64,000 bases of DNA, from NCBI RefSeq assembly GCF_004803465.1, contig NZ_SRSF01000001.1:310501-374500 (forward strand), written 5' to 3'. Position 1 is the stretch's first letter; each line of letters opens with the position of its first letter. This document shows positions 1 through 64,000 of this stretch, piece by piece. Made by a program: the position numbers and the translations under genes. This stretch comes from Neolewinella litorea. GTDB lineage: Bacteria > Bacteroidota > Bacteroidia > Chitinophagales > Saprospiraceae. Under the pieces are notes generated by a model. That model was not told where the DNA came from, searched no databases, and saw only the letters and a program-made list of their open reading frames with translations.

Positions 1-221
1 ACCTTCAGGGCACCCAGGCTCAGGATGCGGTCCTGCCGGACGTCCAGCCCCGTAGTTTCCGTATCAAGGATGACCACCGGTACCTCACGCAGCAGGCGGT
101 CCGGGGGAAACTCATGCTGCACTTCCGAATCGTAGCGGCGGTAATATTCCGGCCACGCGGCTTTTTCTTGCTTAGCGCCCCGCTCCGTCAGCGTATCCCA
201 CCACCTGCGTAGGCGTTCCAT
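1..221 (-). CDS. DnaQ-type 3'-5' exonuclease (N-terminal part, cut by window edge)
   Basis: The first 73 codons are visible and the rest lies beyond base 1. At about residues 47-57 the protein reads VVILDTETTGLD, the ExoI motif of the DEDD exonuclease superfamily (DNA polymerase III epsilon type), with D and E as metal ligands. The ATG (221-219) shares one base with the TGA of the DUF294 gene upstream, a TGATG overlap that suggests translational coupling. The pairing of a DnaQ-like exonuclease with a cNMP/CBS/DUF294 protein is known from other bacteria. Substrate is not known; a role in nucleotide or DNA turnover is inferred. Confidence 0.9.
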   Translation of the reverse strand, partial: MERLRRWWDTLTERGAKQEKAAWPEYYRRYDSEVQHEFPPDRLLREVPVVILDTETTGLDVRQDRILSLGALK

Positions 222-2158
222 CAGCGCAAAAAGGTTAGCTGGAAACGGATTTCGAGCAGCTGCTGAATCTCCTTTACGGGATTGAAGCTGTTGCGGAGCA
301 GCAGACGTTGCACCTGCGTTAACTCCTCCGGACGCACGAAACGTCCATTGTCGCCCCGCTTCAGGCCCAGTTCGGCGCGCAGGCGGATCAGCAGTTCATA
401 CGCCTCGGCCGCCTCCTCGTATACGCGTGCATTTTGGGGTTCCAGCTTTGCCAGGGCCTCGTAGCGGCGCAGGGTATTATTGATGTTGCCCTGTTGGGCC
501 TGCAGAATCAGCACCCGCGCCGCGTCGGTCAGGGGCCGCATGGCCCGGGCCTTCAGGTCAAACTGGTCTTTGTGCTCACCCGATCGCTCCACAACGAAAT
601 TACGGAAGAAGGTAAGCGGACTGGGGTTCTGTAAGGCCGCCATGGCCAGGGAGGCCTGAAAGCGGGTGCTTTGCCCCCCCATCTCGCTGAAGATGTGGGT
701 GGTAAGCTTATCGGGCAGGGTGCCGTCGCCCCACACACCGCGATAATCGAAGAAGATGGAAGTATTCAGCAGATTTTCGGCCGTGTTCTCGTGCATCCAC
801 TCGCTGAACTGATCCTTCCACCGGCTCACGCTCAGGCACCACTTGGGATTGCTGGCCATCATGTCGCCGTCGCAGTAGTGATAGCCTACCTCGTTCAGAA
901 ATTCCGTTACGTAATCGGCCAGTTTCAGAAAGTAATCCTTGGTGGAATTGTACCGGGAAGGGCTCACGTCTTCAAAGATCAAGGCGTTGTCCTGATCCGT
1001 CCGCAGCAGTTGTTCGCCCCGTCCCTGGCTGCCCAGGGTGAGCCAGTCGAACAATGCCGGGGGGTTGCCGTGACCGTCGGCCTGCATCCGGGCCAGACCC
1101 AACTTGATGCATTTGCGGATAATCTCGTCGTTGATTTGGGTCATCACCGCGGTGATGTAGCCGATCGCGACTTCCTTCTCGAGGTAGCCGCTGAGGAGGC
1201 GTTCGGCGCGGTCGCGGAGTTCGCGCAGGTAGCCCGCCGAACGTGCCGAACCGATTTCCTGAATGACCACCGCGGGGTTGTTTCCCTGCAGCAGTAACAG
1301 ATCGTGCTCGCTCACTATTCCGGTTACCCGTGATTTGTCAGTACCGTCCTCGGTCTGCACCAGGTGATGGTAGCCGGTCTTCAACATCCGGATCTGCACG
1401 TCGGCCACGGTGGCGTCCACGGGGATACAGGCGACGGGACTGGACATTATGGTGAGTACCGGCAGCTTTCGGCTGACCACGCCCGTGGCTACGCACCGCC
1501 GTAGGTCACGGTCGGTTACGATGCCGATGGGGTGGTGCTCTTCGTTGACCACGAGAATGGACCCGATGCCGTGGTCCGTCATGCGACGGGCAGCTTCCAT
1601 GATTGTTTCATTGGCCTGACAGACTACGGGTTCCCGCGAGCGGTGCAGTGATTGCAGTGGCAGGAGGTCGGGCTCTAGTTGTCCGTTATCGTCATCCGTT
1701 TTCTGCCGGCGTGCCGCCCGGTATTCCAGGTTGTAGCGACTGCTTCCCGCCATGCTGGTGGCCAGGTATTCCAGCACCCGCGGATGGTGGGGGATGATGT
1801 CACGAAACCCTTCGCTGTTGATGGCGTAAAGCAGTGATTCCTCCACCGCCCGCGCGAGGAAGACGTAGGTGTCTTCCGCCAGCAAGGGACGAATGCCGAA
1901 GATGTCCCGTTCGCCGCAACGCTCAACGAGCATTTCCTGTCCGTCGGCATCTTCGCTATACAATTCGATAATGCCTTCCTTGACCACGAAAAATCGGTCG
2001 CGCGGCGGCTCACCGGGTCGGAATACTACAGTGCCCGGTGGCTGATAACGCACTTCTACCCGGGAGGCTACCCGCAGCAAGGATTCCTGGTCGAGGTAAC
2101 TGAAAGGGGCGATATCCTTCAGAAAGTCATAGACCCGGTAAGTGATCTGGTTCGGCAT
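221..2158 (-). CDS. cNMP-binding / CBS-pair / DUF294 putative nucleotidyltransferase
   Basis: 645 residues. An N-terminal cyclic-nucleotide-binding domain (about 10-125) is followed by a CBS pair (about 180-310), a nucleotidyltransferase-like DUF294 domain (about 340-480, with GSQGRGEQLLRTDQD, the GS plus acidic metal-site pattern) and the DUF294 C-terminal domain. This order is that of the family of putative signal-transduction proteins related to GlnD/GlnE nucleotidyltransferases; the substrate is unknown. I start at the ATG at 2158 (MPNQITYRV) rather than a possible start at 2200, because the upstream stretch overlaps the end of the permease gene and reads as non-protein. It lies 19 bases behind the permease gene and overlaps the exonuclease start by one base. 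Confidence 0.92.
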   Translation of the reverse strand: MPNQITYRVYDFLKDIAPFSYLDQESLLRVASRVEVRYQPPGTVVFRPGEPPRDRFFVVKEGIIELYSEDADGQEMLVERCGERDIFGIRPLLAEDTYVFLARAVEESLLYAINSEGFRDIIPHHPRVLEYLATSMAGSSRYNLEYRAARRQKTDDDNGQLEPDLLPLQSLHRSREPVVCQANETIMEAARRMTDHGIGSILVVNEEHHPIGIVTDRDLRRCVATGVVSRKLPVLTIMSSPVACIPVDATVADVQIRMLKTGYHHLVQTEDGTDKSRVTGIVSEHDLLLLQGNNPAVVIQEIGSARSAGYLRELRDRAERLLSGYLEKEVAIGYITAVMTQINDEIIRKCIKLGLARMQADGHGNPPALFDWLTLGSQGRGEQLLRTDQDNALIFEDVSPSRYNSTKDYFLKLADYVTEFLNEVGYHYCDGDMMASNPKWCLSVSRWKDQFSEWMHENTAENLLNTSIFFDYRGVWGDGTLPDKLTTHIFSEMGGQSTRFQASLAMAALQNPSPLTFFRNFVVERSGEHKDQFDLKARAMRPLTDAARVLILQAQQGNINNTLRRYEALAKLEPQNARVYEEAAEAYELLIRLRAELGLKRGDNGRFVRPEELTQVQRLLLRNSFNPVKEIQQLLEIRFQLTFLR

Positions 2159-2177
2159 CGCCGATAATGTACAGCAC

Positions 2178-3413
2178 TTATTCGTACCGCAACGACTCAA
2201 TGGGGTCGAGGGCGGCCGCGCGCAGGGCAGGGTAGAGTCCGGACAGCAGGCCGACGACTGTACACACGATTAATGCCAGGCCGATCCAGAGCCAGGGCAC
2301 GAGGAAACTTCCCCCGGTGAATATCACCACAACGTTGCCCGCGGCTACCCCGAGCAGGATACCGAACAGTCCGCCCAGTTGACATATCACCACGGCCTCG
2401 ATCAGGAACTGTAGCAAAATGTTCTGCCGCGTTGCGCCAAGCGCCTTGCGCACGCCGATCTCCCGCGTACGCTCCGTGACCGAAACGAGCATAATATTCA
2501 TCAGGCCAATGGCCGCCCCCAGCAGGGTCATTAGCCCGATACTGATGGCCGCCAGCCGCAGCATTACGGTATTGTCCTTGATGATCGATACCAGGTCGGA
2601 GCTATTGGATACCTCGAAGTCATTATCCTGTCCGGCACGCAGGCGTCGGACCTTGCGCATCGTAAGGGTGGCCTCGGCCATGGCCGCGTCGATTCCTGTC
2701 GGGTCCCGGACCGCGATCAATATGTCGTAGTTGGTATTGTTGTTAGCATAAAAGCGCTTGGCTTCCTGCAGGGGGATGAGCACGCGCTTGTCGTTGCTCG
2801 TCATGCTGGCCCCCTTGCTCTTTAGCGTGCCGACCACGGTGAAGCGGTTTCCACCGGCGGTGATTTCCTTGCCAATGGCGAAGGCGTCGTTGCCGTTGAA
2901 AAGGTCATCCACGATCTCCGAACCGAGAATGGCGATGTTGCCCCCCTCGCGTACTTCCCGACGGGTAAAATTTCTTCCGGTAGCGATCTCGAACCCCTTG
3001 CTGTTCAGGTAATTGGTGGTCATTCCGTAGAGGGATACGTTGGGGTTGGTTTCCCGGGCCTCGTAGCTGACCGCCGTGGCGCCGCGGGCGGGGAAACTGA
3101 CGCTTACGTCCGCGGGGTATTCATAGGTCTCCATGAATTCCATAGCCTGGCTGTAGGTAAAGGGCTCGGAGCGCTTGCCTTCGTTGCGGCCGCCGCGGGA
3201 GCGTACCGTTTCGCGCTTACGGTCGATCTCGAAAGTGTTGGCGCCCAGACTGGAGAGGTTGGAGGAAAGGGAATAGATGGCCGCATCGATGGCCGTAAGG
3301 ATGCCCACCAGCGCCATGATTCCTACCGCGATGATCAGGGTGGTCAGCAGGGCCCGTAGCCAGTTGGTGCTTACGCTGCTCAGGGCCACTCGAATATTCT
3401 CGATTAAATCCAT
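2178..3413 (-). CDS. MacB/FtsX-type ABC transporter permease
   Basis: 411 residues. One N-terminal membrane segment (about 20-45, after MDLIENIRVALSS), a large periplasmic MacB-like core domain, and three C-terminal membrane segments forming the FtsX domain, with the family hallmark ERTREIGVRKALGA near residue 310 and the usual end ESLRYE. It belongs to the MacB/LolCE group of mechanotransmission exporters; the cargo is unknown and no ATPase lies beside it. The reading frame stays open far upstream, but that part is antisense to lipA. The ATG at 3413 is placed 6 bases behind a TACATTTG promoter element, so the mRNA is probably leaderless. Confidence 0.93.
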   Translation of the reverse strand: MDLIENIRVALSSVSTNWLRALLTTLIIAVGIMALVGILTAIDAAIYSLSSNLSSLGANTFEIDRKRETVRSRGGRNEGKRSEPFTYSQAMEFMETYEYPADVSVSFPARGATAVSYEARETNPNVSLYGMTTNYLNSKGFEIATGRNFTRREVREGGNIAILGSEIVDDLFNGNDAFAIGKEITAGGNRFTVVGTLKSKGASMTSNDKRVLIPLQEAKRFYANNNTNYDILIAVRDPTGIDAAMAEATLTMRKVRRLRAGQDNDFEVSNSSDLVSIIKDNTVMLRLAAISIGLMTLLGAAIGLMNIMLVSVTERTREIGVRKALGATRQNILLQFLIEAVVICQLGGLFGILLGVAAGNVVVIFTGGSFLVPWLWIGLALIVCTVVGLLSGLYPALRAAALDPIESLRYE

Positions 3414-3419
3414 AGACCC

Positions 3420-3427
3420 CAAATGTA
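3420..3427 (-). promoter_or_regulatory. -7 element TACATTTG for the ABC permease gene
   Basis: Exact match to the Bacteroidota -7 consensus TAnnTTTG, read on the minus strand, ending 6 bases before the permease ATG. No convincing -33 TTG was found. It lies back to back with the lipA promoter about 50 bases away. Confidence 0.6.
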
Positions 3428-3478
3428 GCGGGGGCTTGTCGAAGGGGGAATGTTTTTCGACGAACAACCAATTTGGGG

Positions 3479-3486
3479 TACCTTTG
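3479..3486 (+). promoter_or_regulatory. -7 element TACCTTTG for lipA
   Basis: Exact TAnnTTTG match 11 bases before the chosen lipA ATG. It excludes the longer open frame beginning at 3450, which would start upstream of the promoter. No clear -33 TTG. Confidence 0.65.
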
Positions 3487-3497
3487 TACCTATAGTT

Positions 3498-4370
3498 ATG
3501 ATTGATCTCCCAGTAGCTCCCGCCCGCGCCGAACGTCAACGTAAACCCGACTGGTTGCGCGTCAAACTGCCCATTGGCCCCGATTACAAGCGGGTGCGCA
3601 AGCTCGTCGACGAGTACCAGCTGCACACCATATGCCAGAGCGGCAACTGTCCGAATATGGGCGAGTGCTGGGGAGCCGGCACGGCGACTTTCATGATCCT
3701 GGGCAATGTTTGCACCCGATCCTGCAGCTTCTGCGCCGTCAAGACCGGCCGTCCCACCGAATACGACGAGGACGAACCCCGCCGCGTAGCCGAAGCCATC
3801 GACCTGATGCAGGTCAAGCACGCCGTCCTGACATCCGTCAATCGCGACGAACTGAAAGACCGCGGTGCCGAGATCTGGTACCAGACCGTCCGGCAGATCA
3901 AGGAACGCACCCCCCAGGTGACCATCGAAACCCTGATCCCCGACGTACGCGGCAACTGGGATGCCCTGTATCGCATGATCGACGGCGGCCAGGAGGTGGT
4001 GAGCCACAACATGGAAACGGTGGAGGAGCTTTACCGCAAGGTTCGCCCCCAGGGCCGGTACCACCGCAGCCTCGAAGAACTGAAGCGCATCAAGGACGCC
4101 GGCAAGCGCACCAAGACCGGCTTTATGGTCGGTCTCGGCGAAACGGAAGAGCAGGTGGAGCGAATCCTGGACGACCTGGCCGAATGCGGTGTTGACGTGG
4201 TGACCATCGGTCAGTACCTACAACCCACGGCCATGCACCTGGCGGTCGACAGCTTCGTGACTCCCGATACCTTCGCCCATTACAAGGCGCTCGGTATGTC
4301 CAAGGGTTTCGACTTTGTCGAGAGCGGTCCCCTGGTGCGGAGCAGTTACCACGCCGAACGGCACCTGTAA
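3498..4370 (+). CDS. lipA: Lipoyl synthase LipA
   Basis: 290 residues, the family's usual length. A radical SAM enzyme that inserts two sulfurs into protein-bound octanoyl groups to make lipoyl cofactors of the 2-oxoacid dehydrogenases and glycine cleavage system; cytoplasmic. Visible are the auxiliary-cluster cysteines ([13 protein letters not shown], about residues 49-61), the radical SAM motif CTRSCSFC (about 75-82), and the C-terminal RSSYHA motif whose serine ligates the auxiliary cluster. Start at the ATG at 3498 ([20 protein letters not shown]), just behind a TACCTTTG promoter element. It is divergent from the ABC permease. Identification is very secure. Confidence 0.98.
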
Positions 4371-4376
4371 GCTCTA

Positions 4377-4392
4377 GCCGGACGGTTCCGGC
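4377..4392 (+). terminator. Short GC hairpin after lipA
   Basis: GCCGGA and TCCGGC form a 6-bp stem with a 4-base loop starting 6 bases after the lipA stop. It has no immediate T run (TTTT follows about 18 bases later), so termination is uncertain. Confidence 0.35.
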
Positions 4393-4423
4393 GCCCCGAA
4401 CCCCTTAAATTTTCCCCGTAGCG

Positions 4424-5770
4424 TTGCCGAACCGCACCGATTCTCCGGCCGTCGTCCCCATGTATACCCTGGTATGGCTGCGGGTCGCGCTGGGATTGCT
4501 CGGTGCCGGCGATATCCTGGGCAACGGCATCTATTACCACTGGCTGCGCGATGCTTACTCCGGTTTCACGTTTCGCTACTTCGGTTTTGAGTGGGTACAC
4601 TCCCTGCCGGAACCCTGGATGGGTCTGTTCTTCGTCGTCGGCTTCCTTTCCGGCCTGGCGGTGGCCGCGGGCTGGCGCTTTGGGATCACGGCGCCGCTTT
4701 TCGCCCTTAGCTTCACCTATCTGTTCCTGCTGGAAAAGGCCCACTACCTCAACCACGCCTACCTGTTCGTCTGGCTGGCGTGGTTGCTGGTTTTTACCCC
4801 CGCCTGGCGCGAGTGGTCAATGGATGTCCGTCGTGACCCCACGCAGTGGTCGCCGGTTGCCCCCCGGTGGAGTGTGTACGTCTTTCCGCTACTGATGGGG
4901 CTGGTGTACTTCTTCGGCGGCATCAACAAGATCAGTTACGATTGGCTCATCGAGGCCTTGCCCCTGCACCTCTGGCTGGCGGCACGGGCCGAAATGCCCG
5001 TCCTGGGGCCCCTCTTCGCCCTGAAAGAAACCGCCTACGTGATGGCCTGGGGCGGCATGTTGCTCGACCTGCTTGCCCCCTTTATGCTGCTGCACCGCCG
5101 GCTGCGCTGGGTGGCGCTTGGGCTGCTGCTGCTGTTTCACGCCACCAACCACCTGATCTTCAATATCGGTATCTTCCCCTACCTCTCCCTGGTGTTGACG
5201 AGCCTGTTCTTCGCGCCCGACTGGCCGCTGCAGGTGGTGAACCGACTTGCCCGGCGATTTGCGATGATCGGTAAGTGGCAGCGGGACTGGCGTGCGCGAC
5301 TCACCAAGCCGGTTTCCCCGGACAAATTATGGCACCCGCGCCCCGCCGCCCTGATCCTGTTGGTGGCCGTGCATGTACTATTGCCCTTGCGCAATCACCT
5401 GTTTGGTTCGGACGTGGACTGGACCGAGGAGGGACACCGCTACAGCTGGCGCATGATGCTGCGCACGAAACAGGGCAGTGGATTCTACCGGGTAGTGAAT
5501 GGGCAAGGGGAAGTGCGGAATGTGTTTCCGTCCGACAGTCTGGACGAGCGGCAGTACAACAAGTTGGTGACGCACCCCGACATGATCCTGCAGTACGCCC
5601 ACCACTTGCGCGACATGGCGGCCGGGCCGGTAAAAGTGTACGGAGAATTCAAGGTACGGCTCAACGGGCGGCGGCGTCAGGCCTTTATCGATCCTTCCGT
5701 TGATCTGGCCCGGATCGAATGGCACTGGTTCGCCACCAAGCCGTGGGTGCTGCCGGAAGTCAGAGAGTAG
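4424..5770 (+). CDS. HTTM-domain membrane protein, vitamin K-dependent gamma-carboxylase homologue
   Basis: 448 residues, with multiple membrane segments in the N-terminal two thirds and a soluble C-terminal tail. Conserved blocks LEKAHYLNHAYLFVWL, YFFGGINKISYDWL and HATNHLIFNIGIFPYLSL line up by eye with the human carboxylase (LDKTSWNNHSYLYGL, YFIAG..K..ADW, HC.N..LF.IGMFSY). The lysine in LEKAH falls on the catalytic base K218. In animals the enzyme converts glutamate to gamma-carboxyglutamate using vitamin K hydroquinone; the bacterial role is unknown. Start is TTG at 4424, about 10 bases behind a TAAATTTT element; ATG at 4460 is the alternative. Its 3' end overlaps cysM by 11 bases, tail to tail. 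Confidence 0.85.
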   Translation: MPNRTDSPAVVPMYTLVWLRVALGLLGAGDILGNGIYYHWLRDAYSGFTFRYFGFEWVHSLPEPWMGLFFVVGFLSGLAVAAGWRFGITAPLFALSFTYLFLLEKAHYLNHAYLFVWLAWLLVFTPAWREWSMDVRRDPTQWSPVAPRWSVYVFPLLMGLVYFFGGINKISYDWLIEALPLHLWLAARAEMPVLGPLFALKETAYVMAWGGMLLDLLAPFMLLHRRLRWVALGLLLLFHATNHLIFNIGIFPYLSLVLTSLFFAPDWPLQVVNRLARRFAMIGKWQRDWRARLTKPVSPDKLWHPRPAALILLVAVHVLLPLRNHLFGSDVDWTEEGHRYSWRMMLRTKQGSGFYRVVNGQGEVRNVFPSDSLDERQYNKLVTHPDMILQYAHHLRDMAAGPVKVYGEFKVRLNGRRRQAFIDPSVDLARIEWHWFATKPWVLPEVRE

Positions 5771-6632
5771 AGAGGTAGCGGTCGCCCCGATCGCAGATGA
5801 TGCAGACGATCAAGGCCTGGTCCAGACCTTCGGCCAACCGAAGGGCCGCGGCCGTGGCACCACCGGAACTGGTCCCGGCGAAAACACCGCACTCCCGTGC
5901 CAGACGCGCGCTCATGGCTACGGCCTCATCCTCGCTTACGTCGATCTTCTGGTCTACCTGCCGCTCGTCGTAGATTGCGGGAACGAATTCGGGGCTCCAC
6001 CGGCGGATGCCGGGGATACTGCTGCCGTCGGTGGGCTGTACACCGACGATCTGGACGCCTGGCGACTGTTCGTGCAAATACCGACCGGTGCCGGTGATCG
6101 TGCCAGTGGTGCCCATACTGCTCACGAAGTGCGTAATTTTTCCTTCCGTATCGCGCCAGATTTCCGGGCCCGTGGTGCGGTAGTGGGCCTTCCAGTTGTC
6201 TTCGTTGGAGAACTGGTTGACTTGCACGTAGCCGCCGCCGTCTTCCATTTCCTGGGCCAGTTCACGGCTGTACTCGATGGTGCGGTCGGCCGGCGTCAGG
6301 ATCACTTCCGCCCCGTAGGCCTGCATGGTTTTGACGCGTTCTCCGGTGCTGTTGTCGGGCATGATCAAAGTCACTGGCAGGTGCAGGCTGGCGGCGATCA
6401 TGGCGATGGCGATCCCGGTGTTGCCGCTGGTGGCTTCCAGCAGCCGTTTGCCCTCCGTGAGTTCCCCCCGGGAAAGCATACCCTGGATCATGCTGAAGGC
6501 CGCCCGGTCCTTGACGGAGCCGCCGGGATTCTGTCCTTCTAGTTTCCCGAGCAGCTTGATCTTGGGGTTGGATTGCAAACTGGACAAGTCGACCAGGGGG
6601 GTGTTGCCGATCAACGAAAAGAGGTGGTTCAT
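5760..6632 (-). CDS. cysM: Cysteine synthase, CysM type
   Basis: 290 residues, PLP-dependent fold type II. Makes cysteine from O-acetylserine and sulfide or thiosulfate in the cytoplasm. Seen are the PLP-lysine motif GGSVKDRAA (about 37-45), the substrate loop EATSGNTGIA (about 66-75), and the phosphate-binding GTTGTITGTGRYL (about 173-185). The segment QPTDGSSIPGIRRW is typical of the CysM rather than the CysK branch. The ATG overlaps the TGA of the helix-hairpin-helix gene (ATGA), so the two are probably co-translated. The 3' end runs 11 bases into the oppositely oriented carboxylase homologue. Confidence 0.94.
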   Translation of the reverse strand: MNHLFSLIGNTPLVDLSSLQSNPKIKLLGKLEGQNPGGSVKDRAAFSMIQGMLSRGELTEGKRLLEATSGNTGIAIAMIAASLHLPVTLIMPDNSTGERVKTMQAYGAEVILTPADRTIEYSRELAQEMEDGGGYVQVNQFSNEDNWKAHYRTTGPEIWRDTEGKITHFVSSMGTTGTITGTGRYLHEQSPGVQIVGVQPTDGSSIPGIRRWSPEFVPAIYDERQVDQKIDVSEDEAVAMSARLARECGVFAGTSSGGATAAALRLAEGLDQALIVCIICDRGDRYLSTL

Positions 6633-7735
6633 AGCTGGAAGTTCAGGTAGGGCAACAGCGCGTGAAGGGTTTCGGTGGAGAGCGCCCGCACTTTTTTCAG
6701 GTCTTCAGCGCTGCGGAAAGGTCCGTGATTTTCCCGGTAGCGCACCAGCACGGTCGCGGTACTGCGCTTCAGCAAGGGGTGGTGGGCTAGTTCCTCGGCA
6801 CTCAGCCGGTTGATGTACAGCGGCCGTACGATCGGACTGGCGCGGAGGAGTGGCAAGATTTCCCGGTACACGGAATCCGGTATACCGTAGGTAGTTGCGA
6901 CCTGGTCCACCGTGGCGAAACCGCCTAGCCGCTCGCGGTACTCCAGGATGCGTCGGGCGCGGGAGGGGCCGATGCCGGGAAGGCGCGTCCATTCGTCCAG
7001 CCCCGCCTGGTTGATGTCGACAACGGAAATGGTGTCAATTGCCGCCACCTGTTTATTCGGGGCGAGGTCTGCGGGTGCCGTATCCTCGGGTAAGGCAATG
7101 CGTACGAGGTCCATCACCTCGTTCAAGCGACCGGTATCCAGGGCCCGCACGCGCCGCAGATCGTCCGGTTTTTGGAAGGTCAGGGGGCGGTAGCTGCGGT
7201 AACGCATTAGCGCCGCCGTTTCCCGCTCATTGAAGCCCAGTCGCCGCAGGCTGTCGGCCGACACGGTATTGGGATCGAAGAAAAATCGTTCGGGCGGAGA
7301 GGCCTGCCCTGCCGCTACGGTTTTGGTCTTTCGATCGGGGGGAGGGAAGCGGGCGAGCTCCTGCAGACGAATGGCCTGCTCGGGCTGCAGGACCCGCAGC
7401 CGACCGATGTCGGCCGCCGAGCGCAAGGGCCGCTTGTCGCGGTAGCGGATCCAGGCGGTGGCTTGCCGCTCACTCAGTCCCAACCGCTGCAGATCGTCAG
7501 CGGGCACGGTATTGGGATCGAAGGGAAAGGATGCGGCGGGGCGTGGGCCGGTCGCAGGAGCCGATGTGCGCATGCGGTCTGCCGCAGCGAACAGGGTGGA
7601 ATCAGCGGTCGAATAGTCGACCCCTGCCGGCCCGGGCCAGTGGTGCGTCAGATAATAAGTAGAGGCAAGCAGCAGCAGGAGAATGATCAGGCCGCTTCGT
7701 TGATTTCGGGTGTAGGACCAGGGAGAAGAAGACAA
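6629..7735 (-). CDS. Membrane-anchored protein with four ComEA-like helix-hairpin-helix units
   Basis: 368 residues from a TTG start. One N-terminal membrane segment (about 15-30) precedes four tandem ComEA-type units of about 60-65 residues. Units 1 and 2 begin FDPNTV (near 72 and 152), unit 3 begins VDINQAG with the canonical LPGIGPSRARRIL (near 238), and unit 4 begins YINRLSAEEL (near 305). Helix-hairpin-helix units bind DNA backbone, and ComEA is a DNA receptor for uptake; whether this protein acts in uptake is inference. No other competence gene is nearby. It sits 12 bases behind DUF1761 and overlaps cysM by 4 bases. Confidence 0.88.
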   Translation of the reverse strand: MSSSPWSYTRNQRSGLIILLLLLASTYYLTHHWPGPAGVDYSTADSTLFAAADRMRTSAPATGPRPAASFPFDPNTVPADDLQRLGLSERQATAWIRYRDKRPLRSAADIGRLRVLQPEQAIRLQELARFPPPDRKTKTVAAGQASPPERFFFDPNTVSADSLRRLGFNERETAALMRYRSYRPLTFQKPDDLRRVRALDTGRLNEVMDLVRIALPEDTAPADLAPNKQVAAIDTISVVDINQAGLDEWTRLPGIGPSRARRILEYRERLGGFATVDQVATTYGIPDSVYREILPLLRASPIVRPLYINRLSAEELAHHPLLKRSTATVLVRYRENHGPFRSAEDLKKVRALSTETLHALLPYLNFQL

Positions 7736-7747
7736 AACAGGGGTTAA

Positions 7748-8257
7748 TCAGGCACGATTTAGAAATTCACAGATCACCCCGCCCATAAGACCGAGGGTGA
7801 TCGTCCAGTATCCGACGTGGATGAGTACGTAGTTCCACCGCCGCCGTTCGAAGAGGGCATTGATGCCCAGAATGCTTCCGACAAACACGACGGCCATGAG
7901 TGCACCGTGAAAAAATCCGTGACCGAAGCTCCGGTGCAGGTGATGAAGATCGGTGGACTCGGCGAAGGCCTCAACTTCCCGGGTAAGGGCGCTGCCGGCT
8001 TCCCCGAAGCCTTCCTGCATCATGAACAGGCTGTCCAAGGCAGTTTGGTGAATAACCAGGAAGGGCATCACCAGGGCAATCAGCACGCTGAAAAGGTAGG
8101 CCATACCAAAGATGACCGCCATGTTACCCCCTTGCAGCTTTTCGGCATCAAGACCGGTAGCGCGCATCCAAATTCCACCGACGACCCGTTCATTGTAATA
8201 AACGGCGCCGACCAAAAGGGGAATCAGGGCGGTAAGGGGATATACCCACCAATTCAT
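7748..8257 (-). CDS. DUF1761 family membrane protein
   Basis: 169 residues with about four membrane segments. The N-terminus NWWVYPLTALIPLLVGAVYY, followed by GGIWMRATGL, and the late YWTITLGLMGG fit DUF1761, a family of small integral membrane proteins without known function. A histidine-rich loop (HHLHRSFGHGFFHG, about 102-115) precedes the third segment and could bind metal or haem, which is a guess. It is first of a three-gene minus-strand unit with the helix-hairpin-helix protein and cysM. A weak TAGCTTCA promoter-like element lies about 31 bases upstream of the ATG. Confidence 0.8.
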   Translation of the reverse strand: MNWWVYPLTALIPLLVGAVYYNERVVGGIWMRATGLDAEKLQGGNMAVIFGMAYLFSVLIALVMPFLVIHQTALDSLFMMQEGFGEAGSALTREVEAFAESTDLHHLHRSFGHGFFHGALMAVVFVGSILGINALFERRRWNYVLIHVGYWTITLGLMGGVICEFLNRA

Positions 8258-8377
8258 ACCGGATAATTACGTTGGGTGAGTGTGTGAGTGAAGCTAACCA
8301 TAAATTTCGGGAAGCAATAATTCCGTTCGGGAAACAGAATACGGGCAATCGCGTTTCGGTGCCCGTGGTTTACGTTG

Positions 8378-8385
8378 TAAATTTG
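8378..8385 (+). promoter_or_regulatory. -7 element TAAATTTG for recN
   Basis: Exact TAnnTTTG match ending 22 bases before the recN ATG, in the divergent gap between DUF1761 and recN. Confidence 0.6.
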
Positions 8386-8407
8386 ACCTTTTCCAACAAA
8401 TACGTCT

Positions 8408-10072
8408 ATGATCAAACGGCTGCACATCCGCAATTACGCCATCATCGAGGAGTTGACGCTGGAGTTCGCCACGGGACTCAGCATCATCACCGGCGAAACC
8501 GGGGCGGGCAAGTCCATCGTCCTGGGTGCCCTGAACCTTATCCTCGGCGGCCGTGCGGACACCAAAACGCTGTTCGATGATAGCCGCAAGTGCGTAATCG
8601 AAGGTCGTTTTGACATCGCAGCCTACGATCTGCGCCCCTTTTTCGCCGATAACGACCTGGACTACGACGCAGAACTGATCATCCGCCGGGAGATCACCCC
8701 CTCAGGTAAGAGCCGAGCTTTCGTCAACGATACGCCGGTCAATCTGAAGGTGTTGCAGGAGCTCGGAAGCACCCTTATCGACCTGCACCAGCAGTTTGAT
8801 ACCCTGTACATTAACAACAGCGACTTCCAGCTGGAATTGCTGGATGCGCTGGCCGGACAGCGGGAAGCGGTACGCGCCTACCGGCAGGAATACCAGCAGC
8901 TACAACAGGTCAAGCGCCGCCTGCACCAGTTGCGTGAAGAACAGGCCCAGGCCCGCCGCGAGCAGGAGTTTCTGGAATTCCAGGTCAATGAACTGGAAGA
9001 GGCCAATCTGCGCGAGAACGAGCAGGAGAGTCTGGAGGCGGAGCGCCACCGCCTGAGCAACGCCGATGAAATCAAGCAACTTACCTCCGGGGTATTTCAC
9101 TACCTGACGGAAGCCGACGAGTCGGTAACCGATCGCCTGTTAGCGATCTCGGTAAAACTTACCCCCCTGGCGGCGGGCGACCCACAACTGCAGTCCATCT
9201 CCGAGCGATTCGAAAGCATCCGACTGGAACTTGAGGAGGTAGCCTCGGACCTGGAAGCCTTCGGTGAGGATACCGACGTTAGTCCCGAGCGCCTGGAAGA
9301 GATTGAGGAGCGGCTGAACCTGCTCTACCGGTTACAGACCAAGCACTCCGTGAAGACGAACGGGGAATTGCTGGAAATCTTTCGCGAGCTGTCGGCCTGC
9401 CTGGACCACTTTTCCGACCTGGGCGGCAGCATCACCAAACTGGAGAAAGAACAGGAAAAGCTTCAGGCCCGGCTGGTGGAGCAGGGAAAGGCCCTGCGTA
9501 AGGAACGCCAGCGCGTGGCCCCCGATTTTGCCGGTAAGGTGCAACGCCAACTTGGCGAACTGAGCATGGCCAACGCCCGGTTGCAGGTCGACTTCACCCC
9601 CCTGGCCCAGCCCGGGGCGCAGGGGCTGGACGAGGTGCGATTCCTGTTCAGCGCCAACAAGGGCGGAAAACTGCAAGCCATCAAGGACGCGGCGTCCGGA
9701 GGCGAAATGTCGCGCCTGGCTCTGGTCACCAAAAGCCTGGTGGCTTCCGCCATGGAACTGCCAACCCTGATCTTCGACGAGATCGACGCCGGGGTGAGTG
9801 GCGACGTGGCCCAGCGCATGGGCCGTATCCTCACGGACCTGAGTCGTCACCACCAGGTGGTGGTCATCACCCACTCGCCGCAGGTGGCCAGCCGGGCGCA
9901 TCGGCACTACTTCGTTTACAAAACCGATAAATCGGACGCCGACCGTACCATCACACAGGTACGCGAACTCAACGGCGACGAACGGGTCACGGCCATCGCT
10001 ACCATGCTGAGCCAGAACCCGCCCAGCGAGTCGGCATTGAAGAACGCCCGAGAACTTATCGAGGCGGTTTAG
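8408..10072 (+). CDS. recN: DNA repair protein RecN
   Basis: 554 residues, full length for the family. An SMC-like ATPase acting early in double-strand-break repair. Visible are Walker A GETGAGKS (about residues 29-36), two coiled-coil arms rich in Q, E and L (about 155-205 and 300-370), the ABC signature SGGEMSRLAL (about 432-441) and Walker B TLIFDEIDAGVSG (about 455-467), followed by the H-loop VITHSPQVA. Starts at MIKRLHIRNYAII, the usual RecN N-terminus. It is a single-gene unit with its own promoter; the next gene is convergent. Confidence 0.98.
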   Translation: MIKRLHIRNYAIIEELTLEFATGLSIITGETGAGKSIVLGALNLILGGRADTKTLFDDSRKCVIEGRFDIAAYDLRPFFADNDLDYDAELIIRREITPSGKSRAFVNDTPVNLKVLQELGSTLIDLHQQFDTLYINNSDFQLELLDALAGQREAVRAYRQEYQQLQQVKRRLHQLREEQAQARREQEFLEFQVNELEEANLRENEQESLEAERHRLSNADEIKQLTSGVFHYLTEADESVTDRLLAISVKLTPLAAGDPQLQSISERFESIRLELEEVASDLEAFGEDTDVSPERLEEIEERLNLLYRLQTKHSVKTNGELLEIFRELSACLDHFSDLGGSITKLEKEQEKLQARLVEQGKALRKERQRVAPDFAGKVQRQLGELSMANARLQVDFTPLAQPGAQGLDEVRFLFSANKGGKLQAIKDAASGGEMSRLALVTKSLVASAMELPTLIFDEIDAGVSGDVAQRMGRILTDLSRHHQVVVITHSPQVASRAHRHYFVYKTDKSDADRTITQVRELNGDERVTAIATMLSQNPPSESALKNARELIEAV

Positions 10073-10087
10073 CGGATACCCCGAGAC

Positions 10088-10936
10088 CTATCGGCCGGCG
10101 GCCAGTACCCCGTAGCGGATGGCACCGGTGGCGAAGCCCTTGCGCATATACTTCATGGCCCAGGCTCCGCTGAGGGTGCCCTGTCCGGCGCGCAACAAAC
10201 CGGGCCAGTTGCGCGGATCCAAACCGCTGCGGATCACCGCGCCCCAGAATGGTTCCACGGCCTGCGACCAGTCGTCCATCCGTACCTGGTTCAGGCCGGC
10301 TGAGGTTGCCGCCCGTTCCAACTCGCTCAGGCTTACCAGCGGGGGGAGGTGGTACAGTTCGCAGATACGCTGCAGGGTGTACTGATCGGTGGGGGAGAGG
10401 TAGGGCGGTTCGTCGCGGTGGCACCATGTGGCCATCAGCAACCGACCGCCCGGCCGCAATAAGCTGCGAAACAGTCGAAAGAGACCCTCCTTGTCTTCCA
10501 TATGTTCGGCCGACTCCATGCTCCAGATCAGGTCGAAGCGACCGCTGGTCTCCGGGGTTAGTTCGTATACGTCCTTGGCGATGAGGTTTACCCGGCCGGA
10601 AAGCTCTTCCTGTCGGTTAAGGGCATTGCCGCGGTGGGCCTGTACGGGACTGAGGGTAACGCCGAGTCCCTGCGCGCGTGGGTACTTGCGGGCCAGGTAG
10701 CGACTGCTTCCCCCCACGCCGCAGCCGGCATCCAGGAAGCGCTCTACCTCGCGGTCGGGCGCGAGGCCCCATTCCAGCAGGGCTTCGATCATGTCGATCT
10801 GTGCCTGCTGATGAGCCACTTTGCGTTTACCGTCGGGACCGTAGTACCCATGGTGCATCTGTTCGCCCCAGGTGTCGAGCCACAAAGGCGTGGACTGGTC
10901 GTAAAAGTCGCGGATCCGTTCGTTCAGTGGGTCCAT
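10088..10936 (-). CDS. Gamma-tocopherol methyltransferase-like (VTE4-type) SAM methyltransferase
   Basis: 282 residues, class I SAM methyltransferase. The SAM site is FLDAGCGVGGSSRYLA (about 67-82). By eye it follows Arabidopsis VTE4 along its whole length: IRDFYDQSTPLWLDTWG, MHHGYYGPD, VTLSPVQAHRGN, DLIWSMESAEHMEDK, ATWCHRDE and the late WSQAVEPFWGAVIRSGL. VTE4 methylates gamma- to alpha-tocopherol; relatives also include sterol and botryococcene or squalene methyltransferases, so the exact acceptor is open. The gene follows the VTE3-like gene by 5 bases, so both probably act on the same or successive aromatic-prenyl substrates. That adjacency is the main reason to favour a prenylquinol. Confidence 0.8.
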   Translation of the reverse strand: MDPLNERIRDFYDQSTPLWLDTWGEQMHHGYYGPDGKRKVAHQQAQIDMIEALLEWGLAPDREVERFLDAGCGVGGSSRYLARKYPRAQGLGVTLSPVQAHRGNALNRQEELSGRVNLIAKDVYELTPETSGRFDLIWSMESAEHMEDKEGLFRLFRSLLRPGGRLLMATWCHRDEPPYLSPTDQYTLQRICELYHLPPLVSLSELERAATSAGLNQVRMDDWSQAVEPFWGAVIRSGLDPRNWPGLLRAGQGTLSGAWAMKYMRKGFATGAIRYGVLAAGR

Positions 10937-10941
10937 AAAGC

Positions 10942-11874
10942 TTAGCGCCGACGCAGGATGGCCCGGCCGACGAATATGGCGGCTATCACGCCGAGTCCGT
11001 ACAGTACGGCCTTTTGTTCCTTGTTCAGGGGTTGGCGCTCTCCTTCCACCCCGCGGATCGGAGCGGTGACGTGGGCGAGCAGGGCCATGGGAATGAACAG
11101 GAATCCGGCGGTGGAGCCCAGAATCAGGCGTCCGGTCAGTAGCAGGTTGCGGCCCAGCCAGCCGCCCTCCGGTTCGGCCTCCACCAGCGAGCGGGCACTG
11201 CGGCGCGGGCGGGCGTTGGGGCTGGCTCCCGGTTTGGTCTTCGTACCGACGATGGCGATGCCGTAGCGTTCGTTCTCTTGCCAGTGCGGGCGTACGTATA
11301 CCCAGTCGATGTCCGTAAAGCCGGCCTGGTGGAAGTAGAGGTGGTAGTCATTTTCCGGCGGGAACAGCATCCAGGCGTTGGCGATGAACCGACTTACCGG
11401 GTTTTTCGGTTCGATGGGACCTACCAGCAGGGCCTGACCTCCGGGTTTGATCACTCGGTAGGCTTCCTCGATGCCGCGTTTAGGATCGGGCCAGTACTCG
11501 ATGGAACCGGCCGAAACGTAGCGGTCGAAAGTATCGTCCTCGAAGGGAAGGTTTTCGGCGTCGCCGAGTCGGAAGCGGCAGTCGACCAGGGCGGGTTTGA
11601 CCATGGCGCGCTCCATTTGCTGGGGGCTCTGGTCGAGGCAGATCACATTCTTCGCCGGCACGCGACGCACAATGCCTTCCGTGGTAAAGCCGGTACCAGA
11701 CCCCACGTCCAGTACCTTCAGTGCGTCGCCCTCCGACCAGTCGACGATGGAGAGGGCTTTTTCGCGCATCGGTTCGGTCCAAAACAGGGGGTTGACCAGC
11801 TTGTCGTAGAAGTTGGACAGGTAGCGGTAGAACCAAAAGGCTTCCCGCTTGTGCTGCATTAGTCTCATGGGCAT
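10942..11874 (-). CDS. MPBQ/MSBQ methyltransferase-like (VTE3/IEP37-type) SAM methyltransferase
   Basis: 310 residues. The core closely resembles plant VTE3: HKREAFWFYRYLSNFYD, DVGSGTGFTTEGIV (SAM motif I), KNVICLDQSPQQ, RYVSAGSIEYWPDPKRGI and EAYRVIKPGG. VTE3 methylates the benzoquinol ring of tocopherol and plastoquinone precursors at the chloroplast inner envelope. As in the plant enzyme, the C-terminus is hydrophobic: two membrane segments (about 240-268 and 288-306) end in LRRR, so the enzyme is probably on the inner membrane. I choose ATG 11874 (MPMRLMQHKREAF); open frame extends to 11955 but without family similarity. It is divergent from ppk. Confidence 0.82.
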   Translation of the reverse strand: MPMRLMQHKREAFWFYRYLSNFYDKLVNPLFWTEPMREKALSIVDWSEGDALKVLDVGSGTGFTTEGIVRRVPAKNVICLDQSPQQMERAMVKPALVDCRFRLGDAENLPFEDDTFDRYVSAGSIEYWPDPKRGIEEAYRVIKPGGQALLVGPIEPKNPVSRFIANAWMLFPPENDYHLYFHQAGFTDIDWVYVRPHWQENERYGIAIVGTKTKPGASPNARPRRSARSLVEAEPEGGWLGRNLLLTGRLILGSTAGFLFIPMALLAHVTAPIRGVEGERQPLNKEQKAVLYGLGVIAAIFVGRAILRRR

Positions 11875-11975
11875 ATCAGTTGCTCGTTTAATACCTGGCG
11901 GGCCGGATTGTTCGCGAAGCCACGATACGCTGATCATACAAGGCCTACCTTGCACCTGCGTACCCGCCCCTGTTA

Positions 11976-11983
11976 TACCTTTA
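11976..11983 (+). promoter_or_regulatory. -7-like element TACCTTTA for ppk
   Basis: One mismatch to TAnnTTTG. A TTG at 11950-11952 lies 23 bases upstream, at the outer edge of accepted -33 spacing. It sits 20 bases before the TTG start chosen for ppk. Confidence 0.45.
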
Positions 11984-12003
11984 AGCAGTTAACCCATCCT
12001 ACC

Positions 12004-14082
12004 TTGGCACGAGAATTAGTCAAACGCGATACCTCCTGGCTTGAGTTCAATGCGCGGGTATTGCAGGAAGCCGCCGACCCGCGTGTTCCGCTCTACGAAC
12101 GGATCCGGTTCCTGGCTATATATAGCTCCAACCTGGATGAATTTTACCGGGTTCGCGTCTCCTCGATGCGGCAGTTTAAAAAATTGCCGAAAACGGAACG
12201 CAAGGAACTATTCGACTTCAAGCCTAAACGCGAGTTGAAGGCCATCCGGAGCAAGGTGTACCGGCAGCAGGAGGAATTCGGTCGCATCTTCCGCGATGAG
12301 ATCCTGCCCCAGCTTCGCGACGAGAATATTCACCTTATCCACTCCGATCAGATGAATCCGGAGCAACGCGCTTTCGCGGCGCGCCACTTCGAGAAGAACA
12401 TCCAGCCGCACCTGGAACTACACTGGCTGCCTACAGACGATGATAATAACGCCGCACGGGAACTGCCCTGGCTGGACGATGGACAGCTCTGTCTGGCCGT
12501 AAGCCTGAACGAACCGGAAGCCGAGGAAACCGGCGAAGTAGCCCTGGTGCCACTGCCCATCGACAAAACGGGTCGCTTCCTGGTTCTGCCCAGTCCGGCC
12601 GACGACCCGGATGGCTACTACGTAATTTTTACCGACAGCGTCGTGCGCGCCAACCTGACGCGCTGGATGGACCGTCGCGTCGATTTCGGATACAGTTTCA
12701 AGCTCAGCCGCGATGCCGAGTTGTACATCGACAACGAATTCGACGGTGACCTCCTGCGGAAGATCGAGCACAGTCTGACCACCCGCGACCTGGGGCTGCC
12801 GACCCGCTTCCTCTACGACGGCGACATGCCCAGCTGGATGCTAGCACGCCTCAAAAAGGCACTGAACCTGTCGAAATACGACATGATCCCGGGGGCACGC
12901 TACCACAACTTCAACGACTTTTTCACTTTTCCCCAACCGCCCGGCCGCGAGTACTTGGCCTACGAACCCATGCCGCCGCTGCCACACCCCAAACTCGACG
13001 GCGCGGCCAGCATCATGGAGGTCATCCAGGCCACGGATATCCTGCTCAGTTTTCCCTACCAGAAGTACGATTACATCCCGGATCTGATCCGCGAGGCGGC
13101 CGATCACCCCGAAGTGCGCAAGATCCGCATCACCCTGTACCGCGTGGCGAAGAACTCGCGGGTGGTAGCCAACCTGCTTTACGCCCTCCGGCAGGGCAAA
13201 CAGGTAGAGGCCTTTGTGGAGGCCAAGGCCCGCTTCGATGAGGCCAGCAACCTCTACTGGGGCAAAGAGATGACGGAGGCGGGAGCCTACGTACGGTATA
13301 GCTATCCGGCGGTAAAGGTCCACACCAAATTGCTGCACATCGAGCGGCGCACGGAAGAAGACGAGGTCATCCACTACAGCTACATCGGAACCGGCAACTT
13401 CAACGAGAAAACGGCCAAACTGTACACCGACCACGCGCTGCTCACCTGTCGCCCCGCGCTGGGCAAGGACGTGGAGCGGGTCTTCGACCTGCTGCGGGGC
13501 AAGTTGATACTCCCGCGCTGCAAACACCTCCTGGTGGCCCCCTTTAACCTCGAGACGGAATTCCTGAACCTTATCGACCGGGAGATCGCGATCGCGAAGC
13601 AGGGTGGGCATGCCTACCTCTTCCTGAAAATGAACAGCCTGGAAGAAGATACCATGATCACCAAGCTCCGGGAAGCGGCCCGGGCCGGCGTGGAGGTACG
13701 CCTGATCGTGCGCGGCATCTGCCGGCTGGTACCCCGGAAGGGAGAAAATATCAAGATCATCAGCATCATCGACCGGTTCCTGGAGCACGCCCGCATCTTC
13801 ATTTTCGGCAACAACGGACAGGAGAAGATTTTCATGGGCTCGGCCGACTGGATGAACCGGAACCTGTACCGGCGCGTGGAGGTAGTCACGCCCATATACG
13901 ACCACCTGATCAAGTTGGAACTGCGCCGTATGATGGACATGCAGTGGCGCGACAACCAGCGCGCGCGTATCATCTCCACCACGAAGCTCAATCAGTACCG
14001 CGAGGTGCTCCCCGACGGCGGGAATTTCCGCGCCCAGGTCGATATCTACAACTACTTCAAGCATCAATTGGAACACGTTTGA
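12004..14082 (+). CDS. ppk1: Polyphosphate kinase PPK1
   Basis: 692 residues with the TTG start at 12004, the usual PPK1 length. It reversibly polymerises the gamma-phosphate of ATP into polyphosphate. The start region reads RDTSWLEFNARVLQEA, the classical PPK1 N-domain motif. The catalytic half holds KVHTKLLHIERR with the histidine expected to be phosphorylated (near residue 443), SYIGTGNFNEKTAKLYTDH, and the second phospholipase D-like motif GSADWMNRNLYRRVEV. An open frame runs up to 11908, but the TACCTTTA element at 11976 makes that start unlikely. The stop overlaps the next gene's start (TTGA). Confidence 0.96.
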   Translation: MARELVKRDTSWLEFNARVLQEAADPRVPLYERIRFLAIYSSNLDEFYRVRVSSMRQFKKLPKTERKELFDFKPKRELKAIRSKVYRQQEEFGRIFRDEILPQLRDENIHLIHSDQMNPEQRAFAARHFEKNIQPHLELHWLPTDDDNNAARELPWLDDGQLCLAVSLNEPEAEETGEVALVPLPIDKTGRFLVLPSPADDPDGYYVIFTDSVVRANLTRWMDRRVDFGYSFKLSRDAELYIDNEFDGDLLRKIEHSLTTRDLGLPTRFLYDGDMPSWMLARLKKALNLSKYDMIPGARYHNFNDFFTFPQPPGREYLAYEPMPPLPHPKLDGAASIMEVIQATDILLSFPYQKYDYIPDLIREAADHPEVRKIRITLYRVAKNSRVVANLLYALRQGKQVEAFVEAKARFDEASNLYWGKEMTEAGAYVRYSYPAVKVHTKLLHIERRTEEDEVIHYSYIGTGNFNEKTAKLYTDHALLTCRPALGKDVERVFDLLRGKLILPRCKHLLVAPFNLETEFLNLIDREIAIAKQGGHAYLFLKMNSLEEDTMITKLREAARAGVEVRLIVRGICRLVPRKGENIKIISIIDRFLEHARIFIFGNNGQEKIFMGSADWMNRNLYRRVEVVTPIYDHLIKLELRRMMDMQWRDNQRARIISTTKLNQYREVLPDGGNFRAQVDIYNYFKHQLEHV

Positions 14083-14657
14083 ATTTCCTGGCCCACCTGG
14101 CATTGTCTTACTACTCGGCCGACCTGCAGGTGGGCAACTTCATCGGCGACCTCGTGCGGGGGCGGGAGGTGGCGGTTCTTCCGCTCGGTATTCGCCAGGG
14201 GGTGGAGATGCATCGCCGCATCGACCGGTTGACCGATGCGGACCCAGACGTTCGCCGGCTCAACCGTTCGCTGCGGGCCCGACACGGCCGGTATGCCCCG
14301 GTCATCAGCGACGTGGCCTTCGACTACTTCCTGTTTCTTAACTGGGATACTCTCGGGCCGGCTCCATTTCACGACTTTACGGAGAAGGCCTACCGTCGCC
14401 TTGCTGCGGCCCGTGCTGACCTTCCGCCGCGGATCCACCCGCAGATCGACGGGCTCGTCCGGCATCGCTGGCTTTCGGTGTACACCAGCGTCGGGGGCAT
14501 GCAGGAAGTCTTTCAGCGGATGCTCCCTCGGCTTAGCCGCCCGGAGATGCTCGACGGCGTCTCGGAAAGTCTGTACGACCGCCACGCCGACTTCAACCGC
14601 ACCCTGTTGCTGCTGTTTCCACGCTTACAAGCCCTCGCCAATACCTACCGTGACTGA
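14079..14657 (+). CDS. acpH: Acyl carrier protein phosphodiesterase (AcpH family)
   Basis: 192 residues from a TTG start that overlaps the ppk stop. AcpH removes the 4'-phosphopantetheine arm from holo-ACP. The N-terminus (M)NFLAHLALSYYSADLQVGNF, with FIGDLVRG following, and the H, D and E-containing helices (MHRRIDRLTDADP, ISDVAFDYFL) match this all-helical HD-like family. The start is fixed by the family N-terminus, since no ATG is available. It is the second gene of a plus-strand run starting at ppk. Its end overlaps the next gene's GTG by 8 bases. Confidence 0.88.
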   Translation: MNFLAHLALSYYSADLQVGNFIGDLVRGREVAVLPLGIRQGVEMHRRIDRLTDADPDVRRLNRSLRARHGRYAPVISDVAFDYFLFLNWDTLGPAPFHDFTEKAYRRLAAARADLPPRIHPQIDGLVRHRWLSVYTSVGGMQEVFQRMLPRLSRPEMLDGVSESLYDRHADFNRTLLLLFPRLQALANTYRD

Positions 14658-15129
14658 TCCCTCCTCTCCCAATCGCTTCGCCCTCGATCTCCGCCTGCAG
14701 CGATTCTCCCCCTACCTTTCGATCAAGCTGAGCGGCAACCAGCGCATGGTGCGGTGTGAGATTCGCAAGAAATGGCTGGTGCTGCAGCCCGAGGAGTTTG
14801 TCCGACAGCTCCTGCTTCACTTTCTGATCAAGGACATGAAGTACAACCGCAACCGCATTACCGTCGAGCGGGGCGTAGCGGTGAACGGCGAGCCCCGGCG
14901 CACCGACATCCTGGTCTTCGACCAGCAGATGCGACCCTTCCTGCTGATTGAATGCAAGGCCCCGAAGGTCCCGCTTACGACCGACGTATTTCGCCAGGCG
15001 GCCCACTATAATGGTCCCTTGCGCGTACCTTACCTCATGATTTCCAACGGCCGGGAATCTTACGTCGCGGCCATTGACTACGAAGCCCAGGATTACCAGT
15101 TACTGCTGCAAATCCCAGAGTGGATATAA
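14650..15129 (+). CDS. Stand-alone HsdR N-terminal (PD-(D/E)xK) nuclease-domain protein
   Basis: 159 residues from the GTG at 14650; the same frame is open upstream, but that part is a shadow of acpH. The sequence RRTDILVFD followed by LLIECKAP (about residues 79-104) gives the D..ExK signature of the HSDR_N_2 domain, the nuclease-like N-terminus of type I restriction R subunits. No helicase, methylase or specificity subunit is near, so it is not a restriction system here. Such single-domain proteins are common chromosomal genes in Bacteroidota, with unknown role. It starts inside the end of acpH and lies 9 bases before the ABC gene. Confidence 0.85.
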   Translation: MTDPSSPNRFALDLRLQRFSPYLSIKLSGNQRMVRCEIRKKWLVLQPEEFVRQLLLHFLIKDMKYNRNRITVERGVAVNGEPRRTDILVFDQQMRPFLLIECKAPKVPLTTDVFRQAAHYNGPLRVPYLMISNGRESYVAAIDYEAQDYQLLLQIPEWI

Positions 15130-15138
15130 GTTACCCCC

Positions 15139-16656
15139 GTGAGCGAGCTTCTGCACGTTGAAGATTTTTGTCTTTCCTTCCCGGATCTGCCTCCGGTGGT
15201 AGAAGGGTTGTCTTTCTCCGTCGCTCCGGGCGAAGCGGTGGGCTTGGTGGGGCCCTCCGGCTCCGGCAAGAGCCTGACCGCCTATGCCCTGCTTGGTCTG
15301 CTGCCCGGTACGGCAAGTATCGACCGCGGGCGGGCGGCTTACCACCGCAAGGACGGCACGGCGGTGGACCTCCTGAACCTGTCGGAGGCCGAGCGGGTCA
15401 GGGTACGGGGCCGGGAAATCGGGTACGTGTTCCAGGAGCCGCAATCGGCGCTGAATCCCGTCCTGAGTTGTGGCCGACAATTGCGGGAAGCCGTCCACCA
15501 CCTTGGCGATCCCGGACAGGATGCCGAGGTAACATTGACGCAGTTGCTAGAAAAGGTAGGACTGGCATCCATCCGGGAACGGGTGCTGGTGGCCCTGCCG
15601 CGGGAGCTCAGCGGGGGGCAGTTGCAACGGGTGCTCATCGCCATGGCACTGGCCGGTCGGCCGCGGTTGCTGGTGGCCGACGAACCCACCACCGCCCTGG
15701 ACTCCCTGGCGGAAGCGGGCATCGTACGGCTACTGGACAAGCTGCGGCGGGAAAATGATATGGGACTCTTATTTATCGCCCACGACGAAGCGTTGCTCAC
15801 GCGTGTGACCGATCGCCTAGTACAGATTCGTCCGTCCAGCGGCGCGGCGGCCCCCATTTCGAAAGCTTCCAGTGGGGCGCCGGGCGCGGGTGCCGCAGTT
15901 TCCCGGGCCCAAAGGGCGCAAGGGGAGGTGGTCGTGGAAGTTTCGGAGCTTATGATCCAGTATACGCCTGAAGCGGCGGCGGCCGTATCCAACTGTTCAT
16001 TCGCCATCCGGAGCGGACAGTGGGTGGGCTTGATCGGGCCCAGTGGATGCGGTAAGAGCACCATTGCCGGTTGGCTGGTTGGCCTCGTTTCGGCTCAGCG
16101 GGGCTCGGTGACGGTGGCTGAGGGCCGGTTGCCGGCCTCGGCCGACGGCAGCAGTATACGGCGACTGGTGGGCGGGCAGCTGATCTTTCAGGACGTGATG
16201 GGTTCATTGAATCCACTACTCACGGTCGGCGAGGCACTGGAGGAGATCGCGCAGTGCCACGGTAACGATTCGGTGGAGGAACTGCTGCAGAGCGTGGACC
16301 TGCCCCCCGAACGGTTTCGCCAGAAGTATCCCAACGAACTGAGTGGCGGACAACGGCAGCGGGTAGCCATCGCCCGGGCACTGGCCGCCCGCCCGCGGAT
16401 TTTGATTTGCGATGAGGCCCTTTCCGGGCTCGATATCCCTTTGCGGCACGAAGTGGTCAGGGTGCTGCAGCGCGTCTGCCGGCGCAGGGGGGTAGGGGTG
16501 CTCTTCATTACCCACAATCTGAGATTGGCCCTTACGTACACCGATAGCGTACTGCTGATGGACGACGGGCGAATCGTAGAGCGGGGACTCCCGGAGGAGA
16601 TCTTGCACCACCCGAAAAGCGAACTCGGACGCCGGCTCACGGAAGCCCTGATCTGA
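15139..16656 (+). CDS. Peptide/nickel-type ABC transporter, two fused ATPase domains
   Basis: 505 residues, GTG start. It is a fusion of two DppD/DppF-like ATP-binding domains. Domain 1: Walker A GPSGSGKS (about 39-46), signature LSGGQLQRV, Walker B LLVADEPT. Domain 2: Walker A GPSGCGKS (about 299-306), signature LSGGQRQRV, Walker B ILICDEALSGLD, H-loop FITHNLRLAL. Both sites look intact. A linker of small residues (S, A, G; about 235-260) joins them. Such fusions energise oligopeptide import or related export. No permease or binding protein is in this window, so the membrane partners lie elsewhere. Confidence 0.93.
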   Translation: MSELLHVEDFCLSFPDLPPVVEGLSFSVAPGEAVGLVGPSGSGKSLTAYALLGLLPGTASIDRGRAAYHRKDGTAVDLLNLSEAERVRVRGREIGYVFQEPQSALNPVLSCGRQLREAVHHLGDPGQDAEVTLTQLLEKVGLASIRERVLVALPRELSGGQLQRVLIAMALAGRPRLLVADEPTTALDSLAEAGIVRLLDKLRRENDMGLLFIAHDEALLTRVTDRLVQIRPSSGAAAPISKASSGAPGAGAAVSRAQRAQGEVVVEVSELMIQYTPEAAAAVSNCSFAIRSGQWVGLIGPSGCGKSTIAGWLVGLVSAQRGSVTVAEGRLPASADGSSIRRLVGGQLIFQDVMGSLNPLLTVGEALEEIAQCHGNDSVEELLQSVDLPPERFRQKYPNELSGGQRQRVAIARALAARPRILICDEALSGLDIPLRHEVVRVLQRVCRRRGVGVLFITHNLRLALTYTDSVLLMDDGRIVERGLPEEILHHPKSELGRRLTEALI

Positions 16657-16667
16657 AGCGGCTGCAA

Positions 16668-16682
16668 ACCAAAGGGTTTGGT
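16668..16682 (+). repeat. Small hairpin ACCAAA-GGG-TTTGGT between ABC and barrel genes
   Basis: A perfect 6-bp inverted repeat with a 3-base loop, 12 bases after the ABC stop and 18 bases before the next ATG. It has no T run and may be chance or a weak mRNA structure. Confidence 0.3.
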
Positions 16683-16699
16683 GGCGGCGTTATAGCCGC

Positions 16700-17302
16700 A
16701 TGAAACAAGGCTTCCTGCTTCTTTTTATCCTGGCACCCCTGCTGGTCACCGCTCAGGCTTACGATGCCGCCCTGGGCATCCGGGTTGGTACGGAATGGGG
16801 GGCCACCGCCCAACTCCGGCTGCCGCAAATTCACAAGAACTTTGTACTGGAGGGCATCGTGCTATCTTCCCTGCAAAAAGATGAAGGAACGCTCACCCTG
16901 CTCGGTAAGCAGCACCAGCCCCTGCTCAGTCGCCGGCTCAACCTGTTCTACGGCGCCGGACTGCACGCGGGCTGGAGCGACGAAATAGACCAGGAGACCG
17001 GTTCCGCCTTCAACGGTCCGAAAGGAGTGACCGGCATCGTGGGCCTCGAAGCCACCTTCGCAAGGATCAACGTGAGCTACGATTTCAAGCCGGCACTCAA
17101 CGTTACCGGTGGAGCTTCCATCCTGGATACGCACACGGCGGTGAGCGTGCGCTACGTGGTGGGGAAGCGGTACAGCATCTGGAATCGCGACAAGGAAAAG
17201 GAGATCCGCAAGCGCCGCCGGGACAAGGACCGGGAGCGGAGGCGTGAAGACCGCGAGCGGGCCGGAAAGCGCTGGTTCCAGTTCTGGAAGCCGGTTAATT
17301 AG
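16700..17302 (+). CDS. Secreted or outer-membrane barrel-like protein with a very basic C-terminal tail
   Basis: 200 residues. A signal peptide (MKQGFLLLFILAPLLVTAQA, cut near residue 20) is followed by alternating amphipathic strands (GIRVGTEWGATAQLRL, INVSYDFKPALNVTGGA, VSVRYVVG), suggesting a small outer-membrane beta barrel. From about residue 160 the protein ends in a charged stretch of about 35 residues, mostly R, K, E and D (KEIRKRRRDKDRERRRED), then RWFQFWKPVN. I do not recognise a named family. The charged tail would face the periplasm and could bind anionic lipid, nucleic acid or peptidoglycan, which is inference. It is co-directional with the ABC ATPase before it. Confidence 0.75.
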   Translation: MKQGFLLLFILAPLLVTAQAYDAALGIRVGTEWGATAQLRLPQIHKNFVLEGIVLSSLQKDEGTLTLLGKQHQPLLSRRLNLFYGAGLHAGWSDEIDQETGSAFNGPKGVTGIVGLEATFARINVSYDFKPALNVTGGASILDTHTAVSVRYVVGKRYSIWNRDKEKEIRKRRRDKDRERRREDRERAGKRWFQFWKPVN

Positions 17303-17310
17303 GCAGCACG

Positions 17311-17340
17311 CCCGGTACCGGGTTGAACACCCGTACCGGG
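17311..17340 (+). repeat. Strong bulged hairpin before the geranylgeranyl reductase gene
   Basis: CCCGGTAC pairs with GTACCGGG. After a one-base bulge, GGGT pairs with ACCC around a 5-base loop, giving 12 base pairs in 30 bases. It begins 9 bases after the previous stop and ends just before an ATG at 17341. Without a T run it is not a standard terminator; attenuation or mRNA stabilisation is possible. Confidence 0.5.
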
Positions 17341-17370
17341 ATGGGGTTTGGCAGTAGACAAATGCGCTCT

Positions 17371-18546
17371 ATGCCCCCAACAGATTACGACGTAGTCATC
17401 ATCGGTGCCGGACCGGCCGGTTCCACGACCGCCCGATTTGCCGCCGCTTCCGGGCTGCGGGTATTATTGGTAGACAAACGACAAGAGCTTGGCGCGCCCA
17501 TTCAATGTTCAGGGGCCATCAGCCGGCATGCGCTCGAGCAGGTAGGCATCGCTCCGGAAGCGGAATTCATTCACGAAGCGATCTATGGCTTCGCTATTTA
17601 CGACCAGCACGGCGACCGCGAGGTACACGATTACCGCCGCCTCAAGCCCGACGAATACGGGTCGGAACCCGGCAAAAAGCCCCTGGGTTACGTCGTCGAC
17701 CGCCGTCGCTTCGATCGCTACCTCATGACGCAGGCCGAGCGGGCGGGAGCGGAAGTCTGGTTGAAAACGGAGGGACTGGGATATCGCCCCGAGGCAGACG
17801 GATACTGTACGGTGTCCCTGCGCAGGTATAATCAAGCTATAGATATTCGCACCCGCATCCTGGTGGGTGCCGACGGACTACAATCGCAGGTAGGTCGGTG
17901 GGCCGGCCTGCAGACCCACATCAAGATCACGGAGTTAGCCGGCTGCCTGCAGTTTATCGTCGACCGGGTCGAAACCGAAGGCCTGTTGGAGATCGTCACC
18001 GGTCATGAGTGGGCGCCCGGAGGGTATGCCTGGGTATTTCCGAAGGGGCACGGCTACGCGGAGATTGGTCTTGGCGTCATTGCTACCATGACCGACCGGC
18101 CAGCCCGGTGGCATCTGGACAAGTTTATCACCCAAAGCTTTTTCCGGGAGCGGTTTGCCGACTGCCGGATTCTCGAAGTACAGGGTGGGGGAGTGCCGTT
18201 GGCCGCCCCGCTACGCACGCAGTACGCCGACAACCTCATCCTGGTCGGTGATGCCGCACGCCACGTTAATCCGATTACTGGGGGAGGACTGCACACCGCC
18301 GTGGCCGGAGGAAAGATTGCGGCCGACTACATAATTGGTCACCTTGCGGACGGGCTGCCCCTCCAGGATGGTGCGCTGGAAGGATACCAGCGCCTTTGGC
18401 TGGAGGAACTGGGTGACAAGATGTGGAAACTGTACGGCATCAAGACCGATATCTTCCACAATATGAATATCCCCGAACGCGACCGGCAGCTGTACGCGAC
18501 GATGGCCGACTATTTCAGCCCAACTTCAGAATTCAAGAAAATATGA
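17371..18546 (+). CDS. Geranylgeranyl reductase-family FAD oxidoreductase (archaeal type)
   Basis: 391 residues. The FAD-binding motif YDVVIIGAGPAGSTTA is at the N-terminus (about 5-20), PIQCSGAIS (about 48-56) resembles the conserved cysteine motif of archaeal digeranylgeranyl-glycerophospholipid reductases, and LVGDAARHVNPITGGGLHTA (about 291-310) is the second FAD motif. The family saturates double bonds of polyprenyl chains on lipids, quinones or chlorophyll. The next gene, a two-cluster ferredoxin, overlaps by ATGA, matching archaeal reductases that take electrons from ferredoxin. I place the start at 17371 (MPPTDYDVV); ATGs at 17362 and 17341 are alternatives. Substrate could be menaquinone, a tocopherol-like quinol or a lipid. 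Confidence 0.88.
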   Translation: MPPTDYDVVIIGAGPAGSTTARFAAASGLRVLLVDKRQELGAPIQCSGAISRHALEQVGIAPEAEFIHEAIYGFAIYDQHGDREVHDYRRLKPDEYGSEPGKKPLGYVVDRRRFDRYLMTQAERAGAEVWLKTEGLGYRPEADGYCTVSLRRYNQAIDIRTRILVGADGLQSQVGRWAGLQTHIKITELAGCLQFIVDRVETEGLLEIVTGHEWAPGGYAWVFPKGHGYAEIGLGVIATMTDRPARWHLDKFITQSFFRERFADCRILEVQGGGVPLAAPLRTQYADNLILVGDAARHVNPITGGGLHTAVAGGKIAADYIIGHLADGLPLQDGALEGYQRLWLEELGDKMWKLYGIKTDIFHNMNIPERDRQLYATMADYFSPTSEFKKI

Positions 18547-18779
18547 GCAAACAGCAACCTGTACTTTTCAGCATAGGTTGGAATGCCTGCATCAACTGCG
18601 GTGCCTGCGTTGCCATCTGTCCGCAGGAAGCGGGCTTCGTGAGTCCTTTCGACACGATCGCGGTGGACCGTCCCTGTGACATCGCCTGCCTCTTGTGCGA
18701 GCAGATCTGTCCGGTCGACACCATCACCCACCAGCCGGTGCCGCGCCCTGGCGGGCATAACGGTGTAAACGGTCAATGA
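18543..18779 (+). CDS. Two-cluster [4Fe-4S] ferredoxin
   Basis: 78 residues. The first motif is CINCGACVAICP (CxxCxxCxxxCP, near residues 16-27); the second, CDIACLLCEQICP (near 46-58), has CxxxCxxCxxxCP spacing, one residue longer than usual. Two 4Fe-4S clusters are expected. Its ATG overlaps the reductase TGA, so it is very likely the dedicated electron donor of that reductase. The C-terminal 18 codons overlap the end of the threonine aldolase gene on the other strand by 56 bases. Confidence 0.9.
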   Translation: MSKQQPVLFSIGWNACINCGACVAICPQEAGFVSPFDTIAVDRPCDIACLLCEQICPVDTITHQPVPRPGGHNGVNGQ

Positions 18780-19770
18780 CGTAATCAACCTGTTCGTCGG
18801 TAACACCCAAATGGGTCGTGAACCGGATGGTTTGCGGACCGAAGGGTACGGCCAGGATCCCCTCCTTTTCCAACTCCACAAGAAACCGGGCTGCGGTAAG
18901 CCCTTCTGCCAGATCAAAAATGCAGATGTTGGTTTCGGTAGTGGATACCGAAGCTACGAAGGGTAAACCCTCGAGCGACTCCGCCAACCGCCGGGCCCGG
19001 GCATTGTCATCGGCCAGCCGGTCAATGTTATGCTGCAGGGCGTACAGACCGGCCGCGGCCAGGTAACCGGCCTGTCGCATGCCGCCACCCAGTACTTTGC
19101 GGTACCGACGGGCCTCGTCGATCAGGTCTGTCGGCCCCAGCAGCAGGCTACCCACCGGTGCGCCCAGTCCCTTACTTAGGCAGATGGAGATGGTGTCGAA
19201 GGTCGTACCCCACGCTTGCGGGCTTTCGCCGGTTTCGACGAGGGCGTTGAATAGCCGGGCGCCATCGAGGTGTACCGCCAGTCCGTGTTCGCGGGACTCG
19301 GCAACCAGAGCAGCGGCTTCGCCCAGGGTGTAGATGCTGCCCCCGCCCTTATTGCAGGTATTTTCCAATACTACCAACCGGGTGCGGGGTAGCCAGTCGT
19401 AGTGGGGCTTTACCGCATTCGCGATCTGCCCGGGCAGCACCTTGCCGCGCTCCCCCCGCAGGAGATTCATGCTGACACTGGAGAGCATACTGTACACTCC
19501 GCCTTCGTACTGGTAAATGTGGCTTTTCTCTTCACAGATGATCTCGTCCAGGGCCCGGGTATGGCACTTGATGGCCAGCTGGTTGGTCATGGTACCCGAG
19601 GGGCAGAACAGCGCGGCCTCCATTCCGAAAAGATCGGCGGCGTAGGCTTCCAGTTCATTTACGGTCGGGTCTTGTCGGAAAACATCGTCGCCCACCCGTG
19701 CGGCGAACATGGCTTCCAGCATCGGGGCAGTGGGCTGGGTGGCGGTATCGGAAATCAGGTTTACGGTCAT
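18724..19770 (-). CDS. ltaE: Low-specificity L-threonine aldolase
   Basis: 348 residues, PLP fold type I. Cleaves threonine or allo-threonine to glycine and acetaldehyde. It shows NLISDTATQPTAPMLEAM at the start, GDDVFRQDPTVNELE, HLDGARLFNA (PLP-binding aspartate) and SICLSKGLGAPVGS with the Schiff-base lysine near residue 195. The ATG at 19770 gives the family N-terminus; the open frame upstream to 19959 is a shadow. It follows the oxidoreductase gene by 10 bases. The 3' end overlaps the convergent ferredoxin gene by 56 bases, an unusually long tail-to-tail overlap. Confidence 0.95.
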   Translation of the reverse strand: MTVNLISDTATQPTAPMLEAMFAARVGDDVFRQDPTVNELEAYAADLFGMEAALFCPSGTMTNQLAIKCHTRALDEIICEEKSHIYQYEGGVYSMLSSVSMNLLRGERGKVLPGQIANAVKPHYDWLPRTRLVVLENTCNKGGGSIYTLGEAAALVAESREHGLAVHLDGARLFNALVETGESPQAWGTTFDTISICLSKGLGAPVGSLLLGPTDLIDEARRYRKVLGGGMRQAGYLAAAGLYALQHNIDRLADDNARARRLAESLEGLPFVASVSTTETNICIFDLAEGLTAARFLVELEKEGILAVPFGPQTIRFTTHLGVTDEQVDYVIDRLHRYARQGAAPAGG

Positions 19771-19780
19771 GACCGGGGTC

Positions 19781-21007
19781 TTAGGATTGCGGAAGGCCGG
19801 CGGCGAAGTCGGCCAGGTACTTAAAGGAAGGTCCCAGGTGCCCACCCTCGGTAATGGTGGCGCGCCGCAGGATCTTGCTTTCTTTATTGGTGAACTCTGG
19901 AAGAATCTTTTCCACGAAGGTTTCCCCAAAGGATTTGCTGGCGTCGCGGGGCAGTTCACTCGGCAGGTTGTCTACTGACATCACGTCCACCACGTCACCC
20001 TGAAAGGGGGAGGCTTCCTGGCCCGTACGCGGCTGGTAACCGAAAACGGGATCGGCAATGGTGGTTGCCCGCAGGGTGGAGGGTACGCTGGCCGCCGGTG
20101 CGATATCGCAGGTCACGTCGGCAATCGTTTTGATCCGGAAGTCGGCCTGTTTCATATCCTCTGCGGTAAAGAAGGCCGGAGCCTTTCCATCCCAGAAAAT
20201 GCCGTTAACGAAAATATCCGCCACCGCGCAGTAGGGGCCGAAACGGCTCCGGTATTCATCCGCGTGTGCGTAAAAATGGCTGCGCTTTACGGACTTTCCG
20301 CCGGGGTGCTGAACGTAGTCCTCTACGGACAACTGGGTGAAAACGGCCCCTTCGGGATTCGCGAGAAATTCAGCGGGAGAAACCTTGCGGAATCCCATAT
20401 CCCTCAGCACCCGCGCAGCGCCCGCCCCCACACGACCGGTTCCGGTAAGCACGACCTTGATCGGGGGGAGACTGAGGGCCTTGTACACCTTTTTGGCGGC
20501 GGCGTAATCGTGCAGGTCCTTCAGCCGGGGCAGCTTCAGCGTACCGGTACGGTGCCCGAAGGCCCAAACCCCGTTGTGGGCGCCGACCATTCCTGCCCAG
20601 TAGCCGAAAGCGATGAGGCGCCGACCGCGCTCGTCGGTCAGGTACTCGTAATCGATGTGCCGGATATTCTTGTCCAGCAAGGCACGCAGCAGCTTCTGGT
20701 TATAGGGCTGAAACTTGGCTACGTGGGCAAAATTGCAATAGGTTTTTCCGGGGATGAGCCGGTCGATCGGCACCTCCTTGATGCCGAGGAATACTTCCTG
20801 TCCGCTGATGTCCTCCCGCACGGGTACCCCCAGTGCTTCGTACTCGCGATCGGGGAAGCAGCGGTGCCCGCTGGACTGTACTACCACGTCGTAGCCTTTG
20901 GAGATGAGGTCGGCGGTCTGCCGTGGCGTGAGAGGCACGCGGGCGTCGGGTGGAACCTTGTCTTCACGGACGACGGCAAGGGTGGGTAACTTCGGTTTGG
21001 GGGTCAT
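19781..21007 (-). CDS. Saccharopine/alanine dehydrogenase-type NAD(P) oxidoreductase
   Basis: 408 residues. The N-terminal AlaDH/PNT-like domain (REDKVPPDARVPLTPRQ) is followed by a Rossmann domain with VVLTGTGRVGAGAARVL (about 184-200). The layout resembles NAD-dependent saccharopine dehydrogenase (lysine-forming) and its bacterial relatives; the same fold includes alanine dehydrogenase and transhydrogenase alpha, so the substrate is not certain. It lies 1 base behind PAP2 and 10 bases before threonine aldolase, forming a three-gene minus-strand unit. The aldolase neighbour suggests amino acid catabolism, but this is weak. Confidence 0.85.
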   Translation of the reverse strand: MTPKPKLPTLAVVREDKVPPDARVPLTPRQTADLISKGYDVVVQSSGHRCFPDREYEALGVPVREDISGQEVFLGIKEVPIDRLIPGKTYCNFAHVAKFQPYNQKLLRALLDKNIRHIDYEYLTDERGRRLIAFGYWAGMVGAHNGVWAFGHRTGTLKLPRLKDLHDYAAAKKVYKALSLPPIKVVLTGTGRVGAGAARVLRDMGFRKVSPAEFLANPEGAVFTQLSVEDYVQHPGGKSVKRSHFYAHADEYRSRFGPYCAVADIFVNGIFWDGKAPAFFTAEDMKQADFRIKTIADVTCDIAPAASVPSTLRATTIADPVFGYQPRTGQEASPFQGDVVDVMSVDNLPSELPRDASKSFGETFVEKILPEFTNKESKILRRATITEGGHLGPSFKYLADFAAGLPQS

Positions 21008-21008
21008 G

Positions 21009-21758
21009 TTAATCGGGCGTGACGCTGTCGTCTACGGGAGGGACTTTTGGGCTCCGGGTCCACCAGATGCCGTCGTTGAGCAGCTTGTTATCGGGGAAAA
21101 CTTTCCACTGCAGGAAAAACATCAGCACCGCGATGAGCAGACCAATGAAGGCACCGGCGGTTACGTCGCGGAGAAAGTGGTACAGCAGGTACATTCGGCT
21201 GAAGGCCACCTCGATGGCCAGCAGGAAGCAGAGAATGCTAATAAGGATCTTGGGGCGCCGGACGTTAAAACAGATGAAGCTGTACAGGGCGAAAGCGGAA
21301 GCCGAATGGCCGCTGGGAAAGCTGGTGTCGCCCCAGTTGCGCATCGTCTCATCGAAGAGGTTCAGGTCGTTCCAGGTAGATTCAAAGTTGTCGAAGAAGT
21401 AGCGCATCGGCCGCGCCTGGGCGAAATAGAGCTTGAGCAGGCCGGTAAAGATGCCCACGGCGGCCCCGGTGGCGGCGGCGAAAATAGCCGTCCGTAGCCG
21501 GAAGGTGAGGGCTACCAGAATAACCACGACGTAGGCAATGGGCTCACCCAGTCGCGTACCGTTGATGAAGAAGAGGTCGAGTTCCGGCGTGCGCAGTTGA
21601 TTGATGGCGATGAGCGCCTCACCTTGCTGCCGCGTCAGGACGAGGTACAGGTTGGCCAGAATAAGCAGCAACACCCCCAGCAGAAAAAAGCGGTTGGCCC
21701 GGATGAAGGTCCGCGGTCGCAGGCTGGGCGGCGTGAAGTGACGTCTGGTAAACGGCAT
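21009..21758 (-). CDS. PAP2-superfamily membrane phosphatase
   Basis: 249 residues with five to six membrane segments. The three phosphatase motifs are present in order: KLYFAQARP (about 126-134), PSGHSASAF (about 167-175) and SRMYLLYHFLRDVTAG (about 206-221, with the catalytic His and Asp). The family dephosphorylates phosphatidic acid, undecaprenyl pyrophosphate or similar lipid phosphates at the outer face of the inner membrane. The ATG lies 4 bases behind a TACCTTCG element, so the transcript is likely leaderless. It is the first gene of the unit with the dehydrogenase and aldolase. Confidence 0.92.
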   Translation of the reverse strand: MPFTRRHFTPPSLRPRTFIRANRFFLLGVLLLILANLYLVLTRQQGEALIAINQLRTPELDLFFINGTRLGEPIAYVVVILVALTFRLRTAIFAAATGAAVGIFTGLLKLYFAQARPMRYFFDNFESTWNDLNLFDETMRNWGDTSFPSGHSASAFALYSFICFNVRRPKILISILCFLLAIEVAFSRMYLLYHFLRDVTAGAFIGLLIAVLMFFLQWKVFPDNKLLNDGIWWTRSPKVPPVDDSVTPD

Positions 21759-21762
21759 GTGG

Positions 21763-21770
21763 CGAAGGTA
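21763..21770 (-). promoter_or_regulatory. -7 element TACCTTCG for the PAP2 gene
   Basis: One mismatch to TAnnTTTG but identical to the form seen before gyrA. It ends 4 bases before the ATG and sits in the 18-base gap after the LptF/G stop. Confidence 0.5.
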
Positions 21771-21776
21771 GCGAAA

Positions 21777-23480
21777 TTAGGACTTCGCCATGCGCCGACG
21801 CAGGGCTTCCACCCGCTTGCTGTCGCGGGCCCGGCGCAGGGCCTCCTTCGCCCGGTCGGTATCCACCAGTTTGGCGTCGTTCATGGCGCTGAAGGTGATC
21901 CACAGGCTGATGGGGAAAAGGATCAGACAGGGCAGCCAGCCGGCAAACACACCGCTGACGACGAAGCTTTCGGCCAGCTTGCGACAGAAGATGGTCAGGA
22001 TGATAAATATCACGAAGAAAATGATGCTGACCAGGATCGGGTAGCCGAAGCCACCCTTGCGCACGATAGCCCCCATGGGCGCACCGATGAAGATGAAGAT
22101 GATACACACCACGGCCATGCTGTATTTCATGTGCATATCATAGATGTGCTTGACCCGCGATTCCTGGATGCCCGGCAGCAGACGCAATGTCGACTGAGCC
22201 TGGGCGGTAACGGAGCGGATACTCGAACGCGCCCGGTTGTAGATGCGGGAATGGTCCTCACGGGGTACACTGTCGAGCAGGCTCCGGATGCCGGGCCAGG
22301 GCGAAGCCCCCTCCACCAACGGATGGTGGGCCGCTTCCGCCATCCGCGCCGCCCGACGGGTTTCAAGTTCCCGCTGCCGTTCCAGGATGAAGCGCTGTCG
22401 AACACTGTCCGGCGTTTGAGCGCGCTCTTCCGGCCGGGGTGCCGCATGGAGAGGGCGGTAGGCGGCTTCCAGCTTTTCAATGCTGTCCAGGGGGCTCGGC
22501 TCCGCTTCAGCCAGCAAGGAATCGGTGGAAATGAACTCATTACCGGATGTCCCCTGTATGCGATAGGTATTCGTATCGCGGGGAAGTTGGGGAAGGTAGG
22601 CCAACAGGTGATTGCTGAGGCCCTGCTTCCGTACGGCAATGTCGGTATCGATGGAATCCACCCCTTCCCGCAATTGCCAGGTGGAGAGCATGCTGCGGTT
22701 GGTGCTGAAAAGGGAGGTGGCGTGCTTCTCCAGTTTGAATTCGCTCAGGTCGAAGACCTTGGTGTAGGCGTCAAAGCTGGTCCGCATGAAGGGCGTACTT
22801 CGACCTTCCCTTCCGCTGGGCCGCTGCTCTACGTACTGGTGCCCGTTGAAAAGCCGCATAATGAAGAAATCCCCGCCGTCGGAGGTGTACATCTCGCCGT
22901 CCTCAGCGGTGATTTGGCTCAGTTCGCCCACGTTGGCTTTCGTATGGTCGTAGATGAGGACGTCTTCAATCCTGCGGCCATCGTCTCCGCGATCACCCAG
23001 GCGGATGGTAAATTGGTTAAAGTCTTCGTTGAATACCCCCGGCTCCATGTTCAGGGTAGGCTTTTTCTGCTGGATGTCGTACATCCGGGCACCAAACTGG
23101 AGGTTGGCGGCCGGGATGATGTAGTCGCTGCACAAGTAGGAAACGCCGGCGCTGATGGCCCCGAATATGATCAGCATCCGGATGACTCGCAACAGGGATA
23201 CGCCCGCCGACTTGAAGCTGGAAAGCTCATAATGCTCGGCCAGGTTCCCCAACACCATCACGGAAGAAATGAGCAGGGCAAGGGGAAGGGCCAACGGTAC
23301 CAATCCGACGCACTTATAGGCCAGCAATTCCATGATGAGGAAAAAGCTGAGACCTTTCCCGGCGATGTCGTCGAGATAGAGCCAGAGGATCTGCATCAGC
23401 AGAACGAAAAGCGCAATGGCGAAGGTGACGATGAAGGGCCCCACGAAGGACTTCGCCATCAATTTATCCAGCTGCTTCAT
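21777..23480 (-). CDS. LptF/LptG-family LPS export permease (YjgP/YjgQ)
   Basis: 567 residues. Three N-terminal membrane segments (about 15-35, 50-80, 95-120) begin KQLDKLMAKSFVGPFIVTF. A long periplasmic beta-jellyroll region with a Bacteroidota-specific insertion rich in E, R and A (about 300-420) follows, then three C-terminal segments starting HMKYSMAVVCIIFIFIGAPMGAIVRKGGFG, the family hallmark. It is part of the LptBFG complex that extracts LPS from the inner membrane. A second LptF/G copy is expected elsewhere. The tail ends in basic residues. Confidence 0.93.
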   Translation of the reverse strand: MKQLDKLMAKSFVGPFIVTFAIALFVLLMQILWLYLDDIAGKGLSFFLIMELLAYKCVGLVPLALPLALLISSVMVLGNLAEHYELSSFKSAGVSLLRVIRMLIIFGAISAGVSYLCSDYIIPAANLQFGARMYDIQQKKPTLNMEPGVFNEDFNQFTIRLGDRGDDGRRIEDVLIYDHTKANVGELSQITAEDGEMYTSDGGDFFIMRLFNGHQYVEQRPSGREGRSTPFMRTSFDAYTKVFDLSEFKLEKHATSLFSTNRSMLSTWQLREGVDSIDTDIAVRKQGLSNHLLAYLPQLPRDTNTYRIQGTSGNEFISTDSLLAEAEPSPLDSIEKLEAAYRPLHAAPRPEERAQTPDSVRQRFILERQRELETRRAARMAEAAHHPLVEGASPWPGIRSLLDSVPREDHSRIYNRARSSIRSVTAQAQSTLRLLPGIQESRVKHIYDMHMKYSMAVVCIIFIFIGAPMGAIVRKGGFGYPILVSIIFFVIFIILTIFCRKLAESFVVSGVFAGWLPCLILFPISLWITFSAMNDAKLVDTDRAKEALRRARDSKRVEALRRRMAKS

Positions 23481-23515
23481 TGCGGTAAAGACGCCCTGCC
23501 GCCGGGATTGTTGCC

Positions 23516-23842
23516 TTAGCGGTCCTTCTTCGTGTCGTCCTTCAGGTCGTGGTATTCCTCATCGCTCGGAATGCGTCCGCCATCTTTCATATTCTCGGTG
23601 GTGCGTTGGGCCTGCTCGGCGGTCAGGTCATCCGACCGGTGGCCATCGATGCCCTCCTGATTAATGTTGTAGCTGGTATCGTTCACTACCTCCTGGTACG
23701 GATCGCTGTTCTTGAGGTGCTTGGCCCGCTGCGTATATTGGGCCCGCTTGGTGAGGTAAAAGACAATACCCAATACGATGAGGGCACCCAGTATCCACCA
23801 AAGTTCACCGGTATAACCCTCGGCTTGCAGGAAAATTGACAT
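23516..23842 (-). CDS. Small single-pass membrane protein, hypothetical
   Basis: 108 residues from the ATG at 23842 (MSIFLQAEG); upstream in-frame ATGs at 23848 and 23872 are possible. One membrane segment (about 13-31, LWWILGALIVLGIVFYLT) is followed by a polar, acidic and basic tail (DGHRSDDLTAEQAQ, YHDLKDDTKKDR), probably cytoplasmic. I do not recognise a family. It lies 35 bases upstream of lptF/G in the same direction and is divergent from lysA. Confidence 0.65.
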   Translation of the reverse strand: MSIFLQAEGYTGELWWILGALIVLGIVFYLTKRAQYTQRAKHLKNSDPYQEVVNDTSYNINQEGIDGHRSDDLTAEQAQRTTENMKDGGRIPSDEEYHDLKDDTKKDR

Positions 23843-23930
23843 TTGCATTTCTTCATGAAACCTGTGACCCACCTGTATATGTTCATACCTTCTCTACCTT
23901 CAGGCTAAAGCCCCCGCAATCCCCATAATT

Positions 23931-25184
23931 ATGCAGTTTAAGAATGGACGCTTTACGGTTTCAGGTGTCGACCTTCTGAACCTTACGGAAGAATACGGCG
24001 CACCACTTTACGTGTACGACGCCAACAAGATGAAACAGCAGTATGAGCGCATCCATCGGGCGTTTTCCGGCGTCAAGCGGCTGCGCATCAACTACGCCTG
24101 CAAGGCCCTGACCAACCTCAACGTTCTGCGGCTGTTCCGGCAGTTGGGCAGCGGCCTCGATACGGTATCTATGCAGGAAGTCGAACTGGGCCTCATGGCC
24201 GGCTTCGATCCCCACGATATCCTTTTCACCCCCAACTGCGTAAGCCTGGAGGAAGTCAATGAGGCCGTGACCAAGGGCGTCCGGATCAACATCGACAATA
24301 TTTCCATCCTCGAGCAGTTCGGCGACCAGCACAGGGGCGTCCCCGTTTGCATCCGGCTGAATCCCCACATCATGGCGGGGGGAAACAGCAAGATCAGCGT
24401 GGGACATATCGACTCCAAGTTCGGCATCAGCATCCACCAGGTACCCCACGTACTAAAAGTGGTCAATGCGCTCGATCTCAAGGTCGAAGGACTGCACATG
24501 CATACCGGCTCCGACATTCTTGACGCGCAGGTTTTCCTGCAGGCGGTGGAGATCCTGCTGCGCGCCGCCGGCGATTTTCCCGATCTGGATTACCTCGATT
24601 TCGGCTCCGGCTTCAAGGTGCCGTACAAAGAAGGCGGCATCGCCACCGATATCGAAGACCTGGGCCAGCAGCTCAGCGAGCGGTTCAATGAATTCTGCGC
24701 GGGCTACGGCCGCGAGCTGGAACTGATGTTCGAGCCCGGCAAATTTCTCGTGAGTGAGGCAGGTACGTTTCTCGTACGCACCAACGTGGTCAAGACCACT
24801 CCCGCTACGGTCTTTGCGGGAGTCGACAGCGGTCTGAATCACTTTATCCGCCCCATGTTCTACGACGCCTACCACCACATCACCAACATCAGCAACCCGC
24901 AGGGCAAACCCCGGATTTACACCGTGGTCGGCTACATCTGCGAAACGGATACCTTCGGCATCAACCGTCAACTCGGGGAAGTACGCGAAGGGGATATCCT
25001 GGCGATGGCCAATGCCGGTGCCTACTGCTTCATGATGGCCAGCAACTACAACAGCCGCTACCGGCCCGCGGAGGTCATGATCCTGGACGGTAAGGTGCAC
25101 CTGATCCGACGCCGGGAGACCATGCAGGACCTGCTGGGCACCCAGGTGGAGGTGCCGGAACTGGTCGAACCCGTGCAGGCCTGA
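23931..25184 (+). CDS. lysA: Diaminopimelate decarboxylase
   Basis: 417 residues, PLP fold type III. Last step of lysine synthesis: meso-diaminopimelate to lysine plus CO2. Seen are YACKALTN with the PLP lysine (near residue 59), the HMHTGSDI stretch, EPGKFLVSEAG (about 266-276) and the later CETDTFG with the cysteine and glutamate of the active site contributed across the dimer. A TACCTTCA element at 23895-23902 may be its promoter (two mismatches to consensus). Its stop overlaps the MOSC start (TGATG), so both are probably co-translated. Confidence 0.96.
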   Translation: MQFKNGRFTVSGVDLLNLTEEYGAPLYVYDANKMKQQYERIHRAFSGVKRLRINYACKALTNLNVLRLFRQLGSGLDTVSMQEVELGLMAGFDPHDILFTPNCVSLEEVNEAVTKGVRINIDNISILEQFGDQHRGVPVCIRLNPHIMAGGNSKISVGHIDSKFGISIHQVPHVLKVVNALDLKVEGLHMHTGSDILDAQVFLQAVEILLRAAGDFPDLDYLDFGSGFKVPYKEGGIATDIEDLGQQLSERFNEFCAGYGRELELMFEPGKFLVSEAGTFLVRTNVVKTTPATVFAGVDSGLNHFIRPMFYDAYHHITNISNPQGKPRIYTVVGYICETDTFGINRQLGEVREGDILAMANAGAYCFMMASNYNSRYRPAEVMILDGKVHLIRRRETMQDLLGTQVEVPELVEPVQA

Positions 25185-25999
25185 TGAAGGTCGTAGCGCT
25201 TTACCGTTATCCGATCAAAAGCCTCGGTGGCCAGTCGGTAGCCGCCCTGGAGCCCCGCGAAAGGGGATTTACCGGCGACCGCCGCTGGATGCTGATCGAC
25301 ACCCACGGGCGCTTCGTGTCCCAAAGGGAATATCCGCAGTTGGCCCGCTTCACGGCCGAGATATTGCCCGATAATGGACTCGGCATCCGCGAGCGGAGCT
25401 CCGCCGAATGGATGTGGAAAACCCAGGAGGCCCAACCCACGGGAGCACCCCAGATCATGGTCACGGTATGGGACGATACCTTCACCGCGACACTCGTGGA
25501 AACGCCTGCCGATTTCGGCGACCGCCTGGGACTTTCGGGGGTGCGCCTGGTGTATATGGATGCTGATTCCCGTCGCCCCGTTGATCAGCGTTACGCTGGC
25601 CCGGACGAGACCGTTAGTTTTGCCGACGGCTTTCCATACCTCATTGCCAGTACTGGCAGTCTGGCCGAACTTGGCCGCCGCTACGGCGAGGCCCTCGATA
25701 TGCTGCGGTTTCGACCCAACGTGGTAGTCAACAGTAGCGAAGCCTTCGCCGAAGACAACTGGGCTTCACTGTCCATCGGCGATCACAAATTTGACTTACC
25801 GAAACCGTGCGCCCGTTGCATCATGGTCACCAATGAACCGACGACCGGAGATCGCGATCCCCGCGTGCTGGCCAGTCTTGCCGCCTTCCGCAAGCGGGGC
25901 AATAAGGTGCTTTTTGGTGAGAACGCCCTGTGGAGAGGCGGTGTGGGTCCCGTCCGGCTCGGAGACACGGTGACGGTCACGGCCCGGAGATCGGACTGA
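25184..25999 (+). CDS. MOSC-domain protein with N-terminal beta-barrel domain
   Basis: 271 residues. The N-terminal MOSC_N barrel starts VVALYRYPIKSLGGQSV and has GDRRWMLID; the MOSC domain ends with DLPKPCARCIMVTNEPTTGD, where the first cysteine corresponds to the molybdenum-binding cysteine of mARC/YcbX proteins. These reduce N-hydroxylated compounds or sulfoxides using molybdenum cofactor. No ferredoxin domain is fused, unlike YcbX, so an external electron donor would be needed. Start overlaps the lysA stop by one base. Confidence 0.92.
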   Translation: MKVVALYRYPIKSLGGQSVAALEPRERGFTGDRRWMLIDTHGRFVSQREYPQLARFTAEILPDNGLGIRERSSAEWMWKTQEAQPTGAPQIMVTVWDDTFTATLVETPADFGDRLGLSGVRLVYMDADSRRPVDQRYAGPDETVSFADGFPYLIASTGSLAELGRRYGEALDMLRFRPNVVVNSSEAFAEDNWASLSIGDHKFDLPKPCARCIMVTNEPTTGDRDPRVLASLAAFRKRGNKVLFGENALWRGGVGPVRLGDTVTVTARRSD

Positions 26000-26008
26000 T
26001 CGCTACGC

Positions 26009-27262
26009 CTACTTGGTAGCTTCTGCGGTGGTCGCTTGTAATTCCGCCAGTTTCGGGTGCTTGCTGTCGGTCACGGCGGCTTTAACGAGGTGCTCCTGTG
26101 CCTTGCCAAATTCCCCCCGCTGTACGTATAGGTCGGCCAGCAAACGGTTCACGTCGATGTTGTTTGGGCGTCGCTCGTACTCTTCTTCCAGGTATTCCAG
26201 GGCCTTGTCGTAGTCCTCGTAAATATCCTGGTAGACTGTCGCGTATTCCAGATCCATATTGTGGCCGCTGTCTACGTCGTCCTGCAACATGGCCATAATT
26301 TCCTTTTTGGTGGCGGTCAGTTCTTCCTCCCGGCCTTGGATCTTGTACAGCTTGGCCAGGTCGACGTAGAAACCTACTTCCGGAATAATGGACCGGGCTT
26401 CCTCCAGCAGTCGTTCGGCCTCTTCGTAGTTTTTCTCATCCATTGCCAGTTCCGCTTGGGCGGCCACGGCGAAGGGGTAGTTCGGGCGTTCACGGAGAAT
26501 GATGGCGTATTCCTGGGCGGCGTTTTCGGGTTGCCCGTACCGGTGGTAGAGTTGACCCAGGGTCAGTCTGGCCCAGGCGGTGGATTCGTAACCGGGGGCT
26601 CCGGCCCGCACGGCCCGCTTCATGGCATCGATGGCGCCTTCCACGTCGCCGTGGATTTCCCGCAGGTAAGAGGCGCGGCTGTACGACCGCAGGTCGGGGC
26701 GAATCTCGTTCATCTTGTCCGCCGCCTTTACGGCCGCTTCGTAGTTGCCCAGTTCAACGTTGGCGTCCACGATTGCGCCGTAAACCTGCGCATTGTAGGG
26801 GTTAATGCTCACGGCGGACCTGGCCACGGCCAGGGCTTCCGAGAATTCGTGCTGCGACAACAGGACGCCGGCCTTGGTCGACAGGGCATCAAATTCCAGG
26901 TTCGGATCTTTTGGTCCCTTGTGGTTAAGCTCAAGGGCTTCATCCAGCAACTTCAGCGCGGCGGGGTAGTAGTGTCCGTGCTCACCGGTCACGCGGGCCT
27001 CGTTGATGAAAATTTTGGCGATGGTGATTCTCGGCTCGATCGCGTCGGGGTCTTCCAGCCGGAGTTTTCCCACCATTTGGGAATACCCACTTTGCGTCTG
27101 GTCCCATTCCGCCGTGGTTTGCAGGGCGTCGGGGCGCGGGAGCAATGCCGGGATGTCAAGCTGGTCCTCCGGTGCATCAGCGGTTTCCGTCGAAGACGAA
27201 TCGCAGGCGGTAAAGAGGAGGAACAGGACCGCAATAGGGGCCAACAGCATAGGCTTTATCAT
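26009..27262 (-). CDS. TPR-repeat lipoprotein
   Basis: 417 residues. Lipoprotein signal peptide with the lipobox LFTAC at residues 16-20, then an acidic linker and about eight TPR-like helical pairs from residue 55 to the end (for example LGQLYHRYGQPENAAQEYAIIL and LLADLYVQRGEFGKAQEHLV). Probably attached to a membrane and exposed to the periplasm. It lies downstream of the two DUF4331 genes but behind a strong terminator hairpin (27292-27329), so it either has its own promoter or receives read-through. Function unknown; TPR proteins serve as scaffolds. Confidence 0.85.
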   Translation of the reverse strand: MIKPMLLAPIAVLFLLFTACDSSSTETADAPEDQLDIPALLPRPDALQTTAEWDQTQSGYSQMVGKLRLEDPDAIEPRITIAKIFINEARVTGEHGHYYPAALKLLDEALELNHKGPKDPNLEFDALSTKAGVLLSQHEFSEALAVARSAVSINPYNAQVYGAIVDANVELGNYEAAVKAADKMNEIRPDLRSYSRASYLREIHGDVEGAIDAMKRAVRAGAPGYESTAWARLTLGQLYHRYGQPENAAQEYAIILRERPNYPFAVAAQAELAMDEKNYEEAERLLEEARSIIPEVGFYVDLAKLYKIQGREEELTATKKEIMAMLQDDVDSGHNMDLEYATVYQDIYEDYDKALEYLEEEYERRPNNIDVNRLLADLYVQRGEFGKAQEHLVKAAVTDSKHPKLAELQATTAEATK

Positions 27263-27291
27263 AGTGGAATATTATAAAATTTAAAATAATA

Positions 27292-27329
27292 AAGCGCGGC
27301 ACCAGGTCAAAAACCCGAGTGCCACGCTT
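27292..27329 (-). terminator. Rho-independent terminator after the first DUF4331 gene
   Basis: Read on the minus strand, AAGCG.GGCAC and GTGCC.CGCTT form an 11-position stem with one mismatch, followed by a T-rich tail (TTTATTATTTTAAATTTT). Confidence 0.75.
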
Positions 27330-27352
27330 CAGTAAAATACGGTCAAATGATC

Positions 27353-29425
27353 CTAGTTGGTTTTAACCATGCGCAGGGTCTGCAGAATCTTACCGCTGCC
27401 ATTGCTGACTACGGCGAAGTACAGTCCTTCGGGGAGTTGGTTCAGGCGAACGTCGATCTGGTGTTCTCCGGCGGGAAGTACTTCCTTGGCCAGGTTCTCC
27501 AGTTTCCGGCCGTTCACGTCGTAGAGGTCTACACTGACTGCGGCGGCTTCACGAACGTGGAGTTTAATGGTCGTCTGGTTCCGGAAGGGGTTGGGGAAGT
27601 TGACGCCAACCACGTTGGGGGCGTTCATACCAATTCCTTCTTCGGGCAGGGCACCGGCCGTAGAGTTCGGACGAAGGGCTCCGCTGCACTCCCCTTTGCC
27701 GCTGTGGGGCAGGGCGAGGTAAGGGAATTCAGACCGGAAGGGTTCGTCGTTCATTTCTACCCCGGTGGTGTAGCTGAGAACACTCACCAGATCCGCGGTA
27801 ACCGGACTGTCGTCTTCCGACGGATCGTAGTCGTCGTAGAAGAGGCCTACTGCGGCCAGTACTACACCCGACACGGCTTGCAGTTCGATGCGGGTCACGT
27901 CATCCTCCAGGCGGCGTCCATTGGGGAAGCCATCCATGTTGGGGATCAGTTGCAGGGAGTCGCTACCGTTGAATCGGGGGTCGGTCAGACCAAGAACCGC
28001 GGCCTGTACCAGGCCCAGGGAACTGAAGTCGTCGGACTCACGCGGGGTGACGGGCACAGCCATGTTCAGCCGCAGCATATCTCCGCCGCTCGGCAGGAAG
28101 TTGTTGATGAACGGTTTGCCGGTTGCCAGCGGGTTGCCGGCGGGTTTGCCGGTAGCCAGTTGGTAGGGCGGGAAGTTGGGTACTCCGGTATGGAAGATGG
28201 GCCAAAGGTCCACCGAGCGCGGCTTATTGGCGCCAGGTAGCAACAGGTTGCCAAAGATTTCATCATCCAGTGCGGTGCCGTCGAGGACCTCGTTTCCTTT
28301 GAGGATAAAGAGTCCGTCGGCTCCGTTCGTGAAGTCAACCGGTCCGAGCACCGTGTAGCTCGCCTCCTGAATACGCAGGGGTGCGAAGGCCGGTACGGCG
28401 CCCCCGAACAGGTCGTCGTCCATATAGAGGGCGAGTTCCGGATTGTAGAAGTACCGATCAAAGATGGTATCCCGTGCTTCGTCGTAGGGGGTGCAGGCAT
28501 TCCAGAAGTCCTTCATACCTATCGGAATGATGGCTTCGTTGGTCAGGGGCATACCCAGACGGCTCACCTGGATGTACTGGCTGTCGACCACTTCAGCTTT
28601 GGTGCCGTCGGTCTGCAGGATGCGGACGCGCGGGCGGCTGGCGGAAGCCCATACGCCGATCACGAAGTCGCCGTCCAGGATGTTGTCCGGCGTACCGTCT
28701 ACACCATCCTTGAGCAGTTCGGTGATGGGTACGTTCAGTACCAACGCATTGGTGTTGAAGCAGGCAAGGCCGTCGATGGGGTCCTCCTCCTGGCGGGGGG
28801 CATTGCCCAGGTCAAAGATGCCGCCCAGGTCAACGAAGAAGGGGTCATCCACCGGTCCGGCGAATACCTCAATTCCGTTGCTGGTGGTCTGGATCGTCGA
28901 GTTGGAGTAGGAGGCGTAGCTCTCCTCACCTAATCCTACAGGCGATTCGATGGAGCGGGGGCCAATGTTGGGCGCCGGCACATCACCGTTTGCGACCAGT
29001 ACCGTGCTGTTACCGTCGTTGTCGATCTGCTCGAGGGTGTAGGTCGTCTTCAGGTTTTGTTTTCCGAGGCGGATGTTGAAGAAGGTGGTAGGATCTTCGT
29101 TCGTGCGACGGAAGGTAAACCGATAGATGATGTCGTCACCGGTAGTAGCCACATCGTTATCCACGTGGATCTCGTAGCGGATGTCTTCCCCGAAATGGTA
29201 CCAGTTGGGTCCGCCGTGGGGAAGTTGCATGGGGATGTAGGTGGCGATCAGCGTGACCATGTCCGGATTGTCCGGAGACCGGAAGGCGTAAACGTCGACG
29301 TTGTCGGCCAGGGGGTCATCCGCGATCAGCGGGGCTTCGCGGTGTGAAGAGGCGTAGGCCGCCGACGCCAGCAGCAGGGCCAGCAGTAGCAGTACGCCAC
29401 GATTGATTGATTGAATGGATGTCAT
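27353..29425 (-). CDS. DUF4331 protein with type IX secretion C-terminal sorting domain
   Basis: 690 residues. Signal peptide (cut near ASAAYA, about 25), then the DUF4331 hallmark SSHREAPLIADDPLADN with VDVYAF. The domain runs to about residue 590. The last about 85 residues form a type A sorting domain: NFPNPFRNQTTIKLHV, VDLYDVNGRKLENL and LPEGLYFAVVSN, ending in basic VKTN. It should therefore be exported across the outer membrane by the type IX system. DUF4331 has no established function. It is paralogous to the next gene upstream (29493-31247), with long near-identical stretches such as VDLWPIFHTGVPNFPPYQL. Confidence 0.92.
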   Translation of the reverse strand: MTSIQSINRGVLLLLALLLASAAYASSHREAPLIADDPLADNVDVYAFRSPDNPDMVTLIATYIPMQLPHGGPNWYHFGEDIRYEIHVDNDVATTGDDIIYRFTFRRTNEDPTTFFNIRLGKQNLKTTYTLEQIDNDGNSTVLVANGDVPAPNIGPRSIESPVGLGEESYASYSNSTIQTTSNGIEVFAGPVDDPFFVDLGGIFDLGNAPRQEEDPIDGLACFNTNALVLNVPITELLKDGVDGTPDNILDGDFVIGVWASASRPRVRILQTDGTKAEVVDSQYIQVSRLGMPLTNEAIIPIGMKDFWNACTPYDEARDTIFDRYFYNPELALYMDDDLFGGAVPAFAPLRIQEASYTVLGPVDFTNGADGLFILKGNEVLDGTALDDEIFGNLLLPGANKPRSVDLWPIFHTGVPNFPPYQLATGKPAGNPLATGKPFINNFLPSGGDMLRLNMAVPVTPRESDDFSSLGLVQAAVLGLTDPRFNGSDSLQLIPNMDGFPNGRRLEDDVTRIELQAVSGVVLAAVGLFYDDYDPSEDDSPVTADLVSVLSYTTGVEMNDEPFRSEFPYLALPHSGKGECSGALRPNSTAGALPEEGIGMNAPNVVGVNFPNPFRNQTTIKLHVREAAAVSVDLYDVNGRKLENLAKEVLPAGEHQIDVRLNQLPEGLYFAVVSNGSGKILQTLRMVKTN

Positions 29426-29441
29426 GATTGTTTATGATAGG

Positions 29442-29463
29442 CTCCGGCACCGAAGTGCCGGAG
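29442..29463 (-). terminator. UUCG-capped hairpin between the two DUF4331 genes
   Basis: On the minus strand CTCCGGCAC-TTCG-GTGCCGGAG: a perfect 9-bp stem closed by the very stable C(UUCG)G tetraloop, 29 bases after the upstream DUF4331 stop. No T run follows, so it may reduce read-through or protect the mRNA 3' end rather than fully terminate. Confidence 0.6.
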
Positions 29464-29492
29464 AGGCCAGTTAGATGGATTCCCGATTGTGC

Positions 29493-31247
29493 TTACTCAG
29501 CAAAATTGGTGTGGTCTACTTCCGTGCCGCGCCACGGAATGGCTACGTAAGGGAAGGTAGTGCGGAAGGGTACGTCGTTTGACTCTACTTCCGTGGTGTA
29601 GCCCAGCACGTTGAGCAGGGCGGGGGTTACGGGGCTTCCGCCGCCGTCCAGGTCGTAGTCGTCGTAGAACAGTCCCACCGCGGCAAGCACGATTCCGGAA
29701 ACGGCCTGCAGTTCGATGCGGGTCACGTCATCCTCCAGGCGGCGTCCGTTAGGGAAACCGTCCATGTTGGGGATCATCTGCAGTGAATCACTGCTGAAGG
29801 CTGCATCCGTCAGGCCGAGAACGGCTGCCTGCACCAATCCCAGCGAACTGAAGTTGTCGCTGTTGCGGGGTGTAGGGGGCACGGCCATATTCAGGCGCAG
29901 CATGTCACCACCGTTGGGCAGGAAGTTGTTGATGAAGGGTTTGCCGGGAGCCAGGGGATTTCCCGCGGGTTTTCCGGTGGCCAGTTGGTAGGGCGGGAAG
30001 TTGGGTACTCCCGTGTGGAAGATGGGCCAAAGGTCGACCGACCGGGGCTGTCCGGGGCCGGGCAGCAACAGGGTTCCAAAAACGTCGTCATCCAGGGCGG
30101 TGCCATCCAATACGGCATTTCCTTTAAGGATGAAGAGTCCGTCGGCACCATTGGAGAAATCCACGTTACCGAGCAGGGTAGGACTCTGTTCCTGGATACG
30201 CAGGGGTGCGAAAGCGGGAACGGCGGCGGCAAAGAATGCCGTGTCCATGTAAAGGGCAAGCTCCGGGTTGTAGAAGTACTTGTCCAGCACAGTGTCGCGC
30301 AGTTCGTCGTAGGGCGTAATGGCGTTCCAGTAGTCCTTCATTCCGATAGGAATGACGGCCTCATTGGTGAGGGGCATGCCCAGGCGGCTTACCTGTACGA
30401 AACGGCCGTCGTCGACTACATCACCGTCGCGGTACAGGGTACGTACCGAGCGGCGGCTGGCCGAAGCCCACACGCCAATGACGAAATCGCCGTCCAGTAT
30501 GCTGGAGGGCCGGGCGGCGGAACCCGCTTTTTTCAGGGTGCTGATCGGCACCTTGATGGCGAGGGTATGCACGTTGAATTGGGCCAGACCGTCGCGGCTG
30601 ATGTCGTCTTCTCCTTGCCGGGGGCTGTCGCCCAGGTCGAAGATGCCGCCAAGGTCAACAAAGAAAGGATCGTCGGAGGGGCCGGCGAACACCATCTCGC
30701 CGGTGGTGGCTTGGGTGATGGCGTTTTCCCACAAATTCTCGTAGTCGGCATTCAGACCCACGCCACTTTCGATCGAGCGTGGCCCGATGTTATAGGGTGG
30801 GACAATACCGTTCTCCACGATCGTTATGAAAGTCTCTCCGCCGTCCATGCTGCGTTCCAGCGTATAGGTGGCTTTGATGTTCTCGGCGCCGAGGCGGATG
30901 TTGAAGAAGGTAGTGGGGTCTTCGTTCACCCGGGTGAAGGTGAAGCGGTAGGTGATTTCGTCGCCGGGTACGGAGGCGTCGTTGTCGACGTGGATCTCGT
31001 AGCGGATGTCTTCCCCGAACGTATAGTAGTTGGGGCCGCCCTGGGGCAGTTGCATCGGAATGTAGCTGGCGATAAGGGTCACCGTGGAGGGGTCGTCGGG
31101 ACTGACGAACGCGTAAACGTCGGTGTTGTCGGCCAAGGGATCGTCGGCAATCAGGGGAGCCTCACGGTGCGAGGAGGCGATGCTTACCTGAGTAACGGCG
31201 AAAAACATGATCAGACAACCCACCCAGCGAAGTAATAATGTACTCAT
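29493..31247 (-). CDS. DUF4331 protein without sorting domain
   Basis: 584 residues. The signal peptide MSTLLLRWVGCLIMFFAVTQ is followed by the hallmark SSHREAPLIADDPLADNTD. The sequence follows its neighbour through the whole DUF4331 domain and stops at the end of that domain, with no type IX C-terminal domain. It would stay in the periplasm or reach the outside by another route. The two genes look like a tandem duplication in which one copy lost or gained the sorting domain. The upstream region (31248-31460) is AT-rich; I found no exact TAnnTTTG element there. Confidence 0.92.
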   Translation of the reverse strand: MSTLLLRWVGCLIMFFAVTQVSIASSHREAPLIADDPLADNTDVYAFVSPDDPSTVTLIASYIPMQLPQGGPNYYTFGEDIRYEIHVDNDASVPGDEITYRFTFTRVNEDPTTFFNIRLGAENIKATYTLERSMDGGETFITIVENGIVPPYNIGPRSIESGVGLNADYENLWENAITQATTGEMVFAGPSDDPFFVDLGGIFDLGDSPRQGEDDISRDGLAQFNVHTLAIKVPISTLKKAGSAARPSSILDGDFVIGVWASASRRSVRTLYRDGDVVDDGRFVQVSRLGMPLTNEAVIPIGMKDYWNAITPYDELRDTVLDKYFYNPELALYMDTAFFAAAVPAFAPLRIQEQSPTLLGNVDFSNGADGLFILKGNAVLDGTALDDDVFGTLLLPGPGQPRSVDLWPIFHTGVPNFPPYQLATGKPAGNPLAPGKPFINNFLPNGGDMLRLNMAVPPTPRNSDNFSSLGLVQAAVLGLTDAAFSSDSLQMIPNMDGFPNGRRLEDDVTRIELQAVSGIVLAAVGLFYDDYDLDGGGSPVTPALLNVLGYTTEVESNDVPFRTTFPYVAIPWRGTEVDHTNFAE

Positions 31248-31351
31248 ATGTGCTGTTGTTGGTTTGTGAAAATAAAGGGCACGAGCGCGTACCCTCTGTT
31301 GTAGGTACGTCGATCTATACCGCTACGGATTTAGGAAAAGACTTGTTCGTG

Positions 31352-31378
31352 AAAATATTTTAAATCGAAAAATATTTT
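31352..31378. repeat. Two AAAATATTTT palindromes in the AT-rich gap upstream of DUF4331
   Basis: The self-complementary 10-mer AAAATATTTT occurs at 31352-31361 and 31369-31378, centres 17 bases apart. The 213-base gap (31248-31460) is one of two strongly AT-rich pieces in the window and otherwise shows nothing I can name. It may be a regulator or nucleoid-protein site; chance is possible in AT-rich DNA. Confidence 0.35.
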
Positions 31379-31460
31379 GCTAACAAAACCGTTAACCAAA
31401 TTATCCTTCGCTAAAATGATGGTATAACCGGCGCAGGCGATTGGCCTAATTGGCAGGGGG

Positions 31461-32198
31461 CTAATCGAATTGCCGCAGGAATCGCCGCACGGCGGCGGGC
31501 GTAACGGCCTCCCGTTCGTATTCCGGCAAACCCGGAATGCCCATGTAAACTTCCTGATTGCGGTGGATCATCCGGCTTTCCATTCGGTCAAAAGCCGTGG
31601 CGTGGAACTCACGGGCATCGGTCAGATCAATGATCTGTTTGACGTTCTCCGGGGTAATGCCGCACCCCGGCATGATCGTGATCCGGTCGCCCGCCCGTTC
31701 GATGAGTTCCCGGATCAGGGCAATGCCCTCCGGCACCGTGCTACGTTGTCCGGAAGTAAGGATTCGGTCCACCCCCAGGGCGGCCAGCTCTTCCAGCGTT
31801 TCCAGGGGGTCCAAACAAACATCGAAGGCCCGGTGGAAGGTCGTCTGCATCGGTCCGGCGGCCTTGACCATGCGTTGCACCTGCGCGCGCGCCACATGCC
31901 CTTCCGGCGTAAGCATACCGAAAACCACTCCCGTTATCCCGAGGTCGCGAAAGGCGTGAATGTCGCGTTCCATCGCATCCAGCTCCCGCGAACTGTAGTC
32001 AAAATCTCCCCCTCGTGGGCGGATCATGGCCATAATTTCGATGCCGGCCTCCAGGCTCGCGGCCACCGTTCCATAGCTGGGTGTGAGGCCGCCCTCGATC
32101 AGTGCGGCACATAATTCCACCCGGTCGGCCCCGCCGGCCTGCGCGGCGAAAACGTCGTCAACACCCTGGAGGCATACCTCAAAGAGGGGTCTATCCAT
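31461..32198 (-). CDS. cutC: CutC family protein
   Basis: 245 residues, TIM-barrel fold. Shows FEVCLQGVDDVFAAQAGGADRVELC at the N-terminus (split here as FEVCLQGV and GGADRVELC), MIRPRGGDF, GVVFGMLT and TFHRAFDVC, all typical of CutC. The family was named for copper homeostasis in E. coli, but its enzymatic role remains unsettled. The ATG at 32198 overlaps the end of the asparaginase-like gene by 8 bases. The frame upstream to 32303 is a shadow. It is the last gene of a three-gene unit with aspartylglucosaminidase and agmatine deiminase. Confidence 0.94.
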   Translation of the reverse strand: MDRPLFEVCLQGVDDVFAAQAGGADRVELCAALIEGGLTPSYGTVAASLEAGIEIMAMIRPRGGDFDYSSRELDAMERDIHAFRDLGITGVVFGMLTPEGHVARAQVQRMVKAAGPMQTTFHRAFDVCLDPLETLEELAALGVDRILTSGQRSTVPEGIALIRELIERAGDRITIMPGCGITPENVKQIIDLTDAREFHATAFDRMESRMIHRNQEVYMGIPGLPEYEREAVTPAAVRRFLRQFD

Positions 32199-33195
32199 TG
32201 CGCGGAATTTTGCTGTCCGGCACCACCATGCGGTTGCCCGCGTCGGCGGTGTAAACTGCGTAATCAAAATCGGGGTGGATGCAGTAGCCACCGGTTGTCC
32301 CATCCTTGGCCAGGGCGATGAAACCTACCTGAATTTCCCGGTAATCGGGATTTTTGGCGATCACCCGTTCCACGGCCAGGCGGCAGGCTTCGGTGGGGGA
32401 GTGTCCCTGCCGCATCAGTTCTACCACCAGAAAGGAGCCGCACGCCCTCACTACCGCTTCGCCCCAGCCGGTAGCCGTGGCGGCTCCGACTTCGTTGTCT
32501 GCGTATAGCCCGGCACCCACGATCGGCGAATCGCCCACGCGCCCGTGGTATTTATAGGCCGCACCGCTGGTGGTGCAAGCGGCCGCAAGATGACCGTCCT
32601 GGTCCAGGGTCAGCAGTCCGATCGTATCGTGGTTCTCCACGTTGATCGGGGGACGGTATCCGGGGTTCTCCGCTTTCCATTTTTTCCATTCCCGTTCGCT
32701 CTCCTCGGTAAGAAGATTGGTGGTAGTAAAGCCTTCCGCGAGGGCAAACTGCCGCGCGCCTTCCCCGGCCAACATCACGTGGGGTGTATTTTCCATCACG
32801 CGCCGCGCCACCGAAATCGGATGCAGAATATCCTGTAAGGCCATCACGCTACCGCAGTCGCCGGCCCCGTCCATGATGGCCGCATCGAGGGTGACGATGC
32901 CATCGCGGTCAGGCCGGCCACCAATGCCTACGGTGCTGACCTCAGGATCGGCTTCAGTGATCTTTACGCCCGTCTCGGCCGCGTCGAGTGCATTGCCCCC
33001 CGCCTGCAGCACCTTCCAGGCGGCTTCGTTGGCGGCCAGACCGTGTTGCCAGGTAGAAATCACGACAGGTCCTCCGGGTCCGGACACGGCGCTTGGCGCA
33101 TCGGGGTCGGAATCGGCACAGGCCGTTACCACCGCGGCGGCTGAGAGGGCGACGGGCACGCGGTGGAGGAAATTGCGGCGGGTAACCGGTTTCAT
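32191..33195 (-). CDS. N4-(beta-N-acetylglucosaminyl)-L-asparaginase family, exported
   Basis: 334 residues, Ntn-hydrolase of the glycosylasparaginase/isoaspartyl peptidase family. The precursor should cleave itself before the Thr in NHDTIGLLTLDQDG (near residue 191), which becomes the nucleophile. Other conserved parts: GGNALDAAETGV, GIGGRPDRDGIVTLDA, GRVGDSPIVGAGLYADN and ATATGWGE. The N-terminus TRRNFLHRV has a twin-arginine motif and ends in VVTAC, so it may be a Tat-exported lipoprotein. It would release glycan-linked asparagine outside the cytoplasm. It starts 3 bases after the agmatine deiminase stop. Confidence 0.92.
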   Translation of the reverse strand: MKPVTRRNFLHRVPVALSAAAVVTACADSDPDAPSAVSGPGGPVVISTWQHGLAANEAAWKVLQAGGNALDAAETGVKITEADPEVSTVGIGGRPDRDGIVTLDAAIMDGAGDCGSVMALQDILHPISVARRVMENTPHVMLAGEGARQFALAEGFTTTNLLTEESEREWKKWKAENPGYRPPINVENHDTIGLLTLDQDGHLAAACTTSGAAYKYHGRVGDSPIVGAGLYADNEVGAATATGWGEAVVRACGSFLVVELMRQGHSPTEACRLAVERVIAKNPDYREIQVGFIALAKDGTTGGYCIHPDFDYAVYTADAGNRMVVPDSKIPRNG

Positions 33196-33198
33196 GGC

Positions 33199-34200
33199 TC
33201 AGGATTTGGTCAGCTGTTTCCAGTCTGGTATATGCATGGTAAGGCAATGGAGGGCACCGTGCTGCTCTACGAAAGGTAAGCAGTTTACCCCCACCACCCG
33301 GTAGGAGCCGTGATCGGCAAGAATGTCAAGCGCCGACTGATCCGCTTCGGTTCCGTACGTGGGCACGAAGATGGTACCGTTGCTAATGAGAAAATTGGCG
33401 TAGGAAGCCGGCAAGCGGTGACCGTCCAGGCGGCTGCTGACCTGTCCGGCCCACGGCAGTTCCACCAGTTGGTAATCGTTGGCCTGGCTTTCCAGCTGCC
33501 GCTTCATAGCGGAAAAATCCGCGTGCTGCGGGTCGCTGGTCGGGGGTGGACCAACGTAAGCGATGGTGCGGGGGTCAAGGAAGCGCGCCACGGTATCTAT
33601 GTGTGCATCCGTGTCGTCGCCCAGCAATTCCCCGTAGTCCAGCCAAATTACCCGTTCGGCTCCCAGGTTGCGCTGGAGCATGTCCGCTGCCTCAGCCTTG
33701 TCCTTATAATCGTTGCGTCCGTCGGAGAGCAGGCACCGTGAGGTGGTGAGCAAGGTCCCCCGGCCGTCGCTTTCGATTGACCCGCCTTCCAGCACGGCGG
33801 CAATCCGTTCGTACCCGGCCGTGGGGAACAGTTCGCGGTGGAGACGTTCGGGCAGCTCGTTGTCGCGCCGGGCGTCGAATTTTCCACCCCAACCGTTGAA
33901 GGTGAAATCCAGCAGGGTAGGGGTGCCGTTGACCACCGTGATCGGCCCGGAGTCCCGGATCCAGCAGTCGTCGGTGGGCAGGAAGCTGACCGACCCCGCG
34001 TAGCGATCGGCGTAGCGTGTGTAATGTTCCCGGTCGCCGACGACCATTTGGGTCGGACACACCTGCTGAACGGCGTTGGCGGCCTCGATCATCGCTTCGG
34101 AGGCGGCGTCCAGTACTTCCCCCCAATCGCCCGCTCGGCGCGGGAAGGAGAACAGTACCATTTGTTGCGGCTCCCATTCTGCCGGCAAACGTCTCATCAT
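33199..34200 (-). CDS. aguA: Agmatine deiminase family protein
   Basis: 333 residues, penta-propeller guanidine-modifying fold. Converts agmatine to N-carbamoylputrescine. Motifs: MPAEWEPQ-like start (RRLPAEWEPQ), TDDCWIRDSGPI (about 76-87), GGSIESDGRGTLLTT, DTDAHIDTVARF with the catalytic His, and HGALHCLTM with the nucleophilic Cys near residue 322. Two adjacent ATGs (34200, 34197) can serve as start. It is the first gene of the unit aguA - glycosylasparaginase - cutC and is divergent from the FGE lipoprotein. Confidence 0.93.
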   Translation of the reverse strand: MMRRLPAEWEPQQMVLFSFPRRAGDWGEVLDAASEAMIEAANAVQQVCPTQMVVGDREHYTRYADRYAGSVSFLPTDDCWIRDSGPITVVNGTPTLLDFTFNGWGGKFDARRDNELPERLHRELFPTAGYERIAAVLEGGSIESDGRGTLLTTSRCLLSDGRNDYKDKAEAADMLQRNLGAERVIWLDYGELLGDDTDAHIDTVARFLDPRTIAYVGPPPTSDPQHADFSAMKRQLESQANDYQLVELPWAGQVSSRLDGHRLPASYANFLISNGTIFVPTYGTEADQSALDILADHGSYRVVGVNCLPFVEQHGALHCLTMHIPDWKQLTKS

Positions 34201-34234
34201 TCGTATTTTGGGGCAATATCGTTTTTATCCCCTT

Positions 34235-35020
34235 ATGTCCCTGTTGCAACTCCTCTTTTTGGGCGCGTTCGCCGGTGCCGTATACTCCTGCGAAAGCAAG
34301 GTAGCTTCGGTTTCCCGCCCGGAATCCGGTCCGCCCACCCCGGATATGGTCTGGATCGACGAGCCGGAAGGCGGTTTTTACATCGACCCCACGGAGGTCA
34401 CTACCGCGCAGTTTGCCGAATTCGTGGCGGCTACCGGATACACTACGGAAGCGGACGACTATGGCTGGTCAGGGGTGTTTGACCTGGAGCAATTGTCGTG
34501 GCAGCCGGTCACGGGGGCCAACTGGCAATACCCCCAGGGACCAGATGCGCCGCCGGCCGAACCCCAACATCCCGTTACCCAGGTGAGTATCCGCGACGCG
34601 CGCGCCTACGCCGAATGGGCCGGCAAGCGACTTCCTACCGAAGCGGAATGGATGTACGCGGCCACCGGTGGTGAAACAGAACGGCCATTTCCCTGGGGAG
34701 ACGAAATGCTCCCGCAGGGGGCTTACCTCGGCAACTGGTGGCAAGGTCCCTTCCCCTACGAGAACCGGTTGGAAGATGGCTTCGCGGGCCTGGCAGCCGT
34801 CAAGCAATTCCCGCCGAACGAAAAGGGGCTCTACGATCTCGCCGGTAACGTCTGGGAATGGACGGCCTCCGAAAAACCCGCGACCGGGGAGTTTATCATC
34901 AAGGGCGGATCATTCCTTTGCAGCACCAGCTACTGCACCGGATTCAACCTCCAACAACGGCAGTTCACCGCGGCCGACAGCGGATTGAATCACTTGGGAT
35001 TTCGTTGCGTAGCGGGATAA
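34235..35020 (+). CDS. Formylglycine-generating-enzyme-type lipoprotein
   Basis: 261 residues. A short signal peptide ends at AVYSC (Cys near residue 19), a lipoprotein site. The FGE-sulfatase domain fills the rest: MVWIDEPEGGFYIDPTEVTTAQF, RLPTEAEWMYAATGG, FPWGDE, GLYDLAGNVWEWT and GGSFLCSTSYC. The two cysteines spaced CxxxxC in GGSFLC...YC match the copper-binding active-site pair of true FGE, and LGFRC closes the domain. FGE oxidises a sulfatase Cys to formylglycine. A TATTTTGG element at 34204 could be the promoter. The stop lies inside the U tract of the convergent small-RNA terminator. Confidence 0.88.
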   Translation: MSLLQLLFLGAFAGAVYSCESKVASVSRPESGPPTPDMVWIDEPEGGFYIDPTEVTTAQFAEFVAATGYTTEADDYGWSGVFDLEQLSWQPVTGANWQYPQGPDAPPAEPQHPVTQVSIRDARAYAEWAGKRLPTEAEWMYAATGGETERPFPWGDEMLPQGAYLGNWWQGPFPYENRLEDGFAGLAAVKQFPPNEKGLYDLAGNVWEWTASEKPATGEFIIKGGSFLCSTSYCTGFNLQQRQFTAADSGLNHLGFRCVAG

Positions 35021-35157
35021 AAAAGAGCGGCCCCCTACTCGGAAGGCCGCTCTGAATAAAGCTTAAAGTCGATCATGCCACTTTAGAGAACCGGGGGGCG
35101 AAAGGGGTCGTACGCTTTGGGTATTATCGACTTACCTGCGCGGTGCTCCCGGTTGAC
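35019..35157 (-). ncRNA. Candidate small RNA, about 135-140 nt, possibly pseudoknotted
   Basis: No protein gene fits the gap 35021-35524. On the minus strand there is an exact -7 element TATCTTTG (35169-35162) and, about 105 bases after it, a 9-bp GC hairpin followed by six T (35053-35019), so promoter and terminator frame a transcript of about 135-140 nt. Inside it, 35126-35133 can pair with 35066-35073 (8 bp, AAGTCGAT/ATCGACTT) and 35148-35154 with 35089-35095 (7 bp, AACCGGG/CCCGGTT). The two helices cross, as in an H-type pseudoknot. It does not match the SRP, tmRNA or RNase P features I know. A divergent 6S-like RNA cannot be excluded by eye. Confidence 0.6.
35024..35053 (-). terminator. 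Terminator of the candidate small RNA, probably bidirectional
   Basis: AGAGCGGCC and GGCCGCTCT form a perfect 9-bp stem with a 12-base loop. On the minus strand it is followed by six T (35024-35019). On the plus strand it directly follows the FGE stop but has no T run. Confidence 0.75.
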
Positions 35158-35161
35158 CCTA

Positions 35162-35169
35162 CAAAGATA
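35162..35169 (-). promoter_or_regulatory. -7 element TATCTTTG for the candidate small RNA
   Basis: Exact TAnnTTTG match on the minus strand. A TTGAC lies upstream with a spacing slightly shorter than usual for Bacteroidota. No start codon with a sensible frame follows. Confidence 0.55.
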
Positions 35170-35268
35170 TGTTGTACCAACAGTCAATTTCAGGCGGGTA
35201 TGTTATGGGAACGTTACGTCAAAATTTAGGCAAGGCATAGCATTAATTGCAACAATAGAATAATTGTC

Positions 35269-35292
35269 ATATTTTAGATAGTACTAAAATAT
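35269..35292. repeat. Inverted repeat ATATTTTAG - 6 - CTAAAATAT in AT-rich gap
   Basis: A perfect 9-bp inverted repeat with a 6-base loop, about 210-230 bases upstream of the radical SAM promoter and about 100 bases behind the small-RNA promoter. The surrounding 35215-35400 is the most AT-rich stretch of the window, with no gene that I can support. Confidence 0.4.
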
Positions 35293-35499
35293 TATATAGT
35301 GTAAGATAGCCCCTTTTACAAAAGATATTAGGATTCAGCTTTCAACCTGAACAACAAAAATGTTATATCCGGCCTTTTTTCTGTACCTCGAAATTATTGC
35401 GAAAAATCGCTAATGTGGTTTGTGACCCGTAGTCGCGGTGGCAAATCCGCCGGCTGCAACAATAGCTGGTGGCTGACGTTTTAAGCCTACATTTTGTTG

Positions 35500-35507
35500 T
35501 ATATTTG
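35500..35507 (+). promoter_or_regulatory. -7 element TATATTTG for the radical SAM gene
   Basis: Exact TAnnTTTG match ending 17 bases before the ATG at 35525. Confidence 0.6.
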
Positions 35508-35524
35508 TAGCCACCCCGAGAACG

Positions 35525-36784
35525 ATGAACGAAAGAACTGCCGAGAAACTTACTATCCTGGCCGATGCCGCCAAGTACGATGTCTCGTGCAGCAGCAGTG
35601 GCAGCAAGCGCAAGAATACCGTGGATGGCCTTGGTAATGCGACGGGCATGGGCATATGCCATACCTATACCCAGGACGGGCGCTGCGTTTCCCTCCTCAA
35701 AATCCTGCTCACCAATCACTGCATTTTCGACTGCGCCTACTGCGTGAGCCGGCGAAGCAACGACGTAAAGCGCGCTGCCTTCACCGTGGAGGAGGTGGTG
35801 GACATTACCCTCAATTTCTACCGGCGCAATTATATCGAAGGACTTTTCCTGTCGTCCGGCATTTTCAAGAGTGCGGACTACACGATGGAACGCCTGGTCC
35901 GCATCGCCCGGACCCTGCGTAACGAACACAAGTTCAACGGCTACATCCACCTGAAGGCCATTCCCGGAGCCAGTGACGATCTAATCCATGAGGCCGGTCT
36001 GTACGCCGATCGCCTGAGTGTCAATCTGGAAATGCCCAGTGAAGTCAGTCTGAAGAAGGTGGCACCGGAGAAGAATTACGCCGAGGTGTACAAACCCATG
36101 ATTTTCCTGAAGTCTTCTATTACCGGCTACCGGGAGGAAAAGCGGTCCCTAATGAAAACGCCGAACTTCGCGCCAGCCGGCCAGTCTACCCAGATGGTTA
36201 TCGGCGCCAGTCCGGAAAGCGACAAGGATATTTTGTCGCTGGCATCCACCCTATACCGTGACCAACAACTCAAACGGGTGTACTACAGCGGCTACGTCCC
36301 CATCAGCAATGATAGTCGGCTGCCCACCCTTGCCGCCCCCCCGCTTCGGCGCGAAAATCGGCTGTACCAGGCCGATTGGCTGATGCGGTTCTACGGCTTC
36401 CGGGCCGATGAGATCGTAGATGAGGACAATCCAAATCTCGATCCCGACCTCGATCCCAAGCTGGCGTACGCCCTGCGTAACCCGGCCCTGTTTCCCGTCG
36501 ATGTCAACGCCGCACCCTACGAGATGATTTTGCGCATTCCCGGAGTAGGCGTCAAGTCGGCCCGCAAAATCGTCGATGCGCGCCGTTTCCGTCCCTTGCG
36601 CCGGGAGCACCTGCAGAAAATCGGAGTGGTGTGGAAACGGGCTCAATATTTTCTGCTGTCCGCCGACCGGGATTTCCGGCAACTGGGTTTCGACCCTTCG
36701 GCCATCCGTCAGCAGGTGCTCTACACCGGTGCCCGCACCGGGCGGCACGCGACGGACAACGGGCAGCTCGCCTTATTTGGCTGA
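35525..36784 (+). CDS. Putative DNA modification/repair radical SAM protein (TIGR03916 type)
   Basis: 419 residues. Begins ERTAEKLTILADAAKYDVSC, then the radical SAM motif CIFDCAYC (near residues 68-75), FLSSGIFKSADYTMERL and a helix-hairpin-helix segment near the end (ILRIPGVGVKSARKIVDAR, about 337-355). This architecture is that of the family labelled DNA modification/repair radical SAM. It is usually encoded beside a uracil-DNA-glycosylase-like partner (TIGR03915). That partner is absent here: the next gene is convergent. Substrate unknown; the helix-hairpin-helix part supports DNA binding. Confidence 0.92.
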   Translation: MNERTAEKLTILADAAKYDVSCSSSGSKRKNTVDGLGNATGMGICHTYTQDGRCVSLLKILLTNHCIFDCAYCVSRRSNDVKRAAFTVEEVVDITLNFYRRNYIEGLFLSSGIFKSADYTMERLVRIARTLRNEHKFNGYIHLKAIPGASDDLIHEAGLYADRLSVNLEMPSEVSLKKVAPEKNYAEVYKPMIFLKSSITGYREEKRSLMKTPNFAPAGQSTQMVIGASPESDKDILSLASTLYRDQQLKRVYYSGYVPISNDSRLPTLAAPPLRRENRLYQADWLMRFYGFRADEIVDEDNPNLDPDLDPKLAYALRNPALFPVDVNAAPYEMILRIPGVGVKSARKIVDARRFRPLRREHLQKIGVVWKRAQYFLLSADRDFRQLGFDPSAIRQQVLYTGARTGRHATDNGQLALFG

Positions 36785-36827
36785 TCGCAGGTTTAGGACT
36801 CAGGTCCGACTTAGCCTAGCAAACAAA

Positions 36828-36859
36828 AAGCCCCGTCGGATTACGATCCGACGGGGCTT
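36828..36859 (-). terminator. Strong terminator between radical SAM and TPR genes
   Basis: AAGCCCCGTCGGAT and ATCCGACGGGGCTT form a perfect 14-bp stem with a 4-base loop. On the minus strand TTTTTG follows, so it ends the TPR gene; it may also stop the convergent radical SAM transcript. Confidence 0.88.
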
Positions 36860-36892
36860 ACTGTTTTGACTTACCGTGGGGTAAGCGGCTAC

Positions 36893-38215
36893 CTAGTTCT
36901 GGAAGTAGCTCGACTCGATTTTCTCACCGGCCTGTACGCGCTCGATACGAGCCTTCATTTCATTGGAGGCATCATAGTCGTCGCGGCGCGCGAAGATCTC
37001 CTTGAGGGCGATGAGGGTATTGAGGTTGTTGGGGTCGGTCTGCTCGGCTTTCTTGAAGTAGGGGAATGCCTGGTCAAACTCGGAGTTGATCTGCTTCTCC
37101 ATCGCTTCGTACTTGGCCTGACCATCTTTGGTCAGGTCGTTTCCGAGCTCAACAAGCTTTTCGGTCATCTTGGCGGCACGGTTGAAGTAGAGAGCACCAA
37201 GGCTGTAAATGAGCGAAGCGTTCTCGGGCTGCTTCTCCAAACCGGCTTCGTAATTAGCCTTGGCCTGCTGGAAGTATTCTTCCGCTTTCTCGGGGTTTTC
37301 ATCCCGCTGCGACTGGTACAGCTGGTCGTAAACCTGACCGAGCGTAGCGTAGAGGCTCACGTTTTCGGGCTCGGCGGCGATGGCTTCCTTCAGTTTGTCG
37401 GTCAGCTCGTCCAGTTTGCCCTGGGCAAGATAGTAGTTGATCTCGGTGAAGAGCAGCTGGGTTTCCTGGGGGTACTTTTCACGACCCTCGGTCAGGTACT
37501 GTCCGGCTTTTTCCATATCACCTTTACCGCTGTAGACCTTGTAAAGGCCGTCGTACAGACCGGCGTCTTCGTAGCCGGATTCGTAGAGAGCAATGAAGAG
37601 GGGCTCGGCTGCATCGTACTGCTCATTGAGTACGGCGGAGAGGGCGGCGTAGTAACGCTCGTCGTTGAGCTTGGTATCATCTTCCGCGAAGGCACTGTCA
37701 CCACCTTTCTCGGTGATGAAGTCATGGACGGTCACGCTGGTGTTAAAGGCTTCGTAGCTGTCCTGGTAGTTTTTGTCCTGAATGGCAAAAATACCCTCGT
37801 TCGAAATGTTCCCCTGCAGCGCCTCGAGACCGCGGAGAGCGGTTTTTTGGTCGCGGCTCTTCTCGGCGATATTGTAAGCCTTCATATAGGCCTGGGCGGC
37901 GCGGGAAGCGGCCTTGGCAACGATGGGCTCGATCGGTTCTTCACCGGCCAGGGTGCGGTCCTGAACGTAGCGCTGGATGGCGGCAGAGTAAATGTCACCT
38001 GCGGTCAGGTAGGCATCGACGTCGGACTGAATAGTGGCATCGTCCATAGCAACCTGAATGGCGTCTACGGCGGCCTGCAGCTCTACCACGTCGTTACCCG
38101 ACTGGTAGCTTTTGTAAGATTTGGAGGCGTTCTTGAGCGCGTCCTCTCCACTCTGCGCGAAGGCGGCAGTGATGGCAAAGACGGCAAAAAGAGCGCTGAG
38201 CATAAATTTACGCAT
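36893..38215 (-). CDS. Periplasmic TPR-repeat protein
   Basis: 440 residues. Signal peptide MRKFMLSALFAVFAITAAFA (cut near 20), then TPR-like helical pairs from about 50 to 430, clearest in DAGLYDGLYKVYSGKGDMEK, SLYATLGQVYDQLYQ and ASLIYSLGALYFNRAAK. Very acidic, rich in A, E, K. TPR proteins of this kind often sit behind gyrA in Bacteroidota, though here two terminators lie between them. Function unknown, probably a scaffold. The opposite strand has an open frame almost as long, which is a composition artefact. Confidence 0.88.
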   Translation of the reverse strand: MRKFMLSALFAVFAITAAFAQSGEDALKNASKSYKSYQSGNDVVELQAAVDAIQVAMDDATIQSDVDAYLTAGDIYSAAIQRYVQDRTLAGEEPIEPIVAKAASRAAQAYMKAYNIAEKSRDQKTALRGLEALQGNISNEGIFAIQDKNYQDSYEAFNTSVTVHDFITEKGGDSAFAEDDTKLNDERYYAALSAVLNEQYDAAEPLFIALYESGYEDAGLYDGLYKVYSGKGDMEKAGQYLTEGREKYPQETQLLFTEINYYLAQGKLDELTDKLKEAIAAEPENVSLYATLGQVYDQLYQSQRDENPEKAEEYFQQAKANYEAGLEKQPENASLIYSLGALYFNRAAKMTEKLVELGNDLTKDGQAKYEAMEKQINSEFDQAFPYFKKAEQTDPNNLNTLIALKEIFARRDDYDASNEMKARIERVQAGEKIESSYFQN

Positions 38216-38341
38216 GGGTAAAGTTTGTTGGTTTCAGAATGGTTTGTGTGTTGTCCTGTAGACGATTTTCAGCGCCAAAGGATAATTGCAAAACGTTAAT
38301 TGAAGGGGCAAGTATCGTTAATACCTTCCTAAAATTTATGA

Positions 38342-38364
38342 AACACCCCGTGTAAGCGGGTGTT
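38342..38364 (-). terminator. Second hairpin downstream of gyrA
   Basis: AACACCC and GGGTGTT form a 7-bp stem with a 9-base loop. On the minus strand it is followed by TCATAAATTTT. It lies 20 bases beyond the main gyrA terminator and may be a back-up. Confidence 0.5.
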
Positions 38365-38385
38365 CATGCGGGTCTACGCAATGTA

Positions 38386-38419
38386 AAAGCCGTCAGTAGT
38401 GGTTGCTACTGACGGCTTT
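38386..38419 (-). terminator. Terminator of gyrA
   Basis: AAAGCCGTCAGTAG and CTACTGACGGCTTT form a perfect 14-bp stem with a 6-base loop. It starts 24 bases after the gyrA stop and ends in TTTT on the minus strand. Confidence 0.85.
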
Positions 38420-38442
38420 GTAAATCGTGGGCGGTGAGAAAT

Positions 38443-41010
38443 TTATTCTTCCTCGCCAGTGACCAGGTCATCTTCCTCAATGCTTACCACGGCCACATCG
38501 GCAATGGCGTCATCGCCGTCAAGTTTGATCAGGCGTACGCCCTGGGTGGACCGGCCCATCACCCGCAAGTCCTCCATCGAGGTGCGGATCAGGATACCGG
38601 AGCGGTTGGTGATCATCAGGTCGTCGTCGTCGCTGACGGCCTTGATCGTGACCAGTTCGCCGGTTTTCTTGCTGATCTTCATGGTGGCGACTCCCTTTCC
38701 GCCGCGGTTCGTGATCCGGTATTCCGACCATTCGGAACGCTTGCCCATGCCCTTCTCGCTAACTACGAGAATGGATTTGTCGGCGTCGGTTTCGTGGTCG
38801 ATGGTTACCATTCCTACCACCGCGTCGTCGTCACCATTCAAGGTGATACCCCGGACACCGGCGGCGTTCCGACCCATATTGCGCACCTTCTCTTCCTCGA
38901 AGTGGATGGCCTGTCCCTTGCGGGTGGCCAGAAATACGTGGGAGCTTCCGTTCGTCAGCCGGGCCTCCAGCAGTTCATCGCCTTCGTTGATGGTGATGGC
39001 GTTCACGCCATTGGTGCGGGGGCGGCTGTACTCTTCCAGGCTGGTCTTTTTCACCTGACCGCGCCGGGTAGCAAAGATCACCGAGTGCTGCTGCAGGAAT
39101 TCCTCATCGGTAAGGTCTGCTACGCTGATGTAAGCGCGTACCGAGTCCTCCTTGGGCATCGCCAGGATGTTCTGAATGACCCGTCCGCTGCTGTTCTTGC
39201 CCGCTTCGGGAATTTCGTAGATCCGCAGCCAGAAGCACCGTCCCTGCTCGGTGAAGAGCAGCAGGTAGTTGTGGTTGCTGGCGATGAAGATGTGCTCGAT
39301 AAAGTCAGCATCGCGCGTCTTCGAACCCCGGCTACCCCGGCCGCCCCGGCCCTGGGCGCGGTATTCGGCCACGGGGGTACGCTTGATGTAGCCCAGGTGG
39401 GATATGGTGACCACGACGTCTTCGTCGGCGATCATGTCGGTAATGGAGATGTCGGCGGTATCGAGGCTGATCTCCGAGCGGCGTTCGTCGCCGAAGCGGG
39501 CCCGAACGTCCTGTAGCTCCTCCTTGATTATCCCACGCTGCAGCTCTTCCGATTCCAGAATGGCACGCAGGCGGTCGATGAGGTCCCGGATCTCGGCGTA
39601 CTCGTCGCGGATCTTGTCGATCTCCAGACCGGTAAGCTTCTGCAAGCGCATGTCGAGGATGGCGCGGGCCTGTTCCTCGCTCATCACGTTGCCGTCGAGA
39701 ACGATGAGCTCGTTGGTCTGCACTTCCTTGACCAGGCTTCCGAATTTGTTCCAGAAAGCGGTCTTGTCCTCGACAAAGTCACCCGCCATGAGGCCTTCTT
39801 TGGCTTCCTCGGGACTGGAACTGGCGCGGATAAGACGGATCACCTCATCCAGGTAATCCAGCGCGATCAGCAGGCCGATGAGGATGTGGGCGCGGGCCAG
39901 TGCCTTGTTCAGTTCGAACAGGGTCCGGCGCTGGATCACCTCCAGTCGGAAGGCCACAAACTCGCGGATGAGGTCCTTGAGGTTAAGCGTCATCGGACGC
40001 CCGCCCACCAGGGCCACGTTGTTCACGCCGTAGCTGCTCTGCAGGGGCGTATACTTGTAGAGGTAGCTCAATACGATGGAGGCCATCGCGTCGCGCTTGA
40101 TTTCGATCACAATGCGCAGGCCGTCGCGGTCGGATTCGTCGCGCACCGCACTTACGCCGGTGATCTTGCCGTCGTTCACCAGCTCGGCGATCTTGGCCAC
40201 CAGAGTAGCCTTGTTGACTTGGTAGGGGATCTCGCTGATGATGATGGTCTCCCGGTCGTTGTTGTCGACCTTGATGTCGGCGCGTCCGCGCACGACCACG
40301 CGCCCGCGGCCGGTACGGAAAGCCTCCCGCACGCCGTCCATACCGAAAATTATGCCGCCGGTCGGGAAGTCAGGGGCCTTGACGAACTCCATCAGCTCGT
40401 CGACCGTAATGTCCGGATTATCAACCAGGGCGATTACGCCGTCAACAACTTCGTTGAGGTTGTGGGGCAGCATATTGGTGGCCATACCTACCGCGATGCC
40501 GGAGGCACCGTTGACCAGCAGGTTCGGGATGCGGGTGGGCATCACCGTTGGCTCCTTCAGGGTATCGTCGAAATTGAGTTGGAAGTCAACCGTGTCTTTG
40601 TCCAGGTCGCCGAGGATGCTGTCGGAAATGCGCTGCAGACGAGCTTCCGTGTAGCGCATGGCCGCCGGGCTGTCGCCGTCCATGGACCCGAAGTTACCCT
40701 GACCGTCCACCAGCGGGTATCGAAGGGACCAGTCCTGGGCCATCCGGACCATGGTGTCATAAACGGAGGAGTCGCCGTGGGGGTGGTACTTACCGAGTAC
40801 TTCACCTACGATACGGGCAGATTTCTTGTGCGATCCGCGGTAGCTAAGGCCGAGTTCCGACATTCCGAATAGTACACGCCGGTGAACGGGCTTCAGGCCG
40901 TCGCGGACGTCGGGCAGCGCGCGACTGACAATGACCGACATCGAATAGTCGATGTAGGCCGATTTCATCTGGTCCTCAATGTTGACCGGGATGATGCGTT
41001 GATTTGGCAT
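38443..41010 (-). CDS. gyrA: DNA gyrase subunit A
   Basis: 855 residues. The breakage-reunion domain begins [22 protein letters not shown] and holds the catalytic tyrosine in [10 protein letters not shown] (near residue 122). The resistance-determining region is [17 protein letters not shown], with the serine intact. The C-terminal DNA-wrapping domain has six blade repeats and a GyrA-box-like QGRGGRG (near residue 553). The end is acidic ([11 protein letters not shown]). It works with GyrB, not in this window. A TACCTTCG element lies 138 bases upstream of the ATG. Confidence 0.98.
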
Positions 41011-41148
41011 ATTAGAGCTAATAGTTATGGAGTGGTGAGACCGCAGCGGGCCACCCGCCTAAGGGGTGTCGCGCGAAAGGTTCAAACCGTGTAAAACTGG
41101 CAAAAACCGTTACCAATCCTCCTGATTACGGGCGCATTCGCCTACGCG

Positions 41149-41156
41149 CGAAGGTA
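41149..41156 (-). promoter_or_regulatory. -7 element TACCTTCG, possible gyrA promoter
   Basis: Same octamer as the one before the PAP2 gene, one mismatch to TAnnTTTG. It would give gyrA a leader of about 130 bases within the divergent 207-base gap to ubiE. Confidence 0.4.
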
Positions 41157-41217
41157 CAAAAATCGTGCCGGAAAACATAGGTAAACCAAAGGCAATATCA
41201 GGGGTTAAGTACTCCAT

Positions 41218-41955
41218 ATGTTAGGCAAGGAATCAGTGATCAAGCCCTACGGGGAAGGTGAGTCGAAAAAAGAGGAAGTGGGGCGGATGTTCGACGCTAT
41301 TGCCCCGACCTACGACCTGCTCAACCGAGGCACCTCCCTGGGCGTGGATACCCTCTGGCGCCGCAAGATGATCGCCGAACTTGACCCCGTGGCTCACCGC
41401 CGCATCCTGGACGTCGCAACCGGTACCGCCGACGTGGCCATTCAGACCGTCCGGCGCACCGGCGCCGAGCACGTTACCGGCATCGATTTGAGTGAAGGCA
41501 TGCTATCCTACGGCCGCACCAAGGTTCAACAGGCGGGCCTGCAAGACCGCATCCTGCTCGAGCAGGGCGATAGTGAGAACCTGCCCTACGCCGACGGCAG
41601 TTTCGACGCGGTGACCGTAGCGTTCGGCGTGCGCAACTTCGAAAACCTGGAGAAAGGGCTGGCGGAGATGCACCGCGTACTGCGCCCGGGCGGCAAACTG
41701 GTCATCCTCGAATTCAGTCGGATCCGTTACGCGCCGATTCGTTGGGGCTTTAATCTGTACTTCGGTAAAATTATGCCGCTCATCGGCCGTTTACAGAGCA
41801 AAGATCCCCGCGCCTACGCCTACCTGTTCGAGAGCGTGCAGGCCTTTCCCAGCGGGGAGGACTTTCTGACCATCCTTAACCGGGTCGGCTATAACAACAC
41901 GGAATGCCAAGCACTAACTTTCGGAATTGCTTCGATCTACACCGCCACCCGCTGA
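41218..41955 (+). CDS. ubiE: Demethylmenaquinone methyltransferase
   Basis: 245 residues, class I SAM methyltransferase; last step of menaquinone synthesis. Motifs: VGRMFDAIAPTYDLLNRGTSLG, ILDVATGTADVAI (SAM motif I), TGIDLSEGML, VTVAFGVRNFEN and LVILEFSR. Bacteroidota use menaquinone as main respiratory quinone, so the menaquinone role is most likely. Its 3' end overlaps porT by 52 bases. The gene is divergent from gyrA. Confidence 0.97.
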   Translation: MLGKESVIKPYGEGESKKEEVGRMFDAIAPTYDLLNRGTSLGVDTLWRRKMIAELDPVAHRRILDVATGTADVAIQTVRRTGAEHVTGIDLSEGMLSYGRTKVQQAGLQDRILLEQGDSENLPYADGSFDAVTVAFGVRNFENLEKGLAEMHRVLRPGGKLVILEFSRIRYAPIRWGFNLYFGKIMPLIGRLQSKDPRAYAYLFESVQAFPSGEDFLTILNRVGYNNTECQALTFGIASIYTATR

Positions 41956-42650
41956 TCCTTGCTTTGCTGCTGGTGGCCGGCCTCAGCACCTGCGCGCGCG
42001 CCCAGTTTACCGGCGGCAATAATTACAACTTCTACGATTTTCAGAATAAGGACTACTACTTCGGTATCACGCTGGGCTTCAACTCAAGTCGTTACACGCC
42101 CTACCGCAGCGAGGAATTCCTCTACACCGATTCCATTGTCGGGGTGGAAAGCCTGAATGGGCCGGGTTTCAATCTCAACCTGATCGGTAACCTCAAGCTC
42201 GGGCGCTACTTCGATTTTCGCTTCACGCCGGGGTTCAGTTTCGCCGAACGCAGCCTGAACTACACGCAAAGCACCGAGCGGCAGGCCGTAAACCAGGAGA
42301 AGATCGAGTCGGTCTTCATCGAGATGCCGTTTTACTTCCGGTACAAATCGGCACCTTACCGCGACAAGCGCCTGTTCCTGATCGCGGGTATGAAGTACAG
42401 TTTCGACGTGGCGAGCGAATCGCGCACGCGACAGGCTGAAGAACTGGTGCGCATCAGCCCCCACGACTATTCTATCGAGTACGGGGCGGGCATTCAGATC
42501 TTCTTTCCCTACTTCATCCTATCACCGGAGTTCAAGATCAGCCACGGGATCGGAAATACCTTGCTGTTTAACCCCAGCCTGCCGGAAAGCCGGGTACTGG
42601 AGAAGGTCACGAGCCGCACCTTCACCCTTTCGTTCCACATCGAGGGCTAA
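41904..42650 (+). CDS. porT: Type IX secretion outer-membrane protein PorT
   Basis: 248 residues. Starts inside the end of ubiE (52-base overlap), a gene order widely kept in Bacteroidota. A signal peptide (LILALLLVAGLSTCARA, cut near residue 33) follows a polar N-terminus. The mature part is a beta-barrel: YYFGITLGFNSSRYTPY, FNLNLIGNLKLGRYFDFRF, FIEMPFYFRYKSAPY and FFPYFILSPEFKISHGIGN. PorT is needed for type IX secretion and gliding. It fits with the sorting-domain DUF4331 protein and GldG in this window. The identification rests on sequence character plus position. Confidence 0.92.
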   Translation: MPSTNFRNCFDLHRHPLILALLLVAGLSTCARAQFTGGNNYNFYDFQNKDYYFGITLGFNSSRYTPYRSEEFLYTDSIVGVESLNGPGFNLNLIGNLKLGRYFDFRFTPGFSFAERSLNYTQSTERQAVNQEKIESVFIEMPFYFRYKSAPYRDKRLFLIAGMKYSFDVASESRTRQAEELVRISPHDYSIEYGAGIQIFFPYFILSPEFKISHGIGNTLLFNPSLPESRVLEKVTSRTFTLSFHIEG

Positions 42651-42656
42651 CCCAAC

Positions 42657-43418
42657 CTAGGCGGGCCGCACCGCTTCTATAATTGCCGCAAAGCTGTCGG
42701 CTTCAAGGCTGGCTCCACCTACGAGTCCGCCGTCGACATCCGGCTCCGCGAACAGTTCCCGGGCATTGTTGGGCTTAACGGAACCGCCATACAGGATGGT
42801 GATGTTATTGCCTACTTCCGAGCCGAACTGGTTGGAGATCATCTTGCGGATGTAAGCGTGCATCTGCTGGGCCTGCTCGTTGGAGGCGGTCATGCCTGTA
42901 CCGATGGCCCAGACGGGCTCGTAAGCGATGACAACCCGGGAAATTTGCTCGGGGTCGAGTGAAGACAGCGCCTGTTCGATCTGATGGCCCACGACGATCT
43001 CCTGGTTGCCGGCCTGCCGGATGTCGAGCTTTTCGCCGCAGCAGTATATGGGTTTGAGCCCATGCTTGAGCGCGCGATTGATCTTCAGGTTGATGAGGTC
43101 ATCGTCCTCACCGGCGTAGTCCCGCCGTTCGCTATGGCCGAGAATCACGTATTCAATGCCGGCGTCGACGAGCATGGCGGCACTCAATTCTCCGGTATAG
43201 GCACCACTTTCTTCCTGGTGCATATTCTGTGCGGCGACGGCGTAGTTGGGGTGCCCCTTTACGAGCTCCTGAATGCCCAACAACTGAATGGCGGGAACGC
43301 CAAACACCACCCGGGTGGCCGGATTCGGAACTTTTTCCATCACGGCGCGGACGAGCGCCTTGCCCTCGGAGGGCGTAGTATTCATTTTCCAGTTTCCGGC
43401 GACCATCGTGCGGCTCAT
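42657..43418 (-). CDS. tpiA: Triosephosphate isomerase
   Basis: 253 residues, the standard length. Interconverts dihydroxyacetone phosphate and glyceraldehyde 3-phosphate. Motifs: VAGNWKMN with the catalytic Lys (residue about 11), YVILGHSERR with His (near 97), VIAYEPVWAIGTG with Glu (near 168) and LYGGSVKPNN. Start MSRTMVAGNWKMN. It lies 30 bases behind bioB in the same direction and ends 6 bases from the convergent porT stop. Confidence 0.98.
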   Translation of the reverse strand: MSRTMVAGNWKMNTTPSEGKALVRAVMEKVPNPATRVVFGVPAIQLLGIQELVKGHPNYAVAAQNMHQEESGAYTGELSAAMLVDAGIEYVILGHSERRDYAGEDDDLINLKINRALKHGLKPIYCCGEKLDIRQAGNQEIVVGHQIEQALSSLDPEQISRVVIAYEPVWAIGTGMTASNEQAQQMHAYIRKMISNQFGSEVGNNITILYGGSVKPNNARELFAEPDVDGGLVGGASLEADSFAAIIEAVRPA

Positions 43419-43448
43419 AGTGAGGTAGTTATTAAGTGTGCTAAGGGG

Positions 43449-44531
43449 TTACTTTCTTTTGGCTTCGTTGCGCTCGATCTTGTGTCCGGGGCGACTCCAG
43501 CGGATGGGCCGCTTTTGCTCGGGCGGACCGGGGTCGGCGGTGGGTACCGGACGCTCACCCTTGGCGTAGGCCTGGGTGGGGCGCAGGCCAAGCGCGTCGA
43601 AGAGTTCCATATCGGCGAAGGCCTCCGGATTGGGCGTAGTAAGTAGCTTGTCGCCGGCGAAGATGGATCCAGCCCCGGCAAAGAAGCACAGAGCCTGTCC
43701 CTCAGGCGTCATGTCGGTGCGGCCCGCGCTGAGGCGTACCGTCGTGGTGGGCAGAACGATACGGGTTACGGCGATCATGCGCACCATTTCGAAGATGTCC
43801 ACGGGCCGCTGATCCTCCAGGGGAGTGCCGGGTACGGCTACCAGGGCGTTGATGGGGACGGATTCCGGTACCGGGCGCAGACTGCCCAGGGTGAGGAGCA
43901 TTTTCAAACGGTCTTCCACCGATTCGCCCATGCCGATGATGCCGCCGGAGCAGACGGTCAGTCCAGCCTTGCGGGCATTGCCGATGGTCTCCAGGCGGTC
44001 TTCGTACCCCCGGGTGGAGATAACCTCCTTGTAGAAGTCCTCACTGCTGTCCAGGTTGTGGTTGTAGGCGTACAGCCCGGCCGCGGCCAGCCGTTCGGCC
44101 TGATTGGGGGTGAGCATACCTAGCGTGGCGCATACTTCCATGTCCAGGCCGTTGACCGTGCGGACCAGTTCCAAAACCTGCTCGAATTCGGCGTCGTCGC
44201 GCACGTTCCGCCAGGCGGCACCCATACACAGGCGGCTGCTGCCCAGGCCCTTGGCCCTTTCGGCGGCGGTCTTGACCTGTTCCACCGATAACAGGGCATT
44301 CTCCTCGATGTCGGTGTGGTAGCGCGCGGCTTGTGGACAGTACCCGCAGTCCTCGGGGCATCCACCCGTTTTAATGCTCACCAGGCTGGAAACCTGTACT
44401 TCGTTCGGGTCGTGAAATTCACGGTGCACGGAAGCGGCACGAAAGAGTAACTCCATCAGGGGCTGATCGTGCAACGCCTTGAGTTCTTCGAGCGACCAGG
44501 TGGTCGGGGTGTCGGTAGAGTAAGCGGTCAT
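43449..44531 (-). CDS. bioB: Biotin synthase
   Basis: 360 residues. Radical SAM enzyme that inserts sulfur into dethiobiotin. The 4Fe-4S motif is GGCPEDCGYCPQ (CxxxCxxC, near residues 56-67); 2Fe-2S ligands include the Cys in RLCMGAAW and EVCATLGM, and YNHNLDSSEDFY is the family signature. The start is ATG 44531, because a TATATTTG element ends 6 bases before it; a TTG at 44540 overlaps the promoter. The mRNA is thus probably leaderless. About 30 extra C-terminal residues rich in P, R and K extend beyond E. coli BioB. Confidence 0.97.
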   Translation of the reverse strand: MTAYSTDTPTTWSLEELKALHDQPLMELLFRAASVHREFHDPNEVQVSSLVSIKTGGCPEDCGYCPQAARYHTDIEENALLSVEQVKTAAERAKGLGSSRLCMGAAWRNVRDDAEFEQVLELVRTVNGLDMEVCATLGMLTPNQAERLAAAGLYAYNHNLDSSEDFYKEVISTRGYEDRLETIGNARKAGLTVCSGGIIGMGESVEDRLKMLLTLGSLRPVPESVPINALVAVPGTPLEDQRPVDIFEMVRMIAVTRIVLPTTTVRLSAGRTDMTPEGQALCFFAGAGSIFAGDKLLTTPNPEAFADMELFDALGLRPTQAYAKGERPVPTADPGPPEQKRPIRWSRPGHKIERNEAKRK

Positions 44532-44537
44532 AGGGCG

Positions 44538-44545
44538 CAAATATA
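44538..44545 (-). promoter_or_regulatory. -7 element TATATTTG for bioB
   Basis: Exact TAnnTTTG match on the minus strand, 6 bases before the bioB ATG. No BirA-like operator palindrome was noticed around it. Confidence 0.65.
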
Positions 44546-44585
44546 GAAAGCCGGACGGGGACTAGGGGCAGTGGGTAGAACAGAT

Positions 44586-46058
44586 CTAGTTCGCGACTTT
44601 TTCCCTGCCGTGCGGGTACACGGCATAGAGGTAATACCACTTCTGTCCCAGGTCCACGTCCAGGGCATCCAGCCATTTGGGTCGATCGGTGTACACCAGC
44701 TTGCTGCCGGCCGGGGGCTGCGGCAGGTCGCGCGTTCGGTCAACCCATATCAGGGGGCGGGGACCGACTGGCATTAAGGCGGAATTGGAGGCCGGTAGCC
44801 CCGTCGTATCCACTACGGTTGCCGGGCGGTGATAATAGCGGGCGATCGCGCCCTCCGCCTTGACAATCCGCGACTGCGGCCCGGTGAGCACTACTCCCTC
44901 AGGGTAAGTTTCATAGAGGTCTTTCAGCGGGGCAATTTCCGCTGCCGCCGGCCGACTGATCACGTAGATCAGCAACAGTATATTGATAATGGCCATCAGC
45001 GAGGCCGCTACCCGCCACCATTTGCGGTGCCACCGGTCCGCGACCCACGGCAGGAAAGCAGCCAGGGCGCCTACCAGGTAAACGGGTAACAGCGGAGTCA
45101 GGGGGTAAAGAAAGCGGATATCTTTCCGGGCCAGCAGCGAATGAGCCACTACGAAGGCCAGACCCATCCACGCCACCGGATCCCGCCGGTAGGAATAACA
45201 GAAGGTACCAAATCCGGCCAGATAAAGAAGGCTCAGCGGCGGTATACCCCGCAGGAAAACCAGCTCCACGTAGGCGTACCAGGGGCGGGTACCGTAGGTG
45301 GCCGCCTTGCCTTCGATCAGGTTGGCTGCGAAGTAATTCCAGGCCGGCAGGGACCACTCTCCGTATAGCCAGTAGGAGAGGGGGTAGCAAACGGCCAGTG
45401 TACCCAAGCCGCCCGCCACTAGCAAGAGGAGGTTGCGTAATTTCTCCCGGTGCACGACCAGCAGCCACAGCCCAAACCCCACTACCAGCAAAGCGATCTG
45501 GTAGCGGATCAGAAAGGCCAGGCCAAACCACATTCCCGCAATCAGGGCGCTGCGGCCGCCGTCGGGAGTCAGTGTGGCCTCCCGGCGGGTCAAGTAGAGG
45601 GGGTAGGAAAGGAAACCGGCCACGGCCGCCAGCCCCGACCAGTTCTCGCTGGAGAACCGCACCCCGTTGTAGTAGGCAAACCAATGGAAGAGAACGGTAA
45701 GGCCGAATATCCAACCCAGGGGCGGCGGGAAGGCTGTTTGGTAACGGCGAAACACGGCGAAGGCAACGGCCAGGGTGAAGGCGGCCGAGAGCAGTCGCAG
45801 GAGCAGGGCCACGGTGAAGGGGTTGGCGTGGTCCCCCCATCCGACCAGTAGGTAGGCCAGGTAGGCCAAAAAGGGCTGCAGGGCCGGCCGCATCCGGTCA
45901 TGCCATTCCCAAGGCAGGTCCTGCGCGTCCGCGAGCCCCAGTTTGTAAGCCGCATATTCCAGGATCTGGAAGTGCTCGTCTGCCTGGTGGTAGCCCACCG
46001 AGAAGTTGGCGGTCAGCAGCAGGAGCACGGCGGCTGCAAGCCAGTAGCCCCTATTCAT
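44586..46058 (-). CDS. GT22-like (ALG9/PIG-B type) membrane glycosyltransferase
   Basis: 490 residues, about ten membrane segments. The first luminal loop holds YHQADEHFQILEYAAY, matching the HPDEHFQ motif of GT22 mannosyltransferases, with the catalytic Asp. A later ARKDIRFLYPLTPLLP matches the H(K/R)E.RFL.P motif. Such enzymes take sugars from polyprenyl-phosphate donors on the outer face of the membrane. The acceptor is unknown, and no O-mannosyl or glycan cluster surrounds it. The gene overlaps the phospholipase-like gene by 8 bases and is last in the gldG unit. Confidence 0.85.
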   Translation of the reverse strand: MNRGYWLAAAVLLLLTANFSVGYHQADEHFQILEYAAYKLGLADAQDLPWEWHDRMRPALQPFLAYLAYLLVGWGDHANPFTVALLLRLLSAAFTLAVAFAVFRRYQTAFPPPLGWIFGLTVLFHWFAYYNGVRFSSENWSGLAAVAGFLSYPLYLTRREATLTPDGGRSALIAGMWFGLAFLIRYQIALLVVGFGLWLLVVHREKLRNLLLLVAGGLGTLAVCYPLSYWLYGEWSLPAWNYFAANLIEGKAATYGTRPWYAYVELVFLRGIPPLSLLYLAGFGTFCYSYRRDPVAWMGLAFVVAHSLLARKDIRFLYPLTPLLPVYLVGALAAFLPWVADRWHRKWWRVAASLMAIINILLLIYVISRPAAAEIAPLKDLYETYPEGVVLTGPQSRIVKAEGAIARYYHRPATVVDTTGLPASNSALMPVGPRPLIWVDRTRDLPQPPAGSKLVYTDRPKWLDALDVDLGQKWYYLYAVYPHGREKVAN

Positions 46059-47259
46059 GGTGCCGATGATTGGCCTGATCTACCTGAACCGGAAGGCTAT
46101 CGATGAGCACGGTGGCGATGGGCAATTCGACGGCGTCCGGCAATACCGGCTGACCGGCATCCACCCAGCAGGAGTACCAGACCGAACCCACCGCCCGAAC
46201 GGCCGCCCGGAACCGTTCCTCTACCATGCCGTTCATGGCCCTGGACCAGGCCCTTGCGTATTCGGTACAAGGGGTGCGTACCACCTGGCCGAGCCTTTCC
46301 TCGTGGCACAGTTGCCGGTCCTCCGGGTAGGTTGCCCTCAACCGCCGTTCGGTTTGCAGTATGCTGTCGACCAGCCGGTGACTGTCCAGTACGATGTCCC
46401 AATAAAAGGTTTCCGGATCGGCGATGTAATCTGCCGGGCCCACGAAATAGTCGTACTCGGCATCCGCAAAAAGTTCCGGTAATCGGCTCTCCCAGAAGGC
46501 ATGGATGCCCGTCTGACCCGTCAGTTGTCCGTTGTAGTTCTCCGTCGTGTGCAGCGGAACGTGCGCATCACCCACGTAATGCCCCATCTCGGCGGCCAGT
46601 TGCAGGATTCGGTCGGCCTGCCCGTCCACGAAGGCCTCCGTCAACCGGCGGTGAAAACGCACCAAATGGTAGGGAAGGATGCCGTAGGGCGATAGGCCAT
46701 CCTCCAGCACGACCCGGTCTCCGGTAAGGGGCACGCCGGCCGTCAGTACGGAATCGCGACTTACGCTCTCCAGATCCCCGTACCACAGCCGCCGGTAGTC
46801 GGAATACTTCAGATCGACGGTCCGGGCGGCGGTGCGCAGGAGCAAAATATCGTCGTTTGGCAGCAAGGTATCCAGGTACCACACGGTGGTGTCGCCCGGG
46901 GAGTCGATGTCCAGCAGGCGTCCCTGCCACACGCGGGCGTCGGCGTACTTCCTGGGCAGTTCGGCAAAGGGGTACTGCCCCCAGTGGTCCAGATCAATGT
47001 AGTGGCGCACGGCCTCGTAATCGTTGGCGTACCGGCGCTTGTCGGGATCTACGGCGTGCTCGGCCAGGTAGTCTACATTGGCCCGGAAAAAGGGCATCAT
47101 CTCGACCGGGAGGGTGAAGACGGCCAGCCGATTGATGCGCCGGTGCCCGAAGAATCCCCACGGTGGACCGGCCCCGGCAACGGAGGCCGCTCCGATCACG
47201 GAGCCGCCCAGAATCAGGACGGCAGAGAGGGCGATCAGGGCATGCCTAAAACGAATCAT
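46051..47259 (-). CDS. Exported zinc-dependent phospholipase C / S1-P1 nuclease-like protein
   Basis: 402 residues. N-terminal signal or anchor (about 8-30), then GPPWGFFGHRRINRLAVFTL, which supplies the N-terminal Trp and His zinc ligands. HYIDLDHWGQ and HYVGDAHVPLHTTENYN follow (ligand His and Asp), with GIHAFWESRLPELF (His, Glu). These are the trinuclear-zinc ligands of the phospholipase C/nuclease fold. Substrate (phospholipid or nucleic acid) cannot be told. It overlaps the DUF4340 gene by 14 bases and the glycosyltransferase gene by 8. Confidence 0.85.
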   Translation of the reverse strand: MIRFRHALIALSAVLILGGSVIGAASVAGAGPPWGFFGHRRINRLAVFTLPVEMMPFFRANVDYLAEHAVDPDKRRYANDYEAVRHYIDLDHWGQYPFAELPRKYADARVWQGRLLDIDSPGDTTVWYLDTLLPNDDILLLRTAARTVDLKYSDYRRLWYGDLESVSRDSVLTAGVPLTGDRVVLEDGLSPYGILPYHLVRFHRRLTEAFVDGQADRILQLAAEMGHYVGDAHVPLHTTENYNGQLTGQTGIHAFWESRLPELFADAEYDYFVGPADYIADPETFYWDIVLDSHRLVDSILQTERRLRATYPEDRQLCHEERLGQVVRTPCTEYARAWSRAMNGMVEERFRAAVRAVGSVWYSCWVDAGQPVLPDAVELPIATVLIDSLPVQVDQANHRHHE

Positions 47260-48223
47260 AGCCGATCAGCAGGGGTTGGGTTGTTTCCACGGCTAGCAGG
47301 GCCCAGTCGCGGTCGTCGTTGATCAGCGCCGTATAGGCCTCCAGGGTTTGGTCCGGGGAATCGGGGAAGCGGTAGCGGGGGAAAACCTTCACGGTCTGTT
47401 CGGACTTGCCCGCCTCCTTGAGGCGGATGATGGCAAACGGTAGCCGGCTGTGGGCCGCGGCAATGCTGGCGGTGTCGCTGTTCTCGTAACGCGAGATGTA
47501 ATAGTTTTCGTACCGGCTCAGGACGCCCTCGGCGATGCCCGCGGCCACCGGGCGCGGTGCCTGCCGGCTGGCCTGATGGGGATAAAGTTGAAATTCATCG
47601 TCGGGGCCCCGCTGCAGCCGGAAGCCTTTGTCCTGCTGCCGGGGGTATTCGATGCTGAGATATTCCACCCGGTCGGGGTCCACGGCGTACAGTACTTTCG
47701 AGCGCCATTCGTCACCGCGCAGGTTAAAGCGGTGACGTAAGTTGCCGCTCCACATGGGCAGGTGCACGACGTAGGGATTGTCGCTGCCTTCGGTGATTGC
47801 GGCGGTACCCAGTTCGCCGTTGGTGCCGCCGCCGACGTAGTAGCCCCGCAGCTTATTACCATCCTGGTCGAAGAGCTGAACCAGGATGCCCCCGCCGGCG
47901 AGGTTGCGAATGAGGTTCGGAATTTCCTTGCTGGTGGGCAGCCGCTGCACCGACACCTGGCCTACCGCCTGCAGCAGGTTCTTCATGGCATTTTCGTTGG
48001 CGGGATGGCCATTATAGCGCCAACCGGTCGGGCCGCCGCGCTCCAGGGTAGCCTGATTGCCCTCCCGATCGGCGATGAAGATCCGGTGGATCCGATCGGT
48101 GTCTGGATAGCCGAATGTCCGCTCGGCGGAACCATCAACTGGCGTGGCCGACGAACGGGTAGCGAACCAGGCCACGCCCCCCAGGAGCAGCACCAAAGCA
48201 AGCAGCAGCAGGGTACGGTTCAT
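47246..48223 (-). CDS. DUF4340 protein
   Basis: 325 residues. One N-terminal membrane anchor (MNRTLLLLALVLLLGGVAW), then a beta-rich periplasmic domain with pattern RIFIADREGNQATLERGG, GWRYNGHPANENAMKNLL, and RGDEWRSKVLYAVDPDRVEYLSIEYP. DUF4340 is typically found next to GldG-like auxiliary ABC proteins in many phyla, and here it starts 4 bases after gldG, so it is probably a partner of that complex. No function is established. Confidence 0.85.
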   Translation of the reverse strand: MNRTLLLLALVLLLGGVAWFATRSSATPVDGSAERTFGYPDTDRIHRIFIADREGNQATLERGGPTGWRYNGHPANENAMKNLLQAVGQVSVQRLPTSKEIPNLIRNLAGGGILVQLFDQDGNKLRGYYVGGGTNGELGTAAITEGSDNPYVVHLPMWSGNLRHRFNLRGDEWRSKVLYAVDPDRVEYLSIEYPRQQDKGFRLQRGPDDEFQLYPHQASRQAPRPVAAGIAEGVLSRYENYYISRYENSDTASIAAAHSRLPFAIIRLKEAGKSEQTVKVFPRYRFPDSPDQTLEAYTALINDDRDWALLAVETTQPLLIGYDSF

Positions 48224-48227
48224 TTTG

Positions 48228-49952
48228 TCAGCTTGTGGTGTAGCGCCGGCGGCGGAGGTAGTTGAATACCCAACCGAAAAGGGCCAGGGCGATTAGCGGC
48301 AGGAAGAGGTTGATGGCGCGCCAGTACCCGGCGCGGGCAACGGCCTCCTCGCGGTCCAGGAGCCGTAGTTTTACCTGCTTGCCGCGACTGGTTATGACGC
48401 CATCGGGATTGAGCAGGTACTCTACGGCGTTGAGCATGAAGGTCTTGTTGGCGTAGGGGATCTTGGTGAAGGGGTTTACCCCCAGATAGCCCACCTCGCC
48501 GCGACTGTTGACGCTGTTGGCCAGTACGTCCCCGTCGCTGATCACGATCATGCCGGTGGGCACGGATTCCGCGCGGTAGTCGAGACCGCTGGAGCGCAGC
48601 AACTGTTCGTTGTCCCGACTCAGGCGGTTTGCGTAGGGGCTTTCAAAGGTGCCTTCCAGGAGCACGGCCAGGGGAAGGTCCTCCTCGTTGAAGCGGTCCA
48701 AATCGACGCTGAACTTCTGCGCGTCCAGATCAATAGGGGAGGGAAGCCGCTGGCGCCGACTGCGGTCGCTGCTCGCCAGCAATACCGTTTCGCGCACGCG
48801 GTCGTTGTCGCCCACCAGTTCGATAAGGGTGGGGTAGCGCATGTCGACGGCGTCGATGTTCTGGACGATGGGGTTGTCCGCCTCCGGGAGCGCCAGCACA
48901 TGGTAGGGGAAGGGGACCAGCGTAAATTTCGGGCCGCTCTGACCCTGGTTTGTAGCAATGGGTATGGGGGTGTTGACCAGGTCCAGCACCAGTTGGTTGC
49001 CCAGCCGGAAGCCGTATTTAAAAAAGAGGTCCTCCAACCCCGTCGTGCGACTTTCGGGATACGCCTCGCCGGTGGCGCGCAGGCTGTCGTAGTCCATCGC
49101 GACGGCGTCGATCGCCCAGATCACCTTGCCGCCGTTCATGACGTACTGGTCGAGCTTGAAGGCCTGGAAGTCGGTGAATGGGACTGTAGGCTTGGCTATG
49201 ATAAGCAGGTCGATATCCGCCGGCAGGGTGGCGAAACTGTCCAGGTAGACCGGGCCGACCTCGTAATCCTTCCGCAGTTCCGCCACGAGGTCGGCAAACT
49301 GCAGGGCGCCCAGCTCTCCGTTGCCGAGCGTAAACCCGATTACGGGCTTGTCATCGTCCGTGAGGCTTTCAATGGCCGAGGTAAAGTTGTATTCCAGAAG
49401 GCTCTCCGCCTGATTCAGTTGTTGCTCGATCGCCACGTCCGGCCGCGCCGTTTCCAGGAGGGGGACGATCCGCTGCCGGTCTCCGTAGTAGATGAGTGCG
49501 TACGGGTAAATGGCCCGGGTGGTGCGTTCTCCGGCCGACTGCTGATAGTCGGTCATGGGCACTATGCCGTCCTTCAACATATCCTCCTGACGCTGGCGGA
49601 CTTCCTCGGGGTCTCCGACCAGGGGGTCCACGAATTCGTACTCCAACCGGTCGGTGTATGCCGTGAAGTCTTCCAGCGTTTCGGCCACCGCGGTACGCAG
49701 CCGCTGGTAGCTGGCCGGCAGGTCACCTTCCAACAGGATGCGGACGTAGACCGGCTCCGGGAGGGCAGACAACTGTTCGCGGGTAGACTCCGTGAGGGTG
49801 AACCGCTTGTCCTCCGTAAGGTCGATCGCGCCATACAGCCGCATACCGCCCAGACGGGCATTAGCTAGCACATTGATTACCACCAGCAGCGCGACGGCCA
49901 GCACCAGCTGGATAATCGACTGAAGGCGATGTTTCTGTTCGAGTGTAGGCAT
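48228..49952 (-). CDS. gldG: GldG, gliding-motility ABC-complex auxiliary protein
   Basis: 574 residues. N-terminal membrane segment (about 10-30), then the GldG/ABC_transp_aux domain: YGAIDLTEDKRFTLTESTRE, PVYVRILLEGDLPASYQRL, YALIYYGDRQRIVPLLE, FMLNAVEYLLNPDGVI, and a C-terminal membrane segment ending in RRRR. GldG works with permease GldF and ATPase GldA in gliding and type IX secretion. Start ATG 49952 follows a TATCTTCG element by 15 bases; the frame continuing to 50018 lies upstream of that promoter. gldF is not adjacent: the upstream neighbour is a divergent hydrolase. Confidence 0.92.
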   Translation of the reverse strand: MPTLEQKHRLQSIIQLVLAVALLVVINVLANARLGGMRLYGAIDLTEDKRFTLTESTREQLSALPEPVYVRILLEGDLPASYQRLRTAVAETLEDFTAYTDRLEYEFVDPLVGDPEEVRQRQEDMLKDGIVPMTDYQQSAGERTTRAIYPYALIYYGDRQRIVPLLETARPDVAIEQQLNQAESLLEYNFTSAIESLTDDDKPVIGFTLGNGELGALQFADLVAELRKDYEVGPVYLDSFATLPADIDLLIIAKPTVPFTDFQAFKLDQYVMNGGKVIWAIDAVAMDYDSLRATGEAYPESRTTGLEDLFFKYGFRLGNQLVLDLVNTPIPIATNQGQSGPKFTLVPFPYHVLALPEADNPIVQNIDAVDMRYPTLIELVGDNDRVRETVLLASSDRSRRQRLPSPIDLDAQKFSVDLDRFNEEDLPLAVLLEGTFESPYANRLSRDNEQLLRSSGLDYRAESVPTGMIVISDGDVLANSVNSRGEVGYLGVNPFTKIPYANKTFMLNAVEYLLNPDGVITSRGKQVKLRLLDREEAVARAGYWRAINLFLPLIALALFGWVFNYLRRRRYTTS

Positions 49953-49967
49953 GGGGCGATTGAGCGG

Positions 49968-49975
49968 CGAAGATA
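49968..49975 (-). promoter_or_regulatory. -7 element TATCTTCG for gldG
   Basis: One mismatch to TAnnTTTG, 15 bases before the gldG ATG; back to back with the hydrolase promoter. Confidence 0.5.
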
Positions 49976-50036
49976 ACATCTGTCCGGTGAGCGGGGGCGG
50001 ACCTTCGGTTGGGTCCACGGCTAACGTGGGGCTTCG

Positions 50037-50044
50037 TAATTTCG
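50037..50044 (+). promoter_or_regulatory. -7 element TAATTTCG for the hydrolase gene
   Basis: One mismatch to TAnnTTTG, 9 bases before the ATG at 50054. Confidence 0.5.
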
Positions 50045-50053
50045 GTGCCAGGT

Positions 50054-50989
50054 ATGAAGAAAGTCCTTGTCGCCCTCGCTGCGCTATTGCTGGTTTACCT
50101 CGTGATCACTTACCTCATAAGCGAGCGTGTACTCGACACCCCCAACCGGAGCCTGGAAGAATCGTACCGCATCGGTACCGAGCGCTGGGGGCTCAACCTG
50201 GACAGCCTGCGCGCCGCCCTGCCCCCGCCGGAGGAGGTCAACATCACCAGTCCGGTAGGCGGACTCACGCAGCGGGGCTGGTTGTACCGGCAGGACAGCA
50301 GTAGGTGTGGGATAATTATGGCCCACGGTTACAACGACAACCGCATGAGCATGATCAAATACACGCCCTACTTCGACCGCTGCGGTTGTGATCTACTACT
50401 ATACGACCACCGCGGTTTCGGGGAGAGCGACGAGGCCTACGCCAGTGGCGGGGTCAACGAGGCGAAGGACCTGCTGGCCGCCCACGCCTGGTTCGGTGCG
50501 GAGACGGGCTTGCCCGGCGACCGCATCGCGTGGCTCGGCGAGAGCTGGGGCGCGGCCACCGTACTACTGGCCGCCGCGGAAGGGACCACGAATCTCGCCT
50601 TCGTGGTGGCGGAAAGCCCTTTTGCCGACTGGCATTCGGCGATTACGGAACGCGGGGTGCGTGAATATGGCCCCATCCTCTCCGTCCTCTCACCTGGTAC
50701 CTTCCAGTGGGTCAATTTCCGAGGCGGCGTACCCTACGCTTCCGCGAGTCCGGTGGAAGCGGCCGATAAGATCGCGGTGCCTGTATTACTCTTCCACTCC
50801 CGGGCCGATACCCTGACCGCCCCCGAGCAATCCGACCGTATTGCCGAACGCATTCGTTCGGACCTGCTAACCTACCACGCGCTCGAATGGGGAGCCTGGC
50901 ACGCCCACAACGTCGTTTGGCGTCCGCAAGCCTACGTGGCCCTTTTGGAGAATTTTGTCCAACAAAAAGCACCCGGGTTTTGCCCCTAG
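50054..50989 (+). CDS. Alpha/beta hydrolase, membrane-anchored
   Basis: 311 residues. One N-terminal anchor or signal (KKVLVALAALLLVYLVITYL, residues 2-21). Then the alpha/beta hydrolase core: GIIMAHGYNDNRMSM with the oxyanion region, LLLYDHRGFGESD, the nucleophile elbow GESWG (Ser near residue 174), the acid in HSRADTLT and the late His in WGAWHAHNV. It resembles the Bem46/YqkD group of serine hydrolases. Substrate unknown. The next gene has its own promoter. Confidence 0.88.
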   Translation: MKKVLVALAALLLVYLVITYLISERVLDTPNRSLEESYRIGTERWGLNLDSLRAALPPPEEVNITSPVGGLTQRGWLYRQDSSRCGIIMAHGYNDNRMSMIKYTPYFDRCGCDLLLYDHRGFGESDEAYASGGVNEAKDLLAAHAWFGAETGLPGDRIAWLGESWGAATVLLAAAEGTTNLAFVVAESPFADWHSAITERGVREYGPILSVLSPGTFQWVNFRGGVPYASASPVEAADKIAVPVLLFHSRADTLTAPEQSDRIAERIRSDLLTYHALEWGAWHAHNVVWRPQAYVALLENFVQQKAPGFCP

Positions 50990-51047
50990 CTTGGTCGGGC
51001 AGGTGCCCAGCCGCGGGAAGGAAGCGAAAGTTTGGCCAAAAACGTTG

Positions 51048-51055
51048 TAATTTTG
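51048..51055 (+). promoter_or_regulatory. -7 element TAATTTTG for the haloperoxidase-type gene
   Basis: Exact TAnnTTTG match, 55 bases before the ATG at 51111 and 19 bases before a possible GTG at 51075. Confidence 0.55.
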
Positions 51056-51110
51056 TTTTGCCCAACGAACAGACGTGCCACCCACGCTTACCTCCAAAAC
51101 CGTGCACGCA

Positions 51111-52481
51111 ATGCAATTTATGTCCCGATTTTTCTGCCTTTTGACCCTCTGCGGGCTGCTGACTGCCTGCGGGGAAGATGTTAATCCCAACTACCAGGAG
51201 GAGGTTGCCAACCCCGAATACTTTCACCGCTCGGTAAAGCAACTCACGGACGTGATCGTCCACGATATCTTTTCACCACCGGTAGCGAGTAGAATATATT
51301 CGTATTCCAGCATCGCCGGCTACGAAGCGCTGGCCGCCGGTGATCCCAACCTGCGCAGCCTGGCCGGCCAGATTCCCCACCTGGAACCCGCGCCCGCGCC
51401 CCCCGCCAATACGGAAATTTCCTACCCTTTGGCCTCCATATCGGCCCAGCTCAAGGTGGGCAAAAGCCTGATCTTCAGCGAAGATCGCATGGATGAATTC
51501 AAGACACAGTTGATGGCCGAAATCCGCGAGATCGGTATGCCCGCGGAAGTGTTTGACGCATCGGTTGCTTACGGAGAAGAAGTAGCTGATCACGTGATCG
51601 CCTGGTACGACGGCGACATGTACAAGCAGACGCGCACCTTCCCCAAGTATTCCATCACCGACGACGAGAGCAAGTGGCAGCCCACGCCGCCCGATTACAT
51701 GGACGGTATTGAGCCCAGCTGGATGAAGATCCGGCCCTTCGCCCTAGATAGCGCCAATCAGTTTCAGCCCCCGCCGCCTACGGCCTACAGTCTGGAGCCC
51801 GGCAGCCAGTGGATGAAAGAGGTGATGGAAGTCTACAAGGTCTATACCGGGGTAGACAAGCAGGAATCGGCCGAGCGCCAGGCGATTGCCCAATTCTGGG
51901 ATTGCAATCCCTACGTGAGCCACACCGTAGGCCACCTCATGTTTGCCACCAAGAAGATCACGCCCGGCGGTCATTGGATCAATATTGCCGGTATCGCGGC
52001 CCGCAAGGCCGACGCCGACTTCGCGCGGACGGTGGAAACCTACGCCCTGACGAGCATGGCCATGTTTGACGCCTTCATCAGCTGCTGGGACGAAAAGTAC
52101 CGCAGCAAGCTCGTACGCCCGGAAACCTTTATCAACCGTCACGTGGACCAGGAATGGCGCCCCCTGCTGCAAACGCCGCCCTTCCCCGAACACACCAGCG
52201 GACACTCCGTGGTCAGCCGCGCGTGCGCGGTGGTGCTGACCGATCTGTACGGCGACAACTTCGCCTTTGACGACGACAGTGAGGAAGAGTATGACCTGCC
52301 AACCCGGAGCTACCCCAGCTTTCTGGCTGCGAGTGAAGAGGCGGCCCTGAGCCGACTGTATGGTGGCATCCACTACCGCCCGGCCATCGAATACGGCGTC
52401 GACCAGGGGGAAGCAGTAGGCAATCACCTGCTGCAGCAAGTTGCCACCCGGGCTATGATCACGGAGGAGCGGCCGCGGTGA
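51111..52481 (+). CDS. Vanadium haloperoxidase/PAP2-type lipoprotein
   Basis: 456 residues. The signal peptide MQFMSRFFCLLTLCGLLTAC ends in a lipobox (Cys near 20). The C-terminal half carries the vanadate/phosphate site in order: KLVRPETFIN (Lys, Arg), PEHTSGHSVVS (Ser-Gly-His) and SRLYGGIHYRPAIEYG (Arg, His). The acidic position after the last His reads RPAIE rather than the usual FD. Relatives are vanadium-dependent haloperoxidases and secreted acid phosphatases; which activity applies cannot be told. The stop overlaps the next GTG. Confidence 0.88.
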   Translation: MQFMSRFFCLLTLCGLLTACGEDVNPNYQEEVANPEYFHRSVKQLTDVIVHDIFSPPVASRIYSYSSIAGYEALAAGDPNLRSLAGQIPHLEPAPAPPANTEISYPLASISAQLKVGKSLIFSEDRMDEFKTQLMAEIREIGMPAEVFDASVAYGEEVADHVIAWYDGDMYKQTRTFPKYSITDDESKWQPTPPDYMDGIEPSWMKIRPFALDSANQFQPPPPTAYSLEPGSQWMKEVMEVYKVYTGVDKQESAERQAIAQFWDCNPYVSHTVGHLMFATKKITPGGHWINIAGIAARKADADFARTVETYALTSMAMFDAFISCWDEKYRSKLVRPETFINRHVDQEWRPLLQTPPFPEHTSGHSVVSRACAVVLTDLYGDNFAFDDDSEEEYDLPTRSYPSFLAASEEAALSRLYGGIHYRPAIEYGVDQGEAVGNHLLQQVATRAMITEERPR

Positions 52482-52738
52482 ATTACGCCCTGGCGCTCCT
52501 GGGACAGTTGATCGCCTACCTGCTCCTGATGCTTGTTAACGAATATTTCGGCACGCTGCTGGCGCTGCTCATTGGTTCCATCGCCCTGGCGGTGTGGTGC
52601 CTGAGCTACGTAGTGGAGTGGGTGCAGGCCAGCCGCGTCTCCCCGGCCTATTACCGCTATGTACTGACCGTATGGGTTGCCCCGCTGGTTGCCCTGCTCG
52701 GCTTTATTCTGCTGCGCGGCGGTATTGGCTGGCTGTAG
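52478..52738 (+). CDS. Small three-segment membrane protein, hypothetical
   Basis: 86 residues from a GTG that overlaps the stop of the haloperoxidase-type gene (GTGA); a GGAGG lies about 9 bases upstream, one of few Shine-Dalgarno-like sites seen. Three membrane segments (about 3-20, 25-48, 62-82) with a short polar loop VQASRVSPAYYRY. I do not recognise a family. The overlap suggests co-translation with the lipoprotein; dgkA follows after about 40 bases. Confidence 0.75.
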   Translation: MNYALALLGQLIAYLLLMLVNEYFGTLLALLIGSIALAVWCLSYVVEWVQASRVSPAYYRYVLTVWVAPLVALLGFILLRGGIGWL

Positions 52739-52779
52739 TCCTGAACACCGGACGCGGCAACCTACTTTGAGTAAGGCGT

Positions 52780-53151
52780 ATGAAACGATTGATCATTTAT
52801 TCCCGCGGACGGCTTTCTGCTTTTGGCTACGCCTTTCGTGGTGCATATGACCTGTTGGTCAACCACGCACCCTCCAAGATCCATATTCTCGCCTTCCTAG
52901 GGATGATGCTGATCTGTTGGGTCCTCGACTTTCCGCTCTGGAAATGGGTGGCGGTGTTGATGTGCTCGGGTATGGTGTTGGCGGCCGAGGCGCTTAACAC
53001 GGCGGTGGAATACGTGGTCGACCTTGTGAGCCCTGATTACCACGTGCTGGCTGGCAAGGCGAAGGACGTGGCGGCGGGCGCCGTACTGTTTACCGCCGTG
53101 TTCTCCGGCATTGTGGCCCTGTTGCTGATTGGCGATGCCCTGTTCAACTGA
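52780..53151 (+). CDS. dgkA: Diacylglycerol/undecaprenol kinase family
   Basis: 123 residues, three membrane segments. The signature EALNTAVEYVVDLVSPDYH followed by LAGKAKDVAAGAVL (about 70-105) holds the conserved Glu and Asn, and the AKD motif of the family. E. coli DgkA phosphorylates diacylglycerol, whereas Gram-positive relatives phosphorylate undecaprenol; the substrate here is not decidable. The N-terminus (SAFGYAFRGAYDLL) is the usual amphipathic surface helix. Confidence 0.94.
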   Translation: MKRLIIYSRGRLSAFGYAFRGAYDLLVNHAPSKIHILAFLGMMLICWVLDFPLWKWVAVLMCSGMVLAAEALNTAVEYVVDLVSPDYHVLAGKAKDVAAGAVLFTAVFSGIVALLLIGDALFN

Positions 53152-53164
53152 CCGGCGTCCTCGA

Positions 53165-54016
53165 TCAATAGGTCTTCGTCATATTTGAGGGCACGAGCAG
53201 GGTGTAATTGGCGCGGCCCACAAACTCCGGACGAAGCTCGTCCACTTCCGGCTGCTCGAGGGTGGTGATGGTTACCACCTTGAGTTGCGGCTTGTACTGC
53301 CGCAAGTACCAGCCGATCCCTTCAAAATTATCGCTGTGGTAGCTTCCGTTGAGGTGTACGAAGGGTACGCCGGGCTGCACGTTCTTGACGATGAACCAGG
53401 CCATGGTGGCATCCTTGATGGCCTGGGCTTTGGGGAAATTCTCGCCGCTCGGTCCGGAGCCATGACCCTGTACGCGCATGGATTTGTAGCCCGGCAGTTC
53501 TGGGTCGTAGGGTGGTAGCAGGGGCGGCAGGAAGGCCTGTTCGTCATCATCCAGTGACCGTAACACCACGAAGCCCCGCTGGAACACCATTCGGGCGAAC
53601 CGGCGGGGCGTATTGGTGGCGAATACCCGACTGCTATCGGCGCGGGCGGCTTCAAGCAAGGGCAGGTAATCGGTTTTGAAGTTGGGCCACACTCCGCCGG
53701 TCAGGCTGTCCAGTTCCTCCAGGGTGATCTTCTCGGCCATAAAGTCGTCGAGGTAGGCCTGTTCATCCGTCTCGAACATCTCCATGCCAAGGCTGTACCG
53801 TCCCAGGTCCTCCAAAATTTCCTGTTCCATCCAGTGGGCGATGGGGTTGTCGTGGTATTCCCCGAACAGGATGATATCGGCTTCCTGCAGGTCCTTCATC
53901 ATCTTGCCGAACTTCACCTTTCGCCCGGACTCGTTGAAGAGTTGGTAGGCGGGGTTGTCCTGGCCGTAGACAAAGGCGGAAAGGAAAGCGAGGAGGAGGC
54001 TGACTCGAAAACGCAT
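53165..54016 (-). CDS. ChaN-like (Tiki superfamily) haem-binding/protease-fold protein
   Basis: 283 residues. Signal peptide cut near residue 18 (AFVYGQ). The domain starts ADIILFGEYHDNPIAHWMEQEI with the conserved GE.H.NP..H, then LGMEMFETDEQAYLDDF, and later FVHLNGSYHSDNFEGIGWYL with GSYH. ChaN of Campylobacter binds haem; relatives such as Tiki and TraB are metalloproteases. Whether this one binds iron or cleaves peptides is open. A TACCTTGG element (54045-54038) precedes it, and an 8-bp inverted repeat (TTGGCGGG/CCCGCCAA, 54016-54041) overlaps the start region. Confidence 0.9.
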   Translation of the reverse strand: MRFRVSLLLAFLSAFVYGQDNPAYQLFNESGRKVKFGKMMKDLQEADIILFGEYHDNPIAHWMEQEILEDLGRYSLGMEMFETDEQAYLDDFMAEKITLEELDSLTGGVWPNFKTDYLPLLEAARADSSRVFATNTPRRFARMVFQRGFVVLRSLDDDEQAFLPPLLPPYDPELPGYKSMRVQGHGSGPSGENFPKAQAIKDATMAWFIVKNVQPGVPFVHLNGSYHSDNFEGIGWYLRQYKPQLKVVTITTLEQPEVDELRPEFVGRANYTLLVPSNMTKTY

Positions 54017-54037
54017 TGGCGGGATTTAACTGCCCCG

Positions 54038-54045
54038 CCAAGGTA
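54038..54045 (-). promoter_or_regulatory. -7-like element TACCTTGG for the ChaN-like gene
   Basis: One mismatch to TAnnTTTG. It shares the longer string TTACCTTGGCGGG with the site before the inositol-phosphate synthase gene. Confidence 0.4.
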
Positions 54046-54049
54046 AGGC

Positions 54050-54961
54050 TTAATAGGGCATCTCTCCACCGGTAGCGCCCATCACCTCGCCGGTGATGTA
54101 GCTGGCCTCCTGCGAGGCGAGGAGTACGTAGATCGGGGCCAGTTCCACCGGCTGGCCGGGCCGCTTCAGCAGGGTAGTGGAGCCAAACTTCTCGATCTTG
54201 TCCTGGGGTTGCCCGCCCGACGATTGCAGTGGCGTCCAGAAGGGACCGGGGGCTACGGCGTTGACGCGGATGCCCTTCTCCGCCACCTGGGCCGCCAGGG
54301 CCTTGGTGAAGGCTACGTTGCAAGCTTTGGTCTGGGCGTAATCGAGTAGACTGGCCGAGGGGTCGAAGGATTGTACTGAGGCGGTGTTAATGATCGACGA
54401 GCCGGCATCCATATGTTTCAGGGCGGCTTTCGTGATCCAGAAGGGCGCGTAGACATTCACCTTGAAGGTGTTGTCGAACTGCTCCGTAGTCAGGTCGTCG
54501 ATGCTCGACTGGGCGGTCTGCCGGCCGGCGTTGTTGACCAGAATATCGAGCCCACCCAGTTTCTTCACGGCCGTGGCCACGAGTTCCTGGCAAAATTCCT
54601 CGGACACGATATCGCCGGGAATAGCCACGGCGGTGCGGCCTTCGGCTTCGATCAGTTTGATTACTTCCTGGGCGTTCTGTTCTTCGCTGGGCAGGTAGCA
54701 GATGGCTACGTCGGCTCCTTCGCGGGCGAAAGCAATTGCGGCTGCGCGACCGATGCCGGAGTCGCCTCCGGTGATCAGGGCCTTGCGATCTTTCAGTCGT
54801 CCGAAACCGACGTAGCTTTCCTCGCCGTGGTCGGGCTCGGGTTCCATCTTGTTGACGGAGCCCGGACGCTCTTGGGGCTGGCGCGGAAATGGCGGCTGCG
54901 GGTACTGGGTCAGGGGATTTTGCTTTTTGTAGCGGTCGGTTAGTTTATCTGATGTACTCAT
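54050..54961 (-). CDS. Short-chain dehydrogenase/reductase, YghA/YdaD type
   Basis: 303 residues. An N-terminal extension of about 55 residues rich in P and Q ([20 protein letters not shown]) precedes the Rossmann domain, which has [21 protein letters not shown] (split: TGGDSGIG and [10 protein letters not shown]), NNAGRQ, and the catalytic Ser (NTASVQS) with YAQTK (Tyr, Lys near 207-211). This extended form includes E. coli YghA and Bacillus general-stress proteins. Substrate unknown. It lies upstream of the ChaN-like gene in the same direction, 33 bases apart, and is divergent from WbqC. Confidence 0.94.
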
Positions 54962-54987
54962 GCCCGCCTAACCGAGCGGAAATGCCA

Positions 54988-54995
54988 TATGTTTG
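54988..54995 (+). promoter_or_regulatory. -7 element TATGTTTG for the WbqC gene
   Basis: Exact TAnnTTTG match. The TTG at 54993, the first start in the open frame, lies inside it and so cannot be the start; the next in-frame start is TTG 55026. Confidence 0.6.
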
Positions 54996-55025
54996 GCCGT
55001 CCGATCATTCCAGCCGCCTAACAGT

Positions 55026-55604
55026 TTGTTCACTTCCCCGACTGCTTACTTCCCCCCGCTCTCCTGGTTCCTGGCTGCTCTAAGTCACGCAGACTGGCGC
55101 TGGGAAGCCCACGAAAACTATCAGAAGGGGGGGTGGCGCAACCGGTGCCGCATCGCCGGGCCCAACGGACCGCTGCTGCTTTCCATTCCCCTGGCCGGCG
55201 GCAAGCACCGGCAAATGCCCGTGCGCGAGGTGCGCGTGAGCCACCATTCCGACTGGCAGCGGCAGCACGCCCAGGCCATCCGCTCCGCCTACGGGCGGGC
55301 TCCTTATTTCGAGCACTACGGCGAACCGCTCCTCGAAACTGCCGCGCAGCATGCCGTCTACCTGTTCGATTACAACCTGGCCCTTACCGATCGCATCCTC
55401 CAGCTCCTTGGCACCTCCCTTCGGGTTGGTACCACCGATACTTTTTTGGGCGCGGACGCGGGTGCCGTGCCCAACCCGGAAGCCGTGCCCCCCTACCGGC
55501 AGGTCTTTGAGGATCGCCACGGCTTCCAGCCGGGGCTATCCGTTCTGGACGGCCTTTTTTGTCTGGGCCCCGAACTGCTGCTTCTCCCAAACGATTACCT
55601 TTAA
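55026..55604 (+). CDS. WbqC family protein
   Basis: 192 residues from TTG 55026. Family motifs: TAYFPPLSWFLAAL at the start, WEAHENYQKGGWRNRCRI (near 33-50), GPLLLSIPLAGGK, and SAYGRAPYFEHYG. WbqC-like proteins occur in polysaccharide loci and many Bacteroidota housekeeping contexts; the biochemical role is not firmly known. Start choice follows from the promoter element at 54988-54995 and the family N-terminus. The stop lies 3 bases before the dynamin-like gene, so the two share a transcript. Confidence 0.9.
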   Translation: MFTSPTAYFPPLSWFLAALSHADWRWEAHENYQKGGWRNRCRIAGPNGPLLLSIPLAGGKHRQMPVREVRVSHHSDWQRQHAQAIRSAYGRAPYFEHYGEPLLETAAQHAVYLFDYNLALTDRILQLLGTSLRVGTTDTFLGADAGAVPNPEAVPPYRQVFEDRHGFQPGLSVLDGLFCLGPELLLLPNDYL

Positions 55605-55607
55605 TCC

Positions 55608-57329
55608 ATGGCTAACCTAATCGACGCCGGCCTGCAGGCCGACCGTGCCCGTCTTGAGGAGATCATCAAGCGGCTGCACGAACTCACCATCCGGATCGGC
55701 CACGATGAGATGGCCCAGACCGTCAGCGACCTGCGCAACCGCATTTTCGAGCCATTCATGTTCGTGATCGTCGGGGAGGTCAAGGCCGGAAAGTCGAGTT
55801 TCGTCAATGCCCTCCTGGATACCGGCGAGGAGATTGCCAAAGCCGCTCCGCAACCCATGACCGATACCATTCAGCAGATTCTGTACGGCGAGGAGCGCCG
55901 GGAAGTAACGGTGAATCCCTACCTGAAAAAGATCTTCCTCCCCGTTGAGATCCTGCGCGAAATCGCCATTGTTGATACGCCGGGCACCAACACCATCGTG
56001 GAGCACCACCAGGAGATCACCGAGCAGTTCATTCCGGCCAGCGACCTGATCGTTTTCGTGTTTGAGGCCAAGAACCCCTACCGGCAATCGGCCTGGGACT
56101 TCTTTCAGTATATCCACGGCGACTGGCGCAAGAAAACCATCTTCGTCCTGCAGCAACGTGACCTGGCCACCGAGCGCGAACTCGAAGTCAACCTAGAGGG
56201 CGTAGCGGAAAAAGCCCGTCGGGAAGGAATCGCCGAGCCCCAGGTCTTCGCCGTAAGTGCCCGGGACGAGCAGCTCGGCCAGGAGGATACCGGCTTCTCG
56301 GAACTGCGGCGCTACATCGCCAACAACATCACCGGCGGACGGGCACCTCGCCTGAAGTTGAACAACAGCATCCTTACCGCCCAGACCATCAACGAGAAAA
56401 TTGCCAACGGCCTCCTGACCCGACGCCGGCAGTTTGAGGCGGATACCGCCTTCCGCGGCGATATCCAGAACACCCTCGACGAGCAGGTGGCCCAAAGCAA
56501 CAAACAGGTTGACCTGATGGTGGAAAACCTATTGCTTACCTACGATGGCATCACTCGCAACAAACTTGAGGAACTGCGCGGCGGACTGAGTATGTTCGGA
56601 CTGGTCAAACGCAGCCTGGCCTCCACCTTTGGCAGCACCCCCAGTGCAAAGACGTGGCTGGAAAATCTGGCGCGCGACCTGGAAACCGATCTGAACGACA
56701 AACTTCGGGCGCGGCTCAACGAAAACGTGGTGGACCTTGCGGAAACCATCCAGCAAATGGTCAAGACCATCGATCTGAAGATCCGCGGCAGCCAAACCAT
56801 TCTCAGCAACGACCACGAAATTTTCAGCAGCATCGCCGAACGGCGCGAGAACGTGCTGCGCGACCTGCAGGACCAGTTCAATCGCTTTGTTGGCAAGACC
56901 GAGAACTTTACCGACGAGTCGCTCTTTGCCGACCGCGACAACATCGCGCCCAACCTGGCAGCCGGCGGGGGCATCGCGGCCCTGGGCGTGATCCTGATGG
57001 CGTTGAGCACCCTGCCCGTGATCGACGTGACGGGCGGCGTCCTGACGGCCGTGGGCGTGATTTTTGCCGGATTCAGCACCCGCGGTAAGCGCCGTCGCAT
57101 CGTAGAGGGCTTCGAGCAGGAGGTCCGGACGGGGCGGGTACGCCTGGCTGAGGAGCTAGATGAAAAGCTCAAGGCATACATCGCTACCCTGCGCCGGCGC
57201 ATCGAGGCCAACTTCGGGCGCTTCGACGAGATGCTCGACCGCGAGGAAAAGAACTTGCTGATCCTGGAAGGTACCCACCGTGAGGTGCGGGAGGAATTGG
57301 AGCGGCTGGCGGGCGACTTAAGCGAGTAG
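55608..57329 (+). CDS. Bacterial dynamin-like GTPase
   Basis: 573 residues. GTPase domain: G1 GEVKAGKSSFVNALL (about 56-70), switch region threonine in PMTDTIQQ, G3 DTPGTN (about 125-130) and a G4-like QQRD. Helical stalk follows (about 250-440). A glycine-rich hydrophobic hairpin (about 447-485: GGGIAALGVILMALSTLPVI) is the membrane-inserting paddle. A final basic coiled coil runs to the end. Bacterial dynamins remodel or fuse membranes. Only one copy is present, whereas several bacteria have a tandem pair. It is co-directional and close to WbqC and rluE. Confidence 0.92.
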   Translation: MANLIDAGLQADRARLEEIIKRLHELTIRIGHDEMAQTVSDLRNRIFEPFMFVIVGEVKAGKSSFVNALLDTGEEIAKAAPQPMTDTIQQILYGEERREVTVNPYLKKIFLPVEILREIAIVDTPGTNTIVEHHQEITEQFIPASDLIVFVFEAKNPYRQSAWDFFQYIHGDWRKKTIFVLQQRDLATERELEVNLEGVAEKARREGIAEPQVFAVSARDEQLGQEDTGFSELRRYIANNITGGRAPRLKLNNSILTAQTINEKIANGLLTRRRQFEADTAFRGDIQNTLDEQVAQSNKQVDLMVENLLLTYDGITRNKLEELRGGLSMFGLVKRSLASTFGSTPSAKTWLENLARDLETDLNDKLRARLNENVVDLAETIQQMVKTIDLKIRGSQTILSNDHEIFSSIAERRENVLRDLQDQFNRFVGKTENFTDESLFADRDNIAPNLAAGGGIAALGVILMALSTLPVIDVTGGVLTAVGVIFAGFSTRGKRRRIVEGFEQEVRTGRVRLAEELDEKLKAYIATLRRRIEANFGRFDEMLDREEKNLLILEGTHREVREELERLAGDLSE

Positions 57330-57331
57330 TC

Positions 57332-57919
57332 GTGGCGCACCGATACTTTTTGATCAACAAGCCTTACGGCGTCCTTTCCCAGTTCACGCGGGAACTGCCC
57401 GACCACCGCACCCTGGCCGACCTTTACGACTTTCCGCCCGACGTTTACCCGGTAGGACGGCTGGATCGGGACAGCGAGGGCCTGCTCCTGCTCACCGACG
57501 ACGGTGCCCTGAACCACCGCCTTCTGAACCCCGCCCACCGGCATCCGCGCACGTACTGGGTACAGGTAGAGGGTATTCCGACGCCGGATGCCCTGTCCGC
57601 CCTGGCTGCCGGACCTACCATCCGCATCAAGGGGAAGAACCACGCCTCCTTGCCTCTGTTGGTGGAAACCATTGCACCCGCGGTAGCGCCCCGCACTCCC
57701 CCGATCCGGTACCGGAAGAACGTGGCCGACAGCTGGCTGAGCCTTACGCTCACCGAAGGAAAGAACCGACAGGTGCGCCGCGTATGTGCGGCCGTCGGGT
57801 ACCCGGTGTTGCGCCTGATCCGGCACGCCATTGTCGAGGTAACGCTGGAAGATCTGGCCGGCCAGAGCGTGCGGGAAGTGGACCGCGATTGGCTCTATGC
57901 GCGGCTTGAACTTCGCTAA
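57332..57919 (+). CDS. rluE: 23S rRNA pseudouridine synthase RluE type
   Basis: 195 residues, GTG start 2 bases after the dynamin stop. Motifs: FLINKPYGVLSQFT, the catalytic loop PVGRLDRDSEGLLLLTDDG (Asp near residue 48), YWVQVEGIPT, and EGKNRQVRRVCAAVGYPVLRL. It lacks the S4 domain found in RsuA and RluB, as does E. coli RluE, which it resembles along its length. RluE modifies U2457 of E. coli 23S rRNA. Confidence 0.94.
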   Translation: MAHRYFLINKPYGVLSQFTRELPDHRTLADLYDFPPDVYPVGRLDRDSEGLLLLTDDGALNHRLLNPAHRHPRTYWVQVEGIPTPDALSALAAGPTIRIKGKNHASLPLLVETIAPAVAPRTPPIRYRKNVADSWLSLTLTEGKNRQVRRVCAAVGYPVLRLIRHAIVEVTLEDLAGQSVREVDRDWLYARLELR

Positions 57920-57988
57920 GGGATTTTACGATTCTAGAGAAAAGGCCGACATTAGGCAAGGCATCGATCCAACTTAAAGCACCGCTGC

Positions 57989-58204
57989 ATGGAATGGCTT
58001 CGCAGGACACTTGAACACTCCGCCTTTGGCGTCTGTGCCTGGCTGGGAGACCAGATGGGCATCCGGCGTACCCGCGTGCGGTTGTATTTCATCTACCTCT
58101 CCTGTCTCTCGCTCGGTTCGTCGTTGCCCTTTTACTTTTTCGCGGCCTTCTGGCTGAATATCCGCGATTATATCCGGGAGGGACGGCGGCAGGTCGGCCT
58201 GTAA
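57989..58204 (+). CDS. PspC-domain small membrane protein
   Basis: 71 residues. The pattern FGVCAWLGDQMGIRRTRVRL followed by a membrane segment (about 34-56) and NIRDYIREG matches the PspC domain, here without the usual second half. PspC proteins take part in phage-shock-type envelope stress responses, but single-domain copies are common and often unassigned. It lies 69 bases after rluE and 101 bases before the start chosen for the next gene. Confidence 0.82.
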   Translation: MEWLRRTLEHSAFGVCAWLGDQMGIRRTRVRLYFIYLSCLSLGSSLPFYFFAAFWLNIRDYIREGRRQVGL

Positions 58205-58269
58205 ATTGGCTGCAGCAGCACCGGAGAGCAACCGAGTGCATGGCCGCGGTCCTCGACCGCAAAACTCAT

Positions 58270-58277
58270 TACCTTGG
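58270..58277 (+). promoter_or_regulatory. -7-like element TACCTTGG before inositol-phosphate synthase
   Basis: One mismatch to TAnnTTTG; identical in the surrounding TTACCTTGGCGGG to the ChaN-like promoter site. It lies 28 bases before TTG 58306. Confidence 0.4.
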
Positions 58278-58305
58278 CGGGCCATTCGAAAAAGATAACC
58301 CCACC

Positions 58306-59550
58306 TTGAGCAGCACCCTTCCCCCTACTAACCAATCGAATCTGGGCATCGCCATTATCGGCCTGGGCGGCGCCGTGGGCACCACGGCGGCGGCGGGGAT
58401 CGAGCTCATCCGGCGGGGCCTGCAGCCGACTACCGGCCTGCCACTGGCGGAATTCGCTGACCTGGACCTGGTACCCTACACCAACCTGAAGATTCACGGC
58501 TGGGACCTCTTCGACCACGACCTGCTGACCGCGGCGCGCGTGCACCGGGTACTCGACCGGGAAGAACTCGACGTGCTGGCCAATGACCTGAGCGGTCGCC
58601 GGCCCTGGACGGCCGTCAGCAACCGGAACTACTGCCGTGGCGTAGTGGGCGATCAGGACAGTACCGGCACGCACCGGGAACTGATCTCCGGCATTCAGCA
58701 GCAACTCGACGCCTTCGCTACTGACATCGACGGCAGGGTGGTGGTCATCAACCTGGCGAGCACCGAGCACGCCATCGAGGTGGCAGATGAGATCTACCAG
58801 CGCACCGAAGCATTCGAACGGGCCCTGGACGAAAACCATACGGGCATCAGTCCGGCCATGCTCTACGCCTACGCCTGTATCACCCACGGTGTGCCGTACG
58901 GCAATTTTACGCCGAGCCGCGCCGCCGAAATTCCCGCCCTGCGGTCACTGGCCGCCCGCCGGGGTGTACCCGTGGCGGGCAAGGACGGTAAAACCGGACA
59001 GACCTTCCTCAAGACGGTGATCGCCCCCGCGCTGCGCGCCCGTGCCCTGCACGTCGACGGCTGGTTCAGCACGAACATCCTGGGCAACCGCGACGGCGAA
59101 GCCTTGCGGCACCCGGAATCGCTCCAGAACAAGCTCGGCACCAAGGGCGACGTACTCACCAACTGCCTCGGCTACCCGGTGGAAGACCACTTGGTGAAGA
59201 TCAATTACTACCGCCCCCGCGGCGACGACAAGGAGGCCTGGGACAACATCGATGTCTCGGGGTTCCTGGGCCACCGCATGCAGATCAAGATCGACTTTCT
59301 CTGTAAGGACAGCATCTTGGCAGCCCCCCTGGCCATCGAGATTGCCCGTTGCCTGGATTTGGCTGCGCGTCGCGGACAGGGTGGGGTATTGGAGTCACTG
59401 GGCGTCTTCTTCAAAGCCCCCATGACCACCGACGGCCGCGAGCCCATACACAGCTTCGGGGAGCAGCAGACCGAACTGCTGCGCTGGCTGCGGGAATCCT
59501 CCGAAATGCCAACCGCGGTGGCCGGAAAATTCATCCCACGTCCGGATTAG
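58306..59550 (+). CDS. Inositol-3-phosphate synthase family
   Basis: 414 residues from TTG 58306; an in-frame ATG at 58240 would add 22 residues that look unrelated and would lie upstream of the TACCTTGG element. NAD-binding GIAIIGLGGAVGTTAAAG is near the start; NRNYCRGVVGDQDS and VPVAGKDGKTGQTFLKTVIAPAL (here split as VPVAGKDGKTGQTF and LKTVIAPAL) carry the conserved Asp and Lys residues; NILGNRDG follows. The enzyme makes inositol 1-phosphate (L-myo-inositol 3-phosphate) from glucose 6-phosphate. It is followed by an epimerase-fold gene after 27 bases. Homologues beside such a gene occur in ebo-type clusters. Confidence 0.93.
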   Translation: MSSTLPPTNQSNLGIAIIGLGGAVGTTAAAGIELIRRGLQPTTGLPLAEFADLDLVPYTNLKIHGWDLFDHDLLTAARVHRVLDREELDVLANDLSGRRPWTAVSNRNYCRGVVGDQDSTGTHRELISGIQQQLDAFATDIDGRVVVINLASTEHAIEVADEIYQRTEAFERALDENHTGISPAMLYAYACITHGVPYGNFTPSRAAEIPALRSLAARRGVPVAGKDGKTGQTFLKTVIAPALRARALHVDGWFSTNILGNRDGEALRHPESLQNKLGTKGDVLTNCLGYPVEDHLVKINYYRPRGDDKEAWDNIDVSGFLGHRMQIKIDFLCKDSILAAPLAIEIARCLDLAARRGQGGVLESLGVFFKAPMTTDGREPIHSFGEQQTELLRWLRESSEMPTAVAGKFIPRPD

Positions 59551-59577
59551 TGCCCCATCATTCATTGACCCTGTTGC

Positions 59578-60429
59578 ATGTCACTGCGCTACGCCTACAA
59601 TACCAACGGTTGTGCCCACCACCGACTCCCGGATGCCCTGCGGCTTATTGCGGCTGCGGGTTACGATGGCGTGGCGCTTACCCTGGACTGGCAGCACCTC
59701 GACCCGTTGGCTCAGGACTGGCGCGCCAAGACTGAGGGCGTCAGGGGGTGGCTGGAAGAATTGGGGCTCGACTGCGTAATCGAGACCGGCGCGCGCTACC
59801 TGCTGGACCCTACGGAAAAGCACGAACCCACTCTCATTAACCCCTCCGCGGGGGGCCGGGCGAGGCGGGTGGAATTTCTTAAGCGGGCGGTCGACATCGG
59901 AAAGATCCTCGGGGCGGAAACCGTCTCGTTCTGGGCGGGCGTCCGGCAGCCTTCCGTATCCCCCGAAGACGCGATGGCGTACCTGGTCGACGGCGTCGTA
60001 CGGGTTACTGAATACGCCGTGGAGCAGGGGATGAGCATCAGTCTGGAACCGGAACCCGGCATGCTCATTGAAACCAATGCGGACTATCAAAAACTCCTGG
60101 CGGCCAATCCCCGCCTGGAATGCGACCTGTCACTGGCACTCGACCTAGGACACGTCTGGGTCACCGGGGAAGAACCCCCCGCCCGGGCGGTGGAGCGGTT
60201 CGCCGACCGCCTGGGTACCGTCTCGATCGAGGGCATGAACCGGGGTGTGCACCTGCACCTGCCACCCGATGAGGGCGACATGGACCTCAGCCCCCTGCTA
60301 CGGGCGTTACGCGACATTGACTTTCGGCGCCTCGTATGTCTGGAACTAAGTAGGGAGAGTCCGCGCGCCCACCGCGCCATCCCCGACGGGCTGGCCTTCC
60401 TGAAGCAGCTGGAAGCCCAACTGGTCTAA
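59578..60429 (+). CDS. Sugar phosphate isomerase/epimerase-fold (AP endonuclease 2 family) protein
   Basis: 283 residues, TIM barrel. Begins RYAYNTNGCAHHRLPDALRL, then GYDGVALTLDWQHLDP. Metal-site acids appear in ISLEPEPGMLIE (Glu near 157), LALDLGHVW (Asp, His near 189-192) and VCLELSRESP (Glu). Homologues next to inositol-phosphate synthase are known to me from planctomycete-type gene sets. It probably acts on inositol or sugar phosphate, by position. It lies 27 bases after the synthase and 32 bases before pabB. Confidence 0.85.
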   Translation: MSLRYAYNTNGCAHHRLPDALRLIAAAGYDGVALTLDWQHLDPLAQDWRAKTEGVRGWLEELGLDCVIETGARYLLDPTEKHEPTLINPSAGGRARRVEFLKRAVDIGKILGAETVSFWAGVRQPSVSPEDAMAYLVDGVVRVTEYAVEQGMSISLEPEPGMLIETNADYQKLLAANPRLECDLSLALDLGHVWVTGEEPPARAVERFADRLGTVSIEGMNRGVHLHLPPDEGDMDLSPLLRALRDIDFRRLVCLELSRESPRAHRAIPDGLAFLKQLEAQLV

Positions 60430-60461
60430 CTTTTTGCCGACTGCCGCGTCTATTCCAGACC

Positions 60462-61451
60462 ATGCCGGACACAATTTCTCCCCAGCTCCGATCTTGGGCC
60501 GAACGCCTGAACGGTTTCGGTCGCCTGGGGCAGCCCTGCTTCTTCCTGGTGGATTTCGAATTGGAGCGACCCCAACTCTGGAGCCTGGATGAGCTGGGGC
60601 CGGCGGGGGTGCGGTTCAGCTTTCCGGCTCATGCAGACCACCGGATCACCTCCGCGGAACCTCCGCCACTGGTGCCCCGCCACATCAGTCCCCGGCGTTA
60701 CGAACAAGCGTTTTCGATCGTCCGCGCGGGAATCCAGCGGGGCGACAGCTTCCTCGTCAACCTCACCTTTCCGACGCCCGTCGCGTATGCCGGCAGCCTG
60801 ACCTCACTTTTTGAGCACAGCCAGGCGAAGTACCGCATTTTGTACCCCGGTAACTTTGTCTGCTTCAGTCCGGAAACTTTCGTTACCGTCGACGCCCGTG
60901 GCTACATTGAAACCCGGCCCATGAAGGGTACGGCACCCAACACCCCGGCCGGCCGCGCCTACCTCCTCGGCAGCCAGAAGGAAGTGGCGGAACACGCCAC
61001 CATCGTCGACCTGATGCGCAATGACCTAAGCCGCATCGCCCGGCAGGTCAATGTGACGGAGTACCGCTACCTGCGACCCATCGAATCGGGTGGGGGAGGG
61101 CTGTTGCAGACGAGCACGCGACTGGGCGGGCAGCTGCCCGGCGACTGGAGGAGCCGGCTGGGCGATTTGCTGATCGAATTGCTGCCGGCCGGCTCGGTCA
61201 GCGGAGCCCCGAAATCCGCTACGCTCGATCTGATCCGCCGCGCCGAGATCGACCGCCGCGGGTACTACTGCGGCATTGGGGGCTACTATGATGGTAATAC
61301 CCTGGACAGTTGCGTCATCATCCGCTACGTGGAGCAAGTCGGGGGTGCCTTTAACTTCCGGTCGGGTGGGGGAGTGACCGCCCGCAGCACTCCCACCGAA
61401 GAATACGCCGAACTGCGCGCGAAGATCCGCGTCCCCCGACGGGAAAAGTAG
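60462..61451 (+). CDS. pabB: Aminodeoxychorismate synthase component I
   Basis: 329 residues, the short chorismate-binding form. Makes 4-amino-4-deoxychorismate for folate. Motifs: ETRPMKGTAPN with the conserved Lys (near 158), VDLMRNDLSRIA, LLPAGSVSGAPKSATLDLI and RGYYCGIGGYYDG. It has no glutaminase domain; PabA must come from elsewhere. A lyase follows in the next gene, giving the usual PabB-PabC order. Confidence 0.93.
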   Translation: MPDTISPQLRSWAERLNGFGRLGQPCFFLVDFELERPQLWSLDELGPAGVRFSFPAHADHRITSAEPPPLVPRHISPRRYEQAFSIVRAGIQRGDSFLVNLTFPTPVAYAGSLTSLFEHSQAKYRILYPGNFVCFSPETFVTVDARGYIETRPMKGTAPNTPAGRAYLLGSQKEVAEHATIVDLMRNDLSRIARQVNVTEYRYLRPIESGGGGLLQTSTRLGGQLPGDWRSRLGDLLIELLPAGSVSGAPKSATLDLIRRAEIDRRGYYCGIGGYYDGNTLDSCVIIRYVEQVGGAFNFRSGGGVTARSTPTEEYAELRAKIRVPRREK

Positions 61452-61473
61452 CGGCCCGTATATTCGCGGCCCC

Positions 61474-62091
61474 ATGAAAAAACCAAGCGCGCCTCTCCTC
61501 CTCGAAAGTATCCGGCTGGTCGATGGGCAAGCACCGTTATTGCACCGACACCAAGAACGGGTGGATCGGTCGCGTCACCATTACTACGGTAAGGGGCCCA
61601 GCCTTAAGCTGGCGGAAGTTCTGGAGACACTGGACCTGCCCAGCAGTGGTACGTTCAAACTGCGCTTGCTCTATGGTGCCCGCGTGGAAAAGTGGGAAGT
61701 GTTACCGTACAGCGTCCGTGAGGTGACCTCCCTGCGGGTGGTGGCCGCCGACGATTTGCGGTACGGCCGCAAGTACGCCGACCGCAGCGGAATCGACAAA
61801 CTGTTCAACCAGCGACAGGACAGCGACGACATTCTAATGGTGCAGCGCGAGCACCTTACCGACAGCAGCTACGCCAACCTCGCCCTCTACGACGGCAGCA
61901 AGTGGTATACCCCCGCCTGGCCCCTGCTGCGCGGTACCCGCCGCGCCCAGTTGATCGACGAGGGAATCCTGCAGCCGACCATAATTCGTTTGCGCGACCT
62001 CTTCCATTTTGAGCAGGTGAGACTGATCAACGCGATGATGGATTGGACGGAAGGCCCTACCATACCCATTTCCCGCATTGCGGGCGTCTAG
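61474..62091 (+). CDS. pabC: Aminotransferase class IV, aminodeoxychorismate lyase (PabC) type
   Basis: 205 residues, shorter than E. coli PabC (269) but typical of a compact Bacteroidota form. Seen are LHRHQERVDRSR at the start, DKLFNQRQDSDDILMVQ with the likely PLP lysine (near residue 110), DSSYANLALYDGSKWYTP and LLRGTRRAQLID. Converts aminodeoxychorismate to 4-aminobenzoate and pyruvate. Position behind pabB supports this. Its TAG stop shares the palindrome CTAG with the stop of the convergent START gene. Confidence 0.88.
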   Translation: MKKPSAPLLLESIRLVDGQAPLLHRHQERVDRSRHHYYGKGPSLKLAEVLETLDLPSSGTFKLRLLYGARVEKWEVLPYSVREVTSLRVVAADDLRYGRKYADRSGIDKLFNQRQDSDDILMVQREHLTDSSYANLALYDGSKWYTPAWPLLRGTRRAQLIDEGILQPTIIRLRDLFHFEQVRLINAMMDWTEGPTIPISRIAGV

Positions 62092-62696
62092 GGCCTGGTT
62101 TCCAGCCGGTCGCGCAGGTTAGCCACGGTCTTGGCCGGCCCGTTGGTAAGGATCTCGCGGCGTAGCCACGATGGCAGGCCGGCTCCGGCGTTGGTGCGTA
62201 CCGTACACTGCAATTCCACCTCGCCCCGTTCGAGCGGACTGATTACCCACTCACCGGAATAAACCTCCAGGCGGTCGCGACCCTCCGTCGGAGGAACCGC
62301 TCCTGGTTCTGCCCTTATGGTGCGCGTCAGTACGGACCGCGGCCCCATGGTCTGCCGCACCCGCGCCACTACTTCCTTGTCGCGAAAGGGAAAGGGCAGG
62401 TCGATGCCGGAAACGTACACAAAGTTGTTTGGGGTGCCGCCGGGAATGATATAGGCGTCGTCACAGCGATGTACCCATTCCGGGTAGTTTTCCGCATCAT
62501 CCAGGATGGCTCGAACCCGCTGCATTCCGGCGGTGGCCCGCGTAACGACCCGGACCGACATTTCTTCGTTCGCTTCGTCGCGGACGTACACGCTCACCCC
62601 GCCGGACTCCGTCTGCAGTTCAAAGCCGTCCGAGGTTTGGGCGCGGACGCAGGTGCAAAGCAGCAGCAGGGGAAAAGCAAGGAGCAGTGGATACAT
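62088..62696 (-). CDS. Exported START/Bet v1-fold lipid-binding protein
   Basis: 202 residues from ATG 62696; signal peptide YPLLLAFPLLLLCTCVRAQ is cut near residue 20. The rest shows the START pattern: DGFELQTESGGVSVYVRD, VRAILDDAENYPEWVHRCDDA, FPFRDKEVVARVRQTMG and a C-terminal helix PSWLRREILTNGPAKTVANL. START domains bind lipids or hydrophobic ligands in a cavity; the ligand is unknown. The 3' end meets pabC in a 4-base overlap. Its upstream gap (62697-62853) is AT-rich and shared with the divergent DUF1080 gene. Confidence 0.88.
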   Translation of the reverse strand: MYPLLLAFPLLLLCTCVRAQTSDGFELQTESGGVSVYVRDEANEEMSVRVVTRATAGMQRVRAILDDAENYPEWVHRCDDAYIIPGGTPNNFVYVSGIDLPFPFRDKEVVARVRQTMGPRSVLTRTIRAEPGAVPPTEGRDRLEVYSGEWVISPLERGEVELQCTVRTNAGAGLPSWLRREILTNGPAKTVANLRDRLETRP

Positions 62697-62853
62697 AAAC
62701 GGAGCTTCAGTTGGCCGGTCGTAAAACGCCGGGAGAAAAAGTTGCAATCGGTTTATAACACCCGATGCGTATCAAATATTTTATATCTTGTCGAGTAGAC
62801 AACATTAACCAAGCGTGGATGGCCCGATGCCTTCCCGATTATAACATTTCGAC

Positions 62854-64000
62854 ATGCAAAAACGGCAGTACGCTGTATTCCTGTTTTCCTGTTTCCTTCT
62901 ACCGTTGGCCGCGCAGGATGGCTTTGTATCCCTGACTAACGGCAAGGATCTGAGCAACTGGGAGTCCTACGGAGGGAAAGCACCCTATTCCATCGAAGGG
63001 AACACCATCACGGGCACCGCCGTGGTCAACACGCCCAACACCTTCTTGTGTACCGACCGCCCCTATGGTGATTTCGTGCTGGAGCTGGAGTTCAAAGATG
63101 AGGCGCCGCTGAATAGCGGGGTCATGGCGCGGGGGCAGTGGCGGCAGCAGGACGACCTGCGGCGTATATACGGTTACCAGGTTGAAATTGACCCCAGTGC
63201 CCGTGGGTACACCGGCGGCATATACGACGAGGCCCGGCGCGGTTGGATTTACCCCGTCCACTATAACGACCCGGCGCGCTCGGCCTACAAGCAGGGCGAA
63301 TGGAACAGTATGCGCGTGGAGGCCATCGGCAATAACCTGCGCACCTTCATCAACGGGCAGTCGGTGGCCAATCTGGTCGACGATACGGACGCCTCCGGTT
63401 TGATTTGTCTGCAAGTCCACTCCGTGGCCGACGAACTGGCCGGGAAGCAGGTACAGTGGCGCAACATCCGGGTGAAAGACAACGCTACGCCCGACGACCA
63501 CCTCGAAGCCGTGCTGGCTCCCCAGGAAAACATGCTCGTCAATACCTTGACGGAAGAAGAAAAACGGAAGGGCTGGCGCCTGCTCTTCGACGGCACGTCC
63601 ACCGACGGGTGGCGGGGTGCCAAACTCGACCAATTTCCCGCCAGCGGATGGGAAGTGGTAGACGGCGAATTGCGCGTACTGGCCGGTAACGGCGGCGAGA
63701 GCACCAATGGCGGCGACATCGTCACCGAAGATAACTTCAGCGACTTCGAACTCGTCTTCGAATTCAAGCCCACCGAAGGGGCCAACAGCGGCGTCAAATA
63801 CTTCGTGGATCCCGAACTGAACAAGGGTCGTGGTTCCGCCATCGGCCTCGAATACCAAATCCTGGACGATGAGCGTCATCCCGACGCCAAGGCCGGAGTG
63901 ATGGGCAACCGTACCATGGCCTCCCTTTACGACCTGATTCCGGCCAACCCCATCGACGTCAACCGCCGCAAGGACTACAACATCAACGACTGGAACCGCG
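62854..64000 (+). CDS. Secreted protein with two DUF1080 (3-keto-disaccharide hydrolase) domains, cut by window edge
   Basis: At least 382 residues are visible from ATG 62854; the 3' end lies beyond the window. A signal peptide (VFLFSCFLLPLAAQ, cut near 21) is followed by two tandem concanavalin-like domains. The first runs from about 22 to 205 (FVSLTNGKDLSNWESYGG, GVMARGQ, YGYQVEIDPS, WNSMRVEA), the second from about 232 (RLLFDGTSTDGWRGAK, GANSGVKYFV, IGLEYQILDDE). DUF1080 domains act on 3-keto sugars or serve as carbohydrate-binding parts, and are common in Bacteroidota and Planctomycetes. Double-domain forms are known. Confidence 0.92.
   Translation, partial: MQKRQYAVFLFSCFLLPLAAQDGFVSLTNGKDLSNWESYGGKAPYSIEGNTITGTAVVNTPNTFLCTDRPYGDFVLELEFKDEAPLNSGVMARGQWRQQDDLRRIYGYQVEIDPSARGYTGGIYDEARRGWIYPVHYNDPARSAYKQGEWNSMRVEAIGNNLRTFINGQSVANLVDDTDASGLICLQVHSVADELAGKQVQWRNIRVKDNATPDDHLEAVLAPQENMLVNTLTEEEKRKGWRLLFDGTSTDGWRGAKLDQFPASGWEVVDGELRVLAGNGGESTNGGDIVTEDNFSDFELVFEFKPTEGANSGVKYFVDPELNKGRGSAIGLEYQILDDERHPDAKAGVMGNRTMASLYDLIPANPIDVNRRKDYNINDWNR

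Follow-up and report, generated by a model that had tools for sequence, protein, structure and literature searches.

The stretch of DNA analysed here (the window) comprises 64,000 nucleotides of a Neolewinella litorea contig and carries two adjacent, co-directional methyltransferase genes (Table 1), which the original prediction likened to the two distinct methyltransferases of plant tocopherol synthesis, VTE3 and VTE4. Both are in the list of open reading frames at the positions and on the strand given for them. As claimed, five bases separate them, the stop codon of the VTE3-type gene ending at 10942 and the ATG of the VTE4-type gene starting at 10936, and all the motifs on which the likeness was based (HKREAFWFYR, SAGSIEYWPDPKRGI, MHHGYYGPD, VTLSPVQA, WSMESAEHM and VEPFWGAVIR) are found in the two translations. 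The hydrophobic C-terminus of the VTE3-type protein is also borne out, as two 19-residue stretches, at residues 251 and 289, with Kyte-Doolittle values of 1.8 and 2.13, respectively.

Table 1. Genes of the window discussed in the text, with position, strand and basis of the assignment
VTE3-type (MPBQ/MSBQ-like) C-methyltransferase, first gene of the pair	10942..11874	-	310 aa open reading frame, plant match, tree, hydropathy
VTE4-type (tocopherol O-methyltransferase-like) methyltransferase, second gene of the pair	10088..10936	-	282 aa open reading frame, cyanobacterial relatives
Geranylgeranyl reductase (GGR) family protein, probable side-chain reductase	17323..18546	+	TIGR02032, 219.1 bits (cut-off 158.8)

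The pair is flanked by a convergent recN-like gene ending at 10072 and a divergent polyphosphate kinase-like open reading frame starting at 11908 (both recognised by eye), and is thus an isolated two-gene unit in the window. A promoter scan found 1 site (0.4 expected) and a terminator scan 3 (1.5 expected), counts that are not informative. The description as a two-gene unit holds for this clade but not for other Saprospiria, in which the unit is VTE3-VTE4-HPT (HPT being homogentisate phytyltransferase, or VTE2), often with GGR in front. The nearest relative, Neolewinella marina (locus L075), is 90% identical at both genes with a like arrangement and is also nearest in the VTE3 tree (91% over the kept columns); for both proteins, many of the relatives with a named source belong to Lewinella or Neolewinella. 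Of 42 Bacteroidota loci, 41 have VTE4 after VTE3 and on the same strand; the exception (L051) ends 71 bases past VTE3. Given this conserved order and the 90% identical pair in N. marina, the pairing is not due to chance. Contamination was rejected as well, the contig being 1.37 Mb long and the same pair turning up in records that bear the names of Neolewinella and Lewinella strains. Lewinella-group bacteria, the host included, are not known to be phototrophic, and none of the six UbiA-family matches of the N. litorea genome passes the cut-off for chlorophyll synthase (L006 fits no family).

Some other features were seen in passing. The window encodes, at 4424-5770 (+), a 448-residue protein that combines an HTTM domain with the lumenal domain of vitamin K-dependent gamma-carboxylase; relatives of this protein lie at the far end of the same block in seven Neolewinella-type loci (L044, L063, L067, L068, L070, L075 and L078). 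In one of these, from a Saprospiraceae MAG, the VTE4-type gene matches as two overlapping pieces (L044:6927-7770, also L121), perhaps through a broken frame or a sequencing error. Elsewhere in the N. litorea genome, L005 (G000:C1:1020896-1021501) is an EboC equivalog (346.6 bits, cut-off 250) adjoining TatD-like and sugar-isomerase-like genes (by eye), which suggests an ebo cluster.

The plant likeness of the VTE3-type protein goes beyond motifs. It scores 378 bits (48% identity over 83% of the query) with a Rhododendron MPBQ/MSBQ-family protein (P0079), the one plant-named match among those listed (the best 120 of 2110), against 48.9 bits with the best solved structure. It passes no curated NCBIfam cut-off: the best NCBIfam score, 59.5 bits with the UbiE/MenG model TIGR01934, is below the cut-off of 158.35, and the methyl-plastoquinone model MpqE (NF052510) gives 31.4 bits against a cut-off of 335, so that both identities were rejected. 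In their source records, several relatives are named MPBQ/MSBQ methyltransferase and one 2-methoxy-6-polyprenyl-1,4-benzoquinol methylase, names that are annotations only. Archaeoglobi relatives, of 203-210 residues, are without the hydrophobic C-terminal part. VTE3 is on record from a red alga too, at 62.8% identity to the Arabidopsis protein (PMC12649381). The window protein is probably of the plant VTE3 type, with methylation of MPBQ/MSBQ as its predicted activity.

The VTE4-type protein is 43-45% identical over residues 4-279 to one gene each in two cyanobacterial genomes (G001 and G026); each of these has that single match at E<=1e-25 and a PF14249 protein scoring above 530 bits. At the same threshold, 6 of 18 named genomes searched have a single match, two from each of Bacteroidota, Calditrichota and cyanobacteria; the 10 Actinomycetota genomes of this set, its Heimdall genome and its Troglogloeales genome have none. 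The MHHGYYG, TLS and PFW blocks are conserved throughout an alignment of eight sequences, and some close relatives are named tocopherol O-methyltransferase in their source records (one, 2-methyl-6-phytyl-1,4-hydroquinone methyltransferase). The protein passes no NCBIfam cut-off, and Pfam finds generic methyltransferase domains in both members of the pair. Judged against the cyanobacterial copies, it appears to be tocopherol O-methyltransferase-like.

The original prediction of a prenylated, methylated aromatic quinol called for a search of the genome for 4-hydroxyphenylpyruvate dioxygenase (HPPD), a homogentisate prenyltransferase and a tocopherol cyclase. All three were found in the N. litorea genome, which is 98.78% complete: HPPD (TIGR01263, 435.8 bits, cut-off 277), HPT (NCBIfam equivalog NF009525, 314 bits, cut-off 226), which shares the contig of the pair at a distance of about 304 kb, and a 327-residue PF14249 cyclase (63.8 bits, cut-off 26.6) on another contig. 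GGR lies in the window itself, about 5.4 kb from the pair on the opposite strand, and misses the equivalog cut-offs for ChlP (TIGR02028, 56.6 of 505.3 bits) and for the archaeal DGGGPL reductase. The pathway genes are spread over five places. Among 14 control genomes, one has a PF14249 match, below the cut-off, and none matches the phytyltransferase model. HPPD also acts in tyrosine breakdown. Together with the closeness of the VTE3-type protein to a plant MPBQ/MSBQ-family protein, the presence of HPPD, HPT, cyclase and GGR lends support to the quinol idea.

To examine the neighbourhoods of related genes, we scanned a genome collection with the peptides SAGSIEYW and K[RK]EA[YF]WFY, keeping the best 80 of 111 encoding stretches; VTE3 forms without these peptides go unseen by such a scan. 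A VTE3-type gene in a bacterium had been held to be notable; it proved not to be rare, as the 111 stretches come from Bacteroidota, Actinomycetota, Calditrichota, archaea and others. Partner genes were counted by tblastn of seven proteins on the 80 loci, and these are undercounts since some loci are short; many records are metagenome bins, and odd labels (L039, L012) may reflect misbinning. The orders seen include GGR-VTE3-VTE4-HPT in Saprospiria, cyclase-VTE3-VTE4-HPT in Calditrichota and cyclase-VTE3-HPT in Solirubrobacterales. The 42 Bacteroidota loci include VTE4 in 41, HPT in 29, GGR in 21 and cyclase in none; some of the 13 loci with no HPT are short, and the N. litorea HPT is located elsewhere. 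In 16 Bacteroidota loci GGR immediately precedes VTE3 on the same strand; in 5 others it lies on the opposite strand at a distance of 5.35-5.43 kb, and a piece of it, below the count threshold, reaches the edge of 3 further loci. VTE4, HPT and a cyclase (upstream, same strand) are each found at three of the four Calditrichota loci and GGR at two; L019 and L024 have cyclase, VTE3, VTE4 and HPT all together, in L024 in the order cyclase-VTE3-VTE4-HPT-GGR. HPT is present at 13 of 15 Actinomycetota loci (once upstream) and cyclase at 9, VTE4 and GGR at none. These nine cyclases are weak matches (41.6-76.6 bits), all upstream on the same strand, five within 0.7 kb and four at about 3.3 kb, and eight of the nine loci also have HPT. 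The absence of VTE4 there would fit a gamma-type product. HPPD, VTE4 and HPT accompany VTE3 at L039, labelled Anaerolineae, and VTE4 and HPT at L031, from an unplaced bacterium. No partner genes were found at the 12 Archaeoglobi, 2 cyanobacterial, 1 Heimdall, 1 other archaeal and 1 Troglogloeales loci. All five HPTs scanned (N. litorea, L013, L024, L028 and L042) pass the phytyltransferase cut-off, with 304.9-392.8 bits against 226. As a separate observation, a Heimdallarchaeota MAG (L038:5998-7949) has a UbiA-family prenyltransferase gene after its VTE3-type gene, with scores below every curated cut-off.

HPT and VTE3 also keep company across genomes. Within the family, 150 genomes include 18 with HPT, 17 with VTE3 and 16 with both (HPT alone in G399 and G439, VTE3 alone in G414), an association with a Fisher p of 2e-18; in a sample of 247 Bacteroidota the same two genomes have both, and the cyclase occurs in ten, those two included. 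The cyclase is more widespread in the family, being present in 67 of the 150 genomes (65 over the cut-off): 16 of the 18 with HPT (absent from G431 and G439) and 51 of the 132 without it (49 over the cut-off; p 6e-5). Both p-values are too small, as relatedness was ignored. Of 50 named VTE3 genomes from the set of 80, 43 have the cyclase, including all 24 Bacteroidota among them; those without are 3 Archaeoglobi, 2 other archaea, Troglogloeales and 1 Solirubrobacterales MAG.

The cyclase is the weakest step of the proposed pathway, being divergent and also present in HPT-less genomes. The N. litorea protein is 22-26% identical (56-58 bits) to two cyanobacterial cyclases, which score 533-541 bits with PF14249 against its 63.8, and the search of solved structures returned nothing for it. 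Its motif is YTEKDWG, with D for N, whereas the two cyanobacterial copies and nine from Actinomycetota read YxEKNWG; a passage of PMC4963081 gives YxEKNWG as the motif of cyclases from photosynthetic organisms. We built a tree from 20 stretches of genomes without HPT or VTE3 matches (18 from the family, 2 from the phylum) and the cyclases of 24 VTE3-bearing genomes. The label "HPTplus" in this tree means VTE3-bearing: HPT was verified in 18 of the 24, the others being L032, where the contig stops just past VTE3, and L111, L115, L116, L117 and L119, where the VTE3 locus contains no HPT. The labels mix, with 8-9 changes against 1 or 2 for a clean split and about 15 with shuffled labels, and the 18 family cyclases from HPT-less genomes interleave with those of VTE3-bearing genomes. 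Neolewinella-type cyclases, that of N. litorea included, form their own clade of ten, which sits on a long branch and whose members all come from VTE3-bearing genomes. The conserved neighbours of the cyclase are mainly genes common to the HPT-bearing and HPT-less groups, one of them exbD-like by eye. The cyclase is therefore old in the family and exists, or once existed, independently of HPT, which lowers ring closure by this protein from shown to likely. As it is not confined to genomes with a homogentisate prenyltransferase, we class the PF14249 protein as cyclase-like rather than as a proven VTE1. The HPT-less family genomes L129-L146 keep a PF14249 cyclase 40-50% identical to that of N. 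litorea.

From the genes, family matches, clustering and co-occurrence observed, a route can be proposed in which all substrates, the step order, chain saturation, ring closure, the product and its antioxidant role are predictions. HPPD would supply homogentisate, and HPT would couple this to a C20 prenyl diphosphate. The VTE3-type enzyme, probably tethered at the membrane through its C-terminus, would add the second ring methyl, the PF14249 cyclase would close the chromanol ring and the VTE4-type enzyme would add the last methyl, giving an alpha-type tocochromanol. GGR would saturate the chain, before or after, making the product a tocopherol rather than a tocotrienol, with a likely role as a membrane lipid antioxidant. 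We are fairly confident that the pair carries out both ring methylations in a pathway of the tocochromanol type along this route; going by the genes, the heterotroph would make a methylated prenyl hydroquinone that is probably a tocopherol. Counting against this reading are the divergent cyclase, its presence in HPT-less genomes and its absence from the 42 Bacteroidota loci, the additional use of HPPD in tyrosine breakdown, the 13 Bacteroidota loci with no HPT and the scatter of the N. litorea genes.

The pathway could instead halt before ring closure, with HPT, VTE3 and VTE4 yielding a trimethylated prenyl-benzoquinone that serves as electron carrier or antioxidant, the PF14249 protein having another job. 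The frequency of the cyclase in HPT-less family genomes and its mixing in the tree speak for this, as do the methyl-plastoquinones described from non-phototrophic Nitrospira in PMC12324825 and the additional role of plant VTE3 in plastoquinone synthesis mentioned in PMC5745509. We nevertheless consider it unlikely, though a plausible second choice, since the cyclase sits within the cluster in Calditrichota and Actinomycetota and is enriched in HPT-positive family genomes (with the caveat on relatedness given above), the prenyltransferase fits the phytyltransferase equivalog, and the VTE3-type protein is far below the MpqE cut-off. Quite unlikely, too, is a product that differs from the proposed one in its chain alone, that is, a tocotrienol-like chromanol with GGR serving other lipids. 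The distance and opposite strand of GGR in the window and its absence from all 15 Actinomycetota loci would fit such a product, but 16 of 42 Bacteroidota loci have GGR immediately before VTE3, and two of the four Calditrichota loci also contain it.

A more radical view is that the pair encodes general small-molecule or sterol methyltransferases functionally unrelated to tocopherol, the other genes being coincidental, as might be read from the generic Pfam domains and the failure of either protein to exceed a curated NCBIfam cut-off. The original prediction was to be given up if both proteins grouped with such enzymes and the genome had no prenyl-aromatic precursor pathway; the VTE3-type protein is instead far nearer to a plant protein than to solved methyltransferases, and the precursor genes are in the genome. 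We rejected this view, which we regard as very improbable, on similarity (a plant MPBQ/MSBQ-family protein matching the VTE3-type protein over most of its length at 48% identity), on clustering (conserved adjacency to a curated phytyltransferase in several phyla) and on co-occurrence (three exceptions to the HPT-VTE3 association in 150 genomes).

The pair had also been expected to bear on where plants obtained VTE3. In a midpoint-rooted tree of 46 rows, the single plant sequence, on a long branch, groups with Actinomycetota, two cyanobacteria and Heimdall (support 94/92), while Bacteroidota group with Calditrichota and L039 (98/93), Archaeoglobi falling outside. Archaeal relatives of VTE3 were reportedly noted by Cheng and others in 2003. 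Holding the plant sequence with Bacteroidota gives a p-AU of 0.027, and with Bacteroidota, Calditrichota and L039 one of 0.043; placements with cyanobacteria (0.28), Actinomycetota (0.246) or Heimdall (0.176) are unrejected. We reject Bacteroidota as direct donors of plant VTE3, weakly, as the test involves one plant sequence and groups named after inspection of the tree. Divergent enzymes for the VTE3 step are attributed to Cheng and others (2003) in a passage of PMC5745509. The statement that cyanobacteria use an unrelated enzyme stands for nearly all of them, the exceptions being 2 of 292 cyanobacterial genomes with a plant-type VTE3, both already in the peptide scan and one with a TAA within its match. 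These two (L012:776-1591 and L056:5992-6813) have only one VTE4-family gene each at E<=1e-25, and it looks as if VTE3 had taken the place of the usual cyanobacterial enzyme.

Relatives of all five steps of the plant and algal tocopherol pathway (HPPD, VTE2, VTE3, VTE1 and VTE4) are thus found in the N. litorea genome, where the second-methyl enzyme is of the VTE3 type and not of the cyanobacterial type. The system differs from the plant one in its Bacteroidota host, in the clustering of the genes in the host's relatives, in the divergent cyclase and in a GGR far below the plant ChlP cut-off. With the cyanobacterial pathway it shares an HPT that fits the homogentisate phytyltransferase model and a VTE4-type protein resembling the cyanobacterial copies; the rarity of VTE3 in cyanobacteria and their much higher-scoring cyclases set the two apart. 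Nitrospira would offer a parallel in that methylated plastoquinone-type lipids occur in a non-phototroph (PMC12324825), the N. litorea lipid being a predicted one, but the window VTE3 scores far below the MpqE cut-off and N. litorea has HPT and a cyclase-like gene. Tocopherol cyclase-like proteins of non-photosynthetic bacteria, with function recorded as unknown, are mentioned in PMC4963081, and N. litorea has a similar protein and motif; the passages concerned name no further pathway gene, whereas here the cyclase occurs with HPT and VTE3 in three phyla, and in one cluster in two of them. Among the matches listed from the open-licence literature of PubMed Central, we recognised, by titles and the starts of abstracts, no description of tocopherol synthesis in Bacteroidota, Solirubrobacter or Calditrichota.

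Vitamin E-like lipid synthesis may therefore not be confined to photosynthetic life. That several non-photosynthetic lineages make true vitamin E from a dedicated cluster (alpha-tocopherol here, a gamma-type in Solirubrobacterales, where none of 10 genomes has VTE4) is, in our estimate, an evenly balanced proposition. If it is true, finding the clustered, conserved set among heterotrophs of Bacteroidota, Calditrichota and Actinomycetota would overturn the rule, as worded in a passage of a review (PMC5745509), that tocochromanols are made solely by photosynthetic organisms, and the gene set gives a context for the heterotroph cyclase-like proteins mentioned in PMC4963081. There would be sources of vitamin E outside phototrophs and a membrane antioxidant role unrelated to photosynthesis. 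Plant VTE3 would be part of a wider prokaryotic tocochromanol system, its origin would become testable, and eukaryotes, instead of having invented it, may have received it from a prokaryote on the actinobacterial, cyanobacterial or Asgard side.
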